A stretch of DNA of 64,000 nucleotides from Tessaracoccus aquimaris (GTDB lineage: Bacteria > Actinomycetota > Actinomycetes > Propionibacteriales > Propionibacteriaceae). Of this stretch, positions 1 to 64,000 are shown piece by piece (position 1 is the stretch's first letter; the number at the start of each line of letters is the position of its first letter). The stretch covers positions 1,798,001 through 1,862,000 of the forward strand of contig NZ_CP019606.1 of the NCBI RefSeq assembly GCF_001997345.1. The letters run 5' to 3'. The notes under the pieces are model-generated. The model made no database searches, was not told the origin of the DNA, and saw only the letters and a program-made list of their open reading frames with translations. The translations under genes were made by a program, and so were the position numbers.

Positions 1-1014
1 TGGCTGTCCGGTGCGGCGCTTGCCCGGCTGACCGGCACGGGTTCCGGGGTGATCGCGTCGCGACGGATCGTCCGCACGCCCCGCGCCGGGTTCCGCTCCG
101 TGGCGGGCCTCGTGGTGGCGACCTTCATCATCACGGTGTTCGCGTTCGCCACCTCGGCGCACGTCGGCGACGGCGACTTCACCTCGAAGCCGCTGATGCC
201 TGCCGACGCGGTCGCCGCGGCCGTGCACCCCGGCTCGGATCTCACACCGGGGGCCGCCGACGAGGCGCTGCGGAGGGTGCCGGGCGTGACGGCCGTCTAC
301 TTCACCTACACCGATGGCGAGGGCGTCTACCTCGACGGCGCCGCCGCGCGGGCGCTCACGGGCGGCGCCTTCACCGGCGACGTCGCGGAACTGGTGGGCG
401 GCGTGTACAGCCTCACCCCGGATCCGCCCGCGCTCAAGGAGGCCCACGTCGCGACGCTGGACGGCATGGCCGTCGGCGACATCGTGGTGCGCACCGACGC
501 CGAGCCGGACGCGATCGAGCGGGCCCGGACCGCGCTGCTCTCCCTGCACGGGGTCGACCGGTCGGTCGGCGCGTGGACCCGCGCCGAGTCGATGCACTTC
601 GCCGACAGCGACCTGGCCTCGCAGTTCACCGAGATCGGCCGCCTCGCGATCGTGATCGTCACGGGCCTCGCCGCCGCGGTGCTCACCGTCAGCACGATCG
701 CCGCCCTGTACGACCGCAAGCGGACCTTCGGCCTGCTGCAACTGATCGGCATGCCGTCGAACACGCTCCGCAGGGTGATCTCCTGGGAGACCCTCGCGCC
801 GCTGCTGAGCATCGTGGTGCCAGCCATCGCGCTCGGCTGGTTCACGGCGTACATGCTCATCACCACGCTGTCCGGCCGAACGATCGGCTGGCCCGACTCG
901 CTGCTGCTCATCTCGCTGGCCGCGACCGCCGTGATGGCCGTGATCGCCATCGCGATCGCCTCGCGGGTCGGCATCCGGCTCGCGCGCGCGTCCGAGAACA
1001 CCCATCAAGAATGA
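1..1014 (+). CDS. FtsX-type ABC transporter permease, C-terminal part (cut by window edge)
   Basis: The reading frame is open from base 1 with no stop before it, so the gene starts upstream of the window; the GTG at 49 is only an internal candidate. The visible part has a membrane segment near the start (about residues 35-52), a long extracytoplasmic region, then three hydrophobic segments in the last 130 residues. The stretch AALYDRKRTFGLLQLIGM is the typical FtsX/MacB signature just after a membrane helix. Such permeases pair with an ABC ATPase in lipoprotein release, peptide export or envelope signalling. The ATPase is not visible here and is probably upstream. The lipoprotein gene that follows after 20 bases may be co-transcribed. 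Confidence 0.85.
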   Translation, partial: WLSGAALARLTGTGSGVIASRRIVRTPRAGFRSVAGLVVATFIITVFAFATSAHVGDGDFTSKPLMPADAVAAAVHPGSDLTPGAADEALRRVPGVTAVYFTYTDGEGVYLDGAAARALTGGAFTGDVAELVGGVYSLTPDPPALKEAHVATLDGMAVGDIVVRTDAEPDAIERARTALLSLHGVDRSVGAWTRAESMHFADSDLASQFTEIGRLAIVIVTGLAAAVLTVSTIAALYDRKRTFGLLQLIGMPSNTLRRVISWETLAPLLSIVVPAIALGWFTAYMLITTLSGRTIGWPDSLLLISLAATAVMAVIAIAIASRVGIRLARASENTHQE

Positions 1015-1034
1015 CGACCAGAAGGACCCAACCC

Positions 1035-1469
1035 ATGACAACCAACAAGGCCCGAGCGGGCGCCGCCATCATCCTGTCCGCCCTCTTCCTGACCGCGCTG
1101 AGCGGCTGCGCCGCCGTCGACGACATGCTCCACAAGCAGGAGACCGCCACGTTCGCGGACAAGGCGGCCTTCGACGCGGGCGCCAAGACGGCCGCCGACT
1201 GGCTCCCCGCCGACTCGACGAACATCACGGAGCGGCGCTCCACCGAGAACGCCGGGATCGCCGTGATCCTGCTGACCTCGAAGTCGGAGCTTCCCGACAC
1301 CTGCAAGGACGCCGAGCGGCGCTCGGCCCCCACCCTCAACCTCGACGGCGCGCCCGACATCTACGACCCGAAGAACACCGCGGCGCACGTGTGCGGCGAC
1401 TGGACCGTGATGAAGTCCGACGGTGGCTGGTACGGCTGGACGCCGAACGTCGAGGACCAGGCCGGCTGA
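1035..1469 (+). CDS. Small secreted lipoprotein of unknown function
   Basis: 144 residues. It has a clear lipoprotein signal: a basic start (MTTNKARAG), a hydrophobic core and the lipobox LSGC with Cys near residue 26. After cleavage it should be anchored to the outer face of the membrane. The mature part holds two further cysteines (DTCKDAE and AHVCGDW) that could form a disulfide, and ends in a Trp-rich stretch (GGWYGWTPN). I do not recognise a family. It starts 20 bases after the permease stop, so a shared transcript and a role next to that transporter are plausible but unproven. The ATG at 1035 was chosen because it places the signal peptide correctly. Confidence 0.75.
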   Translation: MTTNKARAGAAIILSALFLTALSGCAAVDDMLHKQETATFADKAAFDAGAKTAADWLPADSTNITERRSTENAGIAVILLTSKSELPDTCKDAERRSAPTLNLDGAPDIYDPKNTAAHVCGDWTVMKSDGGWYGWTPNVEDQAG

Positions 1470-1471
1470 GC

Positions 1472-2224
1472 TCAGGCCAGTCGGTGGTGCACCCACACGT
1501 TGGGCTCGATGTAGACGGCGTAGTCGTGCTCGACGCTGCAGTGCACCGGTACGAGCGCCCCAGGCACGAGCACCGGGCCCGACGCGTCGAACGGCAGCCC
1601 CGTCCAGCCGCGCCACTGCGCGAGCGTTCCGGTGATGGCCATCGCGTGCGTCGAGACGCCGACGATCCTGCCGCCCGCCCTTGCGTGCACCCGCAGCCAC
1701 GGGTCTTCGGGCAGGCCGTCGGCCCGGACGCGGCGCGCGTAGTCGTGGATCGACTCGTCGGGTGCCAGGTGCTTCGCGCTCGGCCTCACCGGGGCCACCA
1801 GGTCGGCGAACCCGGCCTCTGCGGTCCTGCGCCGCATCTCGTCGAGCATCAGCGCGGAAAGGCCAGCGCGTTGGTGCGTGGTCGACACGGTGATCTCCAG
1901 GGCCGACACGAGGTTGGGCTCCCTGCCAAGTTGCCTGTCGATCGCGGCGCGGCGGATCACCCCGTCCCACCCGTCGCCGGGCAGCTCGCCGCGGGAGGGG
2001 TCACCCTCCCATGAGAACGGGACGCAGTATGCGCGTGCCACCGCACGGTCGGGCTCGGCGGCGTCGTAAGCAATCAGGCAGAACTGCGGGTGCACGGTGC
2101 GGGGGTCGCTGTAGTACAGCATCCCTGTCTCGTCCTCGTCCATGAACGCGGGCCACGGGTCGGTATCCGGGAACCCGGCGCGCAGGTCGGGACGCTCCGC
2201 CACAGAGGCGACGCGGATATCCAC
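1472..2224 (-). CDS. GNAT-family N-acetyltransferase-like protein
   Basis: 250 residues. The central part (VSTTHQRAGLSALMLDEMRR, about residues 110-130) resembles GNAT motif A, where the Q-R-x-x-G-x-A pattern binds the acetyl-CoA pyrophosphate; the preceding beta strand is ALEITV. The N-terminal portion (DTDPWPAFMDED) and the long C-terminal portion do not let me name a substrate. The gene lies 4 bases downstream of the aldo/keto reductase stop on the same strand, so the two are probably co-transcribed. The stop is two bases from the stop of the convergent lipoprotein gene. Confidence 0.65.
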   Translation of the reverse strand: MDIRVASVAERPDLRAGFPDTDPWPAFMDEDETGMLYYSDPRTVHPQFCLIAYDAAEPDRAVARAYCVPFSWEGDPSRGELPGDGWDGVIRRAAIDRQLGREPNLVSALEITVSTTHQRAGLSALMLDEMRRRTAEAGFADLVAPVRPSAKHLAPDESIHDYARRVRADGLPEDPWLRVHARAGGRIVGVSTHAMAITGTLAQWRGWTGLPFDASGPVLVPGALVPVHCSVEHDYAVYIEPNVWVHHRLA

Positions 2225-2228
2225 GATC

Positions 2229-3041
2229 TCAGTTCCTGTCGTCGGGGTGCGTTCCGGTGCGCTCGCCCGTCTCGAGGCCCGCGATCGCGGCCATGTCGGC
2301 GTCGGTCAGTTCGAAGCCGTAGACGTCGAGGTTCTCGCGGAGCCGCTCCGGGTTGGTCGACTTGGGGATCAGCGCGCCGCCGAGTTGCAGGTGCCAGCGG
2401 ATGATCACCTGCGCGGGCGAGACGCCGACCCGGTCGGCGATCTGTCCGATCGTCGGATCGGCGAGCAGCCTGCCCCTGCCGAGCGGGCTCCACGCCTGCG
2501 TGATGATGTCGTTGGCGTCGTGGAACGCGCGCAGGTCGTGCTGCGGCAGCCACGGGTGCGACTCAACCTGGTTGACGGCTGGCACCACCCCCGTCTCGTC
2601 GATGAGCCGCTCGAGGTGGGGCTGCGCGAAGTTCGACACGCCGATGGTGCGGACCCGTCCCTGGTCGCGCAACTCGACGAGGGTGCGCCACACGTCGACG
2701 TACTGGTTCCGCTTGGGGCGCGGCCAGTGGATCATGTACACGTCGATGGAGGTGCCGAGCGCTGACTCCGAGGCGTCGAAGGCGCGCAGCACCGCGTCGC
2801 GGTCCTGGCTCTCCTCGCCCCAGAACTTTGAGGTGACGGTGAGCAGGTCGCGGTCGACGCGGCGCAGCCCCTCCCCCACCTCGGACTCGTTGTGGTAGAA
2901 CTCGGCGCCGTCGACCAACCGGTAGCCCGCCTCGAATCCGGCGACGACCACCTCGCCCGTCACCTCGGGCGCCACCTTGTACAGGCCGAAGCCGAGGGCT
3001 GGGAGGTCGCTGCCGTCGTTGAGCCTCAGGTCTTTGTGCAT
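2229..3041 (-). CDS. Aldo/keto reductase
   Basis: 270 residues, the usual length for NADPH-dependent 2,5-diketo-gluconate-reductase-like enzymes (AKR5 type). The catalytic tetrad is visible: Asp and Tyr in RLVDGAEFYHNE, Lys in LTVTSKFWG and His in DVYMIHWPRP. Family signatures IGVSNF and the nucleotide-binding IPKSTNPERLRENL, with the Lys and Arg that contact NADPH phosphate, are also present. It probably reduces carbonyls of small aldehydes or keto-acids. The substrate cannot be read from sequence. It is the first gene of a likely two-gene unit with the downstream acetyltransferase. Confidence 0.9.
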   Translation of the reverse strand: MHKDLRLNDGSDLPALGFGLYKVAPEVTGEVVVAGFEAGYRLVDGAEFYHNESEVGEGLRRVDRDLLTVTSKFWGEESQDRDAVLRAFDASESALGTSIDVYMIHWPRPKRNQYVDVWRTLVELRDQGRVRTIGVSNFAQPHLERLIDETGVVPAVNQVESHPWLPQHDLRAFHDANDIITQAWSPLGRGRLLADPTIGQIADRVGVSPAQVIIRWHLQLGGALIPKSTNPERLRENLDVYGFELTDADMAAIAGLETGERTGTHPDDRN

Positions 3042-3100
3042 GCCCCGATTCTGCCAGGCAGCACGCCCGCGTTGTCGGTGCCCGCGGATAGGTTGATCAC

Positions 3101-4240
3101 ATGTATCGCACCCTTGCCGTCGCCGGCTACCGGTCGCTGCGCGACGTCGCCATCTCGCTCGGCCGGGTCACGGTCGTCACCGGCCCGAACGGCTCGGGCA
3201 AGTCGAGCCTTTACCGATCGCTGCGGTTGCTCGCAGGCTGCGCGCTGGGCGACGCGATCGGCTCGCTCGCGCGCGAGGGCGGCCTCGAGTCGGTGCTATG
3301 GGCGGGTCCGGAGTCGCTGAAGGGGGCCCGCCGGCTCGGCATGACGCAGGGCACGGCGCGCAAGAACCCGATCTCGCTCAGGCTTGGCATCGGGGCCGAC
3401 GGCTTCTCCTATCTGATCGACCTCGGGCTGCCGATCCCCTCGCATTCCGCGTTCTGCCGCGACCCCGAGATCAAGCGCGAGGCGCTGTGGGCCGGCCCGA
3501 TCATGCGCGCGGGCACCATGATCGCCAGGCGCAAGGGGCCGCGGATCGAGGTCCGCGACGAGGCGTGGGAGGAGTTGGGCTTCCAGTTGCCGACGCACGC
3601 GTCGATGCTCAGCGACGTGCCGGAGGCGCGGGCGCTCAGAGACGACCTCGCCGCCTGGCGCTTCTACGACGCGATGCGCACCGACGCCGACGCCCCGGCC
3701 CGCCAACCCCGGGTCGGCACCAGGACCTTCGCGATGTCCTCCGACGGCTCCGACGTCGCCGCCGCGCTGCAGACCATCATCGAGCGCGGCAAGCATCCGG
3801 TTGAGAGCCACGTCGCCGACGCGTTCCCCGGCAGCGACCTCGGCGTCCGGGTCTCCGACGGCCTGTTCGACATCGCCATGGGACAGGAGGGCATGCTCCG
3901 TCCGCTCGGGGCGGCGGAACTCTCCGACGGGACGCTGCGCTACCTGATGTGGCTGGCCGCGCTGCTCGCGCCGGTCAGACCGCCCCTGATGGCGATCAAC
4001 GAGCCGGAGAACAGCCTGCATCCCTCACTGATCGCGCCGCTCGGCCGGCTGATCGCGTCGGCCTCGGCCGACACGCAGATCGTGGTGGTGACGCACTCGC
4101 AGGGCCTTGTCGACTCGCTGACCGAGGCCCTCGACGAGGACGACCTGACGCTCGTCGAGTTGGGGAAGGACACCGGCGAGACGGTGATCGAGGGCCAGGG
4201 GCTGCTCAGCCGCCCGACGTGGGAGTGGGGCCGCCGCTAG
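3101..4240 (+). CDS. AAA family ATPase (RecF/SMC-like, single-protein type)
   Basis: 379 residues. Walker A is GPNGSGKSS at about residues 28-36, an ABC-like signature AELSDGTLRYL lies near 275, Walker B is LMAINEPENSLHP, and a switch histidine sits in VVVTHSQGL. This is the layout of ABC-type ATPases related to RecF and OLD. There is no TOPRIM nuclease domain and no obvious coiled coil. Stand-alone proteins of this type are common and mostly uncharacterised; some are parts of defence systems. No toxin or nuclease partner is next to it, so I do not assign a defence role. Its stop codon overlaps the stop of the convergent RDD gene (CTAG). Confidence 0.8.
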   Translation: MYRTLAVAGYRSLRDVAISLGRVTVVTGPNGSGKSSLYRSLRLLAGCALGDAIGSLAREGGLESVLWAGPESLKGARRLGMTQGTARKNPISLRLGIGADGFSYLIDLGLPIPSHSAFCRDPEIKREALWAGPIMRAGTMIARRKGPRIEVRDEAWEELGFQLPTHASMLSDVPEARALRDDLAAWRFYDAMRTDADAPARQPRVGTRTFAMSSDGSDVAAALQTIIERGKHPVESHVADAFPGSDLGVRVSDGLFDIAMGQEGMLRPLGAAELSDGTLRYLMWLAALLAPVRPPLMAINEPENSLHPSLIAPLGRLIASASADTQIVVVTHSQGLVDSLTEALDEDDLTLVELGKDTGETVIEGQGLLSRPTWEWGRR

Positions 4241-4680
4241 GCGGTCTCGACGGCGCGGCGCCGAGCCACCACGACCGTGCCGAGCAGCAGGTCGGTCAGC
4301 GCGCGGCGATCGGGGCCGACCACCAGGGCCGGGATCACCAGGCACTTCAGCGCGGTGCGCGCGAAGGGCCGCCACCAGCCGAGCGGCTCGCCGTTGAGGC
4401 GAACGATGCCGATCCGGGCGATCAGTTGCCCGAACGAGCCGCCCGTAAGCGCGGTCAGGATGCTCGCCTCGACGAAGTAGACGGTCAGGATCATGAACGA
4501 CTTCCAGCCCGAGCCCGTGACGACCTCCATGCCGAACAGCGCGATCGCGACGATCATGCTCGCAGCCCAGTCGCCGATCATCGCGGCGACGCGGGCCCTC
4601 CAGGATGCAAGCGAGCCCGGCCCCGATTCCGGCAGGCCGATGTTCTGGCCCGGGTACTTCTGCTCTTCGGTGCTCGCCAC
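4237..4680 (-). CDS. RDD family membrane protein
   Basis: 147 residues. The start shows the RDD-family motif RARVAAMIGDWAASMIVAIALF, where the Arg and the Asp in the first membrane segment mark the family. Two more hydrophobic segments follow, and IARIGIVRLNGEPLGWWRPFART matches the conserved second half. RDD proteins are small inner-membrane proteins, some linked to cation/proton exchange; the function here is unknown. Proline and charged residues at the N-terminus (GQNIGLPESGPGS) form a short cytoplasmic lead. Confidence 0.8.
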   Translation of the reverse strand: MASTEEQKYPGQNIGLPESGPGSLASWRARVAAMIGDWAASMIVAIALFGMEVVTGSGWKSFMILTVYFVEASILTALTGGSFGQLIARIGIVRLNGEPLGWWRPFARTALKCLVIPALVVGPDRRALTDLLLGTVVVARRRAVETA

Positions 4681-4791
4681 GCCCGCAGCCTAGCAGCGCG
4701 GCCCCGGCGTCCCCCGGCGTCGATTCCGCCGTCAGTGAACCGTCAGCCTTCGATGGGGCTCGCCCGGCTCGGGTGTGCCAGGGTAGGGGCC

Positions 4792-4860
4792 ATGGACATC
4801 TTCTTCGCCCGCCGCTGGGTCGACCTGCGGCTTCAGGCCAGCGCGATGTGTCTGGGCTGA
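4792..4860 (+). CDS. Putative cysteine-responsive leader peptide (22 aa)
   Basis: Too short for ordinary gene calling. Bases 4792-4860 encode a 22-residue peptide with the pattern RRWVDLRLQASAMC near its end, followed by Leu-Gly and TGA. Actinobacteria carry many 20-30 residue leader peptides with R-R-x-[VI]-D-L, a Ser/Ala stretch and a Cys close to the stop, placed just upstream of sulfur and cysteine uptake or assimilation genes. Ribosome stalling at the Cys codon is thought to sense Cys-tRNA. The next gene, 38 bases on, is a DAACS symporter, the class that includes cystine carriers, which fits. A possible -10-like element (TAGGGG, 4784-4789) lies close to the ATG, so the leader may be leaderless. 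The match is to a remembered motif and has not been tested by search. Confidence 0.65.
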   Translation: MDIFFARRWVDLRLQASAMCLG

Positions 4861-4898
4861 CCGCCCTCCACACGTCCCTCGAAGAAAGAACTCTCTCC

Positions 4899-6274
4899 AT
4901 GTCCAACGCAACTCTTGATCCTGCCGTCACGCCCGAAAGCGACGAACGGCGTCCCCCAAGGCCAAGCCCTTCTACACCCAACTCGGCTTCCAGATCGTCG
5001 TCGGCCTGATCGCGGGCCTGGTGCTCGGATTCGCGGCCATCGCGATCGGGCCCGAGAACCAGGTCGAGAACCCCAACTGGCTCACCACGCTTCTCACCGA
5101 GGTCGGCCGCGGCTACGTGTCGCTGCTCACCGTGCTCGTCATCCCGCTCGTCGTGACTGCGGTGATCTCATCGGTGGCCCGGCTGCGCGAGGTCGCCAAC
5201 GCGGCCCGGCTCGCCGTCCAGACGCTGCTCTGGTTCGCGCTGACCGCGCTCGCCTCCGTCGTCGTCGGGATCGTCGCGGGCCTCGTGACCAAGCCTTGGC
5301 TGACCGCGGGCGTCTCGGCCGACACGGCCGCCGAGCCCGGCAAGGTCGGCGAATGGACCGCGTTCCTGACCGGCCTGATCCCCTCGAACATCTTCGGGCT
5401 GGGCGTCAAGGTGACCCAGACCGACGCGGGCGTCACCGCCTCCCCCAGCTTCTCGATCCTGCAGATCCTGCTGATCTCCATCGCGCTCGGCGTCGCGGCA
5501 CTGAAGGTCGGCCCGAAGGCCGACACCTTCGTCGCGTTCGCCGAGTCGGCGCTCGCGGTCGTGCAGAAGGTGCTGTGGTGGATCATCCGCCTCGCCCCCA
5601 TCGGCACCGCCGCTCTGATCGGCAAGGCCATCGTCACCTACGGCTGGAGCTCCCTCGCCTCGCTGGGCACCTTCGTGCTCGCGCTGTACGCCTCGCTGCT
5701 CGTGGTGTGGCTCGTGGTGTACCCGCTGGTGCTGAAGCTCAACGGCCTGAGCGTCAGGCAGTTCTACCGCAACGTGTGGCCCGTGATCTCGCTCGGCTTC
5801 GTCACCCGCTCCTCGATGGGCGTGATGCCCGTCACGCAGCAGGTCACCGAGCGGAACCTGGGCGTGCCCCGCGGCTACGCGTCGTTCGCCGTCCCGCTGG
5901 GCGCGACCACCAAGATGGACGGCTGCGCCGCGATCTTCCCCGCGCTCGCGGCGATCTTCATCGCGCAGTTCTACGGCATCGAACTCAACGTGACGCACTA
6001 CCTGCTGATCGCCTTCGTCGCAGTGATCGGCTCTGCGGCCACCGCGGGCACCACCGGCGCGACCGTGATGCTGACGCTCACGCTGTCGACGCTGGGCCTG
6101 CCGCTGGCGGGTGTCGGGCTGCTGCTTGCGGTCGAGCCCATCGTCGACATGGGTCGCACCGCGCTCAACGTGACCGGCCAGGCCCTGGTGCCAGCCATCG
6201 TCGCCAAGCGTGAGGGGATCCTCGACAAGGCCGCCTACGACGCGAAGCCGAGCTTCACCGGCGTCGCTGTCTGA
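4899..6274 (+). CDS. Dicarboxylate/amino acid:cation symporter (DAACS), cystine a likely substrate; frameshifted
   Basis: The ATG at 4899 opens [18 protein letters not shown], but the transporter body ([16 protein letters not shown] onward) is in another frame. Adding one C to the CCCCC run at 4953-4957 joins them into a 458-residue protein. Without repair the first start in the transporter frame is the GTG at 5021, which would cut into the first helix. About eight hydrophobic segments and two re-entrant signatures are visible: [12 protein letters not shown] and the later [27 protein letters not shown] is the DAACS core with substrate and cation sites. A leader peptide of the cysteine type lies just upstream, so cystine uptake is a fair inference; C4-dicarboxylates or glutamate are alternatives. 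Confidence 0.85.
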
Positions 6275-6288
6275 CGCATCGACATCGG

Positions 6289-6326
6289 CCCCGCCGCCCC
6301 GATCCGGGCGGCGGGGTCCTTTGTTT
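6289..6326 (+). terminator. Intrinsic terminator after the symporter
   Basis: Arms CCCCGCCGCCC (6289-6299) and GGGCGGCGGGG (6306-6316) form a perfect 11-bp stem with a 6-base loop, followed by the T-rich tail TCCTTTGTTT. It separates the symporter from glnA. Confidence 0.85.
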
Positions 6327-6435
6327 CCTGATCGGCACCGCGTGTAACGCGCCTGAAACGAAGGCGCAACTGCGGGGCAACGACCCCCGGCTAGGTTGTG
6401 CACAAGAACACACCACCTATGGAGGGTCACCGACA

Positions 6436-7857
6436 ATGTTCAAAGGCGCAGACGATCTCCTGGCCTACATCAAGGAGGAGGGCATCGAGACCATCGACGT
6501 CCGCTTCTGCGACCTGCCGGGCGTGATGCAGCACTTCACCGTCCCCGCAAAGGCCTTCGGCCCTGAGGTCTTCGAGGACGGGTTCGGGTTCGACGGATCC
6601 TCGATCACCGGGTTCCAGAAGATCCACGAGTCGGACATGTCGCTGTTCCCTGACCCGACGACGGCCTATCTCGACCCGTTCCGCAAGTCGAAGACCCTCA
6701 ACGTGAACTTCTTCGTGCACGACCCGCTGACCAAGGAGCCGTACTCGCGCGATCCGCGCAACATCGCCCGCAAGGCGATGTCGTACCTGAGCTCCACCGG
6801 GATCGGCGACACCGCATACTTCGCCCCCGAGGCCGAGTTCTACGTCTTCGACGACATCCGCTTCGACACCTCCGCGAACGCTTCGTACTACCACATCGAT
6901 TCCGAGGCGGGCGCCTGGAACAGCGGTCGCGTGGAGGACGGCGGCAACCGCGGCTACAAGGTCAAGTACAAGGGCGGCTACTTCCCGGTCGCACCCGTCG
7001 ACCACTTCGGCGACCTGCGTGACGACATCGTCCGCCACATGGAGAACGCCGGCCTCGAGGTCGAGCGCGCCCACCACGAGGTCGGCACCGCAGGCCAGGC
7101 CGAGATCAACTGGCGCTTCGACGAGCTGCTCAAGGCCGCCGACGACGTCATGAAGTTCAAGTACCTCGTCAAGAACACGGCCTGGGAGGCGGGCAAGACC
7201 GCCACGTTCATGCCGAAGCCGATCTTCGGCGACAACGGCTCCGGCATGCACTGCCACCAGTCGATCTGGAACGACGGTGAGCCCCTGTTCTACGACGAGA
7301 ACGGCTACGCCGGGCTCTCCGACATGGCCCGCTTCTACATCGGCGGCCTGCTGAAGCACGCCCCCGCGCTGCTGGCCTTCACCAACCCGTCGGTGAACTC
7401 CTTCCACCGCCTGGTGCCCGGCTTCGAGGCGCCCGTGAACCTGGTGTACTCGCAGCGCAACCGCTCCGCCTGCATCCGCATCCCGATCACGGGTTCGAAC
7501 CCGAAGGCCAAGCGCATCGAGTTCCGCTGCCCTGACCCGTCGTCGAACCCATACCTGGCGTTCGCGGCGATGCTGCTCGCAGGCATCGACGGCATCCAGA
7601 ACCGGATCGAGCCGATGGCGCCGATCGACAAGGACCTGTACGAGCTGCCCCCGGACGAGCACGCCGAGGTCCCGACGGTGCCAGGCAACCTGGGCGCGGT
7701 GCTCGACGCCCTGGAGGCCGACCACGAGTTCCTGCTCGTCGGTGATGTCTTCACGCCCGACCTGATCGAGACGTGGATCGACCTGAAGCGCGCCGAGATC
7801 CAGGCGATCGCGATGCGCCCGCACCCCTACGAGTTCGAGCTGTACTACGCGATCTGA
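6436..7857 (+). CDS. glnA: Type I glutamine synthetase
   Basis: 473 residues, the standard length of GS-I beta. It makes glutamine from glutamate, ammonia and ATP in a cytoplasmic dodecamer. Visible signatures: the N-terminal DGSSITGF loop, EAEFYVFD metal-binding glutamates, [22 protein letters not shown], and [10 protein letters not shown] containing the adenylylation tyrosine (Tyr402). That tyrosine is the target of GlnE, whose gene lies about 9 kb away in this window. The start has a good ribosome site (GGAGGG, about 8 bases upstream). The 160 bases upstream hold the preceding terminator and presumably the promoter. A second, shorter GS-like gene is at 20163-21488. Confidence 0.97.
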
Positions 7858-7877
7858 GCCACGCTCAATCCCGACTA

Positions 7878-7907
7878 AGGAGCCCCGGCCGACTGGCCGG
7901 GGCTCCT
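7878..7907 (+). terminator. Strong hairpin terminator after glnA
   Basis: A perfect 13-bp stem AGGAGCCCCGGCC / GGCCGGGGCTCCT with loop GACT. There is no U-run after it, as is common for high-GC actinobacterial terminators. Confidence 0.8.
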
Positions 7908-7971
7908 GCGCGTCACTGCGGGTTTTGGGACCGACGCACCGTAGGGGTGGCGTCCGACTACGCTCTCCGAG

Positions 7972-10125
7972 GTGAAGAACAACCGCGTGGTGCGCGTCCT
8001 GATACCCATCGTCCTGGTGGTCGTGTGGCTGATCGGGGCAGGCATCGGGGGCCCGTACTTCGGCCGGGTCAGCGAGGTCGCGCAGAACGATCAGTCGACC
8101 TTCCTCCCGTCGAGCGCGGAGGCCACCAAGGTCGGGCAGCGCTACCTGGATTTCGTCGGCGACGAGGAGATCCCGGCCATCGCCATCTTCACCTCCACCG
8201 AGAAGCTGACCCCAGATCAACTGGAGAAGTTGGGCGCGCTCGCCGAGGACGTGACGGCAACTGAGGGCGTCTCCAGCGCGTCGCCGCTGATCCCCTCGGA
8301 GGATGGGCTGGCCGCGCAGGCCTTCGTCGGGGTCGACACCGACGCGGACCTGGAGGACACCGTCGGCAAGGTCCGCGAGATCATCAAGGCCGACACCCCG
8401 GAGGGCGTCGAGGCCCACATCACCGGCCCCGCTGGGTTCACCAGCGACCTGGTGGAGGCGTTCGCGGGCATCGACGGGCTGCTGCTGATCGTGGCGCTGG
8501 CTCTGGTGCTGGTGATCCTGCTGGTGGTGTACCGCTCGGTGATCCTGCCGTTCGCGGTGCTCGCCACCAGCATGTTCGCGCTGTGCGTCGCCCTGCTCAC
8601 CAACTGGTGGCTCGCCAAGGCCGACATCCTCACGCTCACCGGGCAGACCCAGGGCATCTTGTTCATCCTGGTGATCGGCGCCGCCACCGACTACTCGCTG
8701 CTGTACACCGCGCGCTACTCCGAGGAACTGAAGCGCCACGAGTCGAAGGCCACGGCCACCTGGGCCGCACTCAAGGGCGTCCTCGAGCCGATCACCGCCT
8801 CCGGCGGCACCGTGATCGCCGGCCTGCTGTGCCTACTGCTCAGCGACCTCGGCTCCAACCGCTCGCTCGGCCCCGTCGCCGCCATCGGCATCGTGTTCGC
8901 AATGCTGTCCGCGCTGACGCTGCTGCCCAGCCTGCTGTACCTGCTCGGTCGAGTGGCCTACTGGCCGCGGCGGCCACGCTTCGACCCGAACCGCACCGAC
9001 GAGGAGCAGACCCACACCGGGGTCTACGCCAAGGCGGGCGCCTTCGTGGCGAAGCGGCCGCGCACCGTCTGGGTGGTGTGCACGCTCCTGCTCGCCGCTG
9101 GTGCCGCGTTCGTGCCGACCTTGAAGGCCGACGGCGTTCCCCCGAGCGAGTTTGTGCTCGGCTACTCGGACGCCCGTGACGGGCAGCAGAAGTTGGGCGA
9201 GCACTTCCCTGGAGGCTCCGGCTCCCCGGCCTACGTGCTGACCGGCGAGGACTCGCTGCAGCAGGTCGCAGACACGCTGCTCGCCAACGACGGCGTGGCG
9301 TCGGTCAGCGTCGTGGCCGCCGACTCCCCCTCCGGATCGGCCGGGGTGACGGCCGACGGCATCCAGGCGTTCGGCCCGCCCGGCACTCCCGCGCCCGCGC
9401 CGACGGTCAGCGAGGGTCAGGTGATGCTGCTCGCGACCCTTGCCGACGCGGCCGACAGCGACGCGGCGATCGACACGGTCGTCGAACTTCGTGAGACGTT
9501 GGCGGGGACCGCCGAGATCGGCGGCACGACCGCGACCGACCTCGACACCCGCACCACGTCCGAACGCGACCGCACGCTGATCATCCCGATCGTGCTGGCC
9601 GTGATCCTGGTCATCCTGATCGCGCTGCTGCGCTCGGTGCTCGCCCCGGTGCTGCTGATCGCCACGACCGCGCTCAGCTTCGGCACGGCCATGGGCACCG
9701 CCGCCATCGTGTTCAACCACATCCTCGACTTCCCTGGCGCCGACCCGTCGGTGCCGCTGTACGGGTTCGTCTTCCTGGTGGCGCTCGGCATCGACTACAA
9801 CATCTTCCTGATGACGAGGGTGCGGGAGGAGTCGATGCGGCACGGAACCCGCGACGGCGTGCTGCGCGGCCTGGCCGTGACGGGCGGCGTGATCACCTCT
9901 GCAGGCATCGTGCTGGCGGCGACCTTCGCGGCGCTCGCGGTGATCCCGATCCTGTTCCTGGCCCAGTTGGCCTTCATCGTGGCCTTCGGGGTGCTGCTCG
10001 ACACGTTCCTGGTGCGCACCCTGCTTGTCCCGGCACTTGTCTACGACATCGGCCCGGCCGTGTGGTGGCCGTCGAAGCTCCGCAAGGTCACCGGCGATAA
10101 GCCGCGCCACGCGGAAGCTGAGTGA
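7972..10125 (+). CDS. MMPL family transporter (RND superfamily)
   Basis: 717 residues starting at a GTG. Two repeats each have one membrane helix, a large extracytoplasmic loop and a block of five or six helices, about twelve helices in all. Family motifs are GAATDYSLLYTARY in the first half and GIDYNIFLMTRV in the second, carrying the Asp/Tyr pairs used for proton relay. In mycobacteria these proteins export lipids and envelope precursors; in other actinobacteria the cargo is mostly unknown. The gene is alone between the glnA terminator and a convergent gene one base away from its stop. No TetR regulator is adjacent. Confidence 0.9.
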   Translation: MKNNRVVRVLIPIVLVVVWLIGAGIGGPYFGRVSEVAQNDQSTFLPSSAEATKVGQRYLDFVGDEEIPAIAIFTSTEKLTPDQLEKLGALAEDVTATEGVSSASPLIPSEDGLAAQAFVGVDTDADLEDTVGKVREIIKADTPEGVEAHITGPAGFTSDLVEAFAGIDGLLLIVALALVLVILLVVYRSVILPFAVLATSMFALCVALLTNWWLAKADILTLTGQTQGILFILVIGAATDYSLLYTARYSEELKRHESKATATWAALKGVLEPITASGGTVIAGLLCLLLSDLGSNRSLGPVAAIGIVFAMLSALTLLPSLLYLLGRVAYWPRRPRFDPNRTDEEQTHTGVYAKAGAFVAKRPRTVWVVCTLLLAAGAAFVPTLKADGVPPSEFVLGYSDARDGQQKLGEHFPGGSGSPAYVLTGEDSLQQVADTLLANDGVASVSVVAADSPSGSAGVTADGIQAFGPPGTPAPAPTVSEGQVMLLATLADAADSDAAIDTVVELRETLAGTAEIGGTTATDLDTRTTSERDRTLIIPIVLAVILVILIALLRSVLAPVLLIATTALSFGTAMGTAAIVFNHILDFPGADPSVPLYGFVFLVALGIDYNIFLMTRVREESMRHGTRDGVLRGLAVTGGVITSAGIVLAATFAALAVIPILFLAQLAFIVAFGVLLDTFLVRTLLVPALVYDIGPAVWWPSKLRKVTGDKPRHAEAE

Positions 10126-10126
10126 G

Positions 10127-10429
10127 CTACTTCTTCTCGCAGGCGATGCCGTCCTTGTCGCGGTCCAGGCCCTTGTTGTACTTCATGGCCTGCGCGTAGA
10201 GGCTGTCGGACTTCTTGAAGTTCTTGACGCCGTTCTTGATGGCCTTGCCCTTGGAATCGCGGTCGACGGCCTTCGCCTTCCCGACCCCGTGGGAGTACTT
10301 CTTGTTCAGGGCCGTGCAGTTCGTGGTCCAGGCTGGCTTGGTCGCCGCCTCAGCGGTCGTGGGGGCGATGGTGCCCGCGCCGATGAGGGTCGCCGCGAGG
10401 GCGAGGACGATCGTTCGTCGAATGTGCAT
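10127..10429 (-). CDS. Secreted excalibur calcium-binding domain protein
   Basis: 100 residues. A Sec signal peptide (about residues 1-28, ending TAEA) precedes a mature part that ends in DRDKDGIACEKK. This is the excalibur motif, in which DxDxDGxxCE resembles an EF-hand loop, with a partner cysteine in TNCTALNKKY. Excalibur domains occur in secreted nucleases and cell-surface proteins. Here the domain stands alone, so its job is unknown; surface calcium binding is inferred from the motif. The gene is convergent with the MMPL gene, with one base between the stops. Confidence 0.85.
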   Translation of the reverse strand: MHIRRTIVLALAATLIGAGTIAPTTAEAATKPAWTTNCTALNKKYSHGVGKAKAVDRDSKGKAIKNGVKNFKKSDSLYAQAMKYNKGLDRDKDGIACEKK

Positions 10430-10480
10430 GCGCGATCATCCCACATCCGGACGGGGCGCGGCGGTGCGTAAGCTGAGCCC

Positions 10481-11458
10481 ATGATCCGAGGCATTGTCGT
10501 CAGCGAAACCGGTGTCGAACTCAAGGAGCTCGACGAAGCCTTCCTGGGGGACGGGGACGTCGTGGTCGACGTCGTCTACTCCGACCTCAACTACAAGGAC
10601 GCGCTCGCGGTGACAGGCAAGCCAGGGGTCGTACGCACACTGCCGCTGGTGGCGGGCATCGACCTGGTCGGCAGGGTCGTCGAGTCGGGCGACCCGCGCT
10701 GGCAGGCGGGCGACTGGATCGTGCAGAACGGCGCCGGCCTCTCCGAGACGAAGAACGGCGGCTTCGCGACCCGGGCACGCCTCGACGCGAAACTCGCCGT
10801 CGGCGTGCCCGACGGGCTCTCCCCCGAGTCGGTCGCGGCACTCGGCACCGCCGGCTACACCGCGGCCCTGTCGGTGCTGCGGATCGTCAGCGAGGGCGTG
10901 CTGCCAAGCGACGGCCCCGTGCTCGTCACCGGCGCAACCGGAGGGGTCGGCTCGATCGCCACCATGCTGCTGGCAACCGCGGGCTTCGACGTGCACGCGT
11001 CGACCGGGAGGGTCGACAGGTTCGGCGACTACCTGCAGAGCCTCGGTGCGACCGAGGTGGTGCCCCGCTCCGACCTCGAGGGCCGCGGAAAGCCGCTGCA
11101 GAAGGCGCAGTACGCGGGCGTCGTCGACTCGGTCGGCGGCGAGGTGCTCGCCAACGCGATCGCCAGGACGCTGCCCAACGGCACCGTGACCGCCTGCGGG
11201 CTAGCGGGCTCGATCGCCCTTCCCTCGACGGTGATGCCCTTCATCCTGCGCGGCGTCACGCTCGCGGGCATCGACTCGGTGTGGGCCCCGCTCGAGGACC
11301 GCGCCGACGCGTGGCGGCTGCTCGCCAAGGGCATCGACGTCGACCAACTCGACCTGATGACGAGCCGCGTCACGCTCGACGAGGTCATCGCGGCCGGGCA
11401 GCAACTGCTCGACGGCGAGCGCCACGGCCGCACGCTCGTCACCATCGGCGGCGACTAA
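10481..11458 (+). CDS. acuI: Acrylyl-CoA reductase-like quinone oxidoreductase (YhdH/AcuI family)
   Basis: 325 residues of the zinc-free medium-chain dehydrogenase type. Seen: YSDLNYKDALAVTGKPG near the start, GIDLVGRV, the Rossmann motif VTGATGGVGSIA at about residues 150-161, and the family ending with GERHGRTLVTI. YhdH/AcuI members reduce acrylyl-CoA to propionyl-CoA with NADPH, which detoxifies acrylate. The zinc-binding residues of alcohol dehydrogenases are absent, as expected. It is not clearly in an operon; the fur operator follows about 20 bases after its stop. The family assignment is firm, the exact substrate less so. Confidence 0.85.
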   Translation: MIRGIVVSETGVELKELDEAFLGDGDVVVDVVYSDLNYKDALAVTGKPGVVRTLPLVAGIDLVGRVVESGDPRWQAGDWIVQNGAGLSETKNGGFATRARLDAKLAVGVPDGLSPESVAALGTAGYTAALSVLRIVSEGVLPSDGPVLVTGATGGVGSIATMLLATAGFDVHASTGRVDRFGDYLQSLGATEVVPRSDLEGRGKPLQKAQYAGVVDSVGGEVLANAIARTLPNGTVTACGLAGSIALPSTVMPFILRGVTLAGIDSVWAPLEDRADAWRLLAKGIDVDQLDLMTSRVTLDEVIAAGQQLLDGERHGRTLVTIGGD

Positions 11459-11477
11459 AACCAGAAGCTTTCCATAA

Positions 11478-11506
11478 CTGGAGTAATTCCAGATAGCTGC
11501 TAGTCT
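11478..11506 (+). promoter_or_regulatory. Fur-type operator and promoter of fur-katA, leaderless start
   Basis: The inverted repeat CTGGAGTAATTCCAG (11478-11492, 5-bp arms around 5 bases) sits in an AT-richer patch and covers the expected -35 position. A -10 element TAGTCT (11501-11506) lies 7 bases before the ATG at 11514, so transcription should begin at or next to the start codon. Autoregulation through such a site is the known arrangement for actinobacterial FurA/CatR next to catalase genes. Confidence 0.65.
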
Positions 11507-11513
11507 TGGCCAC

Positions 11514-11944
11514 ATGGATCAGGACTGGCAAGGCGTGTTGCGTGGCGCGAACCTACGCGTCACCGCGGGCCGCCTCGCCGTCCTCGGCGCGCTCGCCGAG
11601 CACCCCCACTCGGGCGTCGGCGAGCTGGCGGCAGCGGTGCGGGCCCGAACGGGCAGCGCCTCGACGCAGGCGGTCTACGACATGCTCGCCGCCCTGCACG
11701 AGGCGCGGATCATCCGCCGCGTCGAGCCTGCCGGGCGACCGCCGCGCTACGAACTCCAGACCGGTGACAACCACCACCACCTGATGTGCCGATCCTGCGG
11801 CGCGATGCACGACGTCGCCTGCGCGGTCGGGCACTCCCCCTGTTTGTCCCCAGCAACGACCTGGGCTTCGTCGTCGACGAGGCAGAGGTCATCTACTGGG
11901 GGCTGTGTGCACAGTGCAACGAACCTGACGAGAGGAATACATGA
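11514..11944 (+). CDS. furA: Fur-family (FurA/CatR-like) peroxide-responsive repressor; frameshifted
   Basis: The first part gives a winged-helix domain ([15 protein letters not shown] onward), the regulatory-site stretch [17 protein letters not shown], then [11 protein letters not shown]. The frame then breaks. Adding one C to the CCCC run at 11848-11851 restores [17 protein letters not shown], then [10 protein letters not shown] and a stop at 11942-11944. The 143-residue product is normal Fur length. [10 protein letters not shown] and the C-x-x-C of LCAQC supply metal-binding residues. The repaired stop overlaps the katA ATG (ATGA), so the two are translationally coupled. It should repress itself and katA until iron-catalysed oxidation by peroxide. 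As written, the frame runs on to 12107 out of register. Confidence 0.85.
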
Positions 11945-13422
11945 GCAACCGCGAAACCATGGGACAGCAGCTACCGACCGGGGCGTCGACGCGCCTCAAC
12001 GGGGCGCCCGTCGAGTCGGACGCGCACTCGTTGACCGTCGGAAACGACGGCCCGATCGTGCTGCACGACGTCCACCTGGTCGAGCAGCTCGCCCACTTCA
12101 ACCGTGAGCGGGTGCCGGAGCGCACCCCGCACGCCAAGGGCTCCGGGGCCTTCGGCACGTTCACGGTGACCGGCGACGTCACCGCCTACACCGCCGCGAC
12201 GCCCTTCCAGCCCGGGGCCGAGACCCCGATGGTCGCCCGCTTCTCCACCGTCGCCGGCGAGCAGGGCTCCCCCGACACCTGGCGCGACGTCCGCGGCTTC
12301 TCTGTGCGCTTCTACTCCACCGCAGGCAACCTCGACATCGTCGGCAACAACACCCCGGTGTTCTTCCTGCGCGATCCCCTGAAGTTCCCGCACTTCATCC
12401 GTTCGCAGAAGCGCCTCCCGTCCTCCGGCCTGCGCGACAACACCATGCAGTGGGACTTCTGGACGGCCTCGCCCGAGTCGGCGCACCAGGTGACCTACCT
12501 GATGGGCGACCGCGGCCTGCCGCGCTCCTGGCGGCACATGCACGGCTTCTCCTCGCACACCTACATGTGGATCAACGAGGCGGGCGAGAAGTTCTGGGTC
12601 AAGTACCACTTCCGCACCAACCAGGGCGAGGAGAACCTCACCAACGACGAGGCGCAGGCGCTGGCAGGCTCCGACGCGGACTACCACCGTCGCGACCTGT
12701 ACGAGGCCATCGAGCGGGGCGAGTTCCCGTCCTGGACGCTGAACGTGCAGGTAATGCCCTACGACGAGGCGAACCACTACCGCTTCAACCCGTTCGACCT
12801 GACCAAGACCTGGTCGCACAAGGACTACCCGCTGATCGAGGTCGGCACGATGACGCTGGACAAGAACCCCAGCAACTTCTACGCCCAGATCGAGCAGGCG
12901 GCCTTCTCCCCGTCGAACATGATCCCCGGCACCGGCATCTCGCCGGACAAGATGCTGCTGGCCCGCGTGTTCGCCTACCCGGACGCGCAGCGCGCGCGGA
13001 TCGGCGCGAACTTCCACCAGCTTCCCGTCAACCAGCCCCGCACCGCCGAGTTCAACAACTACGCCGAGCAGGGGCACATGCAGCACCAGCACACGGGCGA
13101 CGCCCCGGTGTACGCGCCCAACAGCTACGGCCGGATGTTCTCCGAGGCGCAGGTGACGGTCGCGGACGGATGGGAGTCCGACGGCGCCCTGGTGCGTGCC
13201 GCCGCGACGCTGCACGCCGAGGACGACGACTTCGGCCAGGCGGGCACGCTCGTGCGTGAGGTCTTCGACGACGCACAGCGCGACCGCTTCGTCGAGACCG
13301 TCTCCGGCGCACTGTCGGGCGTCGCCTCCGACGAGGTCCTCGGGCGCGCCTTCCAGTACTGGAAGAACGTCGACGCCACGACCGGCCAGCGGATCGAGGA
13401 CACGGTCCGAGCCGCCAACTGA
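11941..13422 (+). CDS. katA: Monofunctional haem catalase (clade of small-subunit catalases)
   Basis: 493 residues, small-subunit size. The catalytic His is in [18 protein letters not shown], the catalytic Asn in [14 protein letters not shown], and the proximal haem-ligand Tyr in [14 protein letters not shown] near residue 345. It decomposes hydrogen peroxide in the cytoplasm. Its start overlaps the stop of the repaired fur gene. It is followed by a strong terminator, so fur-katA forms a two-gene unit under the operator upstream of fur. Confidence 0.97.
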
Positions 13423-13432
13423 CCGACGCCGA

Positions 13433-13464
13433 CGGCCCACCCCTTTTCGGGGGTGGGCCGTTCT
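13433..13464 (+). terminator. Terminator after katA
   Basis: Perfect 11-bp stem CGGCCCACCCC / GGGGTGGGCCG with a six-base T-rich loop, followed by TTCT. It lies between the convergent ends of katA and the riboflavin-type binding-protein gene and could serve both. Confidence 0.8.
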
Positions 13465-13477
13465 GCGTCCCCAGAGG

Positions 13478-14458
13478 TCAGAGCGCGATGTAGGGTTTCG
13501 CCGGGGCCTTCTCGATGACGCCCGCCGCGGTGAGAAACTCGCCCATCCGGCCGAAGGCTGCGGTGTCGACGCGGACGTCGACCTTGCCGTCGCGCAGCCA
13601 CATCTTGGTGGTCGCCTCCAGCACCATGCCCGCCGAGGCGCGCTGGGTCGGGTCGGCAAGCGCCGGCACCTGCTTCGCGGTGGCGTCAAGGGCGGCGTCG
13701 GGATCGTCGATCACGGCCTGCTGAGCGTCGGCCATGGCGGCGGAGATGGCCTTGAGAGTCTCCTTCGGCACCGCCTCGCCGCGCGCGATCAGGCTCGGGC
13801 CGACCAGGTCCGGGTGCTGCGGGTCCGTGACGGGGATGGCCAGAGGGGTCTTGCCGCGCGCCTCAAGTTGAACGAGCTCGTTGTTGCGGAACCCGACGAT
13901 CAGGTCGACCTTGCCCGTCTCGAGGGCGCTGAGCGCCGTGTAGCCGATGTCGACGAGCGTCACGTCGTCCTCGGTGAGGCCCGCCTGGTGGATGGCGCAC
14001 AGCGCCGCGTAGTAGCTGGAGCCGAAGTGGCCTGGGATGCCGAGCCGCTTGCCCGTGAGCATCTCGAGCGCGTTGGGGGGAAGTGTCACGGTGCCGTCGA
14101 GGCCGAGCACGTTGATCGGGTAGGTCTGGTAGCTGGTCGCGAAGGTGCGCAGGTCGTTGCCCCCGGCGCTGGCGACCATCGCCTCGTCGGCGGAGGCGAA
14201 GACGACGTCCTCGTCTCCGCGCAGCAGCGCCCCGAAGACGTCCTCCTGCTCCCCGTGGTGGCGGAGCACCACGTCGACGCCGTGGTCGGAGAAGATGCCT
14301 CGCTCGACGCCGAGGTAGAAGGCGCTGAACTGGACGTTGGGGATGTAGGTGAGCCCGACGGTCAGCTGGCCGGTGGCCGCCGGCTTGGAGCAGCCTGCCA
14401 GTCCCGCGGCGACGCCCGCGAGCAGGGATCCGACGAGCAGCGAGCGTCGATCGATCAT
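13478..14458 (-). CDS. ribY: ABC transporter substrate-binding lipoprotein, probable riboflavin-type (RibY-like)
   Basis: 326 residues. The signal peptide with lipobox LAGC (Cys near residue 22) marks a membrane-anchored binding protein. The body is NMT1/THI5-like: TYIPNVQFSAFYLGVERG, then HHGEQEDVFGALLRGDED and ASADEAMVASA. THI5-like binding proteins bind thiamine precursors or, in the RibY group, riboflavin. An FMN riboswitch lies at the head of this transcription unit (15389-15512), which makes riboflavin or a flavin precursor the best guess. Its ATG overlaps the permease stop (ATGA). The ATG at 14458 gives the correct signal peptide; the longer open frame upstream is the permease region read in another frame. 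Confidence 0.85.
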   Translation of the reverse strand: MIDRRSLLVGSLLAGVAAGLAGCSKPAATGQLTVGLTYIPNVQFSAFYLGVERGIFSDHGVDVVLRHHGEQEDVFGALLRGDEDVVFASADEAMVASAGGNDLRTFATSYQTYPINVLGLDGTVTLPPNALEMLTGKRLGIPGHFGSSYYAALCAIHQAGLTEDDVTLVDIGYTALSALETGKVDLIVGFRNNELVQLEARGKTPLAIPVTDPQHPDLVGPSLIARGEAVPKETLKAISAAMADAQQAVIDDPDAALDATAKQVPALADPTQRASAGMVLEATTKMWLRDGKVDVRVDTAAFGRMGEFLTAAGVIEKAPAKPYIAL

Positions 14459-15276
14459 GATGCTTCTCCTTGGAGACGGTTGACCGCTGCCCGTTCGAGC
14501 AGCGAGATGAGGCCGTAGAGGGCCATGGCGGAAAGCGAGATCCAGGCGACGACGGAGAAGACGGCGGCGGTGTCCGCGGCGTCCCTTGACAGGGTGAGGA
14601 GGGTGCCGAGGCCGGAGCCGCCCATCACGAGTTCGCCGACGACGGCGCCGGTCATGGCGAGCACCACGCCGCCGCGCACACCCGCGAGGATCGCGGGGGC
14701 GGCCATCGGGAACTCGATGTGCCACAGCCGCCGCCAGGCGCCCGCGCCGTCGAGCATCGCGTTTTCGACCACGCGCATGTCGAGCGAACGCAGCCCGACG
14801 ACAGTGGTGGTGACCATCGGGAAGAACGCGACGATGGCGCACAGCACGGCGATGGGGACGGTGCCGTAGCCGATCCACAGCACCAGCAGGGGTGCGATGG
14901 CGACGAGAGGGATGGTCTGGGAGATCGCCACGAACGGCTCCGCGACGGCGGCGAGCACGCGCGAGTGGGAGATCAGGACGCCGAGCGGGATCGCCACGGC
15001 GACCGCGAGCAGCGCCCCGAGGAGCGCCGCGATCAGCGTGGGCGTCAGGTAGCGAGACACGAGGCCGAGGCGCATCTGGTCGGACATCTTGGCCAGCACC
15101 TGGCCCGGCCCGGGAAGCAGGTACGGATCGATCAGGCCGGAGGCGGTGACGGCCCACCACAGCACGAACAGCGCGATGACGGCGCCGAGGCCGATGCCCC
15201 AGCGTCCGGGGAGGGGCCGTGTGCGCGCAGGGTACGCCGACCACAGCCCGAGCCGGGCAGTCAGGTGGCGTCTCAT
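14455..15276 (-). CDS. ribX: ABC transporter permease, probable riboflavin-type (RibX-like)
   Basis: 273 residues from the ATG at 15276, with about six membrane helices. The cytoplasmic EAA loop that docks on the ATPase is MLDGAGAWRRLWHIEFPMA, the usual form in SsuC/TauC/ThiX-type permeases. It is the first gene after the FMN riboswitch and is coupled to the binding-protein gene. No ATPase gene follows or precedes, so the ATP-hydrolysing subunit must come from elsewhere or be shared. An upstream ATG (15411) would add 45 residues without membrane character inside the riboswitch tail, so I rejected it. Confidence 0.85.
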   Translation of the reverse strand: MRRHLTARLGLWSAYPARTRPLPGRWGIGLGAVIALFVLWWAVTASGLIDPYLLPGPGQVLAKMSDQMRLGLVSRYLTPTLIAALLGALLAVAVAIPLGVLISHSRVLAAVAEPFVAISQTIPLVAIAPLLVLWIGYGTVPIAVLCAIVAFFPMVTTTVVGLRSLDMRVVENAMLDGAGAWRRLWHIEFPMAAPAILAGVRGGVVLAMTGAVVGELVMGGSGLGTLLTLSRDAADTAAVFSVVAWISLSAMALYGLISLLERAAVNRLQGEAS

Positions 15277-15367
15277 CCGCGATCCCCGTCCGTCAGTGGT
15301 TCCGGGGTCACGGGTCACCGCGTCCGCTGCATGCGCCGAGGCACGCGGACGCGCCGCGTCGTCGGCA

Positions 15368-15383
15368 CACCACGAACGTGGTG
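15368..15383 (-). promoter_or_regulatory. Hairpin downstream of the FMN riboswitch (expression-platform candidate)
   Basis: Inverted repeat CACCACG / CGTGGTG separated by two bases, so the working stem is about five base pairs with a six-base loop. It starts six bases after the riboswitch on the minus strand. The role is inferred from position only. Confidence 0.35.
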
Positions 15384-15388
15384 GCCGT

Positions 15389-15512
15389 GTTCCTCCCATC
15401 CAGACTCTCACTGTCGGCCTCGGAATTTCACCGAGTCAACCCTTCGGCCCTGAGGCCTCGGGGGTCGCGGACTATCACCGCCGGTTCGGAATTACACCGA
15501 CCCCGGAACACG
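15389..15512 (-). promoter_or_regulatory. FMN riboswitch (RFN element)
   Basis: Read on the minus strand the element has the conserved order of an RFN: TTCCGGGGTCGGTGTAATTC, then GAACCGGCGGTGATAGTCC, GCGACCCCCGAGG, then GGTGAAATTCCGAGGCCGAC and CAGTGAGAGTCTGGATGGGA. The terminal paired segment is GTGTTCCGGGG at one end and GGAACAC at the other. About 110 bases separate it from the permease ATG. A compact hairpin (15368-15383) follows directly and may be part of the expression platform. No U-run follows it, which favours control of translation or factor-dependent termination over intrinsic termination. FMN binding should switch the transporter off. Confidence 0.92.
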
Positions 15513-15525
15513 AAATTGTGATTTC

Positions 15526-15531
15526 ACAGTA
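15526..15531 (-). promoter_or_regulatory. Likely -10 box of the riboswitch transcript
   Basis: On the minus strand the hexamer TACTGT lies about 14 bases before the riboswitch. It overlaps the perfect palindrome TGTGATTTCACA (15517-15528). No convincing -35 is visible. Confidence 0.4.
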
Positions 15532-15610
15532 GCACGCCGCACCCGGGTGCCCTCCGTCCGTTGGCCGCGGTCGGTGACGCCCCAAGCCAGCCGCACTGTA
15601 GGGTCGCCTC

Positions 15611-16807
15611 GTGCACAGCCGCCTCGACCACCGCCACACACTGATCGCCTGTTACGTGGGCTACGTCACGCAGGCGATCGTCAACAACCTCGGCCCGCTG
15701 ATGTTCATCATCTGGCACACCACCTTCGGCATCTCGTTCTCCGCGCTCGGCCTGGTGGTGGCCATCAACTTCGGGCTGCAACTGCTGGTCGATCTCGTCT
15801 CTCCCAAGGCCATCGACGCCGTCGGCTACCGGATCTCCATGGTGGTCGCGCACGTGATGGCCGCCCTGGGCCTCGTCGCGATGGGCATCCTGCCGTTCGC
15901 GCTGTCCAGCCCGATGGTCGGACTGATCGCCGCCATGTGCATCTGCGCCGTCGGCGGCGGGCTCCTGGAGGTGCTCGTCAGCCCTGTCGTCGAGGCGTGC
16001 CCCACGGAGAACAAGGCCTTCCACATGAGCCTTCTTCACTCGTTCTACTGCTGGGGGCACGTCGCGGTCGTGGGGCTCAGCACCGTCGGGTTCCTGGCGC
16101 TCGGCCAGGAGCGCTGGCCTTGGCTGTGCTTCGCGTGGGCCATCGTGCCCGCGCTGAACGCCGTGCTGCTGTGGTTCGTTCCGTACTACTCGCTCGTCGA
16201 GGACGGCGCACCGATGCGCTACCTGGACCTGATGCGCAGGGGCACGTTCTGGCTGCTCGTCGGCCTGATGCTGACGGCGGGCGCCTCCGAGCAGGCGATG
16301 AGCCAGTGGGCCTCCGCTTACGCCCAGGACGGGCTCGGATTGAGCAAGACCGCGGGCGACCTGCTCGGGCCGCTCAGCTTCGCCGCGGCAATGGGCATCG
16401 CCAGGGTCGCGTTCGGCTCGCGGGCGACCGTCGCGAACGTGCGCTCCATCATGACGGGCACCCTGATCGCGTGCGTCGTGGCCTACGCCTTGGCGGCGTT
16501 CAGCCCGCTGGCCTGGATGGGGCTGGTGGGCATCGCGCTCGGCGGCTTCTCCGTCGGGATGCTGTGGCCCGGCACGTTCACGCTGGGCTCCGCGTCCTTC
16601 CCGCGTGGCGGGACGGCGCTGTTCGCGCTGCTCGCGCTTGGAGGGGACGCGGGCTGCGCGATCGGCCCCGCGGCGGTCGGCGCGGCCACCGACGCGTTCG
16701 GCTCGCTGCAGTCTGGCATGGCGGTCGGGATCGTCTTCCCGATCCTGATGCTGATCGGGCTGGCGGCGCTCGGGCGTCGGACGGCGACCGCGCGGGTGGC
16801 CGCCTAG
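15611..16807 (+). CDS. Major facilitator superfamily transporter
   Basis: 398 residues from a GTG, with about twelve hydrophobic segments in two halves. Acidic and polar residues in the helices (IVNNLGPLMFIIW; GDAGCAIGPAAVGAATDAFG) resemble the FucP/sugar-like MFS branch, and the block KAFHMSLLHSFYCWGHV with a conserved His lies mid-protein. The substrate is unknown. It is divergent from the riboflavin-type operon and its stop overlaps that of the convergent glnE gene by 4 bases. Confidence 0.85.
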   Translation: MHSRLDHRHTLIACYVGYVTQAIVNNLGPLMFIIWHTTFGISFSALGLVVAINFGLQLLVDLVSPKAIDAVGYRISMVVAHVMAALGLVAMGILPFALSSPMVGLIAAMCICAVGGGLLEVLVSPVVEACPTENKAFHMSLLHSFYCWGHVAVVGLSTVGFLALGQERWPWLCFAWAIVPALNAVLLWFVPYYSLVEDGAPMRYLDLMRRGTFWLLVGLMLTAGASEQAMSQWASAYAQDGLGLSKTAGDLLGPLSFAAAMGIARVAFGSRATVANVRSIMTGTLIACVVAYALAAFSPLAWMGLVGIALGGFSVGMLWPGTFTLGSASFPRGGTALFALLALGGDAGCAIGPAAVGAATDAFGSLQSGMAVGIVFPILMLIGLAALGRRTATARVAA

Positions 16808-19713
16808 TTCCAGAACAGGTCCTCGGCCACCTCGTGCGCCCTGCGCATCAGCCGACGGGTCTCGTCCTCGAGCCGCGACGCCTGCCGGGCGGGATAGCCG
16901 AGCACGTCTGCGACCGCGGCCAACTCGCGGGCGTCCGACGGGATGGAGTCGCTTGCCCTCCCCCGCACCAGCATCACCGCGTCGCGCAGTTGGCTTGCGC
17001 GCTGCCACGCATCCCTGAGTCTCGCGGCGCGTGGCTCGTCGACGATGCCGAGGTCGGCAAGCGCATTGAGCGCCTCGAGCGTTGCGGTGCTGCGCAACTC
17101 GGGGAAGTCATGGGCGTGGCGCAATTGGAGCAGTTGCACGGTCCACTCCACGTCGGACAGCCCGCCTGGGCCGAGCTTCAGGTGACGCTCCCGCGCCTCG
17201 CCGCGCGGGATGCGTTCCTTCTCCATCCGGGCCTTCAGCGTGCGGATCTCGCGCACCTGCTCGTCGGCCAGCCCGCCCTCGGGGTAGCGGAACCAGTCGA
17301 GCGCGTCGAGCACCTGCGCCGCCAGGTCGACGTCGCCAGCGCCGGGCCGGGCGCGGAGCAGAGCCTGCGCCTCCCACGTCGACGCCCACTTGGTGTAGTA
17401 GGCGGCGTACGACGACACGGTGCGCACCTGGGCGCCGCCCTTACCTTCCGGCCGGAGGTCGCTGTCAAGGACCAGTGCCGGGTCGGGTCCGGGCTTGCCG
17501 ACGATCTCGGCGGCGCGGCGCACCAGCGCGGTCGCCTTGGAGACCTCGTCCGAGCTGGACTCGTCGGGGATGACGAACATGGCGTCGGCATCCGAGGAGT
17601 AGCTCATCTCCCCTCCGCCCCAGCGCCCCATGGCGATCACGCCGACCGGAGGGGCGTCGATCTCGCGGCGGGCGAGGTACAGCCCCGCGTCGATGGTCGC
17701 CGACGCCAGGTCGCTGAGCGAGGTGCCGACGGCGTCCAGGTCGGCGAGGCCGAGCACGTCGGCGATGGCGATCCGGCACAGTTCTGCCCTGCGCAGCGCC
17801 CGCACCGAGGCGGCCGCCTTGTCCGGGTTGTCGTGTCGGGCCGCGGCGCGCTGCATGGCGGTGGTCAACTCGTCTGCCGACCTGGGGCGCAGTTCCTCGT
17901 TGCTCGCAAGCATCCGGATCATGTCCGGGGCGCGGCGCAGCAGGTCGACCACGTAGCGGCTCGATGAGGCGATCCGGGCGAGCCGGTGGGCCATGTAGCC
18001 GTCGTCGCGCATGGCGCGCAGGTACCAGGAGGCGGTGCCGAGGGCCTCGGAGAGTTGCCGGAACGCGAGGAGCCCGAAGTCGGGGTTCGGCCCCTCCGCG
18101 AACCAGCCGAGCATGGCGGGCAGCAGTTGGCGCTGGATCTCGGCGGCGCGGTCGGTGCCCCTGGTGAGCGCCTGGATGTGGCCGAGCGCCGCCTGCGGGT
18201 CCTTGAAGCCGAGCGCCCGCATCCGCGTCTTGGCGGCGTCTGGGGTCATCTTCAACCCGTCGGTGGAGACGGCGCTGACGGCGTCGAGCAGCGGGGAGAA
18301 GAACAGCCGCTGCTGCAGGGCGCGGACCCGCCTGGTCGACTCGCGCCACCGCTTGGTGACGTCGTCGGAATCGGTGTGGATCGAGCGGGCGATCTGCCCG
18401 AGCGCCGGCTCCTCGTCGGGCAGCAGATGGGTGCGCCTCAGCCGCCGAAGCTGGACGCGGTGTTCAAGCACGCGCTGCAACCGGTACGCGTCGGACATCT
18501 CGGCGCCGTCCGCGCGGCCGATGTAGCCGTTGTCGACGAGGGCGCGCAACCCGTCGAAGGTGCCACGGACACGGAGCCGCTCGTCGGCGCGGCCGTGCAC
18601 GAGTTGCAGCAGTTGGACGGAGAACTCCGTGTCGCGCAGCCCTCCCTTGCCGAGCTTGATCTCCCGGTCGGCCTGCTTGGAGGGGATCAGCGAGATCACC
18701 CGGTCGCGCATCGCGCGGACCTCGCCGAGGAAGTCGCCGCGCTCCCCCGCCTGCCACACCATCGGCCACACCAGGTCGACGAACGCCTGGCCCAGTTCCT
18801 CGTCACCGGCCGCAGGGCGCGCCTTCAGCATGGCCTGGAACTCCCAGTTCTTGGCCCACTTCTCGTAGTAGAGCCTGCTGCTCTCGAGGGTCCGCACGAG
18901 CGGACCCGCCTTCCCCTCGGGGCGCAGCGCCGGGTCGATCTGGAAGATGGTGCCCTCGGGGGTGTGGGCCGAGCAGATCCGCGCTTGCGCCGCGACGATC
19001 CGGGCACCGACTGCCGTGGCATGGTCGGCCCGGACTCCCTCGACAGGTTCGGCGACGTAGATCACGTCGACGTCGGAGATGTAGTTGAGTTCCTGGGCGC
19101 CGGTCTTGCCCATCGCGAGGATCGCGAGCCGCACCTGATCGGAGTCGGGCACCTCGGCGCGGGCATAGGCCAGGGAGGCCTGCAGCACCGCGTCGGCGAC
19201 GTGGGCGAGTTCCGCGGCGATGTCGTCGACGAGCAGCACTGGATTCTCGGCTGCCAGGTCGCGGGCGGCGATCTCGATCAGCGCAACCCGGTTCGCAAGC
19301 CGCAGCCGGTCGGGGTCGCCGTCCAGCGGGGCGTCGATGGGGCCGACGCGGTCCTCGAAGAACTCGCGCCACCCCGTCCTGCCTCGCGGCTGTGGCGCCT
19401 GCCGCAGCGCCTCGGCCTCCTCGGGGTGCCGCACCAGCGTCTGGGCGAGCACTGACGAGCCGCCGAGCACGAGCAGCAGCCGGGCCAGCCAGTCGGGGTC
19501 CGCGACGATCGCGTCGAAGATGGGCGACGTCGAGAGGCGTTCCAGGGCGTCGAGTGCCTGGTCGCGGTCGGCGACCGGGGCGAAGAGGGCGAGGTCGACG
19601 GGCGGCTCGGCGCCGAGGCGTTCCTGCCAGCGTTCCCAGATCCGCGCCGCGGAACTGGCCGACTCGAACCCTCGTCGGGCGAACTCCGCGCTTGGCGACT
19701 GGTACCTGGTCAC
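16804..19713 (-). CDS. glnE: Bifunctional glutamine synthetase adenylyltransferase/deadenylyltransferase
   Basis: 969 residues with two nucleotidyltransferase-like halves joined by a regulatory helical region. Each half has the catalytic glycine/aspartate block: AMGKTGAQELNYISDVDVIY near residue 205 and GRWGGGEMSYSSDADAMFVI near 700. Each also has the later LKLGKGGLRDTEFSVQLLQL / LKLGPGGLSDVEWTVQLLQL element. GlnE attaches AMP to the conserved tyrosine of GlnA to turn it down under nitrogen excess, and removes it under limitation. Both glutamine synthetase genes of the window are nearby. The N-terminal half removes AMP and the C-terminal half adds it in E. coli GlnE. Confidence 0.97.
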   Translation of the reverse strand: MTRYQSPSAEFARRGFESASSAARIWERWQERLGAEPPVDLALFAPVADRDQALDALERLSTSPIFDAIVADPDWLARLLLVLGGSSVLAQTLVRHPEEAEALRQAPQPRGRTGWREFFEDRVGPIDAPLDGDPDRLRLANRVALIEIAARDLAAENPVLLVDDIAAELAHVADAVLQASLAYARAEVPDSDQVRLAILAMGKTGAQELNYISDVDVIYVAEPVEGVRADHATAVGARIVAAQARICSAHTPEGTIFQIDPALRPEGKAGPLVRTLESSRLYYEKWAKNWEFQAMLKARPAAGDEELGQAFVDLVWPMVWQAGERGDFLGEVRAMRDRVISLIPSKQADREIKLGKGGLRDTEFSVQLLQLVHGRADERLRVRGTFDGLRALVDNGYIGRADGAEMSDAYRLQRVLEHRVQLRRLRRTHLLPDEEPALGQIARSIHTDSDDVTKRWRESTRRVRALQQRLFFSPLLDAVSAVSTDGLKMTPDAAKTRMRALGFKDPQAALGHIQALTRGTDRAAEIQRQLLPAMLGWFAEGPNPDFGLLAFRQLSEALGTASWYLRAMRDDGYMAHRLARIASSSRYVVDLLRRAPDMIRMLASNEELRPRSADELTTAMQRAAARHDNPDKAAASVRALRRAELCRIAIADVLGLADLDAVGTSLSDLASATIDAGLYLARREIDAPPVGVIAMGRWGGGEMSYSSDADAMFVIPDESSSDEVSKATALVRRAAEIVGKPGPDPALVLDSDLRPEGKGGAQVRTVSSYAAYYTKWASTWEAQALLRARPGAGDVDLAAQVLDALDWFRYPEGGLADEQVREIRTLKARMEKERIPRGEARERHLKLGPGGLSDVEWTVQLLQLRHAHDFPELRSTATLEALNALADLGIVDEPRAARLRDAWQRASQLRDAVMLVRGRASDSIPSDARELAAVADVLGYPARQASRLEDETRRLMRRAHEVAEDLFWN

Positions 19714-19750
19714 GGGGCCAGATTATCGGCCCGGCTATCCTGACCGGGAT

Positions 19751-20170
19751 ATGTTCAAGCCATCTCCCAAGGTCGTCGCCGCGCTGCGCGACCGCGTCGA
19801 CCCCGCCGCGCTGGAGATCGAACTGGCCCGCAAGCGCCCCGACCTGACGCGACTGCTGTTCTCCGCCGCGCGCGACGGCGAGCCGCTCGGCAGGGAGTTG
19901 ACGGCCGCGGTGTGCAGGGCGGGCTGCGCGCTACTCGGCGAGCGCCACCCAGGCGCGAGCATCGAGGTGCGGGTGCCGCCCTTCGCGGCGGTGCAGATCG
20001 GCTTCGAGACGGGCCCCAAGCACACGAGGGGCACGCCGCCCAACGTGGTGGAGTTGTCCCCCGAGACCTTCATCGACCTGGCCGTCGGCAGGCTCGCCTG
20101 GGGCGAGGCCGCGGTGCGCGCGAGCGGCGTGCACGCCGACGAGGTGAGCAGGGTCTTCCCGCTCACATGA
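19751..20170 (+). CDS. Sterol carrier family protein (actinobacterial, unknown ligand)
   Basis: 139 residues from the ATG at 19751; the longer open frame upstream is antisense to glnE. The C-terminal two thirds carry the sequence VRVPPFAAVQIGFETGPKHT and end with PETFIDLAVGRLAWGEA, a signature of small sterol-carrier-like proteins that stand next to glnE/glnA2 in many actinobacteria. No ligand or pathway is established for them. It overlaps the convergent glnA2 gene by 8 bases at the stops. The 37-base gap to glnE must hold both divergent starts. Confidence 0.75.
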   Translation: MFKPSPKVVAALRDRVDPAALEIELARKRPDLTRLLFSAARDGEPLGRELTAAVCRAGCALLGERHPGASIEVRVPPFAAVQIGFETGPKHTRGTPPNVVELSPETFIDLAVGRLAWGEAAVRASGVHADEVSRVFPLT

Positions 20171-21488
20171 TGCGGATGTGGCGCTCCAACTCCCACGGGG
20201 TGACCTGGCGGCGGTAGGCGGCGAACTCCTCGCGCTTGTTGCGCAGGAAGTACTCGTAGACGTGCTCCCCGAGCGTCTCGGCGACCAGTTCCGACTCCTC
20301 CATCAACCTGACGGCCTCGTCCAGGTTGTGCGGCAGTTCGCGGATGCCGAGCGCCTTGCGTTCGCGCTCGTTCAGCCGCCACGCCTCCTCCTCGGTCTCC
20401 GGGGGAAGCGGGTACTCCTCCTCGACGCCCTTGAGGCCCGCGTTGAGCATCACGGCGTAGGCGAGGTAGGGGTTCACCGCCGAGTCGACGGCGCGGTACT
20501 CGATGCGCGCCGACGACGTCTTGCCTGGCGTGAACTGCGGGATCCGCACCAGCGCGGAGCGGTCGGCCCTTCCCCAACAGGCGAACTGCGGGGCCTCGGA
20601 GCCGGTGACCAGGCGCTTGTACGAGTTGACCCACTGGTTCGTGACGGCGGTGATCTCCGGCGCGTGCCGCAGCAGGCCCGCGATGAAGTGCTTGGCCGTC
20701 TTCGACAGGTTGTACTGGTCGCTCGCGTCGTAGAAGGCGTTCGTGTCGCCCTCGAACAGCGACATGTGGGTGTGCATGCCGCTGCCTGCGTACTCGGAGA
20801 ACGGCTTGGGCATGAACGTCGCGTGCACGCCCTGGCTGACTGCCACCTCGCGGATCACGACGCGGAACGTCATGACGTTGTCGGCCATCGTGAGCGCGTC
20901 GGCGTAGCGCAGGTCGATCTCGTGCTGGCCGGGCGCGGCCTCGTGGTGGCTGAACTCGACCGAGATCCCCATCTGCTCCAGCATCGTGATGGCGTCGCGG
21001 CGGAAGTCTGTGCCGTCGCCCAGCGTGGTGTGGTCGAAGTAGCCGCCGTCGTCGAGGGGCTCCGGCGGCAGCAGGTTCCGCAGCAGGAAGAACTCGATCT
21101 CGGGATGGATGTAGTACGCGAATCCCATGTCGCTCGCCTTCTGCATCGCGCGCTTCAGCACGAAGCGCGGATCGGCGTAGCTGGGCGACCCGTCGGGCAG
21201 TTTGATGTCGCAGAACATCCGGGCTGTCGAGCGGCCCGCCTGACGCCAGGGCAACACCTGGTACGTCGACGGGTCGGGTGCCGCGACCATGTCGGACTCG
21301 TACACGCGCGCGAAGCCTTCGATCGCTGAGCCGTCGAAGCCGACGCCCTCGGCGATCGCGCCCTCCACCTCCGCGGGGGCGATGGCCACCGACTTCAGCG
21401 ACCCCAGCACGTCGGTGAACCAGAGCCTCACGAAGCGGATGCCGCGCTCCTCCATGGAGCGCAGGACGAACTCAGTCTGCCTATCCAT
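20163..21488 (-). CDS. glnA2: Second type I glutamine synthetase (GlnA2-like)
   Basis: 441 residues, shorter than GlnA at 6436 and of the alpha type. It carries the same core: GVGFDGSAIEGFARVYESD, HPEIEFFLLRN, SGMHTHMSLFEG and NPYLAYAVMLNAGL. The adenylylation-loop KDLY motif of beta-type GS is not present; at that place PLPPETEEEAWRLNERER is found, so GlnE is unlikely to modify it. In actinobacteria this gene usually lies beside glnE. GlnA2 can have weaker glutamine synthetase activity; related copies act on polyamines. The start is well placed with GACATGGATAGGCAG. Confidence 0.93.
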   Translation of the reverse strand: MDRQTEFVLRSMEERGIRFVRLWFTDVLGSLKSVAIAPAEVEGAIAEGVGFDGSAIEGFARVYESDMVAAPDPSTYQVLPWRQAGRSTARMFCDIKLPDGSPSYADPRFVLKRAMQKASDMGFAYYIHPEIEFFLLRNLLPPEPLDDGGYFDHTTLGDGTDFRRDAITMLEQMGISVEFSHHEAAPGQHEIDLRYADALTMADNVMTFRVVIREVAVSQGVHATFMPKPFSEYAGSGMHTHMSLFEGDTNAFYDASDQYNLSKTAKHFIAGLLRHAPEITAVTNQWVNSYKRLVTGSEAPQFACWGRADRSALVRIPQFTPGKTSSARIEYRAVDSAVNPYLAYAVMLNAGLKGVEEEYPLPPETEEEAWRLNERERKALGIRELPHNLDEAVRLMEESELVAETLGEHVYEYFLRNKREEFAAYRRQVTPWELERHIRIM

Positions 21489-21596
21489 GTCGCCAAGTGT
21501 GCCCGGCCCGTGTTACAGCCGCGTGACGACCCAGCCCGACACGCGGCCCTTGTCGTCGCGGGGAGTGCGCCCCCGGCGTCGCCTAGACTTGCCCGC

Positions 21597-22439
21597 ATGG
21601 CACAGCCGGGTTGGTACGCAGACCCCACGGCGCCCGACGGTCGGCGCTACTGGGACGGTCAGCGCTGGCTCGAGCCGACCCCCGAACCCAAGGGGTCGGG
21701 CACCTGGCTGTGGCTGGCGATCGCCCTGGTGGTCGTGGCGAGCATCGTGGCGGGCATGATCCTGTGGCCGCGGGACGGGCTGAGCTTCGGCGCCACCCCG
21801 GAGGACACCCGCAGCGCACGGCCGACGGGTAAGCAGTGGGACGAACGGGAGCCGACGGACACGCCGACCCCCACCCCCATCGAGTCGGGCTTCGGCGAGC
21901 CGATCACCTGCCCCTATTCCGATAGCTCCCCGCGCAGCGAGGTGCGCAGCGGCCGGCTCTCCGGCGGCGGGCTGTCCGTCGAGGCGCCCCGGGGCGAGTG
22001 GATCGAGTCGTCGGCCTACATCTCCTGGATGTACGAGGACAACTCGATGATCCGCTCCATCGCGCCGGGCTGGATCAGCAACGTCAACCTCGGCTACATC
22101 AAGGTCTCGGACGGCTTCTCCTCGTCGCTGTCGCAGGCCTCCGAGGAGTTCATGAGCTGCATGGCCTCCTCCGGCATGTTCGCCAGCTTTGAGCGCCGCG
22201 ACGTGCTGCGCAGCGAGGACTACAACGTCGACGGCAGGATCGGCTGGCGCTCGACGTCGAACATCTACGTCGCGAACCAGCGCCACCAGGGCATCGAGGG
22301 CGACACCGTCGACCTGGTGCTGGTGCCGACCGACGACAAGGACAAGATCGCCGTCTACGTGACCTGCGCCACGATCGACAAGCAGGACAACCAGGAGGAG
22401 GTCCGCAAGATGCTGGAGACCCTCCGCTGGGACGGCTGA
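21597..22439 (+). CDS. DUF2510 membrane protein with extracytoplasmic domain
   Basis: 280 residues. The N-terminus is the DUF2510 motif [20 protein letters not shown] with its tryptophans and prolines on the cytoplasmic side. One membrane helix follows (about residues 36-58), then a Pro/Thr-rich linker ([12 protein letters not shown]) and an outer domain containing several Cys ([22 protein letters not shown]). The function is unknown. The ATG at 21597 was chosen because it starts directly on the conserved motif; the frame upstream is antisense noise. The gene precedes map by 47 bases. Confidence 0.8.
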
Positions 22440-22486
22440 ACGCCGGTCTTCTGGCTCCTCAGCGGCACGGCACTAGACTGCAGGGT

Positions 22487-23335
22487 GTGAACCCCGTTAC
22501 CCCGCACACCGTCACCCCGATGCGCGACGTGCCGCGCTCGATCCAGCGTCCCGAGTACGTCGGAAAGCCCGCGCCCAAGCGCTACACCGGCTCCGACGTG
22601 CAGAGCGACGACGTGATCGAACGGATGCGCGAGGCGGGCCGGATCGGTCACAACGCCATGATGGAGGCATCGAAGGCGATCGCGCCGGGCGTCACGACGG
22701 ATGAGCTGGACCGGATCGCGCATGAGTACATGCTCGACCACGGCGCCTACCCGTCGGCGCTGAGCTACCGGGGCTTCCCGAAGTCGATCTGCACCTCCGT
22801 GAACGAGGTGATCTGCCACGGCATCCCGGACCTGCGCCCACTCGAGGACGGCGACCTCGTCAAGATCGACTGCACCGCGTTCAAGAACGGTGTCCACGGA
22901 GACAACTGTGCGACCTTCTTCTGCGGCGACGTCGACGAGGAGTCACGGCTGCTCGCCGAGCGCACCAAGGAGGCCATGAACCGCGCCATCCGCGCAGTGA
23001 AGCCGGGCCGCCCGATCTCCGTGATCGGCCGGGTCATCGAGGCCTACGCCAAGCGCTTCGGGTACGGAGTGATCCGCGACTACACCGGCCACGGCGTGCA
23101 CACCACGTTCCACTCGGGGCTGGTGATCCTGCACTACGACGAGCCGCGGCTCAACACGCTCATGCAGCAGGGCATGACGTTCACGATCGAGCCGATGCTC
23201 ACCCTCGGCACCCACGAGACAGAGCTGTGGGACGACGACTGGACCGTGGTGACCGCCGACGGCTCCCGCTGCGCCCAGTTCGAGCAGTCGCTGGTGGTGA
23301 CCGCCGACGGCGCGGAGATCCTGACCGCCCCCTGA
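22487..23335 (+). CDS. map: Type I methionine aminopeptidase
   Basis: 282 residues from a GTG start, with an N-terminal extension of about 40 residues compared with the E. coli enzyme, as in actinobacterial MetAP1c. All five metal ligands are visible: Asp in KIDCTAF, Asp in HGDNCATF, His in [11 protein letters not shown], Glu in FTIEPML and Glu in QFEQSLVV. The motif NEVICHGIP supplies the His for the active site. It removes the initiator Met from nascent proteins at the ribosome. The N-terminal stretch has PxxP-like prolines ([14 protein letters not shown]). Confidence 0.95.
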
Positions 23336-23350
23336 CCTCGGGAAAATCGT

Positions 23351-23378
23351 TGTCAACCTCATCGGGAGCCGTTTCGTA
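23351..23378 (+). promoter_or_regulatory. ECF-type promoter candidate upstream of the sigma factor gene
   Basis: TGTCAACC (23351-23358) and CGTA (23375-23378) are separated by 16 bases. This is the -35 AACC / -10 CGT pattern of ECF sigma factors, so the sigma factor may drive its own gene. Transcription would start within a few bases of the start codon, giving a leaderless or nearly leaderless mRNA. Confidence 0.5.
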
Positions 23379-23381
23379 GTG

Positions 23382-23909
23382 ATGGGTATGAAAGGCAACC
23401 AACCCGATGAGGCGTTCACCGGCTTCGTCTCCGCACACTCGCAGGCGCTGCGCCGCACCGCCTACCTGCTGACGGGCAACACGTCGACGGCGGAGGATCT
23501 CCTCCAGGACGCCCTCGTCAAGACATGGCTCGCCTGGAAGCGGGTCGAGCAGGCGACGGCCGCCGCTTACACCCGGCGGATCATGGTCAACCTGGCGACC
23601 GACCGGTGGCGCCGGAAGCGCTACGACACCGTCTCGGCCGACGTCGCGCAGTGGCGGCCCGATCCCGCCGCTGAGCGCGAGTTCGCCGCAACCGACGACA
23701 GGTCGTTCATCGTCCGACAACTCGCGGCGCTGAACCCGCGGGAGCGGGCGATCGTCGTGTTGCGCTACTACCACGACCTCTCCGAGGCCGACGTGGCCGA
23801 CTCCGTCGGCTGCTCGGTCGGCACCGTGAAGTCCACCTGTTCTCGGGCGCTGGCCCGCCTCCGCACCAGGGCCGAGGCCGCGCAGATCACCTCCAGGAGC
23901 ATCTCATGA
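23382..23909 (+). CDS. ECF RNA polymerase sigma factor (SigE family)
   Basis: About 175 residues. Region 2 is seen in YLLTGNTSTAEDLLQDALVK with the core-binding and DNA-melting helix, and region 4 in LNPRERAIVVLRYYHDLSEA, then VADSVGCSVGTVKSTCSRAL, the helix-turn-helix that reads the -35. There is no extra C-terminal domain. GTG at 23379, ATG at 23382 and ATG at 23388 are all possible starts; I prefer 23382 because the predicted promoter places the transcript start there. Its stop overlaps the next start (ATGA), so a partner protein is made with it. Confidence 0.88.
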   Translation: MGMKGNQPDEAFTGFVSAHSQALRRTAYLLTGNTSTAEDLLQDALVKTWLAWKRVEQATAAAYTRRIMVNLATDRWRRKRYDTVSADVAQWRPDPAAEREFAATDDRSFIVRQLAALNPRERAIVVLRYYHDLSEADVADSVGCSVGTVKSTCSRALARLRTRAEAAQITSRSIS

Positions 23910-24826
23910 CCCCCATGAACGAACCGGAACTGCGCCGGGAACTCTCGCAGATCGACGTGCCTACCCCCATCGACAACGCCTCGCTCGCCGCCTCCGTCAT
24001 CGGTCGGGGCCGCGGCATCAAGCGCCGCCGCGGCGCCATCGCCGCCGTCGTCGCGCTCGCAGTGGTCGCGGGCGGCGTCGGCGTCGGGATCGCCACCCTG
24101 CCCCGCCGGGACGCGCTGCCCGCCGAGCCGACGCCCACGCCGAGCATCACGGTCGTCCCGACGCCGAGCGCCTCAGCGCCGCCGGAGGTGACGCCCACCG
24201 CGCAGCCCCCCGCACCGGTGTGGACCGACCTGGAGCACCTGCCCGACAACGTCGGCAGCCTCGGCGACAGGGGCCTGCCGCTCGACCCGCGGGTCGGCGA
24301 GTCGTCCGACGAGGGCAGCGTCGAGCACGCGACCATGCAGTTGATGTGCCAGCAGGTCGCGTTCAGGCTCGAGGCGCTCGGCACCATCACCGGCGGTCGC
24401 ACGATCGTGGACAGCGCGCCGACCTCGGCCCAGTGGCAGTCGATCCTCGTCTTCGGTTCCGAGCAGGATGCCGCCGACTTCATGGCCCAGGCCCGAGGCA
24501 AGGCGCAGGAGTGCATGGCCGCGGGCACCACGCCCGCGGAACCGGTCGAGGGGGTGGAGGACATGTTCAACCGCTCCGTACCCGTCTACCACGACGACGA
24601 GACGCTCGGCACCGACGGGGTCATCTTCGGAAGCTACGCCGAGGTCAGCAACGACGGTGGCACCACCTTCGCTCCGGCCCCCGACGCCGTGATCACCTAT
24701 GTGGCGAGAGAGGCCAACGTGGTGGCCGTGGCTCAACTTGGCGGCGAGGGCGCGGGCGACATGTCAACAGAGCCCGGCATCGACGATGAACTCCGCACCG
24801 TGATCGGGCAGATCCTGGCCAAGTGA
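23906..24826 (+). CDS. Membrane protein partner of the ECF sigma factor (possible anti-sigma)
   Basis: 306 residues. A cytoplasmic N-terminus of about 45 residues (LRRELSQIDVPTPID) is followed by one membrane helix after IKRRRGAI, a Pro/Thr/Ser linker (EPTPTPSITVVPTPSASAPP) and an outer domain with two cysteines (LMCQQVAF, AQECMAAG). The layout and the ATGA overlap with the sigma gene are typical for SigE-family partners of actinobacteria, whose N-terminal part may bind the sigma factor. I see no zinc-binding HxxxCxxC motif of ZAS anti-sigma factors, so the anti-sigma role is inference from position. Confidence 0.65.
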   Translation: MTPMNEPELRRELSQIDVPTPIDNASLAASVIGRGRGIKRRRGAIAAVVALAVVAGGVGVGIATLPRRDALPAEPTPTPSITVVPTPSASAPPEVTPTAQPPAPVWTDLEHLPDNVGSLGDRGLPLDPRVGESSDEGSVEHATMQLMCQQVAFRLEALGTITGGRTIVDSAPTSAQWQSILVFGSEQDAADFMAQARGKAQECMAAGTTPAEPVEGVEDMFNRSVPVYHDDETLGTDGVIFGSYAEVSNDGGTTFAPAPDAVITYVAREANVVAVAQLGGEGAGDMSTEPGIDDELRTVIGQILAK

Positions 24827-24874
24827 CGACGCCCACGACGCCCCCTGACACCTCGCGCGTCGGGGGGCGTTGCC

Positions 24875-25702
24875 GTGGGCTATCGTGTGCCGGTGCCCAC
24901 CGTCGCCCGCCACGTCTCCAGCCGCCTCGAGGTCGAGGTCCGCGCCCAGGCCGATCTGATCTTCTCCGTCGCCGTCAGCGCCGATTACCCCGAGCTCGAG
25001 GAGAGCCTGACCTTCCGCGTCGGCGGCATCGAACTGGAACCGGAGGAGGTCGTCGCGCCGTCCGGCAGCAGGCTGCACAGGCTGCGTGAGACGCCCGTGG
25101 GGACGCTGGTGGTCGACTACCGCGCCGACGTGCTCGCCGCCGCGCCGGAGCCGCCGATGCTCGGTATCGACGAGATCCTCTACACGCGGCCGTCGCGCTA
25201 CTGCGACTCTGACCGGCTCGCCAACCTGAGCGGCACCCACTTCGCTGGCCTGACCGGCCAGGAGTTGGTCGCGTCGGTGCGCGAATGGGTGCACAGCAAG
25301 ATCGGCTACCGGCCCGGTTCCAGCCGCAGCATCGACGGGGCCCTCGACACCTATCTGACCCGCAACGGCGTCTGCCGCGACTTCTCGCACCTGGTGGTCG
25401 CGTTCCTGCGGGGCCTGAACCTGCCGGCTCGCTTCGTGTCGGTCTACGCCCCCGGCCTGCGCCCGATGGACTTCCACGCCGTGTCTGAGGTCTACGTCGA
25501 CGGGGCATGGCAACTGCTGGACGCGACCGGCCTCGCCCCGCGGGAGACGATGGTGCGGATCTGCACCGGGCGCGACGCGTCGGACACGGCGTTCATGACG
25601 ACGCTCGGCGGTCGCACCCGCCTCGCGTCGATGCGGGTCGACGCGTCGATCGACGGGGACCTGCCCGAGGACGACGGCCTGCGCCCCGTCGAACTCAGGT
25701 AG
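24875..25702 (+). CDS. Transglutaminase-like cysteine protease/peptidase protein
   Basis: 275 residues from a GTG. The transglutaminase-core triad is intact: Cys167 in NGVCRDFSHLVVAF, His in MDFHAVSEVYVDG and Asp in QLLDATG. The N-terminal 90 residues form a beta-rich domain of the type found in bacterial transglutaminase-like proteins. No signal peptide is seen, so it is cytoplasmic. It overlaps the next, convergent transglutaminase gene by 8 bases at the stops. Bacterial members act as peptidases, amidases or amide-forming enzymes; the reaction here is unknown. Confidence 0.85.
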   Translation: MGYRVPVPTVARHVSSRLEVEVRAQADLIFSVAVSADYPELEESLTFRVGGIELEPEEVVAPSGSRLHRLRETPVGTLVVDYRADVLAAAPEPPMLGIDEILYTRPSRYCDSDRLANLSGTHFAGLTGQELVASVREWVHSKIGYRPGSSRSIDGALDTYLTRNGVCRDFSHLVVAFLRGLNLPARFVSVYAPGLRPMDFHAVSEVYVDGAWQLLDATGLAPRETMVRICTGRDASDTAFMTTLGGRTRLASMRVDASIDGDLPEDDGLRPVELR

Positions 25703-26654
25703 CGGCCCACTCCAGGTCGAGGGCGCTCATCGGCGGCAGGTCGTCGCCGCTCATCGGCACCACATCGACGCCGACCCCCAGCTTGGAGGTCTCCGCGTCG
25801 GTGACGACGATGCCGCGCAGCGGGCTGACGTCGGCGAAGTCCCTGCCCCACGCCGTGACTAGGTAGCGCGAGTCGGCGAACTGGCCGTTGGTCGGGTCGA
25901 GGTCGATCCAGGACCCGTTGGGCGCGAGCGCCGACAGCCAGGCGTGGGACGCGTCGGAGCCCTCCAACTTCTCCTTGCCTGGAGGGGGGACGGTCTCGAT
26001 GTAGCCGGAGACGTAGCGGGCGGGGATGCCGAGCATCCGCAGCACCGCGATCGCCAGGTGGGCGAAGTCCTGGCAGACGCCGGCACGTAGGTCCAGGACC
26101 TGGTCGACGGTGGTGCGCACCGACGTCAGGCCGGGACGGTAGGCGAAGTCGCGCCGGATGCCGAGCGTCAGTTCTGCGAGCGCCTGGCCGAAGCCGAGGT
26201 CGGGCGCGAGCAGCGTTTCTGCGTAGTCCCGGACGGCGGCCGTGGGTGCGACGTGCCTGCTCGGCAGGCCGAACAGGGCGCGGTCCATCCGCATGGCCGG
26301 GTTCGCGGAGATCACGCGCTGCGCGCTGGAGAGGCTCCACTGATCGAGCGCTTCGACGTCGATGCGGGGCCATTCGACGTCGATGACCGACTCCTTCACG
26401 ACCTCGAAGCGGGTGTGCGGGTAGTGGATCTCGAAGTAGTGGCTGCGGTTGCCGAACCGGTCCTGGTGCTCGGTGTGCAGCAGCGGCGTCGGGACCACGC
26501 CGGTGCCGTGCGCGACGACCCGTTGGCTGGGGGTGGGCCGAGGCGTGAGGAAGCCGCGCTCGTGGCACATGGTGACGGGGTCGGAGTAGTCGTAACTGGT
26601 GCGGTGCCGCACGAAGTAGCGGCGCGGGGTCAGGTTCTCGGCGAGTTGTCTCAC
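25695..26654 (-). CDS. Transglutaminase-like protein linked to ATP-grasp/alpha-E
   Basis: 319 residues from the GTG at 26654; a much longer open frame continues upstream only because the antisense of the neighbour is stop-free. The N-terminus RRYFVRHRTSYDYSDPVTMC followed by HERGFLTPRPTPSQ is the bacterial transglutaminase N-terminal domain. The triad is Cys in AGVCQDFAHLAIAVLRM, His in DASHAWLSALAPNG and Asp in WIDLDPTNGQ. The GTGA overlap with the ATP-grasp/alpha-E gene shows translational coupling. This is a known conserved trio whose product is predicted to make and trim a peptide or amide bond, but whose substrate is not established. Confidence 0.88.
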   Translation of the reverse strand: MRQLAENLTPRRYFVRHRTSYDYSDPVTMCHERGFLTPRPTPSQRVVAHGTGVVPTPLLHTEHQDRFGNRSHYFEIHYPHTRFEVVKESVIDVEWPRIDVEALDQWSLSSAQRVISANPAMRMDRALFGLPSRHVAPTAAVRDYAETLLAPDLGFGQALAELTLGIRRDFAYRPGLTSVRTTVDQVLDLRAGVCQDFAHLAIAVLRMLGIPARYVSGYIETVPPPGKEKLEGSDASHAWLSALAPNGSWIDLDPTNGQFADSRYLVTAWGRDFADVSPLRGIVVTDAETSKLGVGVDVVPMSGDDLPPMSALDLEWAAT

Positions 26655-29140
26655 TGCTGGTCCCCGTTCGTCCAGCCGGTCACGACGGCTCGGCGTCGGC
26701 CGCTGCGGGTCAGGTGGGTGCGGCCGAGGTCGTCGGCGATGCCGCGCAACTGGCTGCGCGTCTCGGCGAGGAACTCGGCGACCCGCGGCCTGCCTGCGTC
26801 GAAAAGGGCCGCCAGGTCGGTCTCTGCGCAGGTCTCGGCGAGCCCGGCGACCTTCGCCGCGAGCGGCAGGTCGCCGATCAGTTCCAGGTCGTCGATGAGG
26901 CGGCTCAACTGGAAGGCGACCGAGCGGGGGTTGCTGCGGTCGGCGACGAGCAGGTGGGTGACGGCGACCGCCGGTCGCCTGGGCGAGGACCCCGCAGCGG
27001 CGCGGCGACGCTGCGTGATCAGGGACTCGGCGATCTCGGCGACGGCCTCCGCGAGTTGGTTCTCGACGACCGCCGCCCGCTCCTGCCCCAGCGTGTGTTC
27101 GACGAGGCTGAGGATGCGCTGCGCTCGCTCGAGACGGACGCCCGTGTCCAGGAAGGCCCAGGTGGCGTCGCGCGTCATCGACTCGGCGTTGATGCCCGCG
27201 ATCGCGAGGGTCGCGTCGACGAAGCCGTCGAGGACGCCCGCGAGGTCGCGCCTGCGGGAGGCCTCGTCGACCAGATCGTCGAGGCGGCTGAGGACCTGCC
27301 AGATGTCGTCGCTCATCAGGTCGGGCACCTCGTGCGTCGCGGCCGTCAGTCGCCCGACGGCGTGCGCAACGGAGCCCTTCAGGTCGACGTCCGAGGCGGC
27401 CGCCCTGATCCGTCGGTGCGCCGTGGCCGGATCGTCGACGCCGAGGTCGACGCCCATCACCTTCTGCCCGGCGCCGAGGACCGCCGTCAGCACCTGGGCG
27501 CCGCGCGAGGCCGGGCGCCTTCCGTAGTCGTGGGTCAGGTCGAGCGCGCGGCGAAGGATCCGGGCGCCGCTGTCGGCCCGCTCGGCGTAGCGGCCGAGCC
27601 AGACGAGGTTGTCGGCGACGCGGGGCGCGACGGACCCGGTTCGCACGATCCCGAGCGCGCCGCCGTCGAAGGAGGCCAGCCAGGTCTCCGCCGCGTCGTC
27701 CGGGTCGAGCACCCAGACGTCCTTGGACAGGGGGCGCGCGGCCTTGCTGATGGCGAAGTCGTCGCCTGAGGCGACCCTCGCGAGGCCGCCGGGCAGGAAC
27801 TCGTGGCCGCGGTCGACCTGGACCCCGAAGGTCCGCAGCACCATCCGGCGGGGCGTCAGCCCGGCGTCGGTGACGACCGGCGCGGTCGACAGGTCGACCG
27901 CCTCCTGCGCGCACCACGCCCACGGCTCGGCGGCGATCCGGGCGGCCAGGTCGTCGCGTTCGGCGCGGGAGAGTTGCCAGCCGGGGATCGTCGTCGTCGC
28001 GGTTGACCTGTCGATGGGCTTGATGAGGAGCCGGTCGAGGTGGGTGAGCGCATGGCTTAGTCCCACGTCGTCGCCGCACCACCAGGTCGGGGCCGAGGGG
28101 AGGATCAGTTCCTCGCCGAGCAGTTGCGGTGCCAGCCCGGGTAGCAGCGCCATCAGCGCGGGGTTCTCGAGCACCCCGGAGCCGAGCGGGTTGACGGTGA
28201 CGACGTTGCCGAGCCTGGTCGACTCGAGCAGGCCGGCGAGGCCCGCCTCGGAGTCGGTGCGGAACTCGAGGGGGTCGCTCTCCTCGGAGCCGACGCGGCG
28301 CAGGATCACGTCGACCAGCTCCCGGCCGTCCGGGGAGTTGATCCACACCTGTCCCTCGCGCAGCACCAGGTCCTCGGCCTCCACGAGGGCATAGCCGAGC
28401 AGGGTCGCGATGAAGCCCTGTTCGAAGGCGGTCGGGTCGCTGGCGCCCTGCCAGAGCAGCACGCCGCGCGGGGTGTGGCCCTCGCGTGGGGCGAGTCGCT
28501 GCAGGGCGGTGCGCATCGCGGCGAAGTAGGAGCGCAGCCGAGCGGGGCGTGCGTCGTGGTGCAGGTCGCCCATCACGCGGGAGGTGAGCCGCCGGTTGGC
28601 CATCACGTAGCCGGCGCCCTCGGGGGCCTCGGTGCGGTCGCTGAGCACCGTCCATGCCCCCGACGGGTCGCGGCCGAGGTCGGTGGCGATCAGGGGGAGC
28701 CAATTGTCGCGCGGGGCCGCGATGCCGCACGCCTGGTGCAGGAAGCCCTTGTGGCCCCAGACGATCTCCGGGGGGATCGCACCGGAGGACAGCAGTTTCT
28801 GCTCGCCGTACACGTCGGCGAGGATCAGGCCAAGCAGGCGGGCGCGCTGCGCAAGGCCGGTCTCGAGGCGCTGCCATTCGGCGGAGGTGAGGATCAGCGG
28901 GAGCGGGTCGATGATCCAGTTGCGGCCGGACTCGCCGTAGAGGATGCCCTCGTCGCGGACGAGGGTCGCCAGTTCGCGTCGGGCCGATCGGAGCCCCTGC
29001 AGGCCGAGCGCGGTGACGGCGTCGGCCAGGATCTCCTGGTCGGGGCGCAGCCCGGTCGAGGCGGTGAACTCGTCCCAGCCGCCGTTGACCTTGGAGCGGT
29101 AGGCGGCCAGTTCGCTGGTCGCGGTCGCCTCGACAGTCAC
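26651..29140 (-). CDS. Fused circularly permuted ATP-grasp and alpha-E protein
   Basis: 829 residues. The first 480 residues are a circularly permuted ATP-grasp of the amide-ligase group (motifs RNWIIDPLPLILTSAEW, VIWGHKGFLHQACG-like region EIVWGHKGFLHQACG, RRLTSRVMGDL, NPLGSGVLENPALMALLPGL and RTFGVQVDRGHEFLPGG). The last 310 residues are the helical alpha-E domain, starting near SVAPRVADNLVWLGRYAERA. In many bacteria these are two genes; here they are one. They form a unit with the transglutaminase gene. ATP-grasp domains join carboxyl and amine groups with ATP; the natural peptide-like product is unknown. Confidence 0.88.
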   Translation of the reverse strand: MTVEATATSELAAYRSKVNGGWDEFTASTGLRPDQEILADAVTALGLQGLRSARRELATLVRDEGILYGESGRNWIIDPLPLILTSAEWQRLETGLAQRARLLGLILADVYGEQKLLSSGAIPPEIVWGHKGFLHQACGIAAPRDNWLPLIATDLGRDPSGAWTVLSDRTEAPEGAGYVMANRRLTSRVMGDLHHDARPARLRSYFAAMRTALQRLAPREGHTPRGVLLWQGASDPTAFEQGFIATLLGYALVEAEDLVLREGQVWINSPDGRELVDVILRRVGSEESDPLEFRTDSEAGLAGLLESTRLGNVVTVNPLGSGVLENPALMALLPGLAPQLLGEELILPSAPTWWCGDDVGLSHALTHLDRLLIKPIDRSTATTTIPGWQLSRAERDDLAARIAAEPWAWCAQEAVDLSTAPVVTDAGLTPRRMVLRTFGVQVDRGHEFLPGGLARVASGDDFAISKAARPLSKDVWVLDPDDAAETWLASFDGGALGIVRTGSVAPRVADNLVWLGRYAERADSGARILRRALDLTHDYGRRPASRGAQVLTAVLGAGQKVMGVDLGVDDPATAHRRIRAAASDVDLKGSVAHAVGRLTAATHEVPDLMSDDIWQVLSRLDDLVDEASRRRDLAGVLDGFVDATLAIAGINAESMTRDATWAFLDTGVRLERAQRILSLVEHTLGQERAAVVENQLAEAVAEIAESLITQRRRAAAGSSPRRPAVAVTHLLVADRSNPRSVAFQLSRLIDDLELIGDLPLAAKVAGLAETCAETDLAALFDAGRPRVAEFLAETRSQLRGIADDLGRTHLTRSGRRRAVVTGWTNGDQQ

Positions 29141-29180
29141 GGCGACAACCTTAGCGTCGCGCCGCGATGGCTGCGGGCGC

Positions 29181-29186
29181 TACACT
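29181..29186 (+). promoter_or_regulatory. -10 box of rnpB
   Basis: TACACT lies 8 bases before the predicted 5' end of the RNase P RNA. The -35 region is not clear (GCGTCG region about 17 bases upstream). Confidence 0.5.
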
Positions 29187-29193
29187 CGTGGGC

Positions 29194-29560
29194 GGACGAG
29201 ACGGCCAGATGATCGCGGCTGGAGACAGCTGAGGAAAGTCCGGACTCCACAGAGCAGGGTGGTGGGTAACGCCCACCCGGGGTGACCCGCGGGACAGTGC
29301 CACAGAAAACAGACCGCCTGGCGACAGGTAAGGGTGAAACGGTGGTGTAAGAGACCACCAGCACCCCAGGTGACTGGGGTGGCTAGGTAAACCCCACTCG
29401 GAGCAAGACCAAGAAGGTCGACCCTCGGGTCGGCCGCGGACGCCGCTTGAGCGCTGCTCGCGCGAGGCGTCCGGGTAGGTTGCATGAGCGCGTCGGCAAC
29501 GGCGGGCCTCAGATAGATGATCATCCGTCGACAGAATCCGGCTTACCGGCCGTCTCGTCC
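29194..29560 (+). ncRNA. rnpB: RNase P RNA (type A)
   Basis: The RNA component of RNase P, which trims the 5' ends of tRNAs. Seen in order: the 5' P1 strand GGACGAG, GAGGAAAGTCCGGACTCCAC, the ACAGAAAACAGACCGCC block, GGTAAGGGTGAAACGGTGG, then AAACCCCACTCGGAGCAAGA, TAGGTTGCATGAG and GACAGAATCCGGCTTA. The 3' P1 strand CTCGTCC (29554-29560) pairs with GGACGAG (29194-29200). The region contains no credible protein. The gene is immediately followed by the convergent RusA-like gene with only about 13 bases between. Confidence 0.95.
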
Positions 29561-29573
29561 CCCACCCTCTTGG

Positions 29574-30095
29574 TCATTGCGCCAGAACCGCACCACCGTA
29601 GGACGAGCGGGCCTCGGGATCGTTCAGGATCGTCACCGTAATGACCGCCAGGCTCGCCCGGCTGTTGGGCGGCTGCCCAAACCGTGTCCGTTCAGTGACA
29701 GCGCGCCGGTGGATGAGCCGATCATCCTGTAGCACGCAGATCAAGCCATCATCGCCTTCCTCCGCACCGTCCGCCTGTTCGCTGCTGGGGCAGGCCAAGG
29801 CGTCAGTGAGTGCCTTGAGCCTGTTATCGATGTCGCCGGGAGAAGGCCGCCCCGGAGGCGTGAGCAGCAGGACATCGACGTCCGCGACGTTGCGCAGTGC
29901 GCTTCCGATGACGAACTCGTAGGTCCGCGAGCCAACCTGGCGAGCGTGGTAGGTGGGATCAAGCCCCTTCTGCCAGACACTGTCCACGAACCCCCGCACT
30001 TGTGCGCTCAGGCACTGGCGAATGTGCGCGATCTCCCGAGACTTGCGCTGCCGAGCGGAAGGAATCACGCCGTCGTACACCAGGATCAACTGCAC
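29574..30095 (-). CDS. RusA-like Holliday-junction-resolvase-type protein
   Basis: 173 residues. The diagnostic part is PGDIDNRLKALTDAL followed by VLQDDRLIHRRAV. This matches the RusA pattern D-x-D-N-xx-K-xx-D-A-L then D-D-xx-I, with acidic metal-binding residues for phosphodiester cleavage. RusA enzymes resolve four-way junctions and are usually phage encoded. Around it the DNA is visibly more AT-rich than the rest of the window. It lies 15 bases downstream of the restriction-enzyme-like gene on the same strand, so the two are probably co-transcribed. No other phage genes are visible. Confidence concerns the family, not activity. Confidence 0.65.
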   Translation of the reverse strand: MQLILVYDGVIPSARQRKSREIAHIRQCLSAQVRGFVDSVWQKGLDPTYHARQVGSRTYEFVIGSALRNVADVDVLLLTPPGRPSPGDIDNRLKALTDALACPSSEQADGAEEGDDGLICVLQDDRLIHRRAVTERTRFGQPPNSRASLAVITVTILNDPEARSSYGGAVLAQ

Positions 30096-30110
30096 GGCTA
30101 CCCACGGCCC

Positions 30111-31205
30111 TCACGCATACCGCTTGACCGCTCCCCGGATCTGGTCGGCGAACTGATAAATGTCTGAGACTCGCTCGATGGCGAACCGCTCTTCGACCTT
30201 TGCTTCGTCGAGCAAACCCAGGTATTTCTGCTGCCGGTTGAAGTGAAGCCGGCAGATCGGCTTGCGGTTGTTGTCGTCCAGGAGAATCCCGAAGTACGAC
30301 TTGGTGTCTCGAGCGACCACCCGTTCGACCTGCACATCACTCACTGCGATCGCCCGGACGATGTTGAACCCGTCCATCTCCTCAAGGGTCGTCTCGATGT
30401 CGTCGCCTCGGGTGATGGCCTCCGGCACGTCTTCCTGTTCCTCGGCCTCTTCACGGACCGCTGCAGGCGAGGCTGCCACGGCAACACCCTGGCCCTGAAG
30501 CGCCGTCTTGAGACGGACATTGACCTGGTCGGTGATCCACTGCTTGCAGGCATTGGCCACAACAGTGGAGAAGAACTCGCGCATCCGGGCCGTCATGGAG
30601 CGGTCGTAGACCTTGGCCGCCAGCAACCGGACGAACTCATCGCTCGGGTCGGCAAACTGCTCGCCGATAGCACGCTTGATCCCCGAGACGTACTTCAGTT
30701 CCTCTGCAGCCGAAAGCACCGAGTCAAGATCAAATGTGGTCTTGGTCAGCTTCTGCAACTCCGGCAACGCGTAGGGGTCGACATCGCGCAGGTCCAGCGT
30801 GAGGAAGGGACGCTCATCCATCTTGTTCGGCGCGTCAAGGTCCGTGTAGAACTGCCAACGCTGACCATTCGTCAGGACGCCGATGCGGGCGCTCGTGACG
30901 TGGAAGTACCTGAAAAGCTGCGATGCGTGGTTGATGTCGAGTGGTGCACCGATCTGCTTGCACTCGATCAGCATCTGCACCTCTCCCCCACGAAGGATCG
31001 CGAAGTCGACCTTCTCCCCCTTCTTCGTTCCCACATCGGCCGTGAACTCCGGAAGGACCTCAGTCGGGTCAAAGACGTCGTACCCAAGGACGCGGGCGAT
31101 GAAGGGAAGCACTATGGCGGTCTTGGTCGCTTCTTCAGTAGTCAGACTTGCGCCGTGCTCGGACACCTTGGTCGCGAGCTCCTTGATTGCATCCTCGATG
31201 GCCAT
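30111..31205 (-). CDS. Type I restriction enzyme R-like N-terminal domain protein
   Basis: About 364 residues. The N-terminal half carries the nuclease-like pattern of HsdR/COG4748 proteins: TEEATKTAIVLPFIARVLG, Asp in KVDFAILRGG, and MLIECKQIGAPL, giving a PD-(D/E)xK set D...ExK. A helical and beta C-terminal half continues with LDLDSVL-like and KPICRLHFNRQQKYLGL stretches. No helicase motor or methyltransferase follows, so it is not a complete type I R subunit. The ATG at 31205 was preferred to 31217 because a strong ribosome site (GAGGAGAG) precedes it. Paired with a RusA-like gene in an AT-richer patch, it looks acquired. Confidence 0.75.
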   Translation of the reverse strand: MAIEDAIKELATKVSEHGASLTTEEATKTAIVLPFIARVLGYDVFDPTEVLPEFTADVGTKKGEKVDFAILRGGEVQMLIECKQIGAPLDINHASQLFRYFHVTSARIGVLTNGQRWQFYTDLDAPNKMDERPFLTLDLRDVDPYALPELQKLTKTTFDLDSVLSAAEELKYVSGIKRAIGEQFADPSDEFVRLLAAKVYDRSMTARMREFFSTVVANACKQWITDQVNVRLKTALQGQGVAVAASPAAVREEAEEQEDVPEAITRGDDIETTLEEMDGFNIVRAIAVSDVQVERVVARDTKSYFGILLDDNNRKPICRLHFNRQQKYLGLLDEAKVEERFAIERVSDIYQFADQIRGAVKRYA

Positions 31206-31525
31206 CTCTCTCCTCATACGTCAGACGGCGGACTGTGCTCATCGTCGAGCCCAGCAATTTCGCGCCAGCTTAGTCAGCCCGCCACGTCCGGATGGTGCAG
31301 GGTGAGATTTCTCATCCAAACCGCATTGCACAACGGCTGGAAGGCCGGGTCGATCACGGTCATGTAGATCACCGCGGATCCGGCCGTCGCCGACATCGAC
31401 GCGGCCCATGCGGCAGTCGAAGGCGCCCTCGATAACCTGACGCCAGTCACGAACGTCGCGATCAAGCTGGCGTTCTGCTGCGGAGTCGGCATCGGCGACG
31501 GCATCCCCATGAATCCTGATTGGGC
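31206..31525. other. Intergenic stretch with no supportable gene
   Basis: Short open frames exist on both strands (for example 31274-31510 on minus) but none has a ribosome site, a recognisable domain or a usual composition. A weakly protein-like plus frame from about 31372 (ITADPAVADIDAAHAAVEG) follows an in-frame TAG and is perhaps a relic. The promoter of the restriction-enzyme-like gene is expected here. Confidence 0.5.
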
Positions 31526-32257
31526 TCAGGCGGGAACCCAGGTGCCACACCCCTGTGTCGTGAAGTCCTGGCCCTCCTTGAGCGTCACCGATGGCCTGCC
31601 GCCCATGATGAAGTCGTTCTGGATGATGGCGTCACCATTGGAGCCCGAGCGGGCGATTTCCCAGTAGCACGCCCCCTCAACGGGCGACTCCACGACGTAC
31701 CCGCCGGGCTTGATGTCGCGACCGACGGTCCACGTCCCTTCCCTGATCTTCGACGCCTCGACGGTCTCCTCCGTCTTGGTGACGGCCGCCTCGCGCTCGG
31801 CCACCGCCTTCTCGGCCGCCTCCACCTCGGAGGCGCGCACATCGAGTTGCGCGGAACGGGCATCGAGCGCCGCGCGGTCCTGAACCGCGGCTTCTTCGGC
31901 CTGCGTGGCCCTGTCCTCCGCCGTGGCCAGTTGGCTCTTCAGCCGGTCGCGCTCGTCGATGAGTCCGTCCACCCGGGCCGCTTCATCGTCGCGCGCAGAA
32001 GCCAGAGAAGCCGTCTCGCTCTTCCACTTCGGGATGGTCACTCCCTCCGCAATGCCGCCTGCGACGGCGGCACCTATCGCGAGGCCGACGGCGGCGGCGA
32101 TTGCCGGGATGCGCCAGCGCAGCAGCACCGCCCACCAAGGCCGCGATGGCGGAGGAGACGGGACGTATGGCGGTGGCGGCGGCGGCGGTGGAGTCGGCAT
32201 GCCCGCATAGGGGTCGGGCATGGGAGGGGGCAAGAAGTTGGGCTGAGGCGCAGACAT
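31526..32257 (-). CDS. Proline-rich membrane-anchored coiled-coil protein
   Basis: 243 residues. Order of parts: Pro-rich cytoplasmic N-terminus with a run of eight prolines (about residues 1-40), one membrane helix near 50-72, then a charged coiled coil from about residue 80 to 165 (heptad-like ERDRLKSQLATAEDRATQAEE). It ends in a small domain TWTVGRDIKPGGYVVES, then CYWEIARSGSNGDAIIQNDF and TTQGCGTWVPA. The last domain is a recurring extracytoplasmic module in actinobacterial proteins, with two Cys for a disulfide. I infer the C-terminus faces outward. Function unknown. It is on the accessory patch between rnpB and the VOC relic. Confidence 0.7.
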   Translation of the reverse strand: MSAPQPNFLPPPMPDPYAGMPTPPPPPPPPYVPSPPPSRPWWAVLLRWRIPAIAAAVGLAIGAAVAGGIAEGVTIPKWKSETASLASARDDEAARVDGLIDERDRLKSQLATAEDRATQAEEAAVQDRAALDARSAQLDVRASEVEAAEKAVAEREAAVTKTEETVEASKIREGTWTVGRDIKPGGYVVESPVEGACYWEIARSGSNGDAIIQNDFIMGGRPSVTLKEGQDFTTQGCGTWVPA

Positions 32258-32312
32258 TGGGCTTCATCCTGTCGAGAACTGCGGAACGTGAGAGGAGCGT
32301 ATAGCCGCCGCC

Positions 32313-32474
32313 GAGCCCGACTTCGGCGGGGTCGTTCTACTGGTCACCGAGGACGCGTCGGCCCCCGCGCTGCCCGTGATCTCGGCGCACGTCGACGACG
32401 TCGAGGCGGCCTACGCGGAGGCGCGGGAACAGGGCCTGGAGATCGTCCGTCCACTGACCACTGAGGAGCCGTGA
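32313..32474 (+). pseudogene. VOC (glyoxalase/bleomycin-resistance) family relic
   Basis: A frame ending at a TGA (32472-32474) reads DFGGVVLLVTEDASAPALPV, then ISAHVDDVEAAYAEAREQGL and EIVRPLTTEE. This is the middle of a vicinal-oxygen-chelate domain: a strand, the helix that begins DDVEAAYAEA, and the start of the next strand. The N-terminal half and the final FYxxDPDGN-type metal-binding strand are missing. It begins without a usable start codon, just after the accessory genes, and looks like a gene cut by insertion or deletion. Confidence 0.65.
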
Positions 32475-32478
32475 CGTC

Positions 32479-33753
32479 TCAGTTCAGCATCCGGGTTCCG
32501 GTGCGACCGACCTCGTACCGGTAGCCGAGCGGCGAGGTCCATTCGAGGACGCCCGCCCTGGACTGCTCGACCTGCCAACTTCCGGCCGTCTTGGCGCGGT
32601 GGACCCGGCGGCTGAGCGGGGCGAGGTTGCCGATCCGCGTCTGCCCGCGGACCCCTGGCTGGTAGGGGGCGGTGTGGTCGAGGTCGAGCCCCGCCGAGGA
32701 TCGGTTCGAGAAGGGGAAGGCCTCGGTGTCGAACGCGAGGTGCACCGCCCGCCTCATCTGCCGACCCGGCAGGTAGCCGTCCTCCGGTTCGAGGTTCGGC
32801 AGGTCGATGACCGGATGCACAGTGACGTCCACCCCGGCCAGCGCCTCGGCGAGCAGGTGGGTCGTGAGGTGCCCCGCGCGCTCCAGCCGTGCCGACCCGG
32901 TCAGCTCGCCGAGCGCGTCGCAGTGGATGTGGACGGCGATCCCGAGAGTGGGTCGCAGCCGCGCCACCGGGACGGTCACCGGCGCAGGCACCGCATCGCC
33001 CATCGGGAGCCGCTGCTGGGCGGCGGCCTGCAGCAACGCCGTCGCGTAGGCGGGGTTGGCAAGCACCCCGATCGCCTTGGCGCGGCGCTGATCCCGCGTG
33101 AGGCCAGGATGCTCGCCCTCGAGGACCTCCGCAAGCCGTTCGACGGCGGCATCCAGGTACCTGGCGTCGACCGCATCGAGCCGGCCGGTGAGGTTCATGC
33201 AGCCGTCCTGGAACCCCCACAGGTAGACGCCGCGGTCCTCGCGCGCCTTGCGCTCCCGCTCGATGGCCGACTCTGGGTCGGACTCGATGATGAGGCGGTC
33301 AAGCAGGGTGAACGCGGCAGCCCAGCCGAGGCGCCGTTGCCGGGGCACCCAGCGCCTCGTCACCGCCTCCGCAGCGTCCGGGGCGAGGTGCCCGCACCGC
33401 GAGGCGGCCCGCAGCGCACGGTCGGCGTCGACGTCAAGGCCCTGCACAGCGGCGAACAGGCCGGGATGGCGATGCTTCAAGTTCAGGGCCTCGACGATCC
33501 GATGCCCGGCCGCGACCGGGGTGCACCCGAGCAGGCCCGCCAGTTCGAGCGACACGAACTCGGACACCTTGGGAGTTCCCGCCCCGCCGACCCGCACCCG
33601 CCGCTCGGCCAGGACCTCCAGCAGTTCGTCGGAATCGACGCGGTACCCCTCGGCCAGATCACAGATCGCGACCACCATTGACGCGTCGGCCGCGCGGCGC
33701 GTCCGCACGAGCGAGCGAACCCGCTCCGCCGACTCCCGCGCGATCTCTTCCAT
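32479..33753 (-). CDS. DUF222 and HNH-endonuclease-like protein
   Basis: 424 residues, the usual size of the large actinobacterial DUF222/HNH family (13E12-repeat-like). The DUF222 region spans about residues 20-300 (LEALNLKHRHPGLFAAVQGL). The C-terminal end DLDHTAPYQPG, TRIGNLAPLSRRVHRAKTAG and WTSPLGYRYEV is HNH-like. The zinc-binding Cys normally seen in the PLCRRHH position is Ser and the last His pair is Val-His, so the nuclease centre may be weakened. These genes are multicopy and mobile in actinobacteria; the function is not established. Confidence 0.8.
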   Translation of the reverse strand: MEEIARESAERVRSLVRTRRAADASMVVAICDLAEGYRVDSDELLEVLAERRVRVGGAGTPKVSEFVSLELAGLLGCTPVAAGHRIVEALNLKHRHPGLFAAVQGLDVDADRALRAASRCGHLAPDAAEAVTRRWVPRQRRLGWAAAFTLLDRLIIESDPESAIERERKAREDRGVYLWGFQDGCMNLTGRLDAVDARYLDAAVERLAEVLEGEHPGLTRDQRRAKAIGVLANPAYATALLQAAAQQRLPMGDAVPAPVTVPVARLRPTLGIAVHIHCDALGELTGSARLERAGHLTTHLLAEALAGVDVTVHPVIDLPNLEPEDGYLPGRQMRRAVHLAFDTEAFPFSNRSSAGLDLDHTAPYQPGVRGQTRIGNLAPLSRRVHRAKTAGSWQVEQSRAGVLEWTSPLGYRYEVGRTGTRMLN

Positions 33754-33839
33754 AACCCGATACTACGGACCGGGTCCGACAGTTTTTCGCGCCAAACGGC
33801 CTTGTCCGGCGAGGATTGGGCGACGATCCAGCGGCCGGG

Positions 33840-34067
33840 TCAGTCGGCCTCGGGATGTTCCCCGTTGGCGTACTCGTCGATCCACTCGACCGCCTCGTCG
33901 GAGAGCACCGCGCCGTCCTCGTCGTAGTCGAGCCACGCCGACGCCGAACCCGGGTCGCCCTCGATCTCGGCCGCCACCTCGTCGGGAACGGCCTCGCCGT
34001 AGTGGTCGATCAGCCAGTCCCGTGAGTCGTCGCTCAGCCGCCGCCACACGTCTTGAAAGTCGCTCAT
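33840..34067 (-). CDS. Small acidic protein, unknown function
   Basis: 75 residues, strongly acidic, with Trp/Asp-rich helices (FQDVWRRLSDDSRDWLIDHY, then EVAAEIEGDPGSASAWLDYD and EAVEWIDEYANGEH). No signal peptide, no membrane helix, no recognised domain. The ATG at 34067 sits 9 bases from the RNB gene stop on the same strand, so it may be the last gene of that operon. The even amphipathic pattern and absence of Cys suggest a small soluble binding protein. Confidence 0.55.
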   Translation of the reverse strand: MSDFQDVWRRLSDDSRDWLIDHYGEAVPDEVAAEIEGDPGSASAWLDYDEDGAVLSDEAVEWIDEYANGEHPEAD

Positions 34068-34076
34068 GACCTCAGA

Positions 34077-35510
34077 CTAGTTCGGGCGCGCCACCGTGAC
34101 GACGCCGCCCACCACGTCGACCTTTTCGATCCGCACCCGAACCTCGGTGCCGACCTCCTTCTGCTTCGCGGTGACCCGCAGTTCGACGGCGGGATCGGCG
34201 ATCTGCACGGTCCCGACGCCGGTCTTCGGGTTCACGTCGGTGATGACGCCCTCGAAGATCTCCCCCACCCGCGACGCCAGGACCATCGCCTCGGTCAGGT
34301 CGACGACGCCGCGCTCGTAGGCGTTGGCGCTCCGGCCGGCATCGGCCATCTCCTGCGGAAGCGACTCCAGCCCTGCGGTCGCCCATTCGGGGATCGGCAG
34401 GCCATTCAGCAGCGAGTGGCAGATCACCAGCACGTAGCGGTCCACGAGGCGACGCAGCGGCGCCGTGGTGTGCGCGTACGGCGCGGCGAGCGCGCTGTGC
34501 TGCAGGTTCCCCTCGGGCAGTTCGCCGTCGAACGCCAGGTAGCCCGCGCCGCGGAACAGCATGGTGCACTTGGTCAGCACGGCCAACTCGGCGGGGTCGT
34601 CGGGCGAGAGCGAGCGGACGAAGTCCGGGTAGCTCATCCCCTTTGGCCAGTCGACGCCCAGAGTGCGGGCGGAGCGACGCAACTTGTCGATGGACCACTG
34701 CTCGGCGGGCGGCAACGTGCGCAGGATGCCGACCTTGCCCTCGATCATCGTCTGAGCCGCGGCGAAGCCGGTCATCAGCGAGATCTGCGCGTTCCAGTTC
34801 TCCACCGGCACCAGCGTGCGGAACTCCAGTTCCCAGGTGCCGTTCTTGGCGACGATCTCCTGCTCGGGCAGGTTCAGCGAGATGCCGCCACGCTTGATCT
34901 CGATCTGCTCGCGCAGTTTGCCGACCTCGGGTAGCAGCGCGATGCTCGGGTGCGGGTTGCCTGCGTCGATCGAGGCCTGGACGTCGTCGTAGTTCAGCTT
35001 CGCGTAGCTCTTGACGAGCGCTCGGGTGAGCGCGACGTCACGGACCTCGCCCGCCGCGTCGAGCCGAAGCTCCCACAGCATCGCGGGCCGCGGCAGCGTG
35101 TCGTCGAGGATGGAGGCCGCGTCCTCGCTGAGCACCTTCGGGTGCAGCGGGATGCGGGCACTCGGGGCGTATTTGGTGAGGCCCCGGACGTGCGTCTCGG
35201 CCTCCAGCGCCGTCCCGGTACGCACGAAGTGCGCCACGTCGGAGATCGCGTAGCGCACCAGGTAGCCGTCGCCGTCGCGCTCGATCTGGACGGCCTGGTC
35301 GAGGTCCATCGACGAGGCGGGGTCGATCGTCACGAACTCGATCGACGTCTTGTCGACGTGGCCCTCGACGGGCAGTTCGGCCGAAACGTCCGCCTCCGAC
35401 AGCACGGCCTGCGGGAACTCAAGCGGCAGTTCGAGCTTCTCTTGCAGCCGACGCAGGCCCTCGCGGAGCTGCTCCGGCACGTCCGACACCGCGATGCGCG
35501 AGGCTGGCAT
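34077..35510 (-). CDS. RNB-domain ribonuclease (RNase II family)
   Basis: 477 residues from the ATG at 35510. The RNB catalytic motif is VTIDPASSMDLDQAVQI, containing the Asp cluster for two metal ions. Further features are YAISDVAHFV, DDTLPRPAMLWELRLD and the later region HSALAAPYAHTTAPLRRLVD with the conserved Arg/His. A short S1-like C-terminal domain ends in ITDVNPKTGVGTVQI. There is no N-terminal cold-shock domain pair, so it is shorter than E. coli RNase II. It degrades RNA 3' to 5'. The ATG overlaps the stop of the zinc-ribbon gene by one base, so they are coupled. Confidence 0.9.
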   Translation of the reverse strand: MPASRIAVSDVPEQLREGLRRLQEKLELPLEFPQAVLSEADVSAELPVEGHVDKTSIEFVTIDPASSMDLDQAVQIERDGDGYLVRYAISDVAHFVRTGTALEAETHVRGLTKYAPSARIPLHPKVLSEDAASILDDTLPRPAMLWELRLDAAGEVRDVALTRALVKSYAKLNYDDVQASIDAGNPHPSIALLPEVGKLREQIEIKRGGISLNLPEQEIVAKNGTWELEFRTLVPVENWNAQISLMTGFAAAQTMIEGKVGILRTLPPAEQWSIDKLRRSARTLGVDWPKGMSYPDFVRSLSPDDPAELAVLTKCTMLFRGAGYLAFDGELPEGNLQHSALAAPYAHTTAPLRRLVDRYVLVICHSLLNGLPIPEWATAGLESLPQEMADAGRSANAYERGVVDLTEAMVLASRVGEIFEGVITDVNPKTGVGTVQIADPAVELRVTAKQKEVGTEVRVRIEKVDVVGGVVTVARPN

Positions 35511-36250
35511 CAGATGCCCGATTCCGGGGTGCGGATCAGGATCCGGTCGCACTCGACGCAGCGCAGCACCTCGTTGGCGGGGGCGCGGCGGTACGTGGCG
35601 ACGTCGGAGAGCGTCAACTGCAACTGGCAGCCGCCGCAGCGGCCCGCCTTCAACGGGGCGGCGCCCAGGCCCGAGGCGGCCCGCAGCCGCTCGTAGAGGC
35701 CCATCAGGTCGGTCGGCATCTTGGCGGCGATCGGGGCGCGGGTGGCGACCAGGTCCGCCGACTCCTTGCGCAGCTTCTCGACGGCGAGGTCGCGGCCCGC
35801 TACCTCGTCGCGCAGCCTCGTCTCGACCTCCGCCTTCTGCGCGGCGATCTTGTCGCGGTGCGCCGTTGCGTCCTCCAACTGCCCCATCACCTCGAGCTCG
35901 GCATCCTCGAGTTCGCCGATCCGCCGGGTCAGGTGCGCAACCTCGTCCTGCAACGAGCGAAGCGTCTTCGGGTCGCTGACCGAGCCGTCGTCGATGCGTT
36001 CCTGGTTCCGCACGAGCCGCGCCTTGACCGGCGCAAGGTCCGTCTCGGCCTTTGCGACGGCGATGCCGAGGTCGTCGACCTCGATGTTCGAGGCGACCAA
36101 CTCGTCCGTGACACCCTGACGCGCCTCCATGAGGGCAGTGATGGCCTTGTGGTGCGGCAGGTTGCGGGCCGCGTGCTGCACCCGTGCGATCTCGGAGTCG
36201 AGGTCCGCGAGGGTGAGAAGCGTGCGTTGAACTGCGGGTTCGGCGAGCAT
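35510..36250 (-). CDS. C4-type zinc-ribbon coiled-coil protein
   Basis: 246 residues from the ATG at 36250, preceded by AAGGA. A GTG at 36280 is the other option. A long coiled coil covers about residues 5-170 (ADLDSEIARVQHAA; DEVAHLTRRIGELEDAELEV). It is followed by a zinc ribbon with CGGCQLQL and CVECDRILI as the two CxxC pairs. Proteins of this family occur in nearly all actinobacteria and are linked by position to RNase and Nif3-like genes; a chaperone or nucleic-acid-binding role has been suggested but is not settled. It is coupled to the RNB ribonuclease gene. Confidence 0.88.
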   Translation of the reverse strand: MLAEPAVQRTLLTLADLDSEIARVQHAARNLPHHKAITALMEARQGVTDELVASNIEVDDLGIAVAKAETDLAPVKARLVRNQERIDDGSVSDPKTLRSLQDEVAHLTRRIGELEDAELEVMGQLEDATAHRDKIAAQKAEVETRLRDEVAGRDLAVEKLRKESADLVATRAPIAAKMPTDLMGLYERLRAASGLGAAPLKAGRCGGCQLQLTLSDVATYRRAPANEVLRCVECDRILIRTPESGI

Positions 36251-36307
36251 CAGGGTCCTTATCCAGTTGGGTGGCACCACCTTACTAGCGCCGCCGATGG
36301 GCGTGCG

Positions 36308-37660
36308 TCAGAGCGCGAGGCGTTCCTTCACCAGCGCGGCCAGCGCCTCAGCATGGCGCTGCGCCTCCTCCTGCGTCGGCGCCTCAACCATGACGCGGAC
36401 GACGGGCTCGGTACCGGAGGGGCGCAGCAGCACCCGTCCGGTCGACCCGAGTTCGCGCGCCGCCGCCGTGACGGCCGACTGCACCTCGTTGTCGATGCCC
36501 GCCCGCAACTTGTCCACGCCGCGCACGTTGATGACGACCTGCGGCAGCACCGTCATCACGCCCGCGAGTTCCTTCAGGGAGCGGCCGGTCGACAGCATCC
36601 GGGCGGCCAGGTGCAGGCCCGTCAGCGTGCCGTCGCCCGTGTTGGCGAACTCCGAGATGATCACGTGGCCGGACTGCTCGCCGCCGAGCGCGAAGCCGTT
36701 GGCGTTCATCGACTCAAGCACATAGCGGTCGCCGACCTTCGTCTGGTCGACGCGGATGCCGTGCTCGCGCATCGCGTTGATCAGCCCGAGGTTGCTCATC
36801 ACGGTCGCCACGAGCGTGTCGGAGTGCAGCCGGTGGTCCTCCTTCATGGCGACGGCCAGGATCGCGAGGATCTTGTCCCCGTCGACCATGGTGCCCTCGG
36901 CGTCGACGGCGAGGCAGCGGTCGGCGTCACCGTCGAGCGCGATGCCGAGGTCGGCGCCCTCCGCGATGACGCGGTCGATGACGCCTCCCATGTGCGTCGA
37001 GCCTGCGTTGTCGTTGATGTTGAGGCCGTCGGGCTCCGCGTGGATCGGGATGATCTGCGCCCCGAGCGCCCCGAACGCCTCGACGGCGGTGGTGGAGGCC
37101 GCGCCGTTGGCGCAGTCGACCACGATCTTGAGCCCCTTCAGTGACGCCCCCTCCCCCAGGGAGCGGCGCAGGTGCGCGACGTAGCCCTCGACGGCGTTCG
37201 AGTCGTAGCGGATCCGCCCGACTGCTCGGCCGATGGGACGGTCCCATGCCTCGCCCATCCGTGCCTCGATGGCGTCCTCAAGGTAGTCGTCGAGCTTGAC
37301 GCCGCCCTTGGAGAAGAACTTGATGCCGTTGTCGGGCATCGGGTTGTGCGACGCGGAGATCATCACGCCCAGGTCGGCGTCCATGTCGTTGACGAGGAAC
37401 GCCACAGCCGGGGTGGGCAGCACGCCCAGCCGGATCACGTCGACGCCCGCCGAGGCGAGCCCCGCGACGACGGCCGCCTCGAGGAACTCGCCGCTGGCCC
37501 GCGGGTCGCGACCCACCAGCGCGAGCGGTCGATGCCCGGAGAAGGCACCCGCCTCGCCGAGGATGTGCGCCGCCGCGACCGAAAGGTCAAGGGCCAGCTC
37601 GGCTGTCAGTTCGTCATTCGCGACGCCACGGACGCCGTCGGTACCAAATAGTCGTGCCAC
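36308..37660 (-). CDS. glmM: Phosphoglucosamine mutase
   Basis: 450 residues from the GTG at 37660, which begins [12 protein letters not shown], the family start; the ATG at 37723 would add unrelated residues. It converts glucosamine-6-phosphate to glucosamine-1-phosphate for peptidoglycan precursors. The phosphoserine loop is [18 protein letters not shown], the metal-binding loop is LDGDADRCL, the sugar-binding loop is GGEQSGHVI, and the phosphate-binding loop near the end is [15 protein letters not shown]. It lies just downstream of rpsI and rplM, the common order in actinobacteria. Confidence 0.96.
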
Positions 37661-37726
37661 GGACGCAACCTTAGCCGAATCGCTCGCTACCGCTGAGCGC
37701 GCCGGGCATGCGGAGCCGGGCACGCA

Positions 37727-37759
37727 AAAACGCCCACCCCGGAAAGGGATGGGCGTTTT
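37727..37759 (-). terminator. Terminator of the rplM-rpsI operon
   Basis: Stem AAAACGCCCA / TGGGCGTTTT (37727-37736 and 37750-37759). On the minus strand the descending arm ends in a TTTTT run, a classical intrinsic terminator 11 bases after the rpsI stop. Confidence 0.88.
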
Positions 37760-37770
37760 CGAAGCAGAGA

Positions 37771-38295
37771 TCAGCGCTTGCTGTACTGCGGGGCCTTACG
37801 GGCCTTCTTGAGGCCGGCCTTCTTGCGCTCGATGATGCGGGCGTCGCGGGTCAGCATGCCAGCCTTCTTCAGCGCGGGGCGCGAGGCCTCGGCGTCGACC
37901 TCGTTGAGGGCGCGGGCAACACCGAGACGCAGGGCGCCGGCCTGGCCGGTCACGCCGCCACCGTCGATGCGGGCGATCACGTCGTAGGAACCGGCGACAC
38001 CGGCGACCGCGAACGGATCGGAGACGTGCTGCTGGTGCACCTTGTTCGGGAAGTAGTCGTCAAGCGTGCGACCGTTGATCTTCCACTGGCCGGAGCCGGG
38101 GACGATGCGGACGCGGGCGACGGCCTCCTTGCGACGGCCGGTGCCGTAGCCGGGGGCGACGACGGCCGGACGAACGTCGGCGCCAGCGGCGGCGGCCGGG
38201 TTCGAGTCGGAGCGGTAGGCGATCTCGCGATCCTGCTCGTCAACGAAAGGGGTGATCTCTTCGGCGACGGTCTCTTCGGCGACGTTCTCAGTCAT
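37771..38295 (-). CDS. rpsI: 30S ribosomal protein S9
   Basis: 174 residues. The conserved ribosomal part begins at [20 protein letters not shown] and ends with the usual RKAPQYSKR tail reaching the P site of the ribosome. An acidic and Ala-rich N-terminal extension of about 45 residues ([17 protein letters not shown]) is typical of actinobacterial S9. The ATG at 38295 lies 11 bases after the rplM stop. The longer open frame upstream is antisense noise across rplM. Confidence 0.97.
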
Positions 38296-38306
38296 CTGGT
38301 TCTCAC

Positions 38307-38750
38307 TCACTGGGCGATCTGGGTGATCTCGTAGGGCTGCGGCTTCTGGGCAGCGTGCGGGTGCTCGGGGCCGGCGTAGACCTTGAGCTTGCCCATCAGC
38401 TGACGGCTCAGCTTGTTCTTGGGCAGCATGCCCCAGACGGCGCGCTCGACGGCCTTGCGGGGATCCTTCTCGAGCAGCTCGCCGATCGAGATGGACTTCA
38501 GGCCACCCGGGCGACCCGAGTGCGAGTGGCGCATCGACTGCGTCGCCTTGTTGCCGCTGACGGCGATCTTGGAGGCATTGACGATGACGACGAAATCGCC
38601 ACCGTCGACATGCGGGGCGAAGGTGGCCTTGTGCTTGCCCCGCAGCAGGGTCGCAGCGGCCACGGCGAGACGTCCGAGAACAATGTCCTCGGCGTCGATC
38701 ACGAGCCAGTTCCGGGCGATTTCGCCCGGCTTCGGGGTGTACGTAGACAC
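38307..38750 (-). CDS. rplM: 50S ribosomal protein L13
   Basis: 147 residues if started at the GTG at 38750 ([14 protein letters not shown]), which matches the actinobacterial L13 beginning. An ATG at 38774 would add eight residues; neither has a clear ribosome site, so the start is uncertain. Seen: [36 protein letters not shown] and [13 protein letters not shown]. It is the first gene of the rplM-rpsI pair; its promoter should be in 38775-38957. Confidence 0.95.
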
Positions 38751-38957
38751 GGAGGCAGACCAACTTCCATTCATGTGAACAGTGTGCGGTGCGCTGGCGG
38801 CGTCGACTCGAAAGTCACACAGGCCGCACCGGCGCGCAACAGCTACCTAGCTTAGATCGGCAAACGCCTCAGCGCAAAATCGAGGCCCCCGACGGGGTCC
38901 GCTCCAGGTTATCCCAGGGCGGCTGCGGCCGGGAATCATCGGCCATTAGGGTGAAGC

Positions 38958-41035
38958 ATGGCCTCAAAGATGAGTACCCAGATCGCCGTGACGTCCCCCG
39001 ATGATGTGCGCAACGTCGTGCTCGTGGGCGCGAGCGGCTCGGGCAAGACGACCCTGTTCGAACATCTCCTGCGAGCCCGCATCGACGGGTACCGCGGTGA
39101 GAAGGACTCCCTGGAGCGCGGCGCCTCGCTGACGTTGGCGTCGATCCCGGCCACGGACGTCCAGATCAACCTCCTTGACGCCCCGGGGCATCCCGACTTC
39201 GTCGGAGAGCTCCGCGCCGGGCTGCGCGCCGCGGACGCGGCGATCTTCGTGATCGCGGCCGGAGACGACATCGACCCCACGACGGTGGCGCTCTGGGAGG
39301 AATGCAGCCAGGTGTCGATGCCCCGCATCATCGCGATCACCAAGCTCGACCAGGGCAGGGCGACGTTTGAGGAGATGGTCGCCGCGTGCCAGACCACCCT
39401 CGGCGAGGGGTGATCCCGGCGCTGATCCCGTTGACGGTCGACGGAGCCAACGTCGGCAACCTGTCCCTCCTGAACAAGCGGGCGCACGACTACTCGTCTG
39501 GCGCCCGCGTCTCACGCGACGCGACACCTGAGGAGGCCTCCCTCGTCGACGAGCAACGCGCACCGCTGCTGGAGGCGATCATCACGGAGGTGCAGGACGA
39601 CGACCTGATGGAGCGTTACCTCGAGGGCGAGGAGATCGCCGTCGACGAGGCCCACTCGTCGCTGTTGCGCGCCGTCACCGGCGCCCGCTTCTTCCCGCTG
39701 CTGCCGGCCCACACCACCAGCGACAAGGGCACCGAGGAACTGCTGCGCTGGATCGAGAACGGCTTCCCTCCGCCGAACGTGCACCCGGTGCCCCCGACGA
39801 CCACCCCGAACGGCGCGACCCTGCCTCCGGTCGCGTGCGACCCGGACGGCCCGCTGGTCGCGCAGGTGATCCGCACCACCTCCGACAACTACTCGGGCCG
39901 CACCGCGCTGGTGCGGGTGTTCTCGGGGCGGCTTCGTCCCGAGGACGTCGTGCACGTCTCGGGCAGGCGCGAACTGTTCGGCGCCGACCCCGACCCGCTG
40001 CACCCCGACCACGACGACGAGGAACGCGTCGGCCCGATCTCCGCGCCCGCCGGGCTGGAGTTCGCGCCTCTGAAGGATGCGATCGCAGGCGAGATCGTAC
40101 TGGTGACCCGGCTGTCGAAGGCCGAGACCGGGGACACGCTCTCCTCCATGGACCGGCCTGCGCTCGTGGAGCCGTGGGACCTGCCGACGCCCCTGCTGCC
40201 CGTCGCGCTCGCCGCCCCGAGCCGCGGCGACTCCGACAAGCTGACCGGAGCCCTGCACCGGTTGTGCGTCGAGGACTCCACGCTCAGGCTGGAGCGCAAC
40301 GCGGAGACCGAGCAGCAACTGCTGTGGGTGATGGGGCAGGCACAGAAGGACCTTGCGCTCAGCCACCTGCGCGACCGACTCGGCCTGAAGGTCGACGAGG
40401 TGGACGTCAAGGTGCCGCTGCGCGAGACCTTCCTCGGCCACGTCAGGGGCCTCGGCCGCAACGTCAAACAGTCTGGGGGCCACGGCCAGTACGCGGTGTG
40501 CAACATCGAGGTCGAACCGCTCGAGCGAGGGGCCGGCTTCGAGTTCGTCGACAAGGTCGTCGGAGGGGCAGTGCCGCGCGCCTACATCGCCTCCGTGGAG
40601 AAGGGCCTCACGCAGCAGATGGAGCATGGCACCCGGTTCGGGGTGCCGACGGTCGACCTGCGCGTCACGCTCTACGACGGCAAGGCCCACTCGGTCGACT
40701 CCTCAGACATGGCCTTCCAGGTCGCGGGCCAACTCGCGCTACGCGACGCCGCCGAGCGCGGCGAGGTGGGCGTGCTGGAGCCGATCGACCGCGTCCGGGT
40801 CACCGTCTCCGACTGCTACCTCGGGGCGATCCTGACCGACCTGGGGTCGCGACGCGCCCAGGTGCAGGGCAGCGACCTGGACGGCGCGGGCCACGCGACC
40901 GTCGAGGCGCTGGTCCCGCAGATCGAACTGGTCAGCTACCCGATCGACCTGCGCGGCCTCGCGCAGGGCACCGGGTCGTTCACGCGCGTCTTCGACGGCT
41001 ACGACCTGATGCCTGAGGAACTCTGGCCGCGGTAG
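38958..41035 (+). CDS. EF-G-like translation factor (EF-G2 type); frameshifted
   Basis: As written, two frames: 38958-39413 encodes the start of the GTPase domain, and the remainder begins in another frame near 39386. Adding one G to the GGGG run at 39407-39410 joins them into 692 residues. G1 is [27 protein letters not shown] is G3 and TKLDQ is G4 (normally NKxD, here TKLD). The later half shows the EF-G domains III-V, including [16 protein letters not shown] and [12 protein letters not shown]. This is not the primary FusA; actinobacteria carry such extra factors, whose role is unclear. It overlaps the convergent coaBC gene by 37 bases. Confidence 0.85.
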
Positions 41036-42222
41036 GCCAGGACGGCGTCCAGGAGCGCGTCTGCCACAGCGCGCTTGGAACCGGACGCGTCGGCGACCAC
41101 CTCGTCCGATGAGTCGATGACGACGAGGTGGTTGCCCTCCGACTCGAACCCCAAGGCCCAGCCGACCTCGTTGATGGCGAGCAGGTCGGCGCCCTTGCGG
41201 GCCCGCTTCCTGCGGCCCCGCTCCAGCAACTCCTCGCCGTGGGCGGTCTCGGCGGCGAACCCGACGATCGTCTGGCCCTCGGCGCGTGCCGCGGCAAGGC
41301 CCTTCAGGACGTCGGGGTTCTCCACCAGGTCGATGGACGCGATCCCTCCCGCCTCCTTCGTCAACTTCCGGTCGGCGACGGCGCTCGGCCGGAAGTCCGC
41401 GACCGCGGCGGCCATCACGACCACGTCCGCGATGGCGGCCAACTCCCCCATCGCGTCAGCCAACTCGGCGGCAGTGCCGACCGGCGTGACCTCGACGCCC
41501 GCGCCCGCCTCGTCGAGCACCGCGCGTTCGATGTTTGCGGCCGCGAGCAGCACCCTGGCGCCACGCTCGGCGGCGGCTGCCGCGACGGCGACCCCCTGCC
41601 TGCCGCTCGACCGGTTGCCGAGGAAGCGGACCGGATCGATGGGTTCCCGGGTGCCGCCCGCGGAGACGGCCACCGTCAGGCCCGCGAGGTCGCGGCGCCG
41701 GTCGAGCAACTCGTCGATCCTGGCGTGGATCTGCTCGGGCTCGCTCATCCGGCCCGGGCCGGAGTCGCCGCCGGTGAGTGGCCCGTCCTCCGGCCCGATG
41801 ACGTGCACGCCGCGGGAGCGCAGGGTCGCCAGGTTGGCAACGGTGGCGGGGTGGCGCCACATCTCGGTGTGCATGGCGGGCGCGATCAGGACCGGGGCCT
41901 GCGTCGCGAGCAGCGTGGTGCCGAGCAGGTCCGACGCGAGACCGGCGGCCATCGAGGCCATGGTGTTCGCGGTGGCGGGCGCGACCACGACCAGGTCGGC
42001 CCGCTGGCCGAGCGCCACGTGCCTCACGCGTGGCACGTCGTCGTGCACCGAGGTGGTGACCGGGTTGCGGCTGATCGACTCCCACGTCGGGAGCCCCACG
42101 AACCGCAGCGCGTCCTGCGTAGGAACCACGTGCACCTCGTGCCCGTCCCCGATCAGCAGCCTCACCAGTTGGACGCTCTTGTAGGCGGCGATGCCGCCCG
42201 TTACTCCCACCACGATGACCAT
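40999..42222 (-). CDS. coaBC: Bifunctional phosphopantothenoylcysteine decarboxylase / phosphopantothenate-cysteine ligase
   Basis: 407 residues. The CoaC half starts [12 protein letters not shown] (FMN binding), with the catalytic His in [10 protein letters not shown] and the substrate-binding [17 protein letters not shown]. The CoaB half begins [20 protein letters not shown], then NRSSGRQG and the KLTKEAGG region. It makes 4'-phosphopantetheine for coenzyme A. It is divergent from the NRDE gene and overlaps the EF-G-like gene at the stops. No dfp-neighbour rpoZ/gmk is seen beside it. Confidence 0.95.
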
Positions 42223-42257
42223 GGTTCCGATTGTTCCATCCGGGTACGCTGCGGACC

Positions 42258-42953
42258 ATGTGCACCGTGGTGATTCGGGTCCCCGAACCGGGAGACGGAC
42301 CGATCCGGTTGCTGGCCGTCCGCGACGAGGACCCGCACCGCCCCTGGCGTCCGCTCGGCGCCTGGTGGCCGGAGCGCGAGGGCGTCGAGGGGATCATGGA
42401 CGAACTCGCAGGCGGAGCCTGGCTGGCCCACGACGGCGCGACGCTCGCGGTGCTGCTGAACAGGGACGGCGGATCGACCGTCGCGGTGCCCGCCTCCCGC
42501 GGTTCGCTGGTGCTTGACGCCATCGCCGGGCGCGACCTTCCCGACCCGCTCACCACGCTCGGCTTCAACCTGGTCGTCGCCGACGCGGCCGGCGTGAGCG
42601 TCACCTCATGGGAGGGCGGCACGCCCCGGGTCACGCGGCTGGCACCCGGAACGCACATGATCGCGCACGAGGACGTCGACGCGCCCACCACCGCCCGCGT
42701 GGCGGCCTGGCTGGGCGCGTTCTCGGAGGCGCCGACCGACGGCGATCCGTGGTGGGGTGGCTGGATCGACACGCTGCGCGCAAGCACCGTCGTCGAGGCG
42801 ACCGACGATCGGGCGATCGTGCGCGACAACCGCCCGCACGGTTACCCGACGCAGACCCTTCTGGTGTGCGTCGCAGGGGTCGACGCCGCCGGGGTGACGG
42901 CGACGATGGCGAGGCTGGACGAGCCGGGCGCGTGGAACGAACTCAGCCTCTGA
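42258..42953 (+). CDS. NRDE (TANGO2-like) family protein
   Basis: 231 residues from the ATG at 42258. The protein starts MCTVVIRVPEPGDGPIRLLA with AVRDEDPHRPW, the NRDE-type signature (here RDE), and a Cys at position 2 of the kind exposed as an N-terminal nucleophile after Met removal. TANGO2 is associated with haem trafficking in eukaryotes and bacteria, but the bacterial activity is not well defined. The ATG at 42231 is rejected since it removes the conserved Cys from the N-terminus. It shares its stop region with the convergent lipoprotein gene. Confidence 0.78.
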   Translation: MCTVVIRVPEPGDGPIRLLAVRDEDPHRPWRPLGAWWPEREGVEGIMDELAGGAWLAHDGATLAVLLNRDGGSTVAVPASRGSLVLDAIAGRDLPDPLTTLGFNLVVADAAGVSVTSWEGGTPRVTRLAPGTHMIAHEDVDAPTTARVAAWLGAFSEAPTDGDPWWGGWIDTLRASTVVEATDDRAIVRDNRPHGYPTQTLLVCVAGVDAAGVTATMARLDEPGAWNELSL

Positions 42954-42956
42954 GGC

Positions 42957-43404
42957 TCAGTTGACAGCGCCGACGACGAACGCGTCGCTGTCGCCGCAAC
43001 CCAACTCGGGCTCCAGCGGGGCGTAGCCGCCGACCAGGGAGACCTCTCCCCCGCCGCGACGAGCGCCTCGACGTCGACATCCTCGGGAAGGCAGGCACCG
43101 CGTCGACGTCGCCGGCGCGCACCACGAGGCACCCGTCCACGACCATCAGGCTGCCCTCGAGCAGCGCGGTGTCCGTCACTGGCTGCCCCGCGTGACGCAG
43201 CACGACGGTCCCGTCCCCAAGGCTCTCGGTGAACATCGCGGAGGCGGGATCGGCAGGCTTCTGCGCGGGGGCGTGCGTCTGCGTGGGCAGCGGTGTGGCC
43301 GCCGGGTCCTCACTGGTCCCGGCGGCCGAACAGGCGGCGAGGGCGGCAACCGCGGTGACCGCCAGCGCGAGGCGCGCCGCGAGGCTCGCGGCGCGTCGAC
43401 TCAC
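42957..43404 (-). CDS. Secreted lipoprotein, unknown function; two frameshifts
   Basis: From the GTG at 43404 a signal peptide (ASLAARLALAVTAVAALAAC) has lipobox LAAC with the Cys near residue 25. The frame runs to AGDVDAVPAFP, then breaks. Adding one base to the GGG run near 43085 (plus strand) and one to the CCCCC run near 43048-43052 restores a single 149-residue protein ending GGYAPLEPELGCGDSDAFVV, then GAVN and stop. The mature part has Cys in VVDGCLVV and LGCGDSD. No family recognised. GTGA overlap with the YccF gene suggests co-expression. Confidence 0.6.
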
Positions 43405-43784
43405 AGGATGCCGCCGGAATCCACGATCCGCTTGCCGAACGGGAAGCAGGTCACGGGGATCATCTTGATGCTGACCCAGGCGTTCGCGATGCCGATGATC
43501 GTCAACGTCTGCGCCAGGGCGGCCGCGAGGTGGATCAGCGCGAGCCACCAGCCCGCGATGACGAACCAGATGGCGTTCATGATGGCCGACCCCGCGCCGG
43601 CACCCGGCTTCGGGACCACCGACTTGCCGAACGGCCACAGCACGTAGCGGGCCATCCGGAACGAGGCGACGCCGACCGGGATGGTGATGATGAAGATGCA
43701 GGCGATGATTCCGGCGAGGAAATAGCCGAGGGCGAGCCAGAAGCCGCCGAAGATCACCCAGATCAGGTTGAGCAGTGTCCGCAT
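43401..43784 (-). CDS. YccF domain membrane protein
   Basis: 127 residues from the ATG at 43784, preceded by AGGAAGG. It has two repeated YccF units, each with an amphipathic start and a hydrophobic hairpin: WVIFGGFWLALGYFLAGI and WFVIAGWWLALIHLAAAL. PVGVASFRMARYVLWPFG is the family signature and KMIPVTCFPFGKRIV repeats it. An integral inner-membrane protein of unknown function. It overlaps the lipoprotein gene at its stop (GTGA). Confidence 0.85.
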   Translation of the reverse strand: MRTLLNLIWVIFGGFWLALGYFLAGIIACIFIITIPVGVASFRMARYVLWPFGKSVVPKPGAGAGSAIMNAIWFVIAGWWLALIHLAAALAQTLTIIGIANAWVSIKMIPVTCFPFGKRIVDSGGIL

Positions 43785-43885
43785 AGTCAGTCCTTCCTGC
43801 AGGCACACCATCCATTCTACGAGGGTGGGCCACCCGTTCGGGTCCGGGTTGGTCCGGGTCTGTCCCCCACCACTACCCTGAGGGG

Positions 43886-44617
43886 ATGGATCCGCTGCCT
43901 CCCCGATTGCACCGCGACGTCGTCAGTTACGTGCGCCGCAGCACCCGGATGAACGAGTCGCAGGAGCGTGCCTGGTTCCGCTACAAGCAGGAATACGTGG
44001 TCGCCGTCCTGCATGGCGACCTGTCGACCTCGGTCGCACCGGAGGCCAGGGTCGACTGGTCGGAGCAGTTCGGGCGCGAGGCTCCGCTGATCGTCGAGAT
44101 CGGCTCCGGCGGTGGCGACTCGCTCGTCCCGATGGCCAAGGGCAGGCCCGGGGCGAACGTGGTCGCGTTCGAGGTGTTCGAGCCGGCGGTGGCCTCGACG
44201 CTCAGCCGGATCGCGCGCGAGGAGGTCGGCAACGTCCGGATGGTCGTCGCGGACGGCGCGCAGGGCCTTGCCGTGCTCTTCGACGACGCCTCCGTGAGCG
44301 AACTGTGGACCTTCTTCGCCGACCCGTGGCACAAGAAGCGCCACCACAAGCGACGGCTGGTCGGCACCGACTTCGCAGACGTCGTCGCCGCGAAACTCGC
44401 CCCCGGCGCGGTGTGGCGGCTGGCCACCGACTGGGAGGACTACGCGCTGTGGATGCGCGAGCACCTCGACGGGCACCCGCTGCTTGTCAACGAGCACGAC
44501 GGCTGGGCGCCGCGGTTGGAGGAGCGCCCCGTCACCAAGTACGAACGCAAGGGCCTCGAGGCCGGCCGCACCGTCTACGACCTGACGTATCGGAGGCGCG
44601 ATGCGGCTCAGGCTTGA
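43886..44617 (+). CDS. trmB: tRNA (guanine-N7-)-methyltransferase
   Basis: 243 residues. Rossmann methyltransferase: motif I IVEIGSGGGDSLVPMAK, then ANVVAFEVFEPAV. The TrmB signature is FADPWHKKRHHKRRLV, which binds tRNA, and the active site is in RLATDWEDYALWM. It makes m7G46 in the tRNA variable loop using S-adenosylmethionine. It overlaps truA by 17 bases, so the tRNA modification genes form an operon with the following methyltransferase. Confidence 0.96.
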   Translation: MDPLPPRLHRDVVSYVRRSTRMNESQERAWFRYKQEYVVAVLHGDLSTSVAPEARVDWSEQFGREAPLIVEIGSGGGDSLVPMAKGRPGANVVAFEVFEPAVASTLSRIAREEVGNVRMVVADGAQGLAVLFDDASVSELWTFFADPWHKKRHHKRRLVGTDFADVVAAKLAPGAVWRLATDWEDYALWMREHLDGHPLLVNEHDGWAPRLEERPVTKYERKGLEAGRTVYDLTYRRRDAAQA

Positions 44618-45410
44618 CCTCGGCTACGACGGCACCGACTTCCACGGCTGGGCGGTCCAGCCCGGCCAGCGCACCGTGCAGGGCGTTCTTGAGCCGTGGA
44701 TCGCGCAGGTGCTGCGGCTGCCGTCGGAGCCGACGCTCGTGGTGGCAGGGCGCACCGACGCCGGGGTGCACGCCCGGGCGCAGGTCTGCCACGTCGACCT
44801 GGACGTCGAGTCCGACCCCTCCGTCGAACTGCTGCGCCGCCTGCAGCGGGTGCTCCCCCACGACATCGCCGTCAGGTCTGTCGCGACGGCGCCAGACGGC
44901 TTCGACGCGCGCTTCTCCGCCACCTGGCGGCGCTACTGCTACCGGGTCAGCGACGAGGGCTCCTTCCACGACCCGCTGCTGCGCGGCCACGTCACCCGGC
45001 TCCCGTTCCCACTCGACGTCGGCGCCCTGAACTCCGCCGCCGCGACGGTGCTCGGGCTGCGCGACTTCGCCGCCTTCTGCAAGCCACGCGACGGCGCGAC
45101 CACGATCCGCGAACTGCGGGAGGTGGGCGCGCTGCGCCGCGAGGACGGCGTCGTGGAGATCTGGCTGCAGGCTGACGCGTTCTGCCACTCGATGGTCCGT
45201 TCGCTGGTCGGCGCGCTGACCGCGGTTGGCGGCGGCCGCCGCACGCTCGCCTGGCTGGAGGAGGTCGCGGCGAGCCCGCGCAGGCACTCCGAGGTGCCGG
45301 TGATGCCGGCGCACGGCCTGACGCTCGAGGCGGTCGGCTATCCGGCCGAGAAAGACCTGGCGCAACGCGCCGAACAGGCGAGAAACGTCCGCACCTTGGA
45401 GGAAGCGTGA
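44601..45410 (+). CDS. truA: tRNA pseudouridine(38-40) synthase
   Basis: 269 residues. The catalytic Asp is in VAGRTDAGVHARAQVCHV; LGYDGTDFHGWAVQPGQRTV is the conserved start; RRYCYRVSDEG and FCHSMVRSLVGALTAVGGGR mark the domain ends. It converts uridines 38-40 of the anticodon arm. It is the middle gene of an operon between trmB and a SAM methyltransferase (4-base overlap at its stop). Confidence 0.95.
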   Translation: MRLRLDLGYDGTDFHGWAVQPGQRTVQGVLEPWIAQVLRLPSEPTLVVAGRTDAGVHARAQVCHVDLDVESDPSVELLRRLQRVLPHDIAVRSVATAPDGFDARFSATWRRYCYRVSDEGSFHDPLLRGHVTRLPFPLDVGALNSAAATVLGLRDFAAFCKPRDGATTIRELREVGALRREDGVVEIWLQADAFCHSMVRSLVGALTAVGGGRRTLAWLEEVAASPRRHSEVPVMPAHGLTLEAVGYPAEKDLAQRAEQARNVRTLEEA

Positions 45411-46012
45411 GCCACTATTTCGAGACGCCGGAGGAGCCGTTCGTCGCGCACGACTTCACCGCCACTATCTTCGGCCGGGAGTTGACGTTCGCGTCGGCGC
45501 CGGGGGTCTTCTCCGGCTCGCGCCTCGACCTCGGCACCTCGGTGCTGCTGCGCGAGATCGACCCGCCTGTGGCGGGCCACGTGCTCGACCTCGGCTGCGG
45601 CGTCGGCACCATCGCCGTCGGCCTGGCGCTCGCCTCGCCCGAGGTCACCGTCGACGCGGTGGACATCAACGAGCGGGCCGTCGAGTTGACGACGCTGAAC
45701 GCGGGGCGGCACAAGGTTGCCGACCGGGTGCGAGCCATGACGCCGTCGGAGGTCTCCCCCGAGACGCGCTACGACGAGATCTGGTCGAACCCACCCATCC
45801 GGATCGGCAAGGAGGCGCTGCACGAACTGCTGCTCACCTGGCTCGCCCGGCTCCGCGAGGGCGGCGCCGCGTACCTGGTGGTCGGCAGGAACCTGGGCGG
45901 CGACTCGCTGCAGCGCTGGCTGATCGACAAGGGCTACCCGACCGAGCGACTGGCCTCGGCGAAGGGCTTCCGGGTGCTGCGCGCCTGCCGCCGCGGACCC
46001 GTGGAAAGTTGA
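45407..46012 (+). CDS. Class I SAM-dependent methyltransferase (RsmC/small domain type)
   Basis: 201 residues. SAM motif I is VLDLGCGVGTIAVGLALASP, motif II VDAVDINERAVEL, and the NPPIR motif (WSNPPIRIGK) is the N6-adenine/N2-guanine active-site form (NPPx). Proteins of this shape methylate rRNA guanine N2 (RsmC, RlmG) or other targets. It follows truA with an overlap of 4 bases. An rRNA modifying enzyme is the most likely role by context. Start GTG or the overlapping ATG-like position is set by the overlap. Confidence 0.85.
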   Translation: MSHYFETPEEPFVAHDFTATIFGRELTFASAPGVFSGSRLDLGTSVLLREIDPPVAGHVLDLGCGVGTIAVGLALASPEVTVDAVDINERAVELTTLNAGRHKVADRVRAMTPSEVSPETRYDEIWSNPPIRIGKEALHELLLTWLARLREGGAAYLVVGRNLGGDSLQRWLIDKGYPTERLASAKGFRVLRACRRGPVES

Positions 46013-46091
46013 AGCGGTGACTACTTTCCGGGCATAGGATGGGTTGTGCCAGCGCGCCTGACGGCGCGGAACTCATGTGAAGGAGTCAGCA

Positions 46092-46702
46092 ATGACCTAC
46101 ACCCTCCCCGATCTCCCCTACGACTACAACGCGCTCGCCCCTCCATCGCCCCCGAGATCATGGAGCTGCACCACGACAAGCACCATGCGGCGTACGTGAA
46201 GGGCGCCAACGACGCGCTCGAGCAGCTTCAGGCCGCCCGTGAGGCAGGCAACCTGGGCGCCGTGAACAAGCTGGAGAAGGACCTGGCGTTCCACCTGGGC
46301 GGCCACATCAACCACTCGGTGTTCTGGAAGAACATGTCGCCCGACGGCGGCGGCGAGCCCACCGGTGACGTCGCCGAGGCGATCGGCGAGTTCTTCGGCT
46401 CCTTCGACGGCTTCAAGAAGCAGTTCAACGCCGTCGCCAACGGCATCCAGGGCTCCGGCTGGTCGATGCTCGTCTGGGACACCCTTGGCCAGCGCCTCAA
46501 CATCAACCAACTGTTCGACCAGCAGGGCAACCTGCCCATCGGCCAGCTCCCGATCCTTCAGCTCGACATGTGGGAGCACGCCTTCTACCTGCAGTACAAG
46601 AACGTGAAGGGCGACTACGTCAACGCGTGGTGGGACGTCGTCAACTGGGACGACGTGGCGCAGCGCCTCGCCGCAGCGAAGGCCGCTGGCGTCAGCTACT
46701 GA
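46092..46702 (+). CDS. sodA: Iron/manganese superoxide dismutase; frameshifted
   Basis: The ATG at 46092 gives TYTLPDLPYDYNALAP, the start of Fe/Mn-SOD, but the frame then shifts. Adding one C to the CCCC run at 46138-46141 restores SIAPEIMELHHDKHHAAYV. The product is 203 residues with all four metal ligands: His in MELHHDKHH, His in GGHINHSVFWKNM, and Asp and His in LDMWEHAFYLQY. A good ribosome site (GGAG) is 10 bases upstream. It dismutates superoxide. A terminator follows at 46713. The repair, not the raw sequence, is what gives a complete enzyme. Confidence 0.93.
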
Positions 46703-46712
46703 CCGACCGACG

Positions 46713-46748
46713 CGAACGGGCCCCGAGGATCGTCCTCGGGCCCGTTCC
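46713..46748. terminator. Terminator between sodA and the acyltransferase gene
   Basis: GAACGGGCCCCGAGGA (46713-46728) pairs with TCCTCGGGCCCGTTC (46734-46748), with one bulge and a short loop. It lies between convergent genes and could stop transcription from both sides. Confidence 0.75.
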
Positions 46749-46754
46749 CGCGTC

Positions 46755-48662
46755 TCAGGAGGCGGCGGCGTCGAGGACGGCGGCGAGGACCTTGTCCGCC
46801 GTCTGCCTCCCGTAGGCGTCGATCGTGACGTGGATGCCGTCGTCGCGCAGTGAGCCGCCGTCGGGCTGAGCATCGTCACAGGCGGACGGGGACTGCGGGC
46901 GGCTCGGCTCGGGGTCGTCGCAGAACAGCGGGTCCATCTGGAAGGTGCGCACCCGGGGGTCCTGGGCGGCGATCCGCCGAACCATCTCGTTCCAGCGCAT
47001 CCGGTACTCGTCGTGGTTCAACGCGTAGTCGTCAAGGGGGAAGCAGTCGGTGTCCCCGACGGGGCACTTCTTCAGCAGCCCTGGGCCGGGGCGCTCGGGC
47101 TGCGCGATGACGAGGGTCGCGCCGTCGCGGGTCAGCCGGTCGATCGTGGTGCGGGTCTCCGCCTCGAGCACGTCCCAGAACTCCGGGTCCTCCGGGCGGA
47201 TCAGGCGCCCCTCGTACCAGCGCTGGTGCGTCTCGTAGCGCGACCACCAGAACACGATGTCGGGGTGGTGCCTGTCGATCAGCGAGTCCTGAAGTTGGGC
47301 GAGCACCCGGCAGTCGCCCGGCCCCTCGTGGGGCGGCTTCTTGTACTCCTGCAGTTCCACGGCGAGCGGCGTGCAGCCTCCGCGCGCCGCGCTGTCGACG
47401 GCCCAGCCGCGTTCGGTGGCCGCGGCGTCGAGCGAGCTCATCAGCTTCAGCGGCACGGAGTCGCCGGTCACGACGATCCAGTGCTTGGCGGGGACCACGC
47501 CCAGCGTTGCCTGAAGCGTCGCAGACCAGCCGAGGATGACGGCCATCACGACGGCGACCGCGGCGGCCACCCTGCGCGGCGTGAACCAGGCCGTCAGCCT
47601 GCCGCGCCTGATCGGCTGCTCGACCAGGTGATAGGAAGCGACCGACGTCACGACCGTCCCGGCGAGCGCGACGGCGGCGCGGGCCGGCTGGAAGTGCTCG
47701 ACGTGCGCGATCCCCATCCACACGGCCCACGGCCAGTGCCACAGGTACAGCCCGTAGGAGATCCGGCCCAGGTAGGCCATCGGGCCCCACGCAAGTGCGC
47801 GCTCGACGAGGGTTCCCGGGCCGCAGACGAGCGCCGCCATCAGCACGACGACGCCGAGGCTCAGCAGCAGCGCTCCGCCGAAGAAGTAGAACGGGCTCGG
47901 CCCGCCCAGGAAGGGCAGCACCGCGGCGACCGCGGCGATGCCGACGGCGGTGAGGGCCTTGTGGTGCCTGGCCAGGGCGTCACGGACCCTGTCGTCGGAG
48001 ACGAGGATCGCGAGCAGGGCGCCGAGCAGCGGCTCGAAGGCCTTCGAGTCGGTTCCCATGTAGGCCCGGTCGACCGAGGCCGTCAGGTAGAGCTGCGGCA
48101 GCCGCGCGATCGACGCGAGCGTGAGGACCGCCGTGACGGCGATCAGGGCGGTGCGGAGCCTGGCCTTGCGCGCAAGCCAGGCGATCAGCCCGATCGCGAT
48201 GGGCCACACGAAGTAGAACTGCTCCTCCACCGCGAGCGACCACATGTGCAGCAGGAGCGAGGCGGACCCGTCGGAGGAGAAGTAGGAGTTGGCCTCCATG
48301 AAGTGCCAGTTGGCGAGGTAGACGGCCGTCCAGCCGACGTCCCCCGCTGCCGCCGCCCGCCGGTAGACGGGCATCAGGAACGTGGCGTAGGTCAGCACCG
48401 CGATCAGGACGAGGGTGGCGGCTGGCAGCAGCCGAAGGAACCGCCGCTGCCAGAACCGCGCGAACCGGGGACGGCCGTGCTTGGCCGTGTCCGCCAGCAG
48501 CCCCGCGGTGATCAGGTAGCCCGAGAGCACGAAGAACACGTCGACGCCTGCGAAGCCTGGCGCGAGCCCTGGCACGCTCAGATGGAAGGCGATCACCAGC
48601 CCCACGGCGATGGTGCGCAGCCCGTCGAGGCTGGGAACATACGTCGAGGCCGGAGAATTCAC
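46755..48662 (-). CDS. OafA/YrhL-type acyltransferase with C-terminal SGNH domain
   Basis: 635 residues. The N-terminal 350 residues form an acyltransferase-3 membrane domain with ten or so helices (SLDGLRTIAVGLVIAFHLS, then RISYGLYLWHWPWAVWMGIA), moving acyl groups across the membrane. The C-terminal part is an extracytoplasmic SGNH hydrolase-like domain: the nucleophile motif VTGDSVPLKLMSSL, and the Asp-x-x-His region DDGIHVTIDAYG. Such proteins acetylate surface polysaccharide, peptidoglycan or exopolysaccharide. A glycosyltransferase and a transglutaminase-like gene lie upstream on the same strand, fitting envelope polymer modification. Confidence 0.88.
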   Translation of the reverse strand: MNSPASTYVPSLDGLRTIAVGLVIAFHLSVPGLAPGFAGVDVFFVLSGYLITAGLLADTAKHGRPRFARFWQRRFLRLLPAATLVLIAVLTYATFLMPVYRRAAAAGDVGWTAVYLANWHFMEANSYFSSDGSASLLLHMWSLAVEEQFYFVWPIAIGLIAWLARKARLRTALIAVTAVLTLASIARLPQLYLTASVDRAYMGTDSKAFEPLLGALLAILVSDDRVRDALARHHKALTAVGIAAVAAVLPFLGGPSPFYFFGGALLLSLGVVVLMAALVCGPGTLVERALAWGPMAYLGRISYGLYLWHWPWAVWMGIAHVEHFQPARAAVALAGTVVTSVASYHLVEQPIRRGRLTAWFTPRRVAAAVAVVMAVILGWSATLQATLGVVPAKHWIVVTGDSVPLKLMSSLDAAATERGWAVDSAARGGCTPLAVELQEYKKPPHEGPGDCRVLAQLQDSLIDRHHPDIVFWWSRYETHQRWYEGRLIRPEDPEFWDVLEAETRTTIDRLTRDGATLVIAQPERPGPGLLKKCPVGDTDCFPLDDYALNHDEYRMRWNEMVRRIAAQDPRVRTFQMDPLFCDDPEPSRPQSPSACDDAQPDGGSLRDDGIHVTIDAYGRQTADKVLAAVLDAAAS

Positions 48663-48702
48663 CCGCTCGACACTACGCCTTCTGCGGGCTCAGCCCCAAC
48701 GG

Positions 48703-49317
48703 CTAGGGGTGGGACCCGTCCTTGTCGCCGTAGACCCACGGCGCGACTGGGCGGCCCGTGAGCCAGGCGCGCCACACCTCCGCGACCACGAACGGCACCA
48801 GCGCTGCGCCCACCGCCCAGCGGGTCACGAGCCGCAGCGGCAGTTCGGCCGTCACCGGGACGAACGGCGGGTTGCCGACCGTCGAGGTCGGGTCGCAGGC
48901 GCACGCATCGAGCGCCCTGTCCTCCACGATGACCTTGACCCAACTGTGGCCGCTCAGCCACCACGGGTATCCGAAGCCGCGCACGCGGGCCGCATGCACG
49001 AGGCTGGTGTCGAAGCCGAGGCCCCGCAGCACCTCCGACAGCACGGTGTTGTACTGGTGCGACCAGCCGCGGTGCGCGCGCAGCGCCCGGGCGGGAGACT
49101 CGGTCAGGTGCCACAGCGAGTGCGCCGGGAAGGCAACTGCGACGAGCCGGATGGCCTCGTCGACGAGGGCGCGGCCGGTGGCCCCGGTCGCCTTGGCGCG
49201 CGCGATCAGGCCGTCGACGGTGTCGGGCGCGTCGGTCTTCACGGCGGGCGGCGCCATCACCCACACGGGGATCAGCGCGGCGCCAAGTAGCGCGGGCAAG
49301 CCCCAGCGCAGCTTCAT
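48703..49317 (-). CDS. Transglutaminase-like fold protein, apparently lacking the catalytic Cys
   Basis: 204 residues from the ATG at 49317 (overlapping the glycosyltransferase stop). An N-terminal hydrophobic signal/anchor (GLPALLGAALIPVWVMAPP) is followed by the papain-like block RGWSHQYNTVLSEVLRGLGF, then GHSWVKVIVEDRALDAC. The His and Asp positions (GHSWVKVI...RALDAC) match a transglutaminase-like triad, but the usual Cys before the helix is not seen (Gln or Ser in its place). A C-terminal membrane segment (VGAALVPFVVAEVW) is also present. The function may be non-catalytic. It is between the glycosyltransferase and the acyltransferase. Confidence 0.55.
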   Translation of the reverse strand: MKLRWGLPALLGAALIPVWVMAPPAVKTDAPDTVDGLIARAKATGATGRALVDEAIRLVAVAFPAHSLWHLTESPARALRAHRGWSHQYNTVLSEVLRGLGFDTSLVHAARVRGFGYPWWLSGHSWVKVIVEDRALDACACDPTSTVGNPPFVPVTAELPLRLVTRWAVGAALVPFVVAEVWRAWLTGRPVAPWVYGDKDGSHP

Positions 49318-50455
49318 CTGTCGTCCTTCCTGCGGCGGGCGAATCCCTTGAGGGAGCGGTAAGGCACCTCGTCGGCCAGTTCGGCGTGCAGCGCGAGCAT
49401 GTCGTCGATGGTGGCCTGCCATGGGTAGCGCTCGGCGCGGGCCCGTGCTGCGCGGCGCAGGTCGGGCCCGAGGCGTGGGAGCAGCGACTCGACGGCGTCG
49501 GCGAGCGACGGGCCGTTGGGGTCGCCCGCCGCTCCGGAGGTCGCGTCGACCAGTTCGTGCGCTCCCCCGCGATTGGAGGTCACCACCGGGGTGCCGCACG
49601 CGAGGGCCTCCAGCACCGCGAGCCCGAAGGTCTCCGCGGGGCACACCGAGAGCGAGATGTCGGCGGCCGCGATCCTGCGGGCGACCTGGTCGCGCCCCGA
49701 GACGAAGCCTTGGAAGAAGACGGGGGCATCACCCGCGGCGCGCTGCAGTTCTGGCTTGTCGGGGCCGGTTCCGTACAGGTCGAGGCGCACCTTGTGGCCG
49801 CGCCGGTGCAGTTCGACGACGGTCTCGACGGCCAACTGGGGGCTCTTCTCGTGCGAGAGTCGCCCCACGTAGCAGAACTTCAGGACGCCGTCGTCTGCCG
49901 GGGTCCCGGCGCTCGGGGTGAAGGTGTCGAGGTCGACGCCGAGCGGGATCAGGCTGAGGTTCGCGCCGGTGTTGTCGAACTCGTCGGCGGCGAACCGACT
50001 GGTGACAACCACCGAGTCGAAGACCTTCGACAGCCGCCGGTTGAGGGCGCCTACCGTCGTCTCGACCCCGAAGGAGCGGCGCGCCCACATCGCCAGCATG
50101 TCGGAGAGCCGTTCGTGGCTGAACAGCACCGAGCCGACGCTGCGCTTGGCGGCCCATCGCGCCGCCGGCGAGAGCGTCCACTTGTCGGAGACCTCGATGT
50201 TGGTGGGGCGGAACCGGTCCAGAACGTCAAGCACGCGCCACGGCTGGAAGATCATCCGGTACTGCTCCGAGACCTTCGGGCCCGCACCGACACGAGGATC
50301 CCCGCCTCTGTCTCGACGACCTCGTCGCGCGCCCCCGGGGAGACGAAGATGCGGGTGTGGCCTGCGTCGACATAGCCCTGTCCGAGGGTCTCGATGACGA
50401 CCTTCATGCCGCCCGAGGTTGGGCCCACGAAGTTGGCCAACTGGGCGATGCGCAT
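49314..50455 (-). CDS. Family-4 glycosyltransferase; frameshifted
   Basis: From the ATG at 50455 (MRIAQLANFVGPTSGGMKVV) the frame reads to ETEAGILVSV and stops near 50252. Adding one base to the GGG/CCC junction at 50278-50283 joins it to RGPKVSEQYRMIFQPW and the rest, 380 residues in all. The donor-binding half has KFCYVGRLSHEKSPQLAV and the GT4 E-x7-E motif in CPAETFGLAVLEALACG. It transfers a sugar from a nucleotide donor, likely to a cell-surface glycan or lipid. It begins 29 bases after the ATPase stop and overlaps the next gene at its end. Confidence 0.88.
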
Positions 50456-50484
50456 TGCCCTATTGAACCAGACGCGCCGCGGGC

Positions 50485-52014
50485 TCAGTCGTGGTCGTCG
50501 TCGACGCCGTCGGCCGCGATCATCTCGACGATGGTGTCGACGGTGACCCCGGGCCCGTTGCTGAGTTCGCCGATCTTTCCCCTGTCCTTCAGCACGACGA
50601 TCCGGTCGCTCATCCGTACCACCTCGCTGAACTCGGACGAGATGAACACGATGCCCATGCCCTTGTCGACCAGTTTTGCGATCCGGGACTGCAGTTCGAC
50701 CTTCGCGGCGATGTCGATGCCCCTAGTCGGCTCGTCGAGCACCATCACCACCGGACGGGTCGCGAACAGCCGAGCGAGCAGCACCCGCTGCTGCTCACCC
50801 CCGGAGAGGAATTTGGCCTGCCGGTCCATCGGGACCGAGCCGAGGCCGAAGTTGTCGACCGACCAGGCAAGCACCTCGTCCCGCTCCCGCTTGGAGACCT
50901 TGTGCCGCCAGCCGCGCAGCGCCTGCAGCCCGATCAGGATGTTGTCGGCCACCGACAGTTCCCCGATGATGCCGAGGTCGGCTCGCCGCTCGACGGAGGC
51001 GACGATGTGCCTGGCGAGCGCGTCGCCCGGGTTACGGAAGCGCACCTCCTTGCCCTCCACGAGCAGCGTGCCGCCGTCGGGGCGGGTGATGCCGGTCAGC
51101 AGCGCTGCCAGTTCCGATCGGCCCGAGCCGCGCAGGCCGGCGAGGCCGACGATCTCGCCGCGGTACACCTCAAGGTCGGTTGGCTCCACCTCTTCGCGCT
51201 GCGTGAGGCCACGCGCCTCGATGACCGGGGTCCCCTCCGGCTCCTGGTGGTGCGCGCGGCGCTGCGAGCCGATCTGACGCAGCGCCTCGATGTCGCGGCC
51301 GAGCATCCGGGAGATCAGTTCGACCCGGTCGATCTCGCGGGTCATGAACTCGCCCTGCACGCGGCCGTCGCGCAGCACCGTCATCCGGTCGCTGATCGCG
51401 TAGACCTGCTCCAGGAAGTGCGACACGAACACGATCGCCACGCCGCGGTCGCGCAGCGAGCGCACGATCCGGAACAGCCGCTGCACGTCGGGCGGTTCGA
51501 GGCTGGAGGTGGGCTCGTCCAGCAGCAGCACCCTCGGCCGCTCGACCATGGCCCGGGCGATCGCGACGAGTTGCTGCACCGACGGCGGGAGCGAGTCGAG
51601 GCCACGGTTCAGGTCCAGGTCGTCCAGGCCGAGGTCGGCGAGCACCTCCGCGGCGCGGGCCCGCGTCGCCGACCAGTTGATGCCGAACCGGCCGCGCACC
51701 TCGTGGCCGAGCATCACGTTCTCGACGACGTTGAGCTTCGGGCCGAGGTGAATGTCCTGGAAGACGGTGGCGATGCCCGCGGCGTGCGCCTCGGAGGGGC
51801 CAGTGAGCGAGACGGGCCGCCCGTCGAGCAGGATCTCGCCCCCGTCGATGGGGCAGACCCCGTTGAGGGCCTTCACGACGGTCGACTTACCCGCGCCGTT
51901 CTCCCCCATCAGCGCGTGCACCTCGCCCGGGTACAGCGAGAGGCTGACGCGGTCGAGCGCCGTCACCCCCGGGAAGGCCACGGTCACGTCGCGCAGTTCG
52001 ACCAGCGCCGTCAC
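50485..52014 (-). CDS. RbsA-like sugar ABC transporter ATPase (two ABC domains)
   Basis: 509 residues with duplicate ATPase halves. First half: Walker A GENGAGKST, with a degenerate signature (LPPSVQQL), and Walker B VLLLDEPTSSLEP. Second half: a degenerate Walker A (GLRGSGRSEL), signature FLSGGEQQRVLLAR, Walker B VMVLDEPTRGID. This uneven pair is normal for the RbsA/XylG/YtfR branch serving monosaccharides or nucleosides. The expected permease and binding-protein genes are missing; the ATG overlaps the stop of the LacI gene (ATGA). Confidence 0.9.
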   Translation of the reverse strand: MTALVELRDVTVAFPGVTALDRVSLSLYPGEVHALMGENGAGKSTVVKALNGVCPIDGGEILLDGRPVSLTGPSEAHAAGIATVFQDIHLGPKLNVVENVMLGHEVRGRFGINWSATRARAAEVLADLGLDDLDLNRGLDSLPPSVQQLVAIARAMVERPRVLLLDEPTSSLEPPDVQRLFRIVRSLRDRGVAIVFVSHFLEQVYAISDRMTVLRDGRVQGEFMTREIDRVELISRMLGRDIEALRQIGSQRRAHHQEPEGTPVIEARGLTQREEVEPTDLEVYRGEIVGLAGLRGSGRSELAALLTGITRPDGGTLLVEGKEVRFRNPGDALARHIVASVERRADLGIIGELSVADNILIGLQALRGWRHKVSKRERDEVLAWSVDNFGLGSVPMDRQAKFLSGGEQQRVLLARLFATRPVVMVLDEPTRGIDIAAKVELQSRIAKLVDKGMGIVFISSEFSEVVRMSDRIVVLKDRGKIGELSNGPGVTVDTIVEMIAADGVDDDHD

Positions 52015-53033
52015 GACGCGGCCCGCGGCCGGGCGCTCGACTGGCGCACCTTGAGCTCGACGGGGAGCCTGGTGCGGCGCGGCACCTCACGACCCTCTGC
52101 GGCGGAGATCAGCGCCGCGACCACCTTGGTGCCGAGCAGGTGGAAGTCCTGGCGCACAGTGGTCAGCGGCGGGAGGAAATGCGCCGTCAGGGGAAGGTCG
52201 TCGAAGCCGACGATGCTGAGCTCGTCGGGCACCGCGATGCCGCGCTCTGCGAAACCGTGGATCAGGCCGAGCGCCATCTCGTCGTTGGCCGCGAAGATGG
52301 CCGTGTACTCGGGGCGCCGCTTCAGGGAGGCGGCGTAGTCGTAGGCGAAGTCGGCGGACCAGTCCCCCACCACGATGGGCCGTTCCCTGAGCTTCCATTC
52401 CCTGATCCGGGCGTGGAAGGCGCGCTCGCGGGCGCGGGCGTCGAACCAGTCGAGAGGGCCCGCCAGGTGCAGGATGTCGCGGTGCCCCAGTTCGGCGAGG
52501 TGGTCGACCACGAGGATCGCGCCCTGCTGCTGGTCGACGGCCGTCGTGAGGAAGTTGGGGTCGCCCTCGGCCTTGATGGCGAGCACCGGCAGCCCGATGT
52601 CGAGTTGGCGCAGCGTCGCGAGGGAGGAGGACCGCGGCGCGATCACGCACAACGCGTCGACTCCCTGGGCCGTCAGGTGGTCCACGGCGGACTGCATGCC
52701 ACCCTGCTCCTCGGAGGGAACGCTCACCGAGGTGACCGAGTAGTCCTCCTCGCCCGCGGCCAGTTCGATCCCTCGAAGTGTGCTGCTCGGCCCGTAGGCG
52801 CTTGACGCGTCGATGAGCACCCCGATGCGCCGGTTGCGTTGCGTCGCGAGGGCCCGCGCCGCGCTGTTCGGCCGGAAGTTGAGCTCCTCGATGGCGTCGA
52901 GCACCCGCTGCCTGGTGCCGGGACGGATGCTCGGGTGATTGTTCAGGACGCGCGAGACCGTCATGTGCGATACCCCGGCCGCCGACGCAACATGGCGAAT
53001 GTTCGGGCGGGCGGGTGTCGGGTTGTCAGTCAC
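52011..53033 (-). CDS. LacI family transcriptional regulator
   Basis: 340 residues. N-terminal helix-turn-helix IRHVASAAGVSHMTVSRVLN with the hinge helix FRPNSAARALATQRN, then a periplasmic-binding-like effector domain (IGVLIDASSAYGPSSTL, IVGFDDLPLTAHFLPPLTTV). It probably controls the downstream ATPase in response to a sugar-like ligand. It follows the Trp-type ABC ATPase gene by 46 bases and is on the same strand as the following five genes. No operator was identified close by. Confidence 0.92.
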   Translation of the reverse strand: MTDNPTPARPNIRHVASAAGVSHMTVSRVLNNHPSIRPGTRQRVLDAIEELNFRPNSAARALATQRNRRIGVLIDASSAYGPSSTLRGIELAAGEEDYSVTSVSVPSEEQGGMQSAVDHLTAQGVDALCVIAPRSSSLATLRQLDIGLPVLAIKAEGDPNFLTTAVDQQQGAILVVDHLAELGHRDILHLAGPLDWFDARARERAFHARIREWKLRERPIVVGDWSADFAYDYAASLKRRPEYTAIFAANDEMALGLIHGFAERGIAVPDELSIVGFDDLPLTAHFLPPLTTVRQDFHLLGTKVVAALISAAEGREVPRRTRLPVELKVRQSSARPRAAS

Positions 53034-53079
53034 CTTCGCCTACCTCCACGCGAAGCATACCGCCGGGCGTGGGGGCGGC

Positions 53080-53871
53080 TCAGTCGAGCAGCGTGCGGTC
53101 CGAGAGCGTGGCGCCCTTGATCTTGGAGAACTCCGCGAGGAGGGCGTCGGCGGTGATGCTCCGCTTCGCGTCCTCGTCGACCTCGAGCACCACGCGGCCC
53201 TCGTGCATCATGATGAGCCGGTTGCCGAGCGTGATGGCCTGATCCATGTTGTGCGTGACCATCAGCGCCGTCAGGTTGTTGCGCTCGACGGCCTCACCGG
53301 TCAGTCGGGTGATCAGTTCGGCGCGCGACGGGTCAAGGGCGGCGGTGTGCTCGTCGAGCAGCAGGATGTCGGGGTGCACGTAGGTCGCCATCAGCAGGCT
53401 GAGGGCCTGCCGCTGCCCGCCGGAGAGCATCCCGACGCGCATCTGCAGTCGGTCCTCCAGGCCCAGTTCGAGGGTGGCGAGGGCGACCCGGTACTCGGCG
53501 CGCTTGGCCGCCGTGACCGCCATCCCGAGGCCGCGCGCGCGGCCCCGCTCGAAGGCGATGGCGAGGTTCTCCTCGATCGTCAGGTGCGGGGCGGTGCCCG
53601 CCATCGGATCCTGGAACACCCGGGCGACCCAGGTCGCGCGCTTGTGCTCGCCCAGCTTGGTGACGTCGCGGTCGTTGATCAGCACCTTGCCGCCGTCGAC
53701 GGGGTAACGCCCCGAGATGACGTTGAGCATGGTCGACTTGCCCGCCCCGTTCGAGCCGATCACGGTGACGAAGTCGCCCTCGTTCAGCGTCAGGCTAAGC
53801 CCGTCGAGGGCGACCCGCTCGTTGACGGTGCCGGGGAAGAAGCGCTTGGTGACGTTGTCGAGTTTCAGCAT
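53080..53871 (-). CDS. ABC transporter ATPase of the TrpXYZ-like transporter
   Basis: 263 residues starting at the ATG at 53871, inside the permease stop (ATGA-type overlap). Walker A is IGSNGAGKSTMLNVI, signature MLSGGQRQALSLLMAT, Walker B ILLLDEHTAALDPS. There is a His where Pro is common in DEPTS (DEHTA), a feature of this PF04392-linked group (DEHTAALDP). It energises the import of the ligand bound by the binding protein at 54784. Confidence 0.88.
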   Translation of the reverse strand: MLKLDNVTKRFFPGTVNERVALDGLSLTLNEGDFVTVIGSNGAGKSTMLNVISGRYPVDGGKVLINDRDVTKLGEHKRATWVARVFQDPMAGTAPHLTIEENLAIAFERGRARGLGMAVTAAKRAEYRVALATLELGLEDRLQMRVGMLSGGQRQALSLLMATYVHPDILLLDEHTAALDPSRAELITRLTGEAVERNNLTALMVTHNMDQAITLGNRLIMMHEGRVVLEVDEDAKRSITADALLAEFSKIKGATLSDRTLLD

Positions 53872-54776
53872 CAGCTGACCCCTTCCGCGACGGCCTTCTC
53901 GCGCCTGCGCTTGATCCGCAGCCGCTTCAGCGGGCCCCACTGGGGCAGCACCAGCGCAAGCACCACGAGCACCGCGGAGATCAGCTTCATGTCGTTGGCG
54001 GTGAACCACTCGGCGCCGAGCGCGAGTTGGATCACCACGCGGTAGATGACGGAGCCCGCCACGACCGCGAGGATCGCCTGCCACACCGCCGTCATGCCGA
54101 AGATGGCCTGGCCGACGATCACGGACGCGAGGCCCGCGACGATGATGCCGATGCCCATCGAGATGTCGGCGAAGCCCTGGTGCTGCACGACGAGCGTGCC
54201 GCAGAGCCCGACGATGCCGTTGGAGATCATCAGGCCGACGATCTTGGAGGCGCCGGTGTTGATGCCCTGGGATCGGGCCATCAGTTCGTTGTCGCCGGTG
54301 GCGCGCAGCGCGACGCCGTAGCTGGTGCCGAGGAACCAGTACAGCAGCGCCGCGACGATCAGCGCGACGCCCGCGAGGATCGCCACCGACACCCACGAGC
54401 GCATCAGCGAGTGGTCCTTCAGCCAGGTGAAGGCGGTGGTCTCGCGCAGCAGCGGGACGTTCGCCTTGTTGCCCATGATGCGCAGGTTGATGGAGTACAA
54501 CGCGATCTGGGTCAGGATGCCGGCGAGCAGCGGGTTGATCCTGCCCCAGACGTGCAGCGCACCCGTGATGGCACCCGCGAGCATGCCCGCGACGACGCCG
54601 CCTGCCATCGCCACCGGAACCGGCAGCCCGCCCACGATCATCATGGCGCAGGTGGCCGCACCGGTCGTGAACGAGCCGTCCACCGTCAGGTCGGGAAAGT
54701 CGAGCACCCGATACGTGAGGTAGACCCCCAACGCCATGACGGCGTACAGGAAGCCGAGTTCCAGGGCGATGTACAT
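53871..54776 (-). CDS. ABC transporter permease of the TrpXYZ-like transporter
   Basis: 301 residues with about eight to ten membrane segments, of the branched-chain amino-acid/ribose permease fold. Seen: RVLDFPDLTVDGSFTTGAA, a conserved start of this group, and the EAA-like coupling block RATGDNELMARSQGINTGAS. It lies 7 bases after the binding-protein stop. Related systems import tryptophan or tyrosine in streptococci, but many members have no known ligand. Confidence 0.88.
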   Translation of the reverse strand: MYIALELGFLYAVMALGVYLTYRVLDFPDLTVDGSFTTGAATCAMMIVGGLPVPVAMAGGVVAGMLAGAITGALHVWGRINPLLAGILTQIALYSINLRIMGNKANVPLLRETTAFTWLKDHSLMRSWVSVAILAGVALIVAALLYWFLGTSYGVALRATGDNELMARSQGINTGASKIVGLMISNGIVGLCGTLVVQHQGFADISMGIGIIVAGLASVIVGQAIFGMTAVWQAILAVVAGSVIYRVVIQLALGAEWFTANDMKLISAVLVVLALVLPQWGPLKRLRIKRRREKAVAEGVS

Positions 54777-54783
54777 CTCAGGC

Positions 54784-55773
54784 TCAGAACTGCTTCGTGG
54801 CGCGCGAGACGATCGCCTCGGACAGTTCGAGGCCCTGCTTCTTGCCCATCTCGGGGTTGACGAACAGGTCGAACTCCTTCTGGGTCTCGACGGGGATCTC
54901 CGAGGCCGGGGTGCCGTCGAGCAGCTTGATCATGATGGCCGCCGCGTCCTTGCCCTGCTGGGTGTAGTTCACCGAGAGGCCCGCTGCTGCGCCGCGCTCG
55001 ACGGTTGACTCGTCGGATGCGAAGACGGGGATCTGCTTCTGCTCGCCGATCTGGATGACGGACTCGGCTGCCGAGACGACCGTGTTGTCCGTCGGGACAA
55101 GGAGGGCGTCGACGTCGAGCGAGTCGGCGGCCTGCTGAACCTCGGAGGAGTTGGTGACGGTGGCCTTCTTGATCTCGAGCCCCAGGTCGCCAGCGGCCTT
55201 CTCGGCCTCGGCGACCTGCACCTCGGAGTTCACCTCACCGGAGGAGTAGACGATGCCGACGGTCTTCGCCTCGGGAAGCGCCTCCTTGATCAGCTCCAAC
55301 TGCTCCTTCATCGGGTTCAGATCGGAGACGCCCGTCAGGTTCGCGTCCGGCTTGTCCCAGTCCTTCATGAGGCCAGCGGCGACCGGGTCGGTGACGGCGG
55401 CGAAGACGATCGGCTTGTCCGTGATGGCGTTGGCGAGCGCCTGAGCCGTCGGGGTGGCGATGGCCAGGTAGCCGTCGTTGTCGGAGGACGCGAACGTCGA
55501 GGCGATGCTGCTCAGCGTCGCCTGGTCGCCCTGCGCGTTCTCCTCGGAGTACGTGACCTCGTAGCCAGCCTCCTTCAGCGCGTCCTTGAACCCTGCGGCC
55601 ACTGCGTCGAGGGCGGGGTGCGTGACGATCTGCGCGATGCCGATCTTGACGGCCTTCTTGGCGCCCTCCGAGGCGGGTGCGTCGGCCGAGGGCGTCGAGG
55701 TCGGGGTGGTACCGCCGCATGCGGAAAGCAGCGTGGCGGCCAGGATGCCGAGGGCGGCGGCCTTGAGCTTCAT
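54784..55773 (-). CDS. ABC substrate-binding lipoprotein of the TrpXYZ-like transporter
   Basis: 329 residues. Lipobox LSACGG near residue 20 and a Pro/Thr linker (TTPTSTPSADAPASEGAKK), then a two-lobed binding protein of the PF04392 family: KIGIAQIVTHPALDAVAAGF, DKPIVFAAVTDPVAAGL, VGIVYSSGEVNSEVQ and VPTDNTVVSAAESVIQ. The ligand is not readable; aromatic amino acids are known for the streptococcal homologue TrpX. It is the first gene of a nine-gene same-strand run to 46755. Confidence 0.9.
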   Translation of the reverse strand: MKLKAAALGILAATLLSACGGTTPTSTPSADAPASEGAKKAVKIGIAQIVTHPALDAVAAGFKDALKEAGYEVTYSEENAQGDQATLSSIASTFASSDNDGYLAIATPTAQALANAITDKPIVFAAVTDPVAAGLMKDWDKPDANLTGVSDLNPMKEQLELIKEALPEAKTVGIVYSSGEVNSEVQVAEAEKAAGDLGLEIKKATVTNSSEVQQAADSLDVDALLVPTDNTVVSAAESVIQIGEQKQIPVFASDESTVERGAAAGLSVNYTQQGKDAAAIMIKLLDGTPASEIPVETQKEFDLFVNPEMGKKQGLELSEAIVSRATKQF

Positions 55774-55884
55774 GGGGTCTCCTTGGAACAGGTTTGGCGG
55801 GTGACAGCCTAGATTCTCCCCGCCTCAGGGGTGACCCGCGTCCACGGGTAGAACACCCTTGAGGTGGGGTCCCTCGGATATGCA

Positions 55885-55917
55885 ACAAGAGGGGCCCCAC
55901 TAGGGGACCCCTCTTGT
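55885..55917 (-). terminator. Terminator after rplQ
   Basis: Arms ACAAGAGGGG (55885-55894) and CCCCTCTTGT (55908-55917), with an inner CCCC/GGGG pairing. On the minus strand the tail TTGTTGC is only mildly U-rich. It closes the ribosomal/rpoA operon and leaves about 110 bases for the promoter of the Trp-type transporter. Confidence 0.75.
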
Positions 55918-55933
55918 CACGAACTCGTGAGGC

Positions 55934-56512
55934 TTACTTCTCCTCGGAGGCCGCGGCCTCCTCGGTCTCCTCGATCGCGGTCTCGTCGGCGGGAACGTCG
56001 TTCTCCTCGACCTCGGCCTCGACGGCCTCTTCCTCGACCTTGGTCTCCTCCTTGGCCTCAGCCTTGGGGGCATCGGCCTTGGCGGCCTTTGCCTTGGCGG
56101 GCTTTGCCTTCGGAGCGACGGCCTCGGTGATGATCTCGATCACAGCCATCGGCGCGTTGTCGCCCTTGCGGGGGCCGATCTTGGTGATGCGGGTGTAGCC
56201 ACCCTCGCGACCCTCGAGCGTCGGGGCGACCTCGTCGAAGAGCTTCTTGACGAGCTTGTCCTTGGCCTTGACCGGCTCACCCATGACCTGCTTCTTCTCG
56301 AAGAGGGTGGCGAGCACCTGGCGGCGGGAGTGCAGGTCTCCGCGCTTGGCCTTGGTGAGGATCTTCTCGGCGAAGGGCTGCACGCGGCGGGCCTTCGTCT
56401 CGGTGGTGGTGATCCGGCCGTGCTCGATGAGCTGGCTGGTCATGTTGCGCAGGATCATGCGCTCGTGCGTGGGGCTGCCGCCCAGACGGGCGCCCTTGGT
56501 TGGCTTGGGCAT
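55934..56512 (-). CDS. rplQ: 50S ribosomal protein L17 with acidic tail
   Basis: 192 residues; the conserved L17 core ([40 protein letters not shown]) covers about 120 residues. The remaining 65 are a Lys/Ala-rich then strongly acidic extension ([32 protein letters not shown]). Actinobacterial L17 proteins have similar low-complexity tails. Last gene of the operon, 38 bases after rpoA, followed by a terminator. Confidence 0.97.
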
Positions 56513-56550
56513 TGGTTAGATCTCCGTGAGTGTTTTTAGGCGGTGGGCGG

Positions 56551-57570
56551 TCAGTACTGCTCGGTCTCGGCGAAGTCCGCGTCGTCGGAATCCTCGTCGT
56601 AGCGCTCGATCGCCTGCAGCGGGTCGAAGCCCGGGTGCGAGTCGCGCAGCGCGAGGCCGAGGCCCGCGAGGGTCTCCTTGACCTCGTCGATCGACTTGGA
56701 GCCGAAGTTGCGGATGTCGAGCAGGTCCTCTTCGCTGCGGGCGACGAGCTCACCAACGGTGTGGATGCCCTCGCGCTTGAGGCAGTTGTAGGAGCGGACC
56801 GACAGCTCGAGGTCCTCAACGGGAAGGTTCAGCGACTCGGCGATCTGCTCGTCGACGGGCGACGGGCCGATCTCGATGCCTTCGGCGTCGACGTTCAGCT
56901 CACGGGCGAGGCCGAAGAGCTCGACAAGGGTGCGGCCGGCCGAGGCGACGGCGTCGCGCGGCGCGATCGACGGCTTGGTCTCGACGTCGATGATCAGACG
57001 ATCGAAGTCGGTGCGCTGGGCGACACGGGTGGCCTCAACCTTGTAGGTGACCTTCAGCACGGGCGAGTAGATCGAGTCGACCGGGATGCGGCCGATCTCG
57101 GCGTCGGGGTTCTTGTTCTGAACGCTCGACACGTAACCGCGGCCGCGCTCGACCACCAGTTCCATCTCCAGCTTGCCGTTGTCGTTGAGCGTGGCGATGT
57201 GCAGCTCCGGGTTGTGGATCTCCACACCGGCCGGGGGCTGGATGTCGCCAGCGGTGACGGCGCCGGCGCCGGCCTTACGCAGGTACATGACCACGGGCTC
57301 GTCCTCCTCAGAAGACAGCACGAGGCCCTTGAGGTTGAGGATGATCTCGGTGACGTCCTCGACGACGCCCTCCAGGGTGGAGAACTCGTGCTGGTTGCCC
57401 TCGATCTTGATGCTGGTCACGGCCGCGCCCGGAATGGACGACAGCAGGGTGCGACGCAGCGAGTTGCCAAGCGTGTAGCCGAAGCCCGGCTCCAGCGGCT
57501 CGATCATGAACCGCGAACGGAAGTCGGAGACGACCTCTTCGGAGAGGGTGGGGCGCTGTGCGATGAGCAT
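56551..57570 (-). CDS. rpoA: RNA polymerase alpha subunit
   Basis: 339 residues. N-terminal assembly domain [20 protein letters not shown] and a C-terminal domain with [19 protein letters not shown], which contacts UP elements and activators. It is followed by a short acidic tail ([16 protein letters not shown]). It seeds the polymerase by dimerising. It lies between rpsD (113 bases upstream) and rplQ, the standard order. Confidence 0.98.
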
Positions 57571-57683
57571 GAACTGTTCCTTCCCGCGTCAACCACTATT
57601 TGATGACGCGACATGAGGCGTGGCCGCTGACTGCGACCACAGGTGGTGCGGTGGCCGGGTGGCCACCGCAACCGGTGGGGCGA

Positions 57684-58289
57684 CTACTTCGAGTAGAGCT
57701 CGACGATCATCTGCTCCTGGACGTCAATCACGATCTGCTCGCGGACGGGGAGCTGGTGCACCAGGATCCGCATCCGGTTCGGGCGGGCCTCAAGCCAAGC
57801 CGGAACCGAGCGATCGCCGTGGGTCTCACGGGCGATCACGAACGGCGTCATGGTGAGCGACTTCTCGGCGACGTCGATGATGTCGTGCGCACGCACCCGG
57901 TAGGACGGGATGTTGACGCGCTGACCGTTCACGAGGAAGTGGCCGTGCACGACGAGCTGACGGGCCTGGCGACGCGTGGCGGCGAAGCCTGCGCGGTAGA
58001 CCACGTTGTCGAGACGGGACTCGAGGATCTGCAGCAGACGGTCACCCGTCTTGCCGGGGTAACGGTCGGCCTCTTCGTAGTAGCGGCGGAACTGCTTCTC
58101 CAGCACGCCGTACGAGTAGCGAGCCTTCTGCTTCTCCTTGAGCTGCAGCGAGTACTCGGAGTCCTTGGTGCGACCGCGTCCGTGCACACCCGGGGGGTAC
58201 GGACGGCGCTCGAAGGCCTTGTCGTTGCCGACGAGGTCGGTCCCGAGACGACGGGACTTCTTGGTCATTGGGCCGGTGTAACGAGCCAT
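57684..58289 (-). CDS. rpsD: 30S ribosomal protein S4
   Basis: 201 residues. Typical S4: start RYTGPMTKKSRRLGTDL, zinc-free form, the S4 RNA-binding motif RLDNVVYRAGFAATRRQARQ and LVVHGHFLVNGQRVNIPS. It nucleates assembly of the small subunit and in many bacteria represses its own operon. It precedes rpoA by 113 bases and follows rpsK by 32. Confidence 0.98.
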   Translation of the reverse strand: MARYTGPMTKKSRRLGTDLVGNDKAFERRPYPPGVHGRGRTKDSEYSLQLKEKQKARYSYGVLEKQFRRYYEEADRYPGKTGDRLLQILESRLDNVVYRAGFAATRRQARQLVVHGHFLVNGQRVNIPSYRVRAHDIIDVAEKSLTMTPFVIARETHGDRSVPAWLEARPNRMRILVHQLPVREQIVIDVQEQMIVELYSK

Positions 58290-58321
58290 GGGTTCTTAGG
58301 TCCTTTCCTGGTCTCGGGCGA

Positions 58322-58729
58322 TCAGACGCGACGGCGCTTGGGCGGGCGGGTTCCGTTGTGGGGCACGGGGGTGACATCCGAGATGGCACCGACCTCGAGC
58401 CCGACGGCGCCGAGCGAGCGGATCGCGGTCTCACGGCCGGAGCCGGGACCCTTGACGAACACGTCGACGCGCTTCATGCCGTGCTCCATGGCGCGGCGGC
58501 CGGCGGCCTCCGCAGCCATCTGGGCGGCGAACGGGGTCGACTTGCGGGAGCCCTTGAAACCGACGGTGCCGGCAGAGGCCCACGAGATCACTGCACCGGT
58601 GGGATCGGTGATCGAGATGATGGTGTTGTTGAAGGTGCTCTTGATGTGCGCCTGACCGGCGAGCACATTCTTCTTCTCCTTGCGGCGCACCTTGGTCTTG
58701 GCGGCCGCCTTGCGGCTTGCAGTAGCCAT
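58322..58729 (-). CDS. rpsK: 30S ribosomal protein S11
   Basis: 135 residues. Conserved [40 protein letters not shown] and the basic end [12 protein letters not shown]. Part of the small subunit platform. It sits 46 bases after rpsM and before rpsD. Confidence 0.98.
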
Positions 58730-58775
58730 TAAGTGTTTCTCCTTGAGTCCTGTAAGAGGCGCTCACCCCGGGGGG

Positions 58776-59150
58776 TCAGCGTGCCTTCTTCTTGCCAGCG
58801 ACGGCCTTCTTCTTGCCCTTGCGGGTGCGCGCGTTCGTCCGGGTGCGCTGACCACGGACCGGCAGACCACTGCGGTGGCGGCGGCCCTGGTAGTTACCGA
58901 TCTCAACCTTGCGGCGGATGTCGGCGGCAACCGAGCGGCGGAGGTCGCCCTCGATCTCGTAGTTGCCTTCGATGTGATCGCGCAGCGCGACGAGCTGGTC
59001 GTCGGTGAGCTGGTGGACTCGCAGATCGCCACTGATCCCAGTGGCGGCGAGGGTCTCGGCGGCGCGGGTCTTGCCCATGCCGAAGATGTAGGTGAGTGCA
59101 ACCTCAAGGCGCTTGTCGCGCGGGAGGTCAACACCAACTAGGCGTGCCAT
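58776..59150 (-). CDS. rpsM: 30S ribosomal protein S13
   Basis: 124 residues. Starts [18 protein letters not shown], with the helix-hairpin-helix [16 protein letters not shown] region and the basic C-terminal tail [20 protein letters not shown], which contacts tRNA. It sits 251 bases after rpmJ, an unusually wide gap for this cluster. Confidence 0.98.
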
Positions 59151-59401
59151 CAGGCGGTACCTTTCTCATTGTTTCGGTCCTGGTTCGTCAGAACCCGGTC
59201 GCGGACCGCGAAGGTGTGTGGCGTGACGCGTCCCCGCCGCCTGTGGCACCTCTTGGGGTGCCGACGGGGCCTTGGCCTTCGTCCAAGGGTGGAACTCCCG
59301 TGAGGGAGCCTTGCGATCACGTTTCTTCAGTTGTGTCGGCGGTGCGGGCGATCGACCCTTTCCGCAATGATCTGCGTCCCCGTGGGGCGGCAGGCCTGGG
59401 C
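59151..59401 (-). other. Gap between rpmJ and rpsM
   Basis: 251 bases with no credible gene. It contains small inverted repeats (for example CTCCC/GGGAG around 59300) and presumably a promoter for the rpsM-rplQ part or a leader that folds. No ribosomal-protein binding site could be recognised by eye. Confidence 0.4.
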
Positions 59402-59515
59402 TCAGCCCTGGCGCTGCTTGTGCCGCGGGTTCTCGCAGATCACCATCACACGACCGTGCCGGCGGATGACCTTGCACTTGTCGCAGATCGTCTTGACGCT
59501 CGGCTGAACCTTCAT
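59402..59515 (-). CDS. rpmJ: 50S ribosomal protein L36
   Basis: 37 residues, too short for many gene callers. The start is [20 protein letters not shown]; the four zinc ligands Cys-x2-Cys, Cys and His (ICDKCK ... [13 protein letters not shown]) are all present, so this is the zinc-bound form. Lies between infA and rpsM with a terminator on the infA side. Confidence 0.95.
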
Positions 59516-59677
59516 TCGAGCAACCTTTCAATCGGCGACTGGGAGCACAGTTGTGCGCCCCAATCGGATGGTGAGTGGCCTCCGCGACCCAGGCGCGCGC
59601 GAGCGCATCCGGGCATAGGCGACCGACGAGCCAGCTTACGCCAGCGGCAACGACTTCCCAAATCCGGGCAAACAAAA

Positions 59678-59710
59678 GCGCGCCCCTCCCCTGGTTCGGG
59701 GTGGGCGCGC
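59678..59710 (-). terminator. Terminator after infA
   Basis: Left arm GCGCGCCC plus CTCCCC, right arm GGGG plus TGGGCGCGC, loop TGGTTC. On the minus strand it is followed by TTTTGTTTG. It stands between infA and rpmJ and suggests infA is transcribed on its own. Confidence 0.85.
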
Positions 59711-59733
59711 AGTGACACAGGCTGCGTCGCAGC

Positions 59734-59955
59734 TCACTTGTGCCGGTAGACGATGCGGCCTCGCGTCAGGTCGTAGGGCGACAGCTCGACGACTACGCGG
59801 TCGGCAGGCAGGATGCGGATGTAGTGCTGGCGCATCTTGCCGCTGATGGTGGTGAGAACCTTGTGGCCGTTGGCAAGCTCGACGCGGAACATCGCGTTGG
59901 GCAAGGCCTCGACCACGGTGCCCTCAAGCTCGAGGGCTCCTTCTTTCTTCGCCAT
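59734..59955 (-). CDS. infA: Translation initiation factor IF-1
   Basis: 73 residues, the usual length; an OB-fold protein that blocks the ribosomal A site during initiation. Conserved [32 protein letters not shown] and [15 protein letters not shown]. It is divergent from the YciI gene with 109 bases between them for both promoters. Confidence 0.98.
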
Positions 59956-60064
59956 GTACTCTCATTCTTCTCGCTCCGGCGGCGCCGGATGATACTCCAA
60001 CAGGTGAGTTTACGCTCGTGAGCGCCCGCAAACAAATACCCGCCCCGGGGCTAGCCTTACCGCC

Positions 60065-60346
60065 ATGAGCTACTTCGCGGTGCACTACACCTACGTCTCG
60101 GACTCCGACGCCCTCGACCTGGTCCGCCCACGACACCGGGAATACCTCTCGTCGCTGGTGGGAGACACGCTCGTAGCCAGCGGCCCGTACCCGGGCTCGG
60201 TCCCGCCAGGGGCGCTGCTGATCTTCTCCGCCGACAGCGAGGACCTGGTCCACACTCAGCTCAACGCGGATCCGTTCTGGCAGGAGGGCCTCATCGCCGA
60301 GCGCCGCGTCCAGCCCTGGAACCCGGTGATCGGCTCGCTGGCCTGA
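60065..60346 (+). CDS. YciI family protein
   Basis: 93 residues. The YciI fold is shown by YFAVHYTYVSDSDALDLVRP, RPRHREYL (the conserved His) and SGPYPGSVPPGALLIFSAD, with the Asp in the DPFWQEGLI block (NADPFWQEGLI). These ferredoxin-like small dimers may catalyse hydrolysis or dehalogenation-like chemistry; no substrate is known here. It lies between divergent infA and the convergent GH94 gene. Confidence 0.85.
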   Translation: MSYFAVHYTYVSDSDALDLVRPRHREYLSSLVGDTLVASGPYPGSVPPGALLIFSADSEDLVHTQLNADPFWQEGLIAERRVQPWNPVIGSLA

Positions 60347-60370
60347 CCCCGGCTCTCGGCCCCACCCGCC

Positions 60371-63300
60371 TCAGTCGGTGACGACCCGCAGCGTCCCGGC
60401 GCCCCGCAGGTCGTCGGCCGCCACGGCGACCCCGGGCGTGCGGTACGGGTTGGTGAGCGGCCGGATGGCGACCGCCCTGCCGTCGGCGTGCACCGATGCG
60501 ACCCCGTGACCGAGGGGGCCAGCGACGATCTCGACAGTGACGGCACCCCCCAGCAGCGGAAGGGTCGCGTCGAGGCCCCGCAGGTCGGGATCGATCACCG
60601 GGTCGAGTTCCACCTCGGCGCCAGCGTGCCGGATGCCGAGCATCCGCTGGGTCAGGACCTCCAGGAACAGCCCGGGCCCGGAGGAGTAGACGCGCCACCC
60701 TCCGTCGAGGGCGACCTCCCCCGCCTTCACCCGGTGGTACTCGGCGGCCGCCTCGTAGCGGTCGGCGAAGGCGGCGTCGGAACTGGAGGCGTAGGTGTTG
60801 GCCTGCCGTGGGGTCGCGGTGGGCACCTGGTCGCGGATCCCGATGGGGACCGCCTGGGCGAGTGCCCGAAGCAGCCCCCGTCCATCGCCGACGCGCGCGA
60901 GGGCCTCGGCGTAGCGGAGGTGGGCGTGCATGTACATCAGCCCGATCTCGCGGCCGAAGAAGGTGCTCGCCTCCGCCCGCTGGAAGACCTCCATGGGCCC
61001 GCCGCGGTAGGCGACGGGGCGGTCGAACAGGCGCACGCCGTCGGGGCCGGTCAGGTGGTCGGCGATCAGGTCGAGGTGGCGCGTCGCCTCCTCCGGTGTC
61101 AGGAGGTCGCCCGCGATCGCGTGGATCATGGCGAGGACGGAGTAGGTCAGCCCGGTCTCGGTGTCGCGCGGGTGGATCAGCGGACGCAGGCCGGAGTCTT
61201 CGCGCACGCCGTAGCCCGCGAGCACCCCGTCGACGAGGAGTTCGCGGCGCAGATCTGCCGCGCCACGCTCGGCGATGCCCGCGGCGCGCTCGGCGATGGC
61301 GGGGGCGGCGATCCCCATGCCCCGCGCGAGGACGGCGAGGGCCTCGGCCTGCAGTACGACGGTCCAGGTCGACACCATCCGGCGAGCCAGGTCCGGGCTG
61401 GCGGGTTGCAGCGAGTCGTTCCAGTCGCCGTGGCCGTAGGCGGGCAGCGAGGTGCCGGTCACGAAGGTCGCCTCGATGGCGTCCAACGCCCTCACGACGT
61501 GGTCGGCGAGGGTCGCCTCGTCGCCGGGGACGCCGTCGCCGGTGAACGCGACCCGCTCGGCGAGGATGCCGGTGTCGCCGGTCGCGACGAGGTACTGCCC
61601 GAGCGCGAGCAGGGGCCAGTAGACGACGTCGCCGTGCGAGTCGGCGACCTCGTCGCGTCGCTGATCGGGCAGGAAGTCGAAGGCCTGCGGCCAGTCGCCC
61701 CGCTCGTGCTGGGCGCGGAAGACGATCAGGAGCAGGTCGCGCCAGGCGGCGTGTTCGCCCCAGGCGCGCAACAGCCCCACTGGTCCCTGCGAGACGTCCC
61801 TTGTGCCCCAGGCGCCGCCGGTGTGCTGCTCGAGCCCTCGCGGCGACAGGTAGTGCACCAGCGCATCGTGGGCGAACCAGCCGCAGGCCTGGTCGATCCT
61901 GGCCACCTCGTCCGCGGCCGTGGCGTCGCCGACCCCGGAGATGGCGATCCGGTCGTGCACACCCGACCAGCCTGCCAGCGCCCTGGGGGCGCGGGTGCCG
62001 GGCGCCTCGGGGCGCAGCAGCAGTGACCAGTCGGCCAGCGCAGGGACGAGCGCGGTCACGACGGACTCGCCGCGGCTGACGCCGTCGGAGAACAGCGCCT
62101 CGTCGCCGCCGACCCGCGCGCCTGCGGCCAACCGCACGGTGAGCGCGGCGTCCGCGAGCAGGGCACCGTCAGGGGCCGCGACGGTGAGGGTGTCGCCGTC
62201 CACCGAGACGACGCCTGGCAGGCCGGGGGCGCCGACCCAGTCGAGCGCGAGGACGACGAGCGCCGGGAGCGGGTCCCCCTCCGTCGTGCGCACGGAGATC
62301 GCGACGGCCCCGTCGTCGCCCGGGCCGGTGGTGTCGACCTGGATGACGCGCTCGCCGGAGGCGTAGACCCAGGTGGCGTGGTCGAGGCCGGAGCGCCAGG
62401 CCGACGGCGTGCCGAGCAGTCGCCACCCGTCGCCCTCGTCGACGGCGATCCGGAGGCCGTGGATCCTGCCGATCGGCAGCGGCGTCTCCTTGGCGGCGAG
62501 GATCCGGCCGAGGGCGGCGTGGCCGAGCGTCAGGTGGGAGCAGAAGCCGCCGTCCATCCAGACTGTGCAGGTCACGTCGGTCGGGTCGGGGAGCAGGGAC
62601 GCGAGGGGGCGCAGGATCTGGCCGTGGGGCCGATGCACGGCGCGCTGCTTCGCGGCGGTCACGAGGTGGTCGCCGTCGGGGGTGAACCAACTGACCTCGC
62701 GGCCGTCGAGTTCCTCGACGTGTCGGCGCTCCTCCGGGAACAGGCCCGCGAGCGCCTCGGGGCTCAGGTCGTCTGCGTGGTAGCCAGGGGTGTCGCGGCC
62801 GACGAGCGAGGCGCCCGACTCGCGCACCTCGGGCAGTGCCGCGCCGGGCCGGAGGCCCTCGGCAAGCGTCGCGTCGGCCTGCGAGGTGGCGGCGGGGTGG
62901 TCGTCGACGAGGAGCACGAAGAAGCCGCCCTCCCACCTGTCGCCCGGCTCCAGCGTGACGGGCGCGCTCTGCAGCGCGACGGCCGAGTGTTCCTGTTGCA
63001 GCCGACGGCTCGGCAGGTCGGCGCGCAGGCCGGGCCATGGCGCCCCCTCTGGGAGGCCGCGGCCCGTCAACTGCGTGACGTCGCTCGCCCACCCGACCGC
63101 CGAGGTCCAGGATCCGACCAGTGCCCACGGCGCGCGCGGGCCCGGCATGTTCTGCCGGATCGCGACGGCGATCCCGCGCTCACCCAGGTCGACCGGGGTG
63201 AGGTCGAGGTACTGGGATGGATACAGCCGGTTCGCGTCCAGGACCGCGGCAGGCGAGAGCGAGGGATCCTCCACGGCGACCAGGTCGAACTCGACCGCCC

Positions 63301-63519
63301 GGTCGCCCGCGTTGACGACCTCCACCTGCCGGGACCAGCCCTCGCGCCCGTCGAGGGCGGTGCGACCGGTGCGCCAGCGCAGCCCGCCGACCTCACCTTC
63401 GCCCTCCCCGGCAGCGAATGGGGAAGCCAGGCGCGATCCTGGCGCTCGCGGAGCCAGAGGCCCGCGACCTTGTCCTCGAGGTGGGTGGCCGGATGCAACA
63501 ACGCCGTCGGTGTGCTCAT
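60371..63519 (-). CDS. GH94-type glycoside phosphorylase (probable 1,2-beta-oligoglucan phosphorylase); frameshifted
   Basis: The ATG at 63519 opens MSTPTALLHPATHLEDKVAG, but the main body from FAAGEGEGEVGGLRWRT onward is in another frame. Adding one C at the run 63420-63423 joins them into 1049 residues. The N-terminal beta-sandwich domain includes RQNMPGPRAPWALVGSW and QQEHSAVALQSAPVTLEPGD. The (alpha/alpha)6 barrel has GHGDWNDSLQPASPD, where the DWND Asp is the general acid of GH94 phosphorylases. The pattern resembles the SOGP type acting on beta-1,2-glucan oligomers. A LacI regulator and operator lie at its start. Cellobiose-type specificity is an alternative. Confidence 0.7.
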
Positions 63520-63529
63520 GATCCAAACT

Positions 63530-63541
63530 GTAAGCGCTTAC
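63530..63541. promoter_or_regulatory. LacI-family operator
   Basis: Perfect palindrome GTAAGCGCTTAC with the central CG-dyad AGCGCT, the consensus core of LacI/GalR operators. It is about 10 bases upstream of the phosphorylase start on the minus strand and about 90 bases from the divergent regulator start, so it could repress both. Confidence 0.75.
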
Positions 63542-63633
63542 GCCGGTGTGGTGCAATGATCGGTAGTCATGAGGCAATAGGCTCTCTTCGGCCGCGCGGG
63601 ACGCTGCGGACGCGACAGGAAGAACGGACGATC

Positions 63634-64000
63634 ATGGCCAGGCACACGATCTACGAGGTCGCCGCGGCCGCCGGCGTGTCGATCGCGACCGTCTCCCGGG
63701 TGCTCAGCAAACCCGACGTGGTCTCCCCCGCCACCCGCGAGCGGGTGATGTCGGCGGTCGAGGCGCTCAACTACGTACCGACCGGTGCGGCCCGCTCCCT
63801 GGCGGCCCGCACCAACGAGGCCTTCGGGCTGGTCCTCTACGAACTCCGTGGCCCGTACTACGCCGAACTGCTCAGCGGCTTCGAGGCGGCCGCCGCGGCG
63901 CGGGAGGCCAGCGTCGTCGTCACCTTGACGAAGAACCGCACGCACGTCGACCAGGCGGTGCGCAGGCTGGCGGGGCGCGTCGACGCGCTCGCGGTCCAGG
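63634..64000 (+). CDS. LacI family transcriptional regulator, N-terminal part (cut by window edge)
   Basis: About 122 residues are visible and the frame is open at the window end. The DNA-binding start is TIYEVAAAAGVSIATVSRVL with the hinge YVPTGAARSLAARTNE, then the effector domain begins FGLVLYELRGPYYAELLSGF. It is divergent from the GH94 enzyme and almost certainly controls it through the palindrome at 63530-63541, with an oligosaccharide as likely inducer (inference). Confidence 0.93.
   Translation, partial: MARHTIYEVAAAAGVSIATVSRVLSKPDVVSPATRERVMSAVEALNYVPTGAARSLAARTNEAFGLVLYELRGPYYAELLSGFEAAAAAREASVVVTLTKNRTHVDQAVRRLAGRVDALAVQ

Follow-up and report, generated by a model that had tools for sequence, protein, structure and literature searches.

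The window (the complete 64-kb stretch of DNA analysed here) contains a gene for a symporter of the DAACS family (PF00375), preceded by a short open reading frame (ORF), MDIFFARRWVDLRLQASAMCLG, of 22 codons plus a TGA stop; the features of this locus and their coordinates are collected in Table 1. The short ORF includes the motif RRWVDL, its sole Cys codon is TGT (codon 20), and its stop lies 38 nt before the ATG of the symporter (4899-4901). The original prediction had described a 22-residue frame with RRWVDL, a single late Cys and a 38-base gap to the symporter, and all of these elements were confirmed. Out of 553 short ORFs in the 64 kb (12-45 amino acids, counted by stop, both strands), this putative leader was the only one to match the pattern R..[VIL][DN][LYMFIV].{3,9}C; mononucleotide-shuffled sequences gave 0.15 matches per strand (20 shuffles). 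A search of positions 4600-5100 against Rfam produced no match.

Table 1. Features of the leader-symporter locus. Coordinates are positions in the window; numbers with a sign are relative to the leader start.
Feature	Position	Strand	Basis or remark
Leader promoter region: -35-like TTTG (-37 to -34) and -10-like ANNNT (-11 to -7)	4748..4785	+	30-locus alignment
Leader ORF MDIFFARRWVDLRLQASAMCLG	4792..4860	+	stop TGA; conserved in relatives
ttcttcg, leader codons 4-6, candidate arm hiding the symporter ribosome-binding site	4801..4807	+	exact complement of cgaagaa, 4880-4886
RRWVDL codons, conserved peptide motif	4810..4827	+	Asp and Arg each kept in 29/30 closest loci
TGT, candidate sensor codon, 13 codons past Arg 7	4849..4851	+	145 TGT vs. 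1 TGC
cgaagaaag, candidate symporter Shine-Dalgarno sequence	4880..4888	+	assigned from its position
DAACS (PF00375) symporter gene	4899..6274	+	start 4899, transporter frame open 4919-6274, apparent frameshift between

The carrier scored 315.1 bits against PF00375 (cut-off 27.9), was the only match to itself at E 0.001 in its own genome (one contig, 3.93 Mb) and is followed by glnA. Its start region was irregular: the ATG at 4899 is out of the transporter frame and its own frame stops at 5009; a stop at 4916-4918 bounds the transporter frame on its upstream side, and the first start codon within that frame is GTG 5021. The 38-nt gap predicted for the symporter start thus holds for ATG 4899, but this ATG does not belong to the transporter frame. 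Since an in-frame start occurs 36-111 nt past the leader in all 29 other members of the set of 30 closest loci, the region 4899-5020 looks to carry a one-base insertion or deletion near 4953-4960, perhaps in the C run at 4953-4957. Elsewhere in the same genome, a thymidylate-kinase-like gene (recognized by eye), upstream of a second leader (locus L031, described below), also looks frameshifted, at a G run. Errors in base count during assembly could account for both breaks.

The 30 closest loci (L001-L030, L001 being the window) comprised 28 from the genus of the window and two from another genus of the family. The strict leader was present in 27 of them, and a degenerate form occupied the same place in the other three: L008 (WVDN), L020 (WADL) and L025 (WAEP). 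Lack of conservation of the small ORF in related genomes had been named as grounds for giving up the prediction; the ORF was conserved throughout this set. The pattern of substitutions indicated selection at the peptide level: Asp was kept in 29 loci, encoded by GAT (15) or GAC (14), Val in 28 with three different codons, and Arg in 29 with five. Because the search with the leader-peptide model NF042934 (see below) had missed the window leader, a profile was built from 14 genus leaders, and it matched in 30 of the 39 genomes of the genus. The nine genomes without a leader were exactly the nine without a detected carrier. In the 38 genomes tested for both (G197, which has a leader, was outside the carrier search), 29 had leader and carrier, nine had neither and none was discordant (Fisher 6e-9, related genomes not being independent).

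At greater distance, the leader preceded 21 of 34 further orthologues (33 from other genera, one from the genus of the window; the set is without two fragmentary ones, G078 and G085), and the strict leader was absent before all 26 distant DAACS paralogues examined (out of 43 such matches), a difference with a Fisher value of 2e-7. No leader match was found on the reverse strand of the orthologue and paralogue regions. Of 521 named relatives of the carrier, the best 80 were scanned: 25 had the strict leader and none of the 80 had it on the reverse strand. At least six of these 80 loci are on the same contigs as loci in other sets. The leader-bearing named relatives belonged to Propionibacteriaceae, Cellulosimicrobium, Rhodococcus, Nocardioides, Blastococcus, Nocardiopsis, Corynebacterium and others. 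When the loci without the strict leader (13 of the 34 family orthologues, one of them, L051, truncated at a contig end, and 55 of the 80 named loci) were rescanned with a relaxed pattern, a likely leader emerged in one of the 13 and two of the 55 (L216 and L222); the relaxed scan also gave two chance-like TGC matches in the 55, and likewise two on the reverse strand. Since the strict leader is missing from these orthologues and named loci, it is, to judge from their sequences, not essential to the carrier.

Neither the strict nor the relaxed scan found a leader before the named carriers of Devosia, Agrobacterium, Rhizobium, Aquamicrobium and Arthrobacter. Close relatives of the carrier without the leader were seen in Rhizobiales (Devosia, Agrobacterium and Rhizobium; L213, L226, L227, L237, L241, L242 and others), a distribution suggestive of its transfer between phyla.

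The sole Cys codon of the window leader belongs to a pattern that extended through all the leader sets. In 150 distinct leaders, Cys was located 13 codons past the Arg in 146, encoded by TGT in 145 and by TGC in one, and the other Cys codons of the same 150 leaders were 159 TGC vs. 48 TGT (Fisher 3e-55, a value that gives the scale only, related sequences not being independent). These 150 leaders result from a merge that omits the named-carrier set and ten of the 53 family leaders mentioned below, with duplicates dropped and leaders of identical codons 0 to 14 counted once. Arg, and very nearly Asp, were anchors fixed by construction in this count, and the measured quantity was the codons; protein-level searches cannot favour either Cys codon. 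As for the spacing, any Cys from +9 to +15 was accepted in the search of the closest loci, so that the constant distance there is not a product of the search, and the NF042934 matches favour the spacing of the model. L025, which has Leu for Arg and hence no Arg anchor, stands outside the counts on 150 and 130 distinct leaders and outside the 29-locus pairing analysis; its Cys codon is TGT.

The same codon recurred in each set. In the closest loci, Cys at +13 was TGT in 30 of 30 (27 by search and the three degenerate ones by eye); the Cys codons of the 30 carrier ORFs were 29 TGC and one TGT. In 53 further family leaders, Cys at +13 was TGT in 48 of 48, and the other five had TGT at +14 (three leaders), TGC at +14 (one) or TGT at +15 (one). 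This set excludes the repeat symporter leaders L097, L098, L100, L112, L114, L116 and L120, as well as L106, L161 and L165, in which a short leader was not readable at first; L106 does hold a leader, with TGT at +13. The class-level samples had TGT in 30 of 30 and in 59 of 60 leaders (exception L338), and the named carrier loci with a strict leader in 25 of 25. The rule held in 21 of the 22 families of the class sample; the one family that departs from it is represented by a single leader. GC content at third codon positions was 0.04 at +13 vs. 0.68-0.98 at registers 0 to 12 (130 distinct leaders). One tRNA-Cys, with anticodon GCA, was found in the genome (RF00005 and ARAGORN; 30 of 47 tRNA loci read). 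Both Cys codons are decoded by the same tRNA, and reading of UGU by a GCA anticodon needs a G-U wobble pair; because of this wobble, UGU may be the slower and more cysteine-sensitive codon of the two.

The nearest described family is NF042934 (cis_reg_atten, “putative leader peptide”), which the window leader resembles in its RxxVDL, its late Cys and its position before orthologous symporters; RxxVDL with a late Cys in a short ORF is present in the window leader. Its score was nevertheless 13.4 bits against a cut-off of 27, which by the rule of the model excludes it from the family, and it was not among the six matches that the model gave in its own genome. Leaders of orthologous symporters in other genera passed the cut-off (L097, 37.7 bits; L098, 36.9 bits; L100, 34.7 bits), and 12 of the 14 genus leaders matched at E <= 0.1. 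The window leader differs in having W at a position that His or another residue fills in most distinct leaders, and in its single Cys. Since it scores below the cut-off while leaders at the orthologous position pass, it is best called a divergent variant at the orthologous place. Matches to NF042934 at E 1e-4 occurred in 180 of 296 class genomes sampled. A related model, NF042933 (Ms5788A family Cys-rich leader), weakly matched four of the 14 genus leaders.

The genes behind leaders with the same motif were mostly tied to sulfur. When 20 downstream proteins (from 25 loci) were compared with Pfam, 14 had a sulfur- or cysteine-tied domain: TauE/SafE (L031 in the genome of the window, L123 and L166), sulfite/nitrite reductase (NIR_SIR; L099 and L164), sulfur transport (PF04143, Sulf_transp; L104), the cysteine-synthase-like PALP (L121, and L282 as second gene), CbiX (L122), rhodanese (L198), TauD (L303), PAPS reductase (L306) and cysteine dioxygenase-type proteins (PF05995; L101 and L108). 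The remaining six were three solute-binding proteins (L167, L301 and L339), a DUF4395 protein (L124), a GST-like protein (L115) and a DAACS carrier outside the family (L311). Since the same-motif leaders elsewhere precede sulfur genes, the assignment of the window ORF as a putative cysteine-responsive leader is well supported. The proposed match to actinobacterial leaders of cysteine or sulfur genes was therefore borne out by the motif and by the genes that follow it, including TauE/SafE in this genome; as to the leader type, the exception is the window leader itself, which stays under the NF042934 cut-off. The cysteine dioxygenase cases (L101 and L108) do not suit a pure cysteine-starvation switch, which would not be expected to induce them, and the leader may be wired with the opposite sign in some operons.

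The second leader of the genome, MTPLRQRILTARRAVDYMRVSSALCRA (L031, 1477-1560; contig 3896253-3896336), has TGT at +13 and sits 37 nt before the TauE/SafE gene.

Leaders with runs of Cys codons were also present in the class sample (L172-L177), and are of the poly-cysteine kind. Leaderless poly-Cys ORFs are reported to be cysteine-responsive attenuators in mycobacteria (Canestrari 2020, as cited in PMC9094748, PMC9031893 and PMC13236596). The likeness to these ORFs is seen in class-level loci such as L172, MLTKRRAVDLCRVAGCCCCCCSC, which has RxxVDL and TGT at +13. The window leader is also like them in its Cys codon and its place just before a gene, the symporter then being a putative sulfur gene, and a leaderless start, probable here, would be a further likeness; the window leader differs from them and from NF042933 in having a single Cys without a Cys run, and a DAACS carrier downstream. 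It also resembles the leaders of cys operons and cbs which Seliverstov 2005 (PMC1262725) describes from Mycobacterium, Propionibacterium acnes and Bifidobacterium longum. These too are short ORFs in which Cys codons come late, and in actinobacteria they have no conserved terminator. Those leaders differ in that their Cys codons form runs and that the genes behind them are cys operons or cbs; no symporter case is included in the passages that describe them. Similarly, uORFC-8-2 before cysS of Rhodobacterales has Cys codons in a short upstream ORF, but belongs to alphaproteobacteria, with UGC dominant and a terminator stem plus U run after the ORF (PMC8632094). No report of such a leader on a symporter, or of a UGU rule, was found in the literature searched; Canestrari 2020 may mention the latter.

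Upstream of the leader, the alignment of the 30 loci showed conserved T at -36 (25 loci) and -35 (22), A at -11 (14), T at -7 (20) and C at -1 (28). Since the leader starts a few bases past this promoter-like pattern, whose spacing in relatives would place the first transcribed base on the leader ATG or beside it, the transcript is likely to be leaderless. The -10-like element suggested just upstream of the leader had support in the alignment, but the copy in the window is poor: a sigma-70 consensus scan of the window gave no site at the leader promoter, and the window's own copy is degenerate. The idea of translation from a leaderless mRNA fits the spacing kept in relatives. A GAAC-like element was also observed at -44 to -41, just upstream of TTTG (G in 22, A in 16, A in 13 and C in 21 of L001-L030, n=30); it could be the site of a regulator or activator.

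Pairing between the leader and the region of the symporter start was examined in a duplex test of 60 segment/offset combinations. For the first 27 nt of the leader, pairing was strongest with the ribosome-binding region of the carrier they precede, as compared with the regions of other carriers, at offset -12 (p 0.0025 for 30 loci, p 0.0035 for 12 representatives). The middle of the leader paired with the upstream gap at -36 (p 0.0027 for 30 loci; 0 of 4000 permutations for the representatives), and p was also below 0.01 on the 30 loci for the 5' end at -36 (p 0.0053) and for the 3' end at +18 (p 0.0063), the last being outside the model. This signal of pairing between the leader and the ribosome-binding site is modest and suggestive only; its pattern agrees with a nested hairpin in which the Cys codon lies toward the tip. 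A search for intrinsic terminators at 4650-5050 found none, so the locus does not have the form of a classical terminator attenuator, and 26 of the 30 leader-symporter gaps were without a run of four T.

The original prediction had considered the substrate not evident from the transporter sequence, marking the carrier as a cystine importer by its leader. A hint does exist in the protein: identity was 34% to TcyP of E. coli, which is annotated as a cystine/sulfocysteine symporter, vs. 29% to GltP, 26% to DctA and 27% to SstT, and carrier and TcyP have a Gly-Cys pair in common (KMDGC vs. GQNGC). The tree, however, gave the window clade a long branch of its own and placed E. coli TcyP elsewhere, with long branches, and membership of the carrier in TcyP was dropped for that reason. 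Import of cystine is plausible, TcyP being the nearest of the four E. coli carriers, and the tree leaves this part of the prediction conditional; sulfocysteine, cysteate and cysteine sulfinate are candidates too. At two sites, KMDGC and NVTGQ in the carrier (window 4961-6274), the aligned aspartate transporters read NMDGT and NVTGD, and it is possible that the carrier uses a different coupling ion.

Considered together, the 22-codon ORF is likely to be translated, probably from a leaderless mRNA, and to act as a cysteine-sensing leader with control over the symporter; it probably switches the importer on at cysteine shortage. When cysteinyl-tRNA is short, the ribosome would pause with UGU in the A site and the RxxVDL segment inside the exit tunnel. 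This stalled ribosome, and others waiting behind it, would prevent the leader from base-pairing with the ribosome-binding site of the symporter (leaving the arm at 4801-4807 open), and the freed site would allow translation of the carrier and import of cystine or another sulfur amino acid. With plentiful cysteine, the leader would be finished fast and the ribosome-binding site hidden again. The same translation-attenuation logic is given in PMC13236596, with reference to cysteine genes of M. smegmatis.

A wider reading, tentative and given somewhat less than an even chance, is that all RxxVDL-type cysteine leaders of Actinomycetes are one register-locked device, in which RxxVDL in the exit tunnel sets a pause that is decided at an obligate UGU 13 codons on: a one-codon cysteine sensor, made of codon plus nascent peptide, that would have been placed before many sulfur genes and here before a symporter.

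Other explanations would account for part of these data. The leader could be an arrest peptide, with RxxVDL in the tunnel and in fixed register with Cys, that stalls on free cysteine or a related metabolite and not on tRNA charging; TnaC, which answers to tryptophan, is a comparison case (PMC10941005). Such a peptide would explain why Cys is at +13 in all 30 closest loci although +9 to +15 was allowed, and why the peptide is kept while its codons vary, since counting of codons alone would not require the peptide to be conserved; the cysteine dioxygenase-type genes would also suit a sensor of cysteine excess. The conserved peptide could, however, merely tune a codon-driven pause, and most of the identified downstream genes make or import sulfur compounds and should be off at high cysteine, so that an arrest peptide is considered rather unlikely. 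Control by transcription attenuation, in which Rho-dependent (or intrinsic) termination ahead of the symporter would be set by where the ribosome stands on the leader, is less probable still. Rho sites are C-rich, as are the gaps (882 C vs. 424 G over 30 loci). Rho was also proposed for terminator-less cys leaders by Seliverstov 2005 (PMC1262725). Against it, the gaps of 36-59 nt in 18 of the 30 loci leave scant room for a Rho site, no terminator-like site was seen at 4650-5050, and the 5' end of the leader pairs with the ribosome-binding region.

The invariant U of TGT might instead be an RNA-structure or protein-recognition feature unrelated to decoding speed, the link between TGT and decoding being comparative and one tRNA reading both Cys codons. 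This U was the least paired base within 20 nt on either side (mean 0.35, 29 loci), and RNA pairing was accordingly not supported as the cause of the TGT rule; the high third-position GC of registers 0 to 12 around it and the spread of the rule over 21 of 22 class-sample families also speak against this reading, and a structural or recognition feature appears unlikely. For the carrier, it is possible, though doubtful, that the leader responds to cysteine and the carrier takes an acidic amino acid, either sulfur-containing (sulfocysteine, cysteate or cysteine sulfinate) or ordinary. The best solved relatives of the carrier by sequence are aspartate transporters, its DMGRTALNV is common to TcyP and nearly so to GltP (DMARTALNV), TcyP itself is annotated for cystine and sulfocysteine, and the tree separates the window clade from TcyP; the higher identity to TcyP and the Gly-Cys pair of KMDGC common to both weigh on the other side. 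Finally, short ORFs are common, with 553 in the window, but a functionless ORF arising by chance has a negligible probability beside the conservation of the leader and its co-occurrence with the symporter.

Beside the known cysteine leaders, the window leader is a divergent variant, on a type of target that the literature searched did not show. For a group of carriers named in family libraries by superfamily only, a cysteine-sensing leader of this kind points to a probable role in sulfur amino-acid supply, drawn from regulation alone. The near-absolute one-codon rule (145 TGT vs. 1 TGC) is striking, and makes the question of sensing by a single Cys directly testable through one synonymous base or a one-codon shift.
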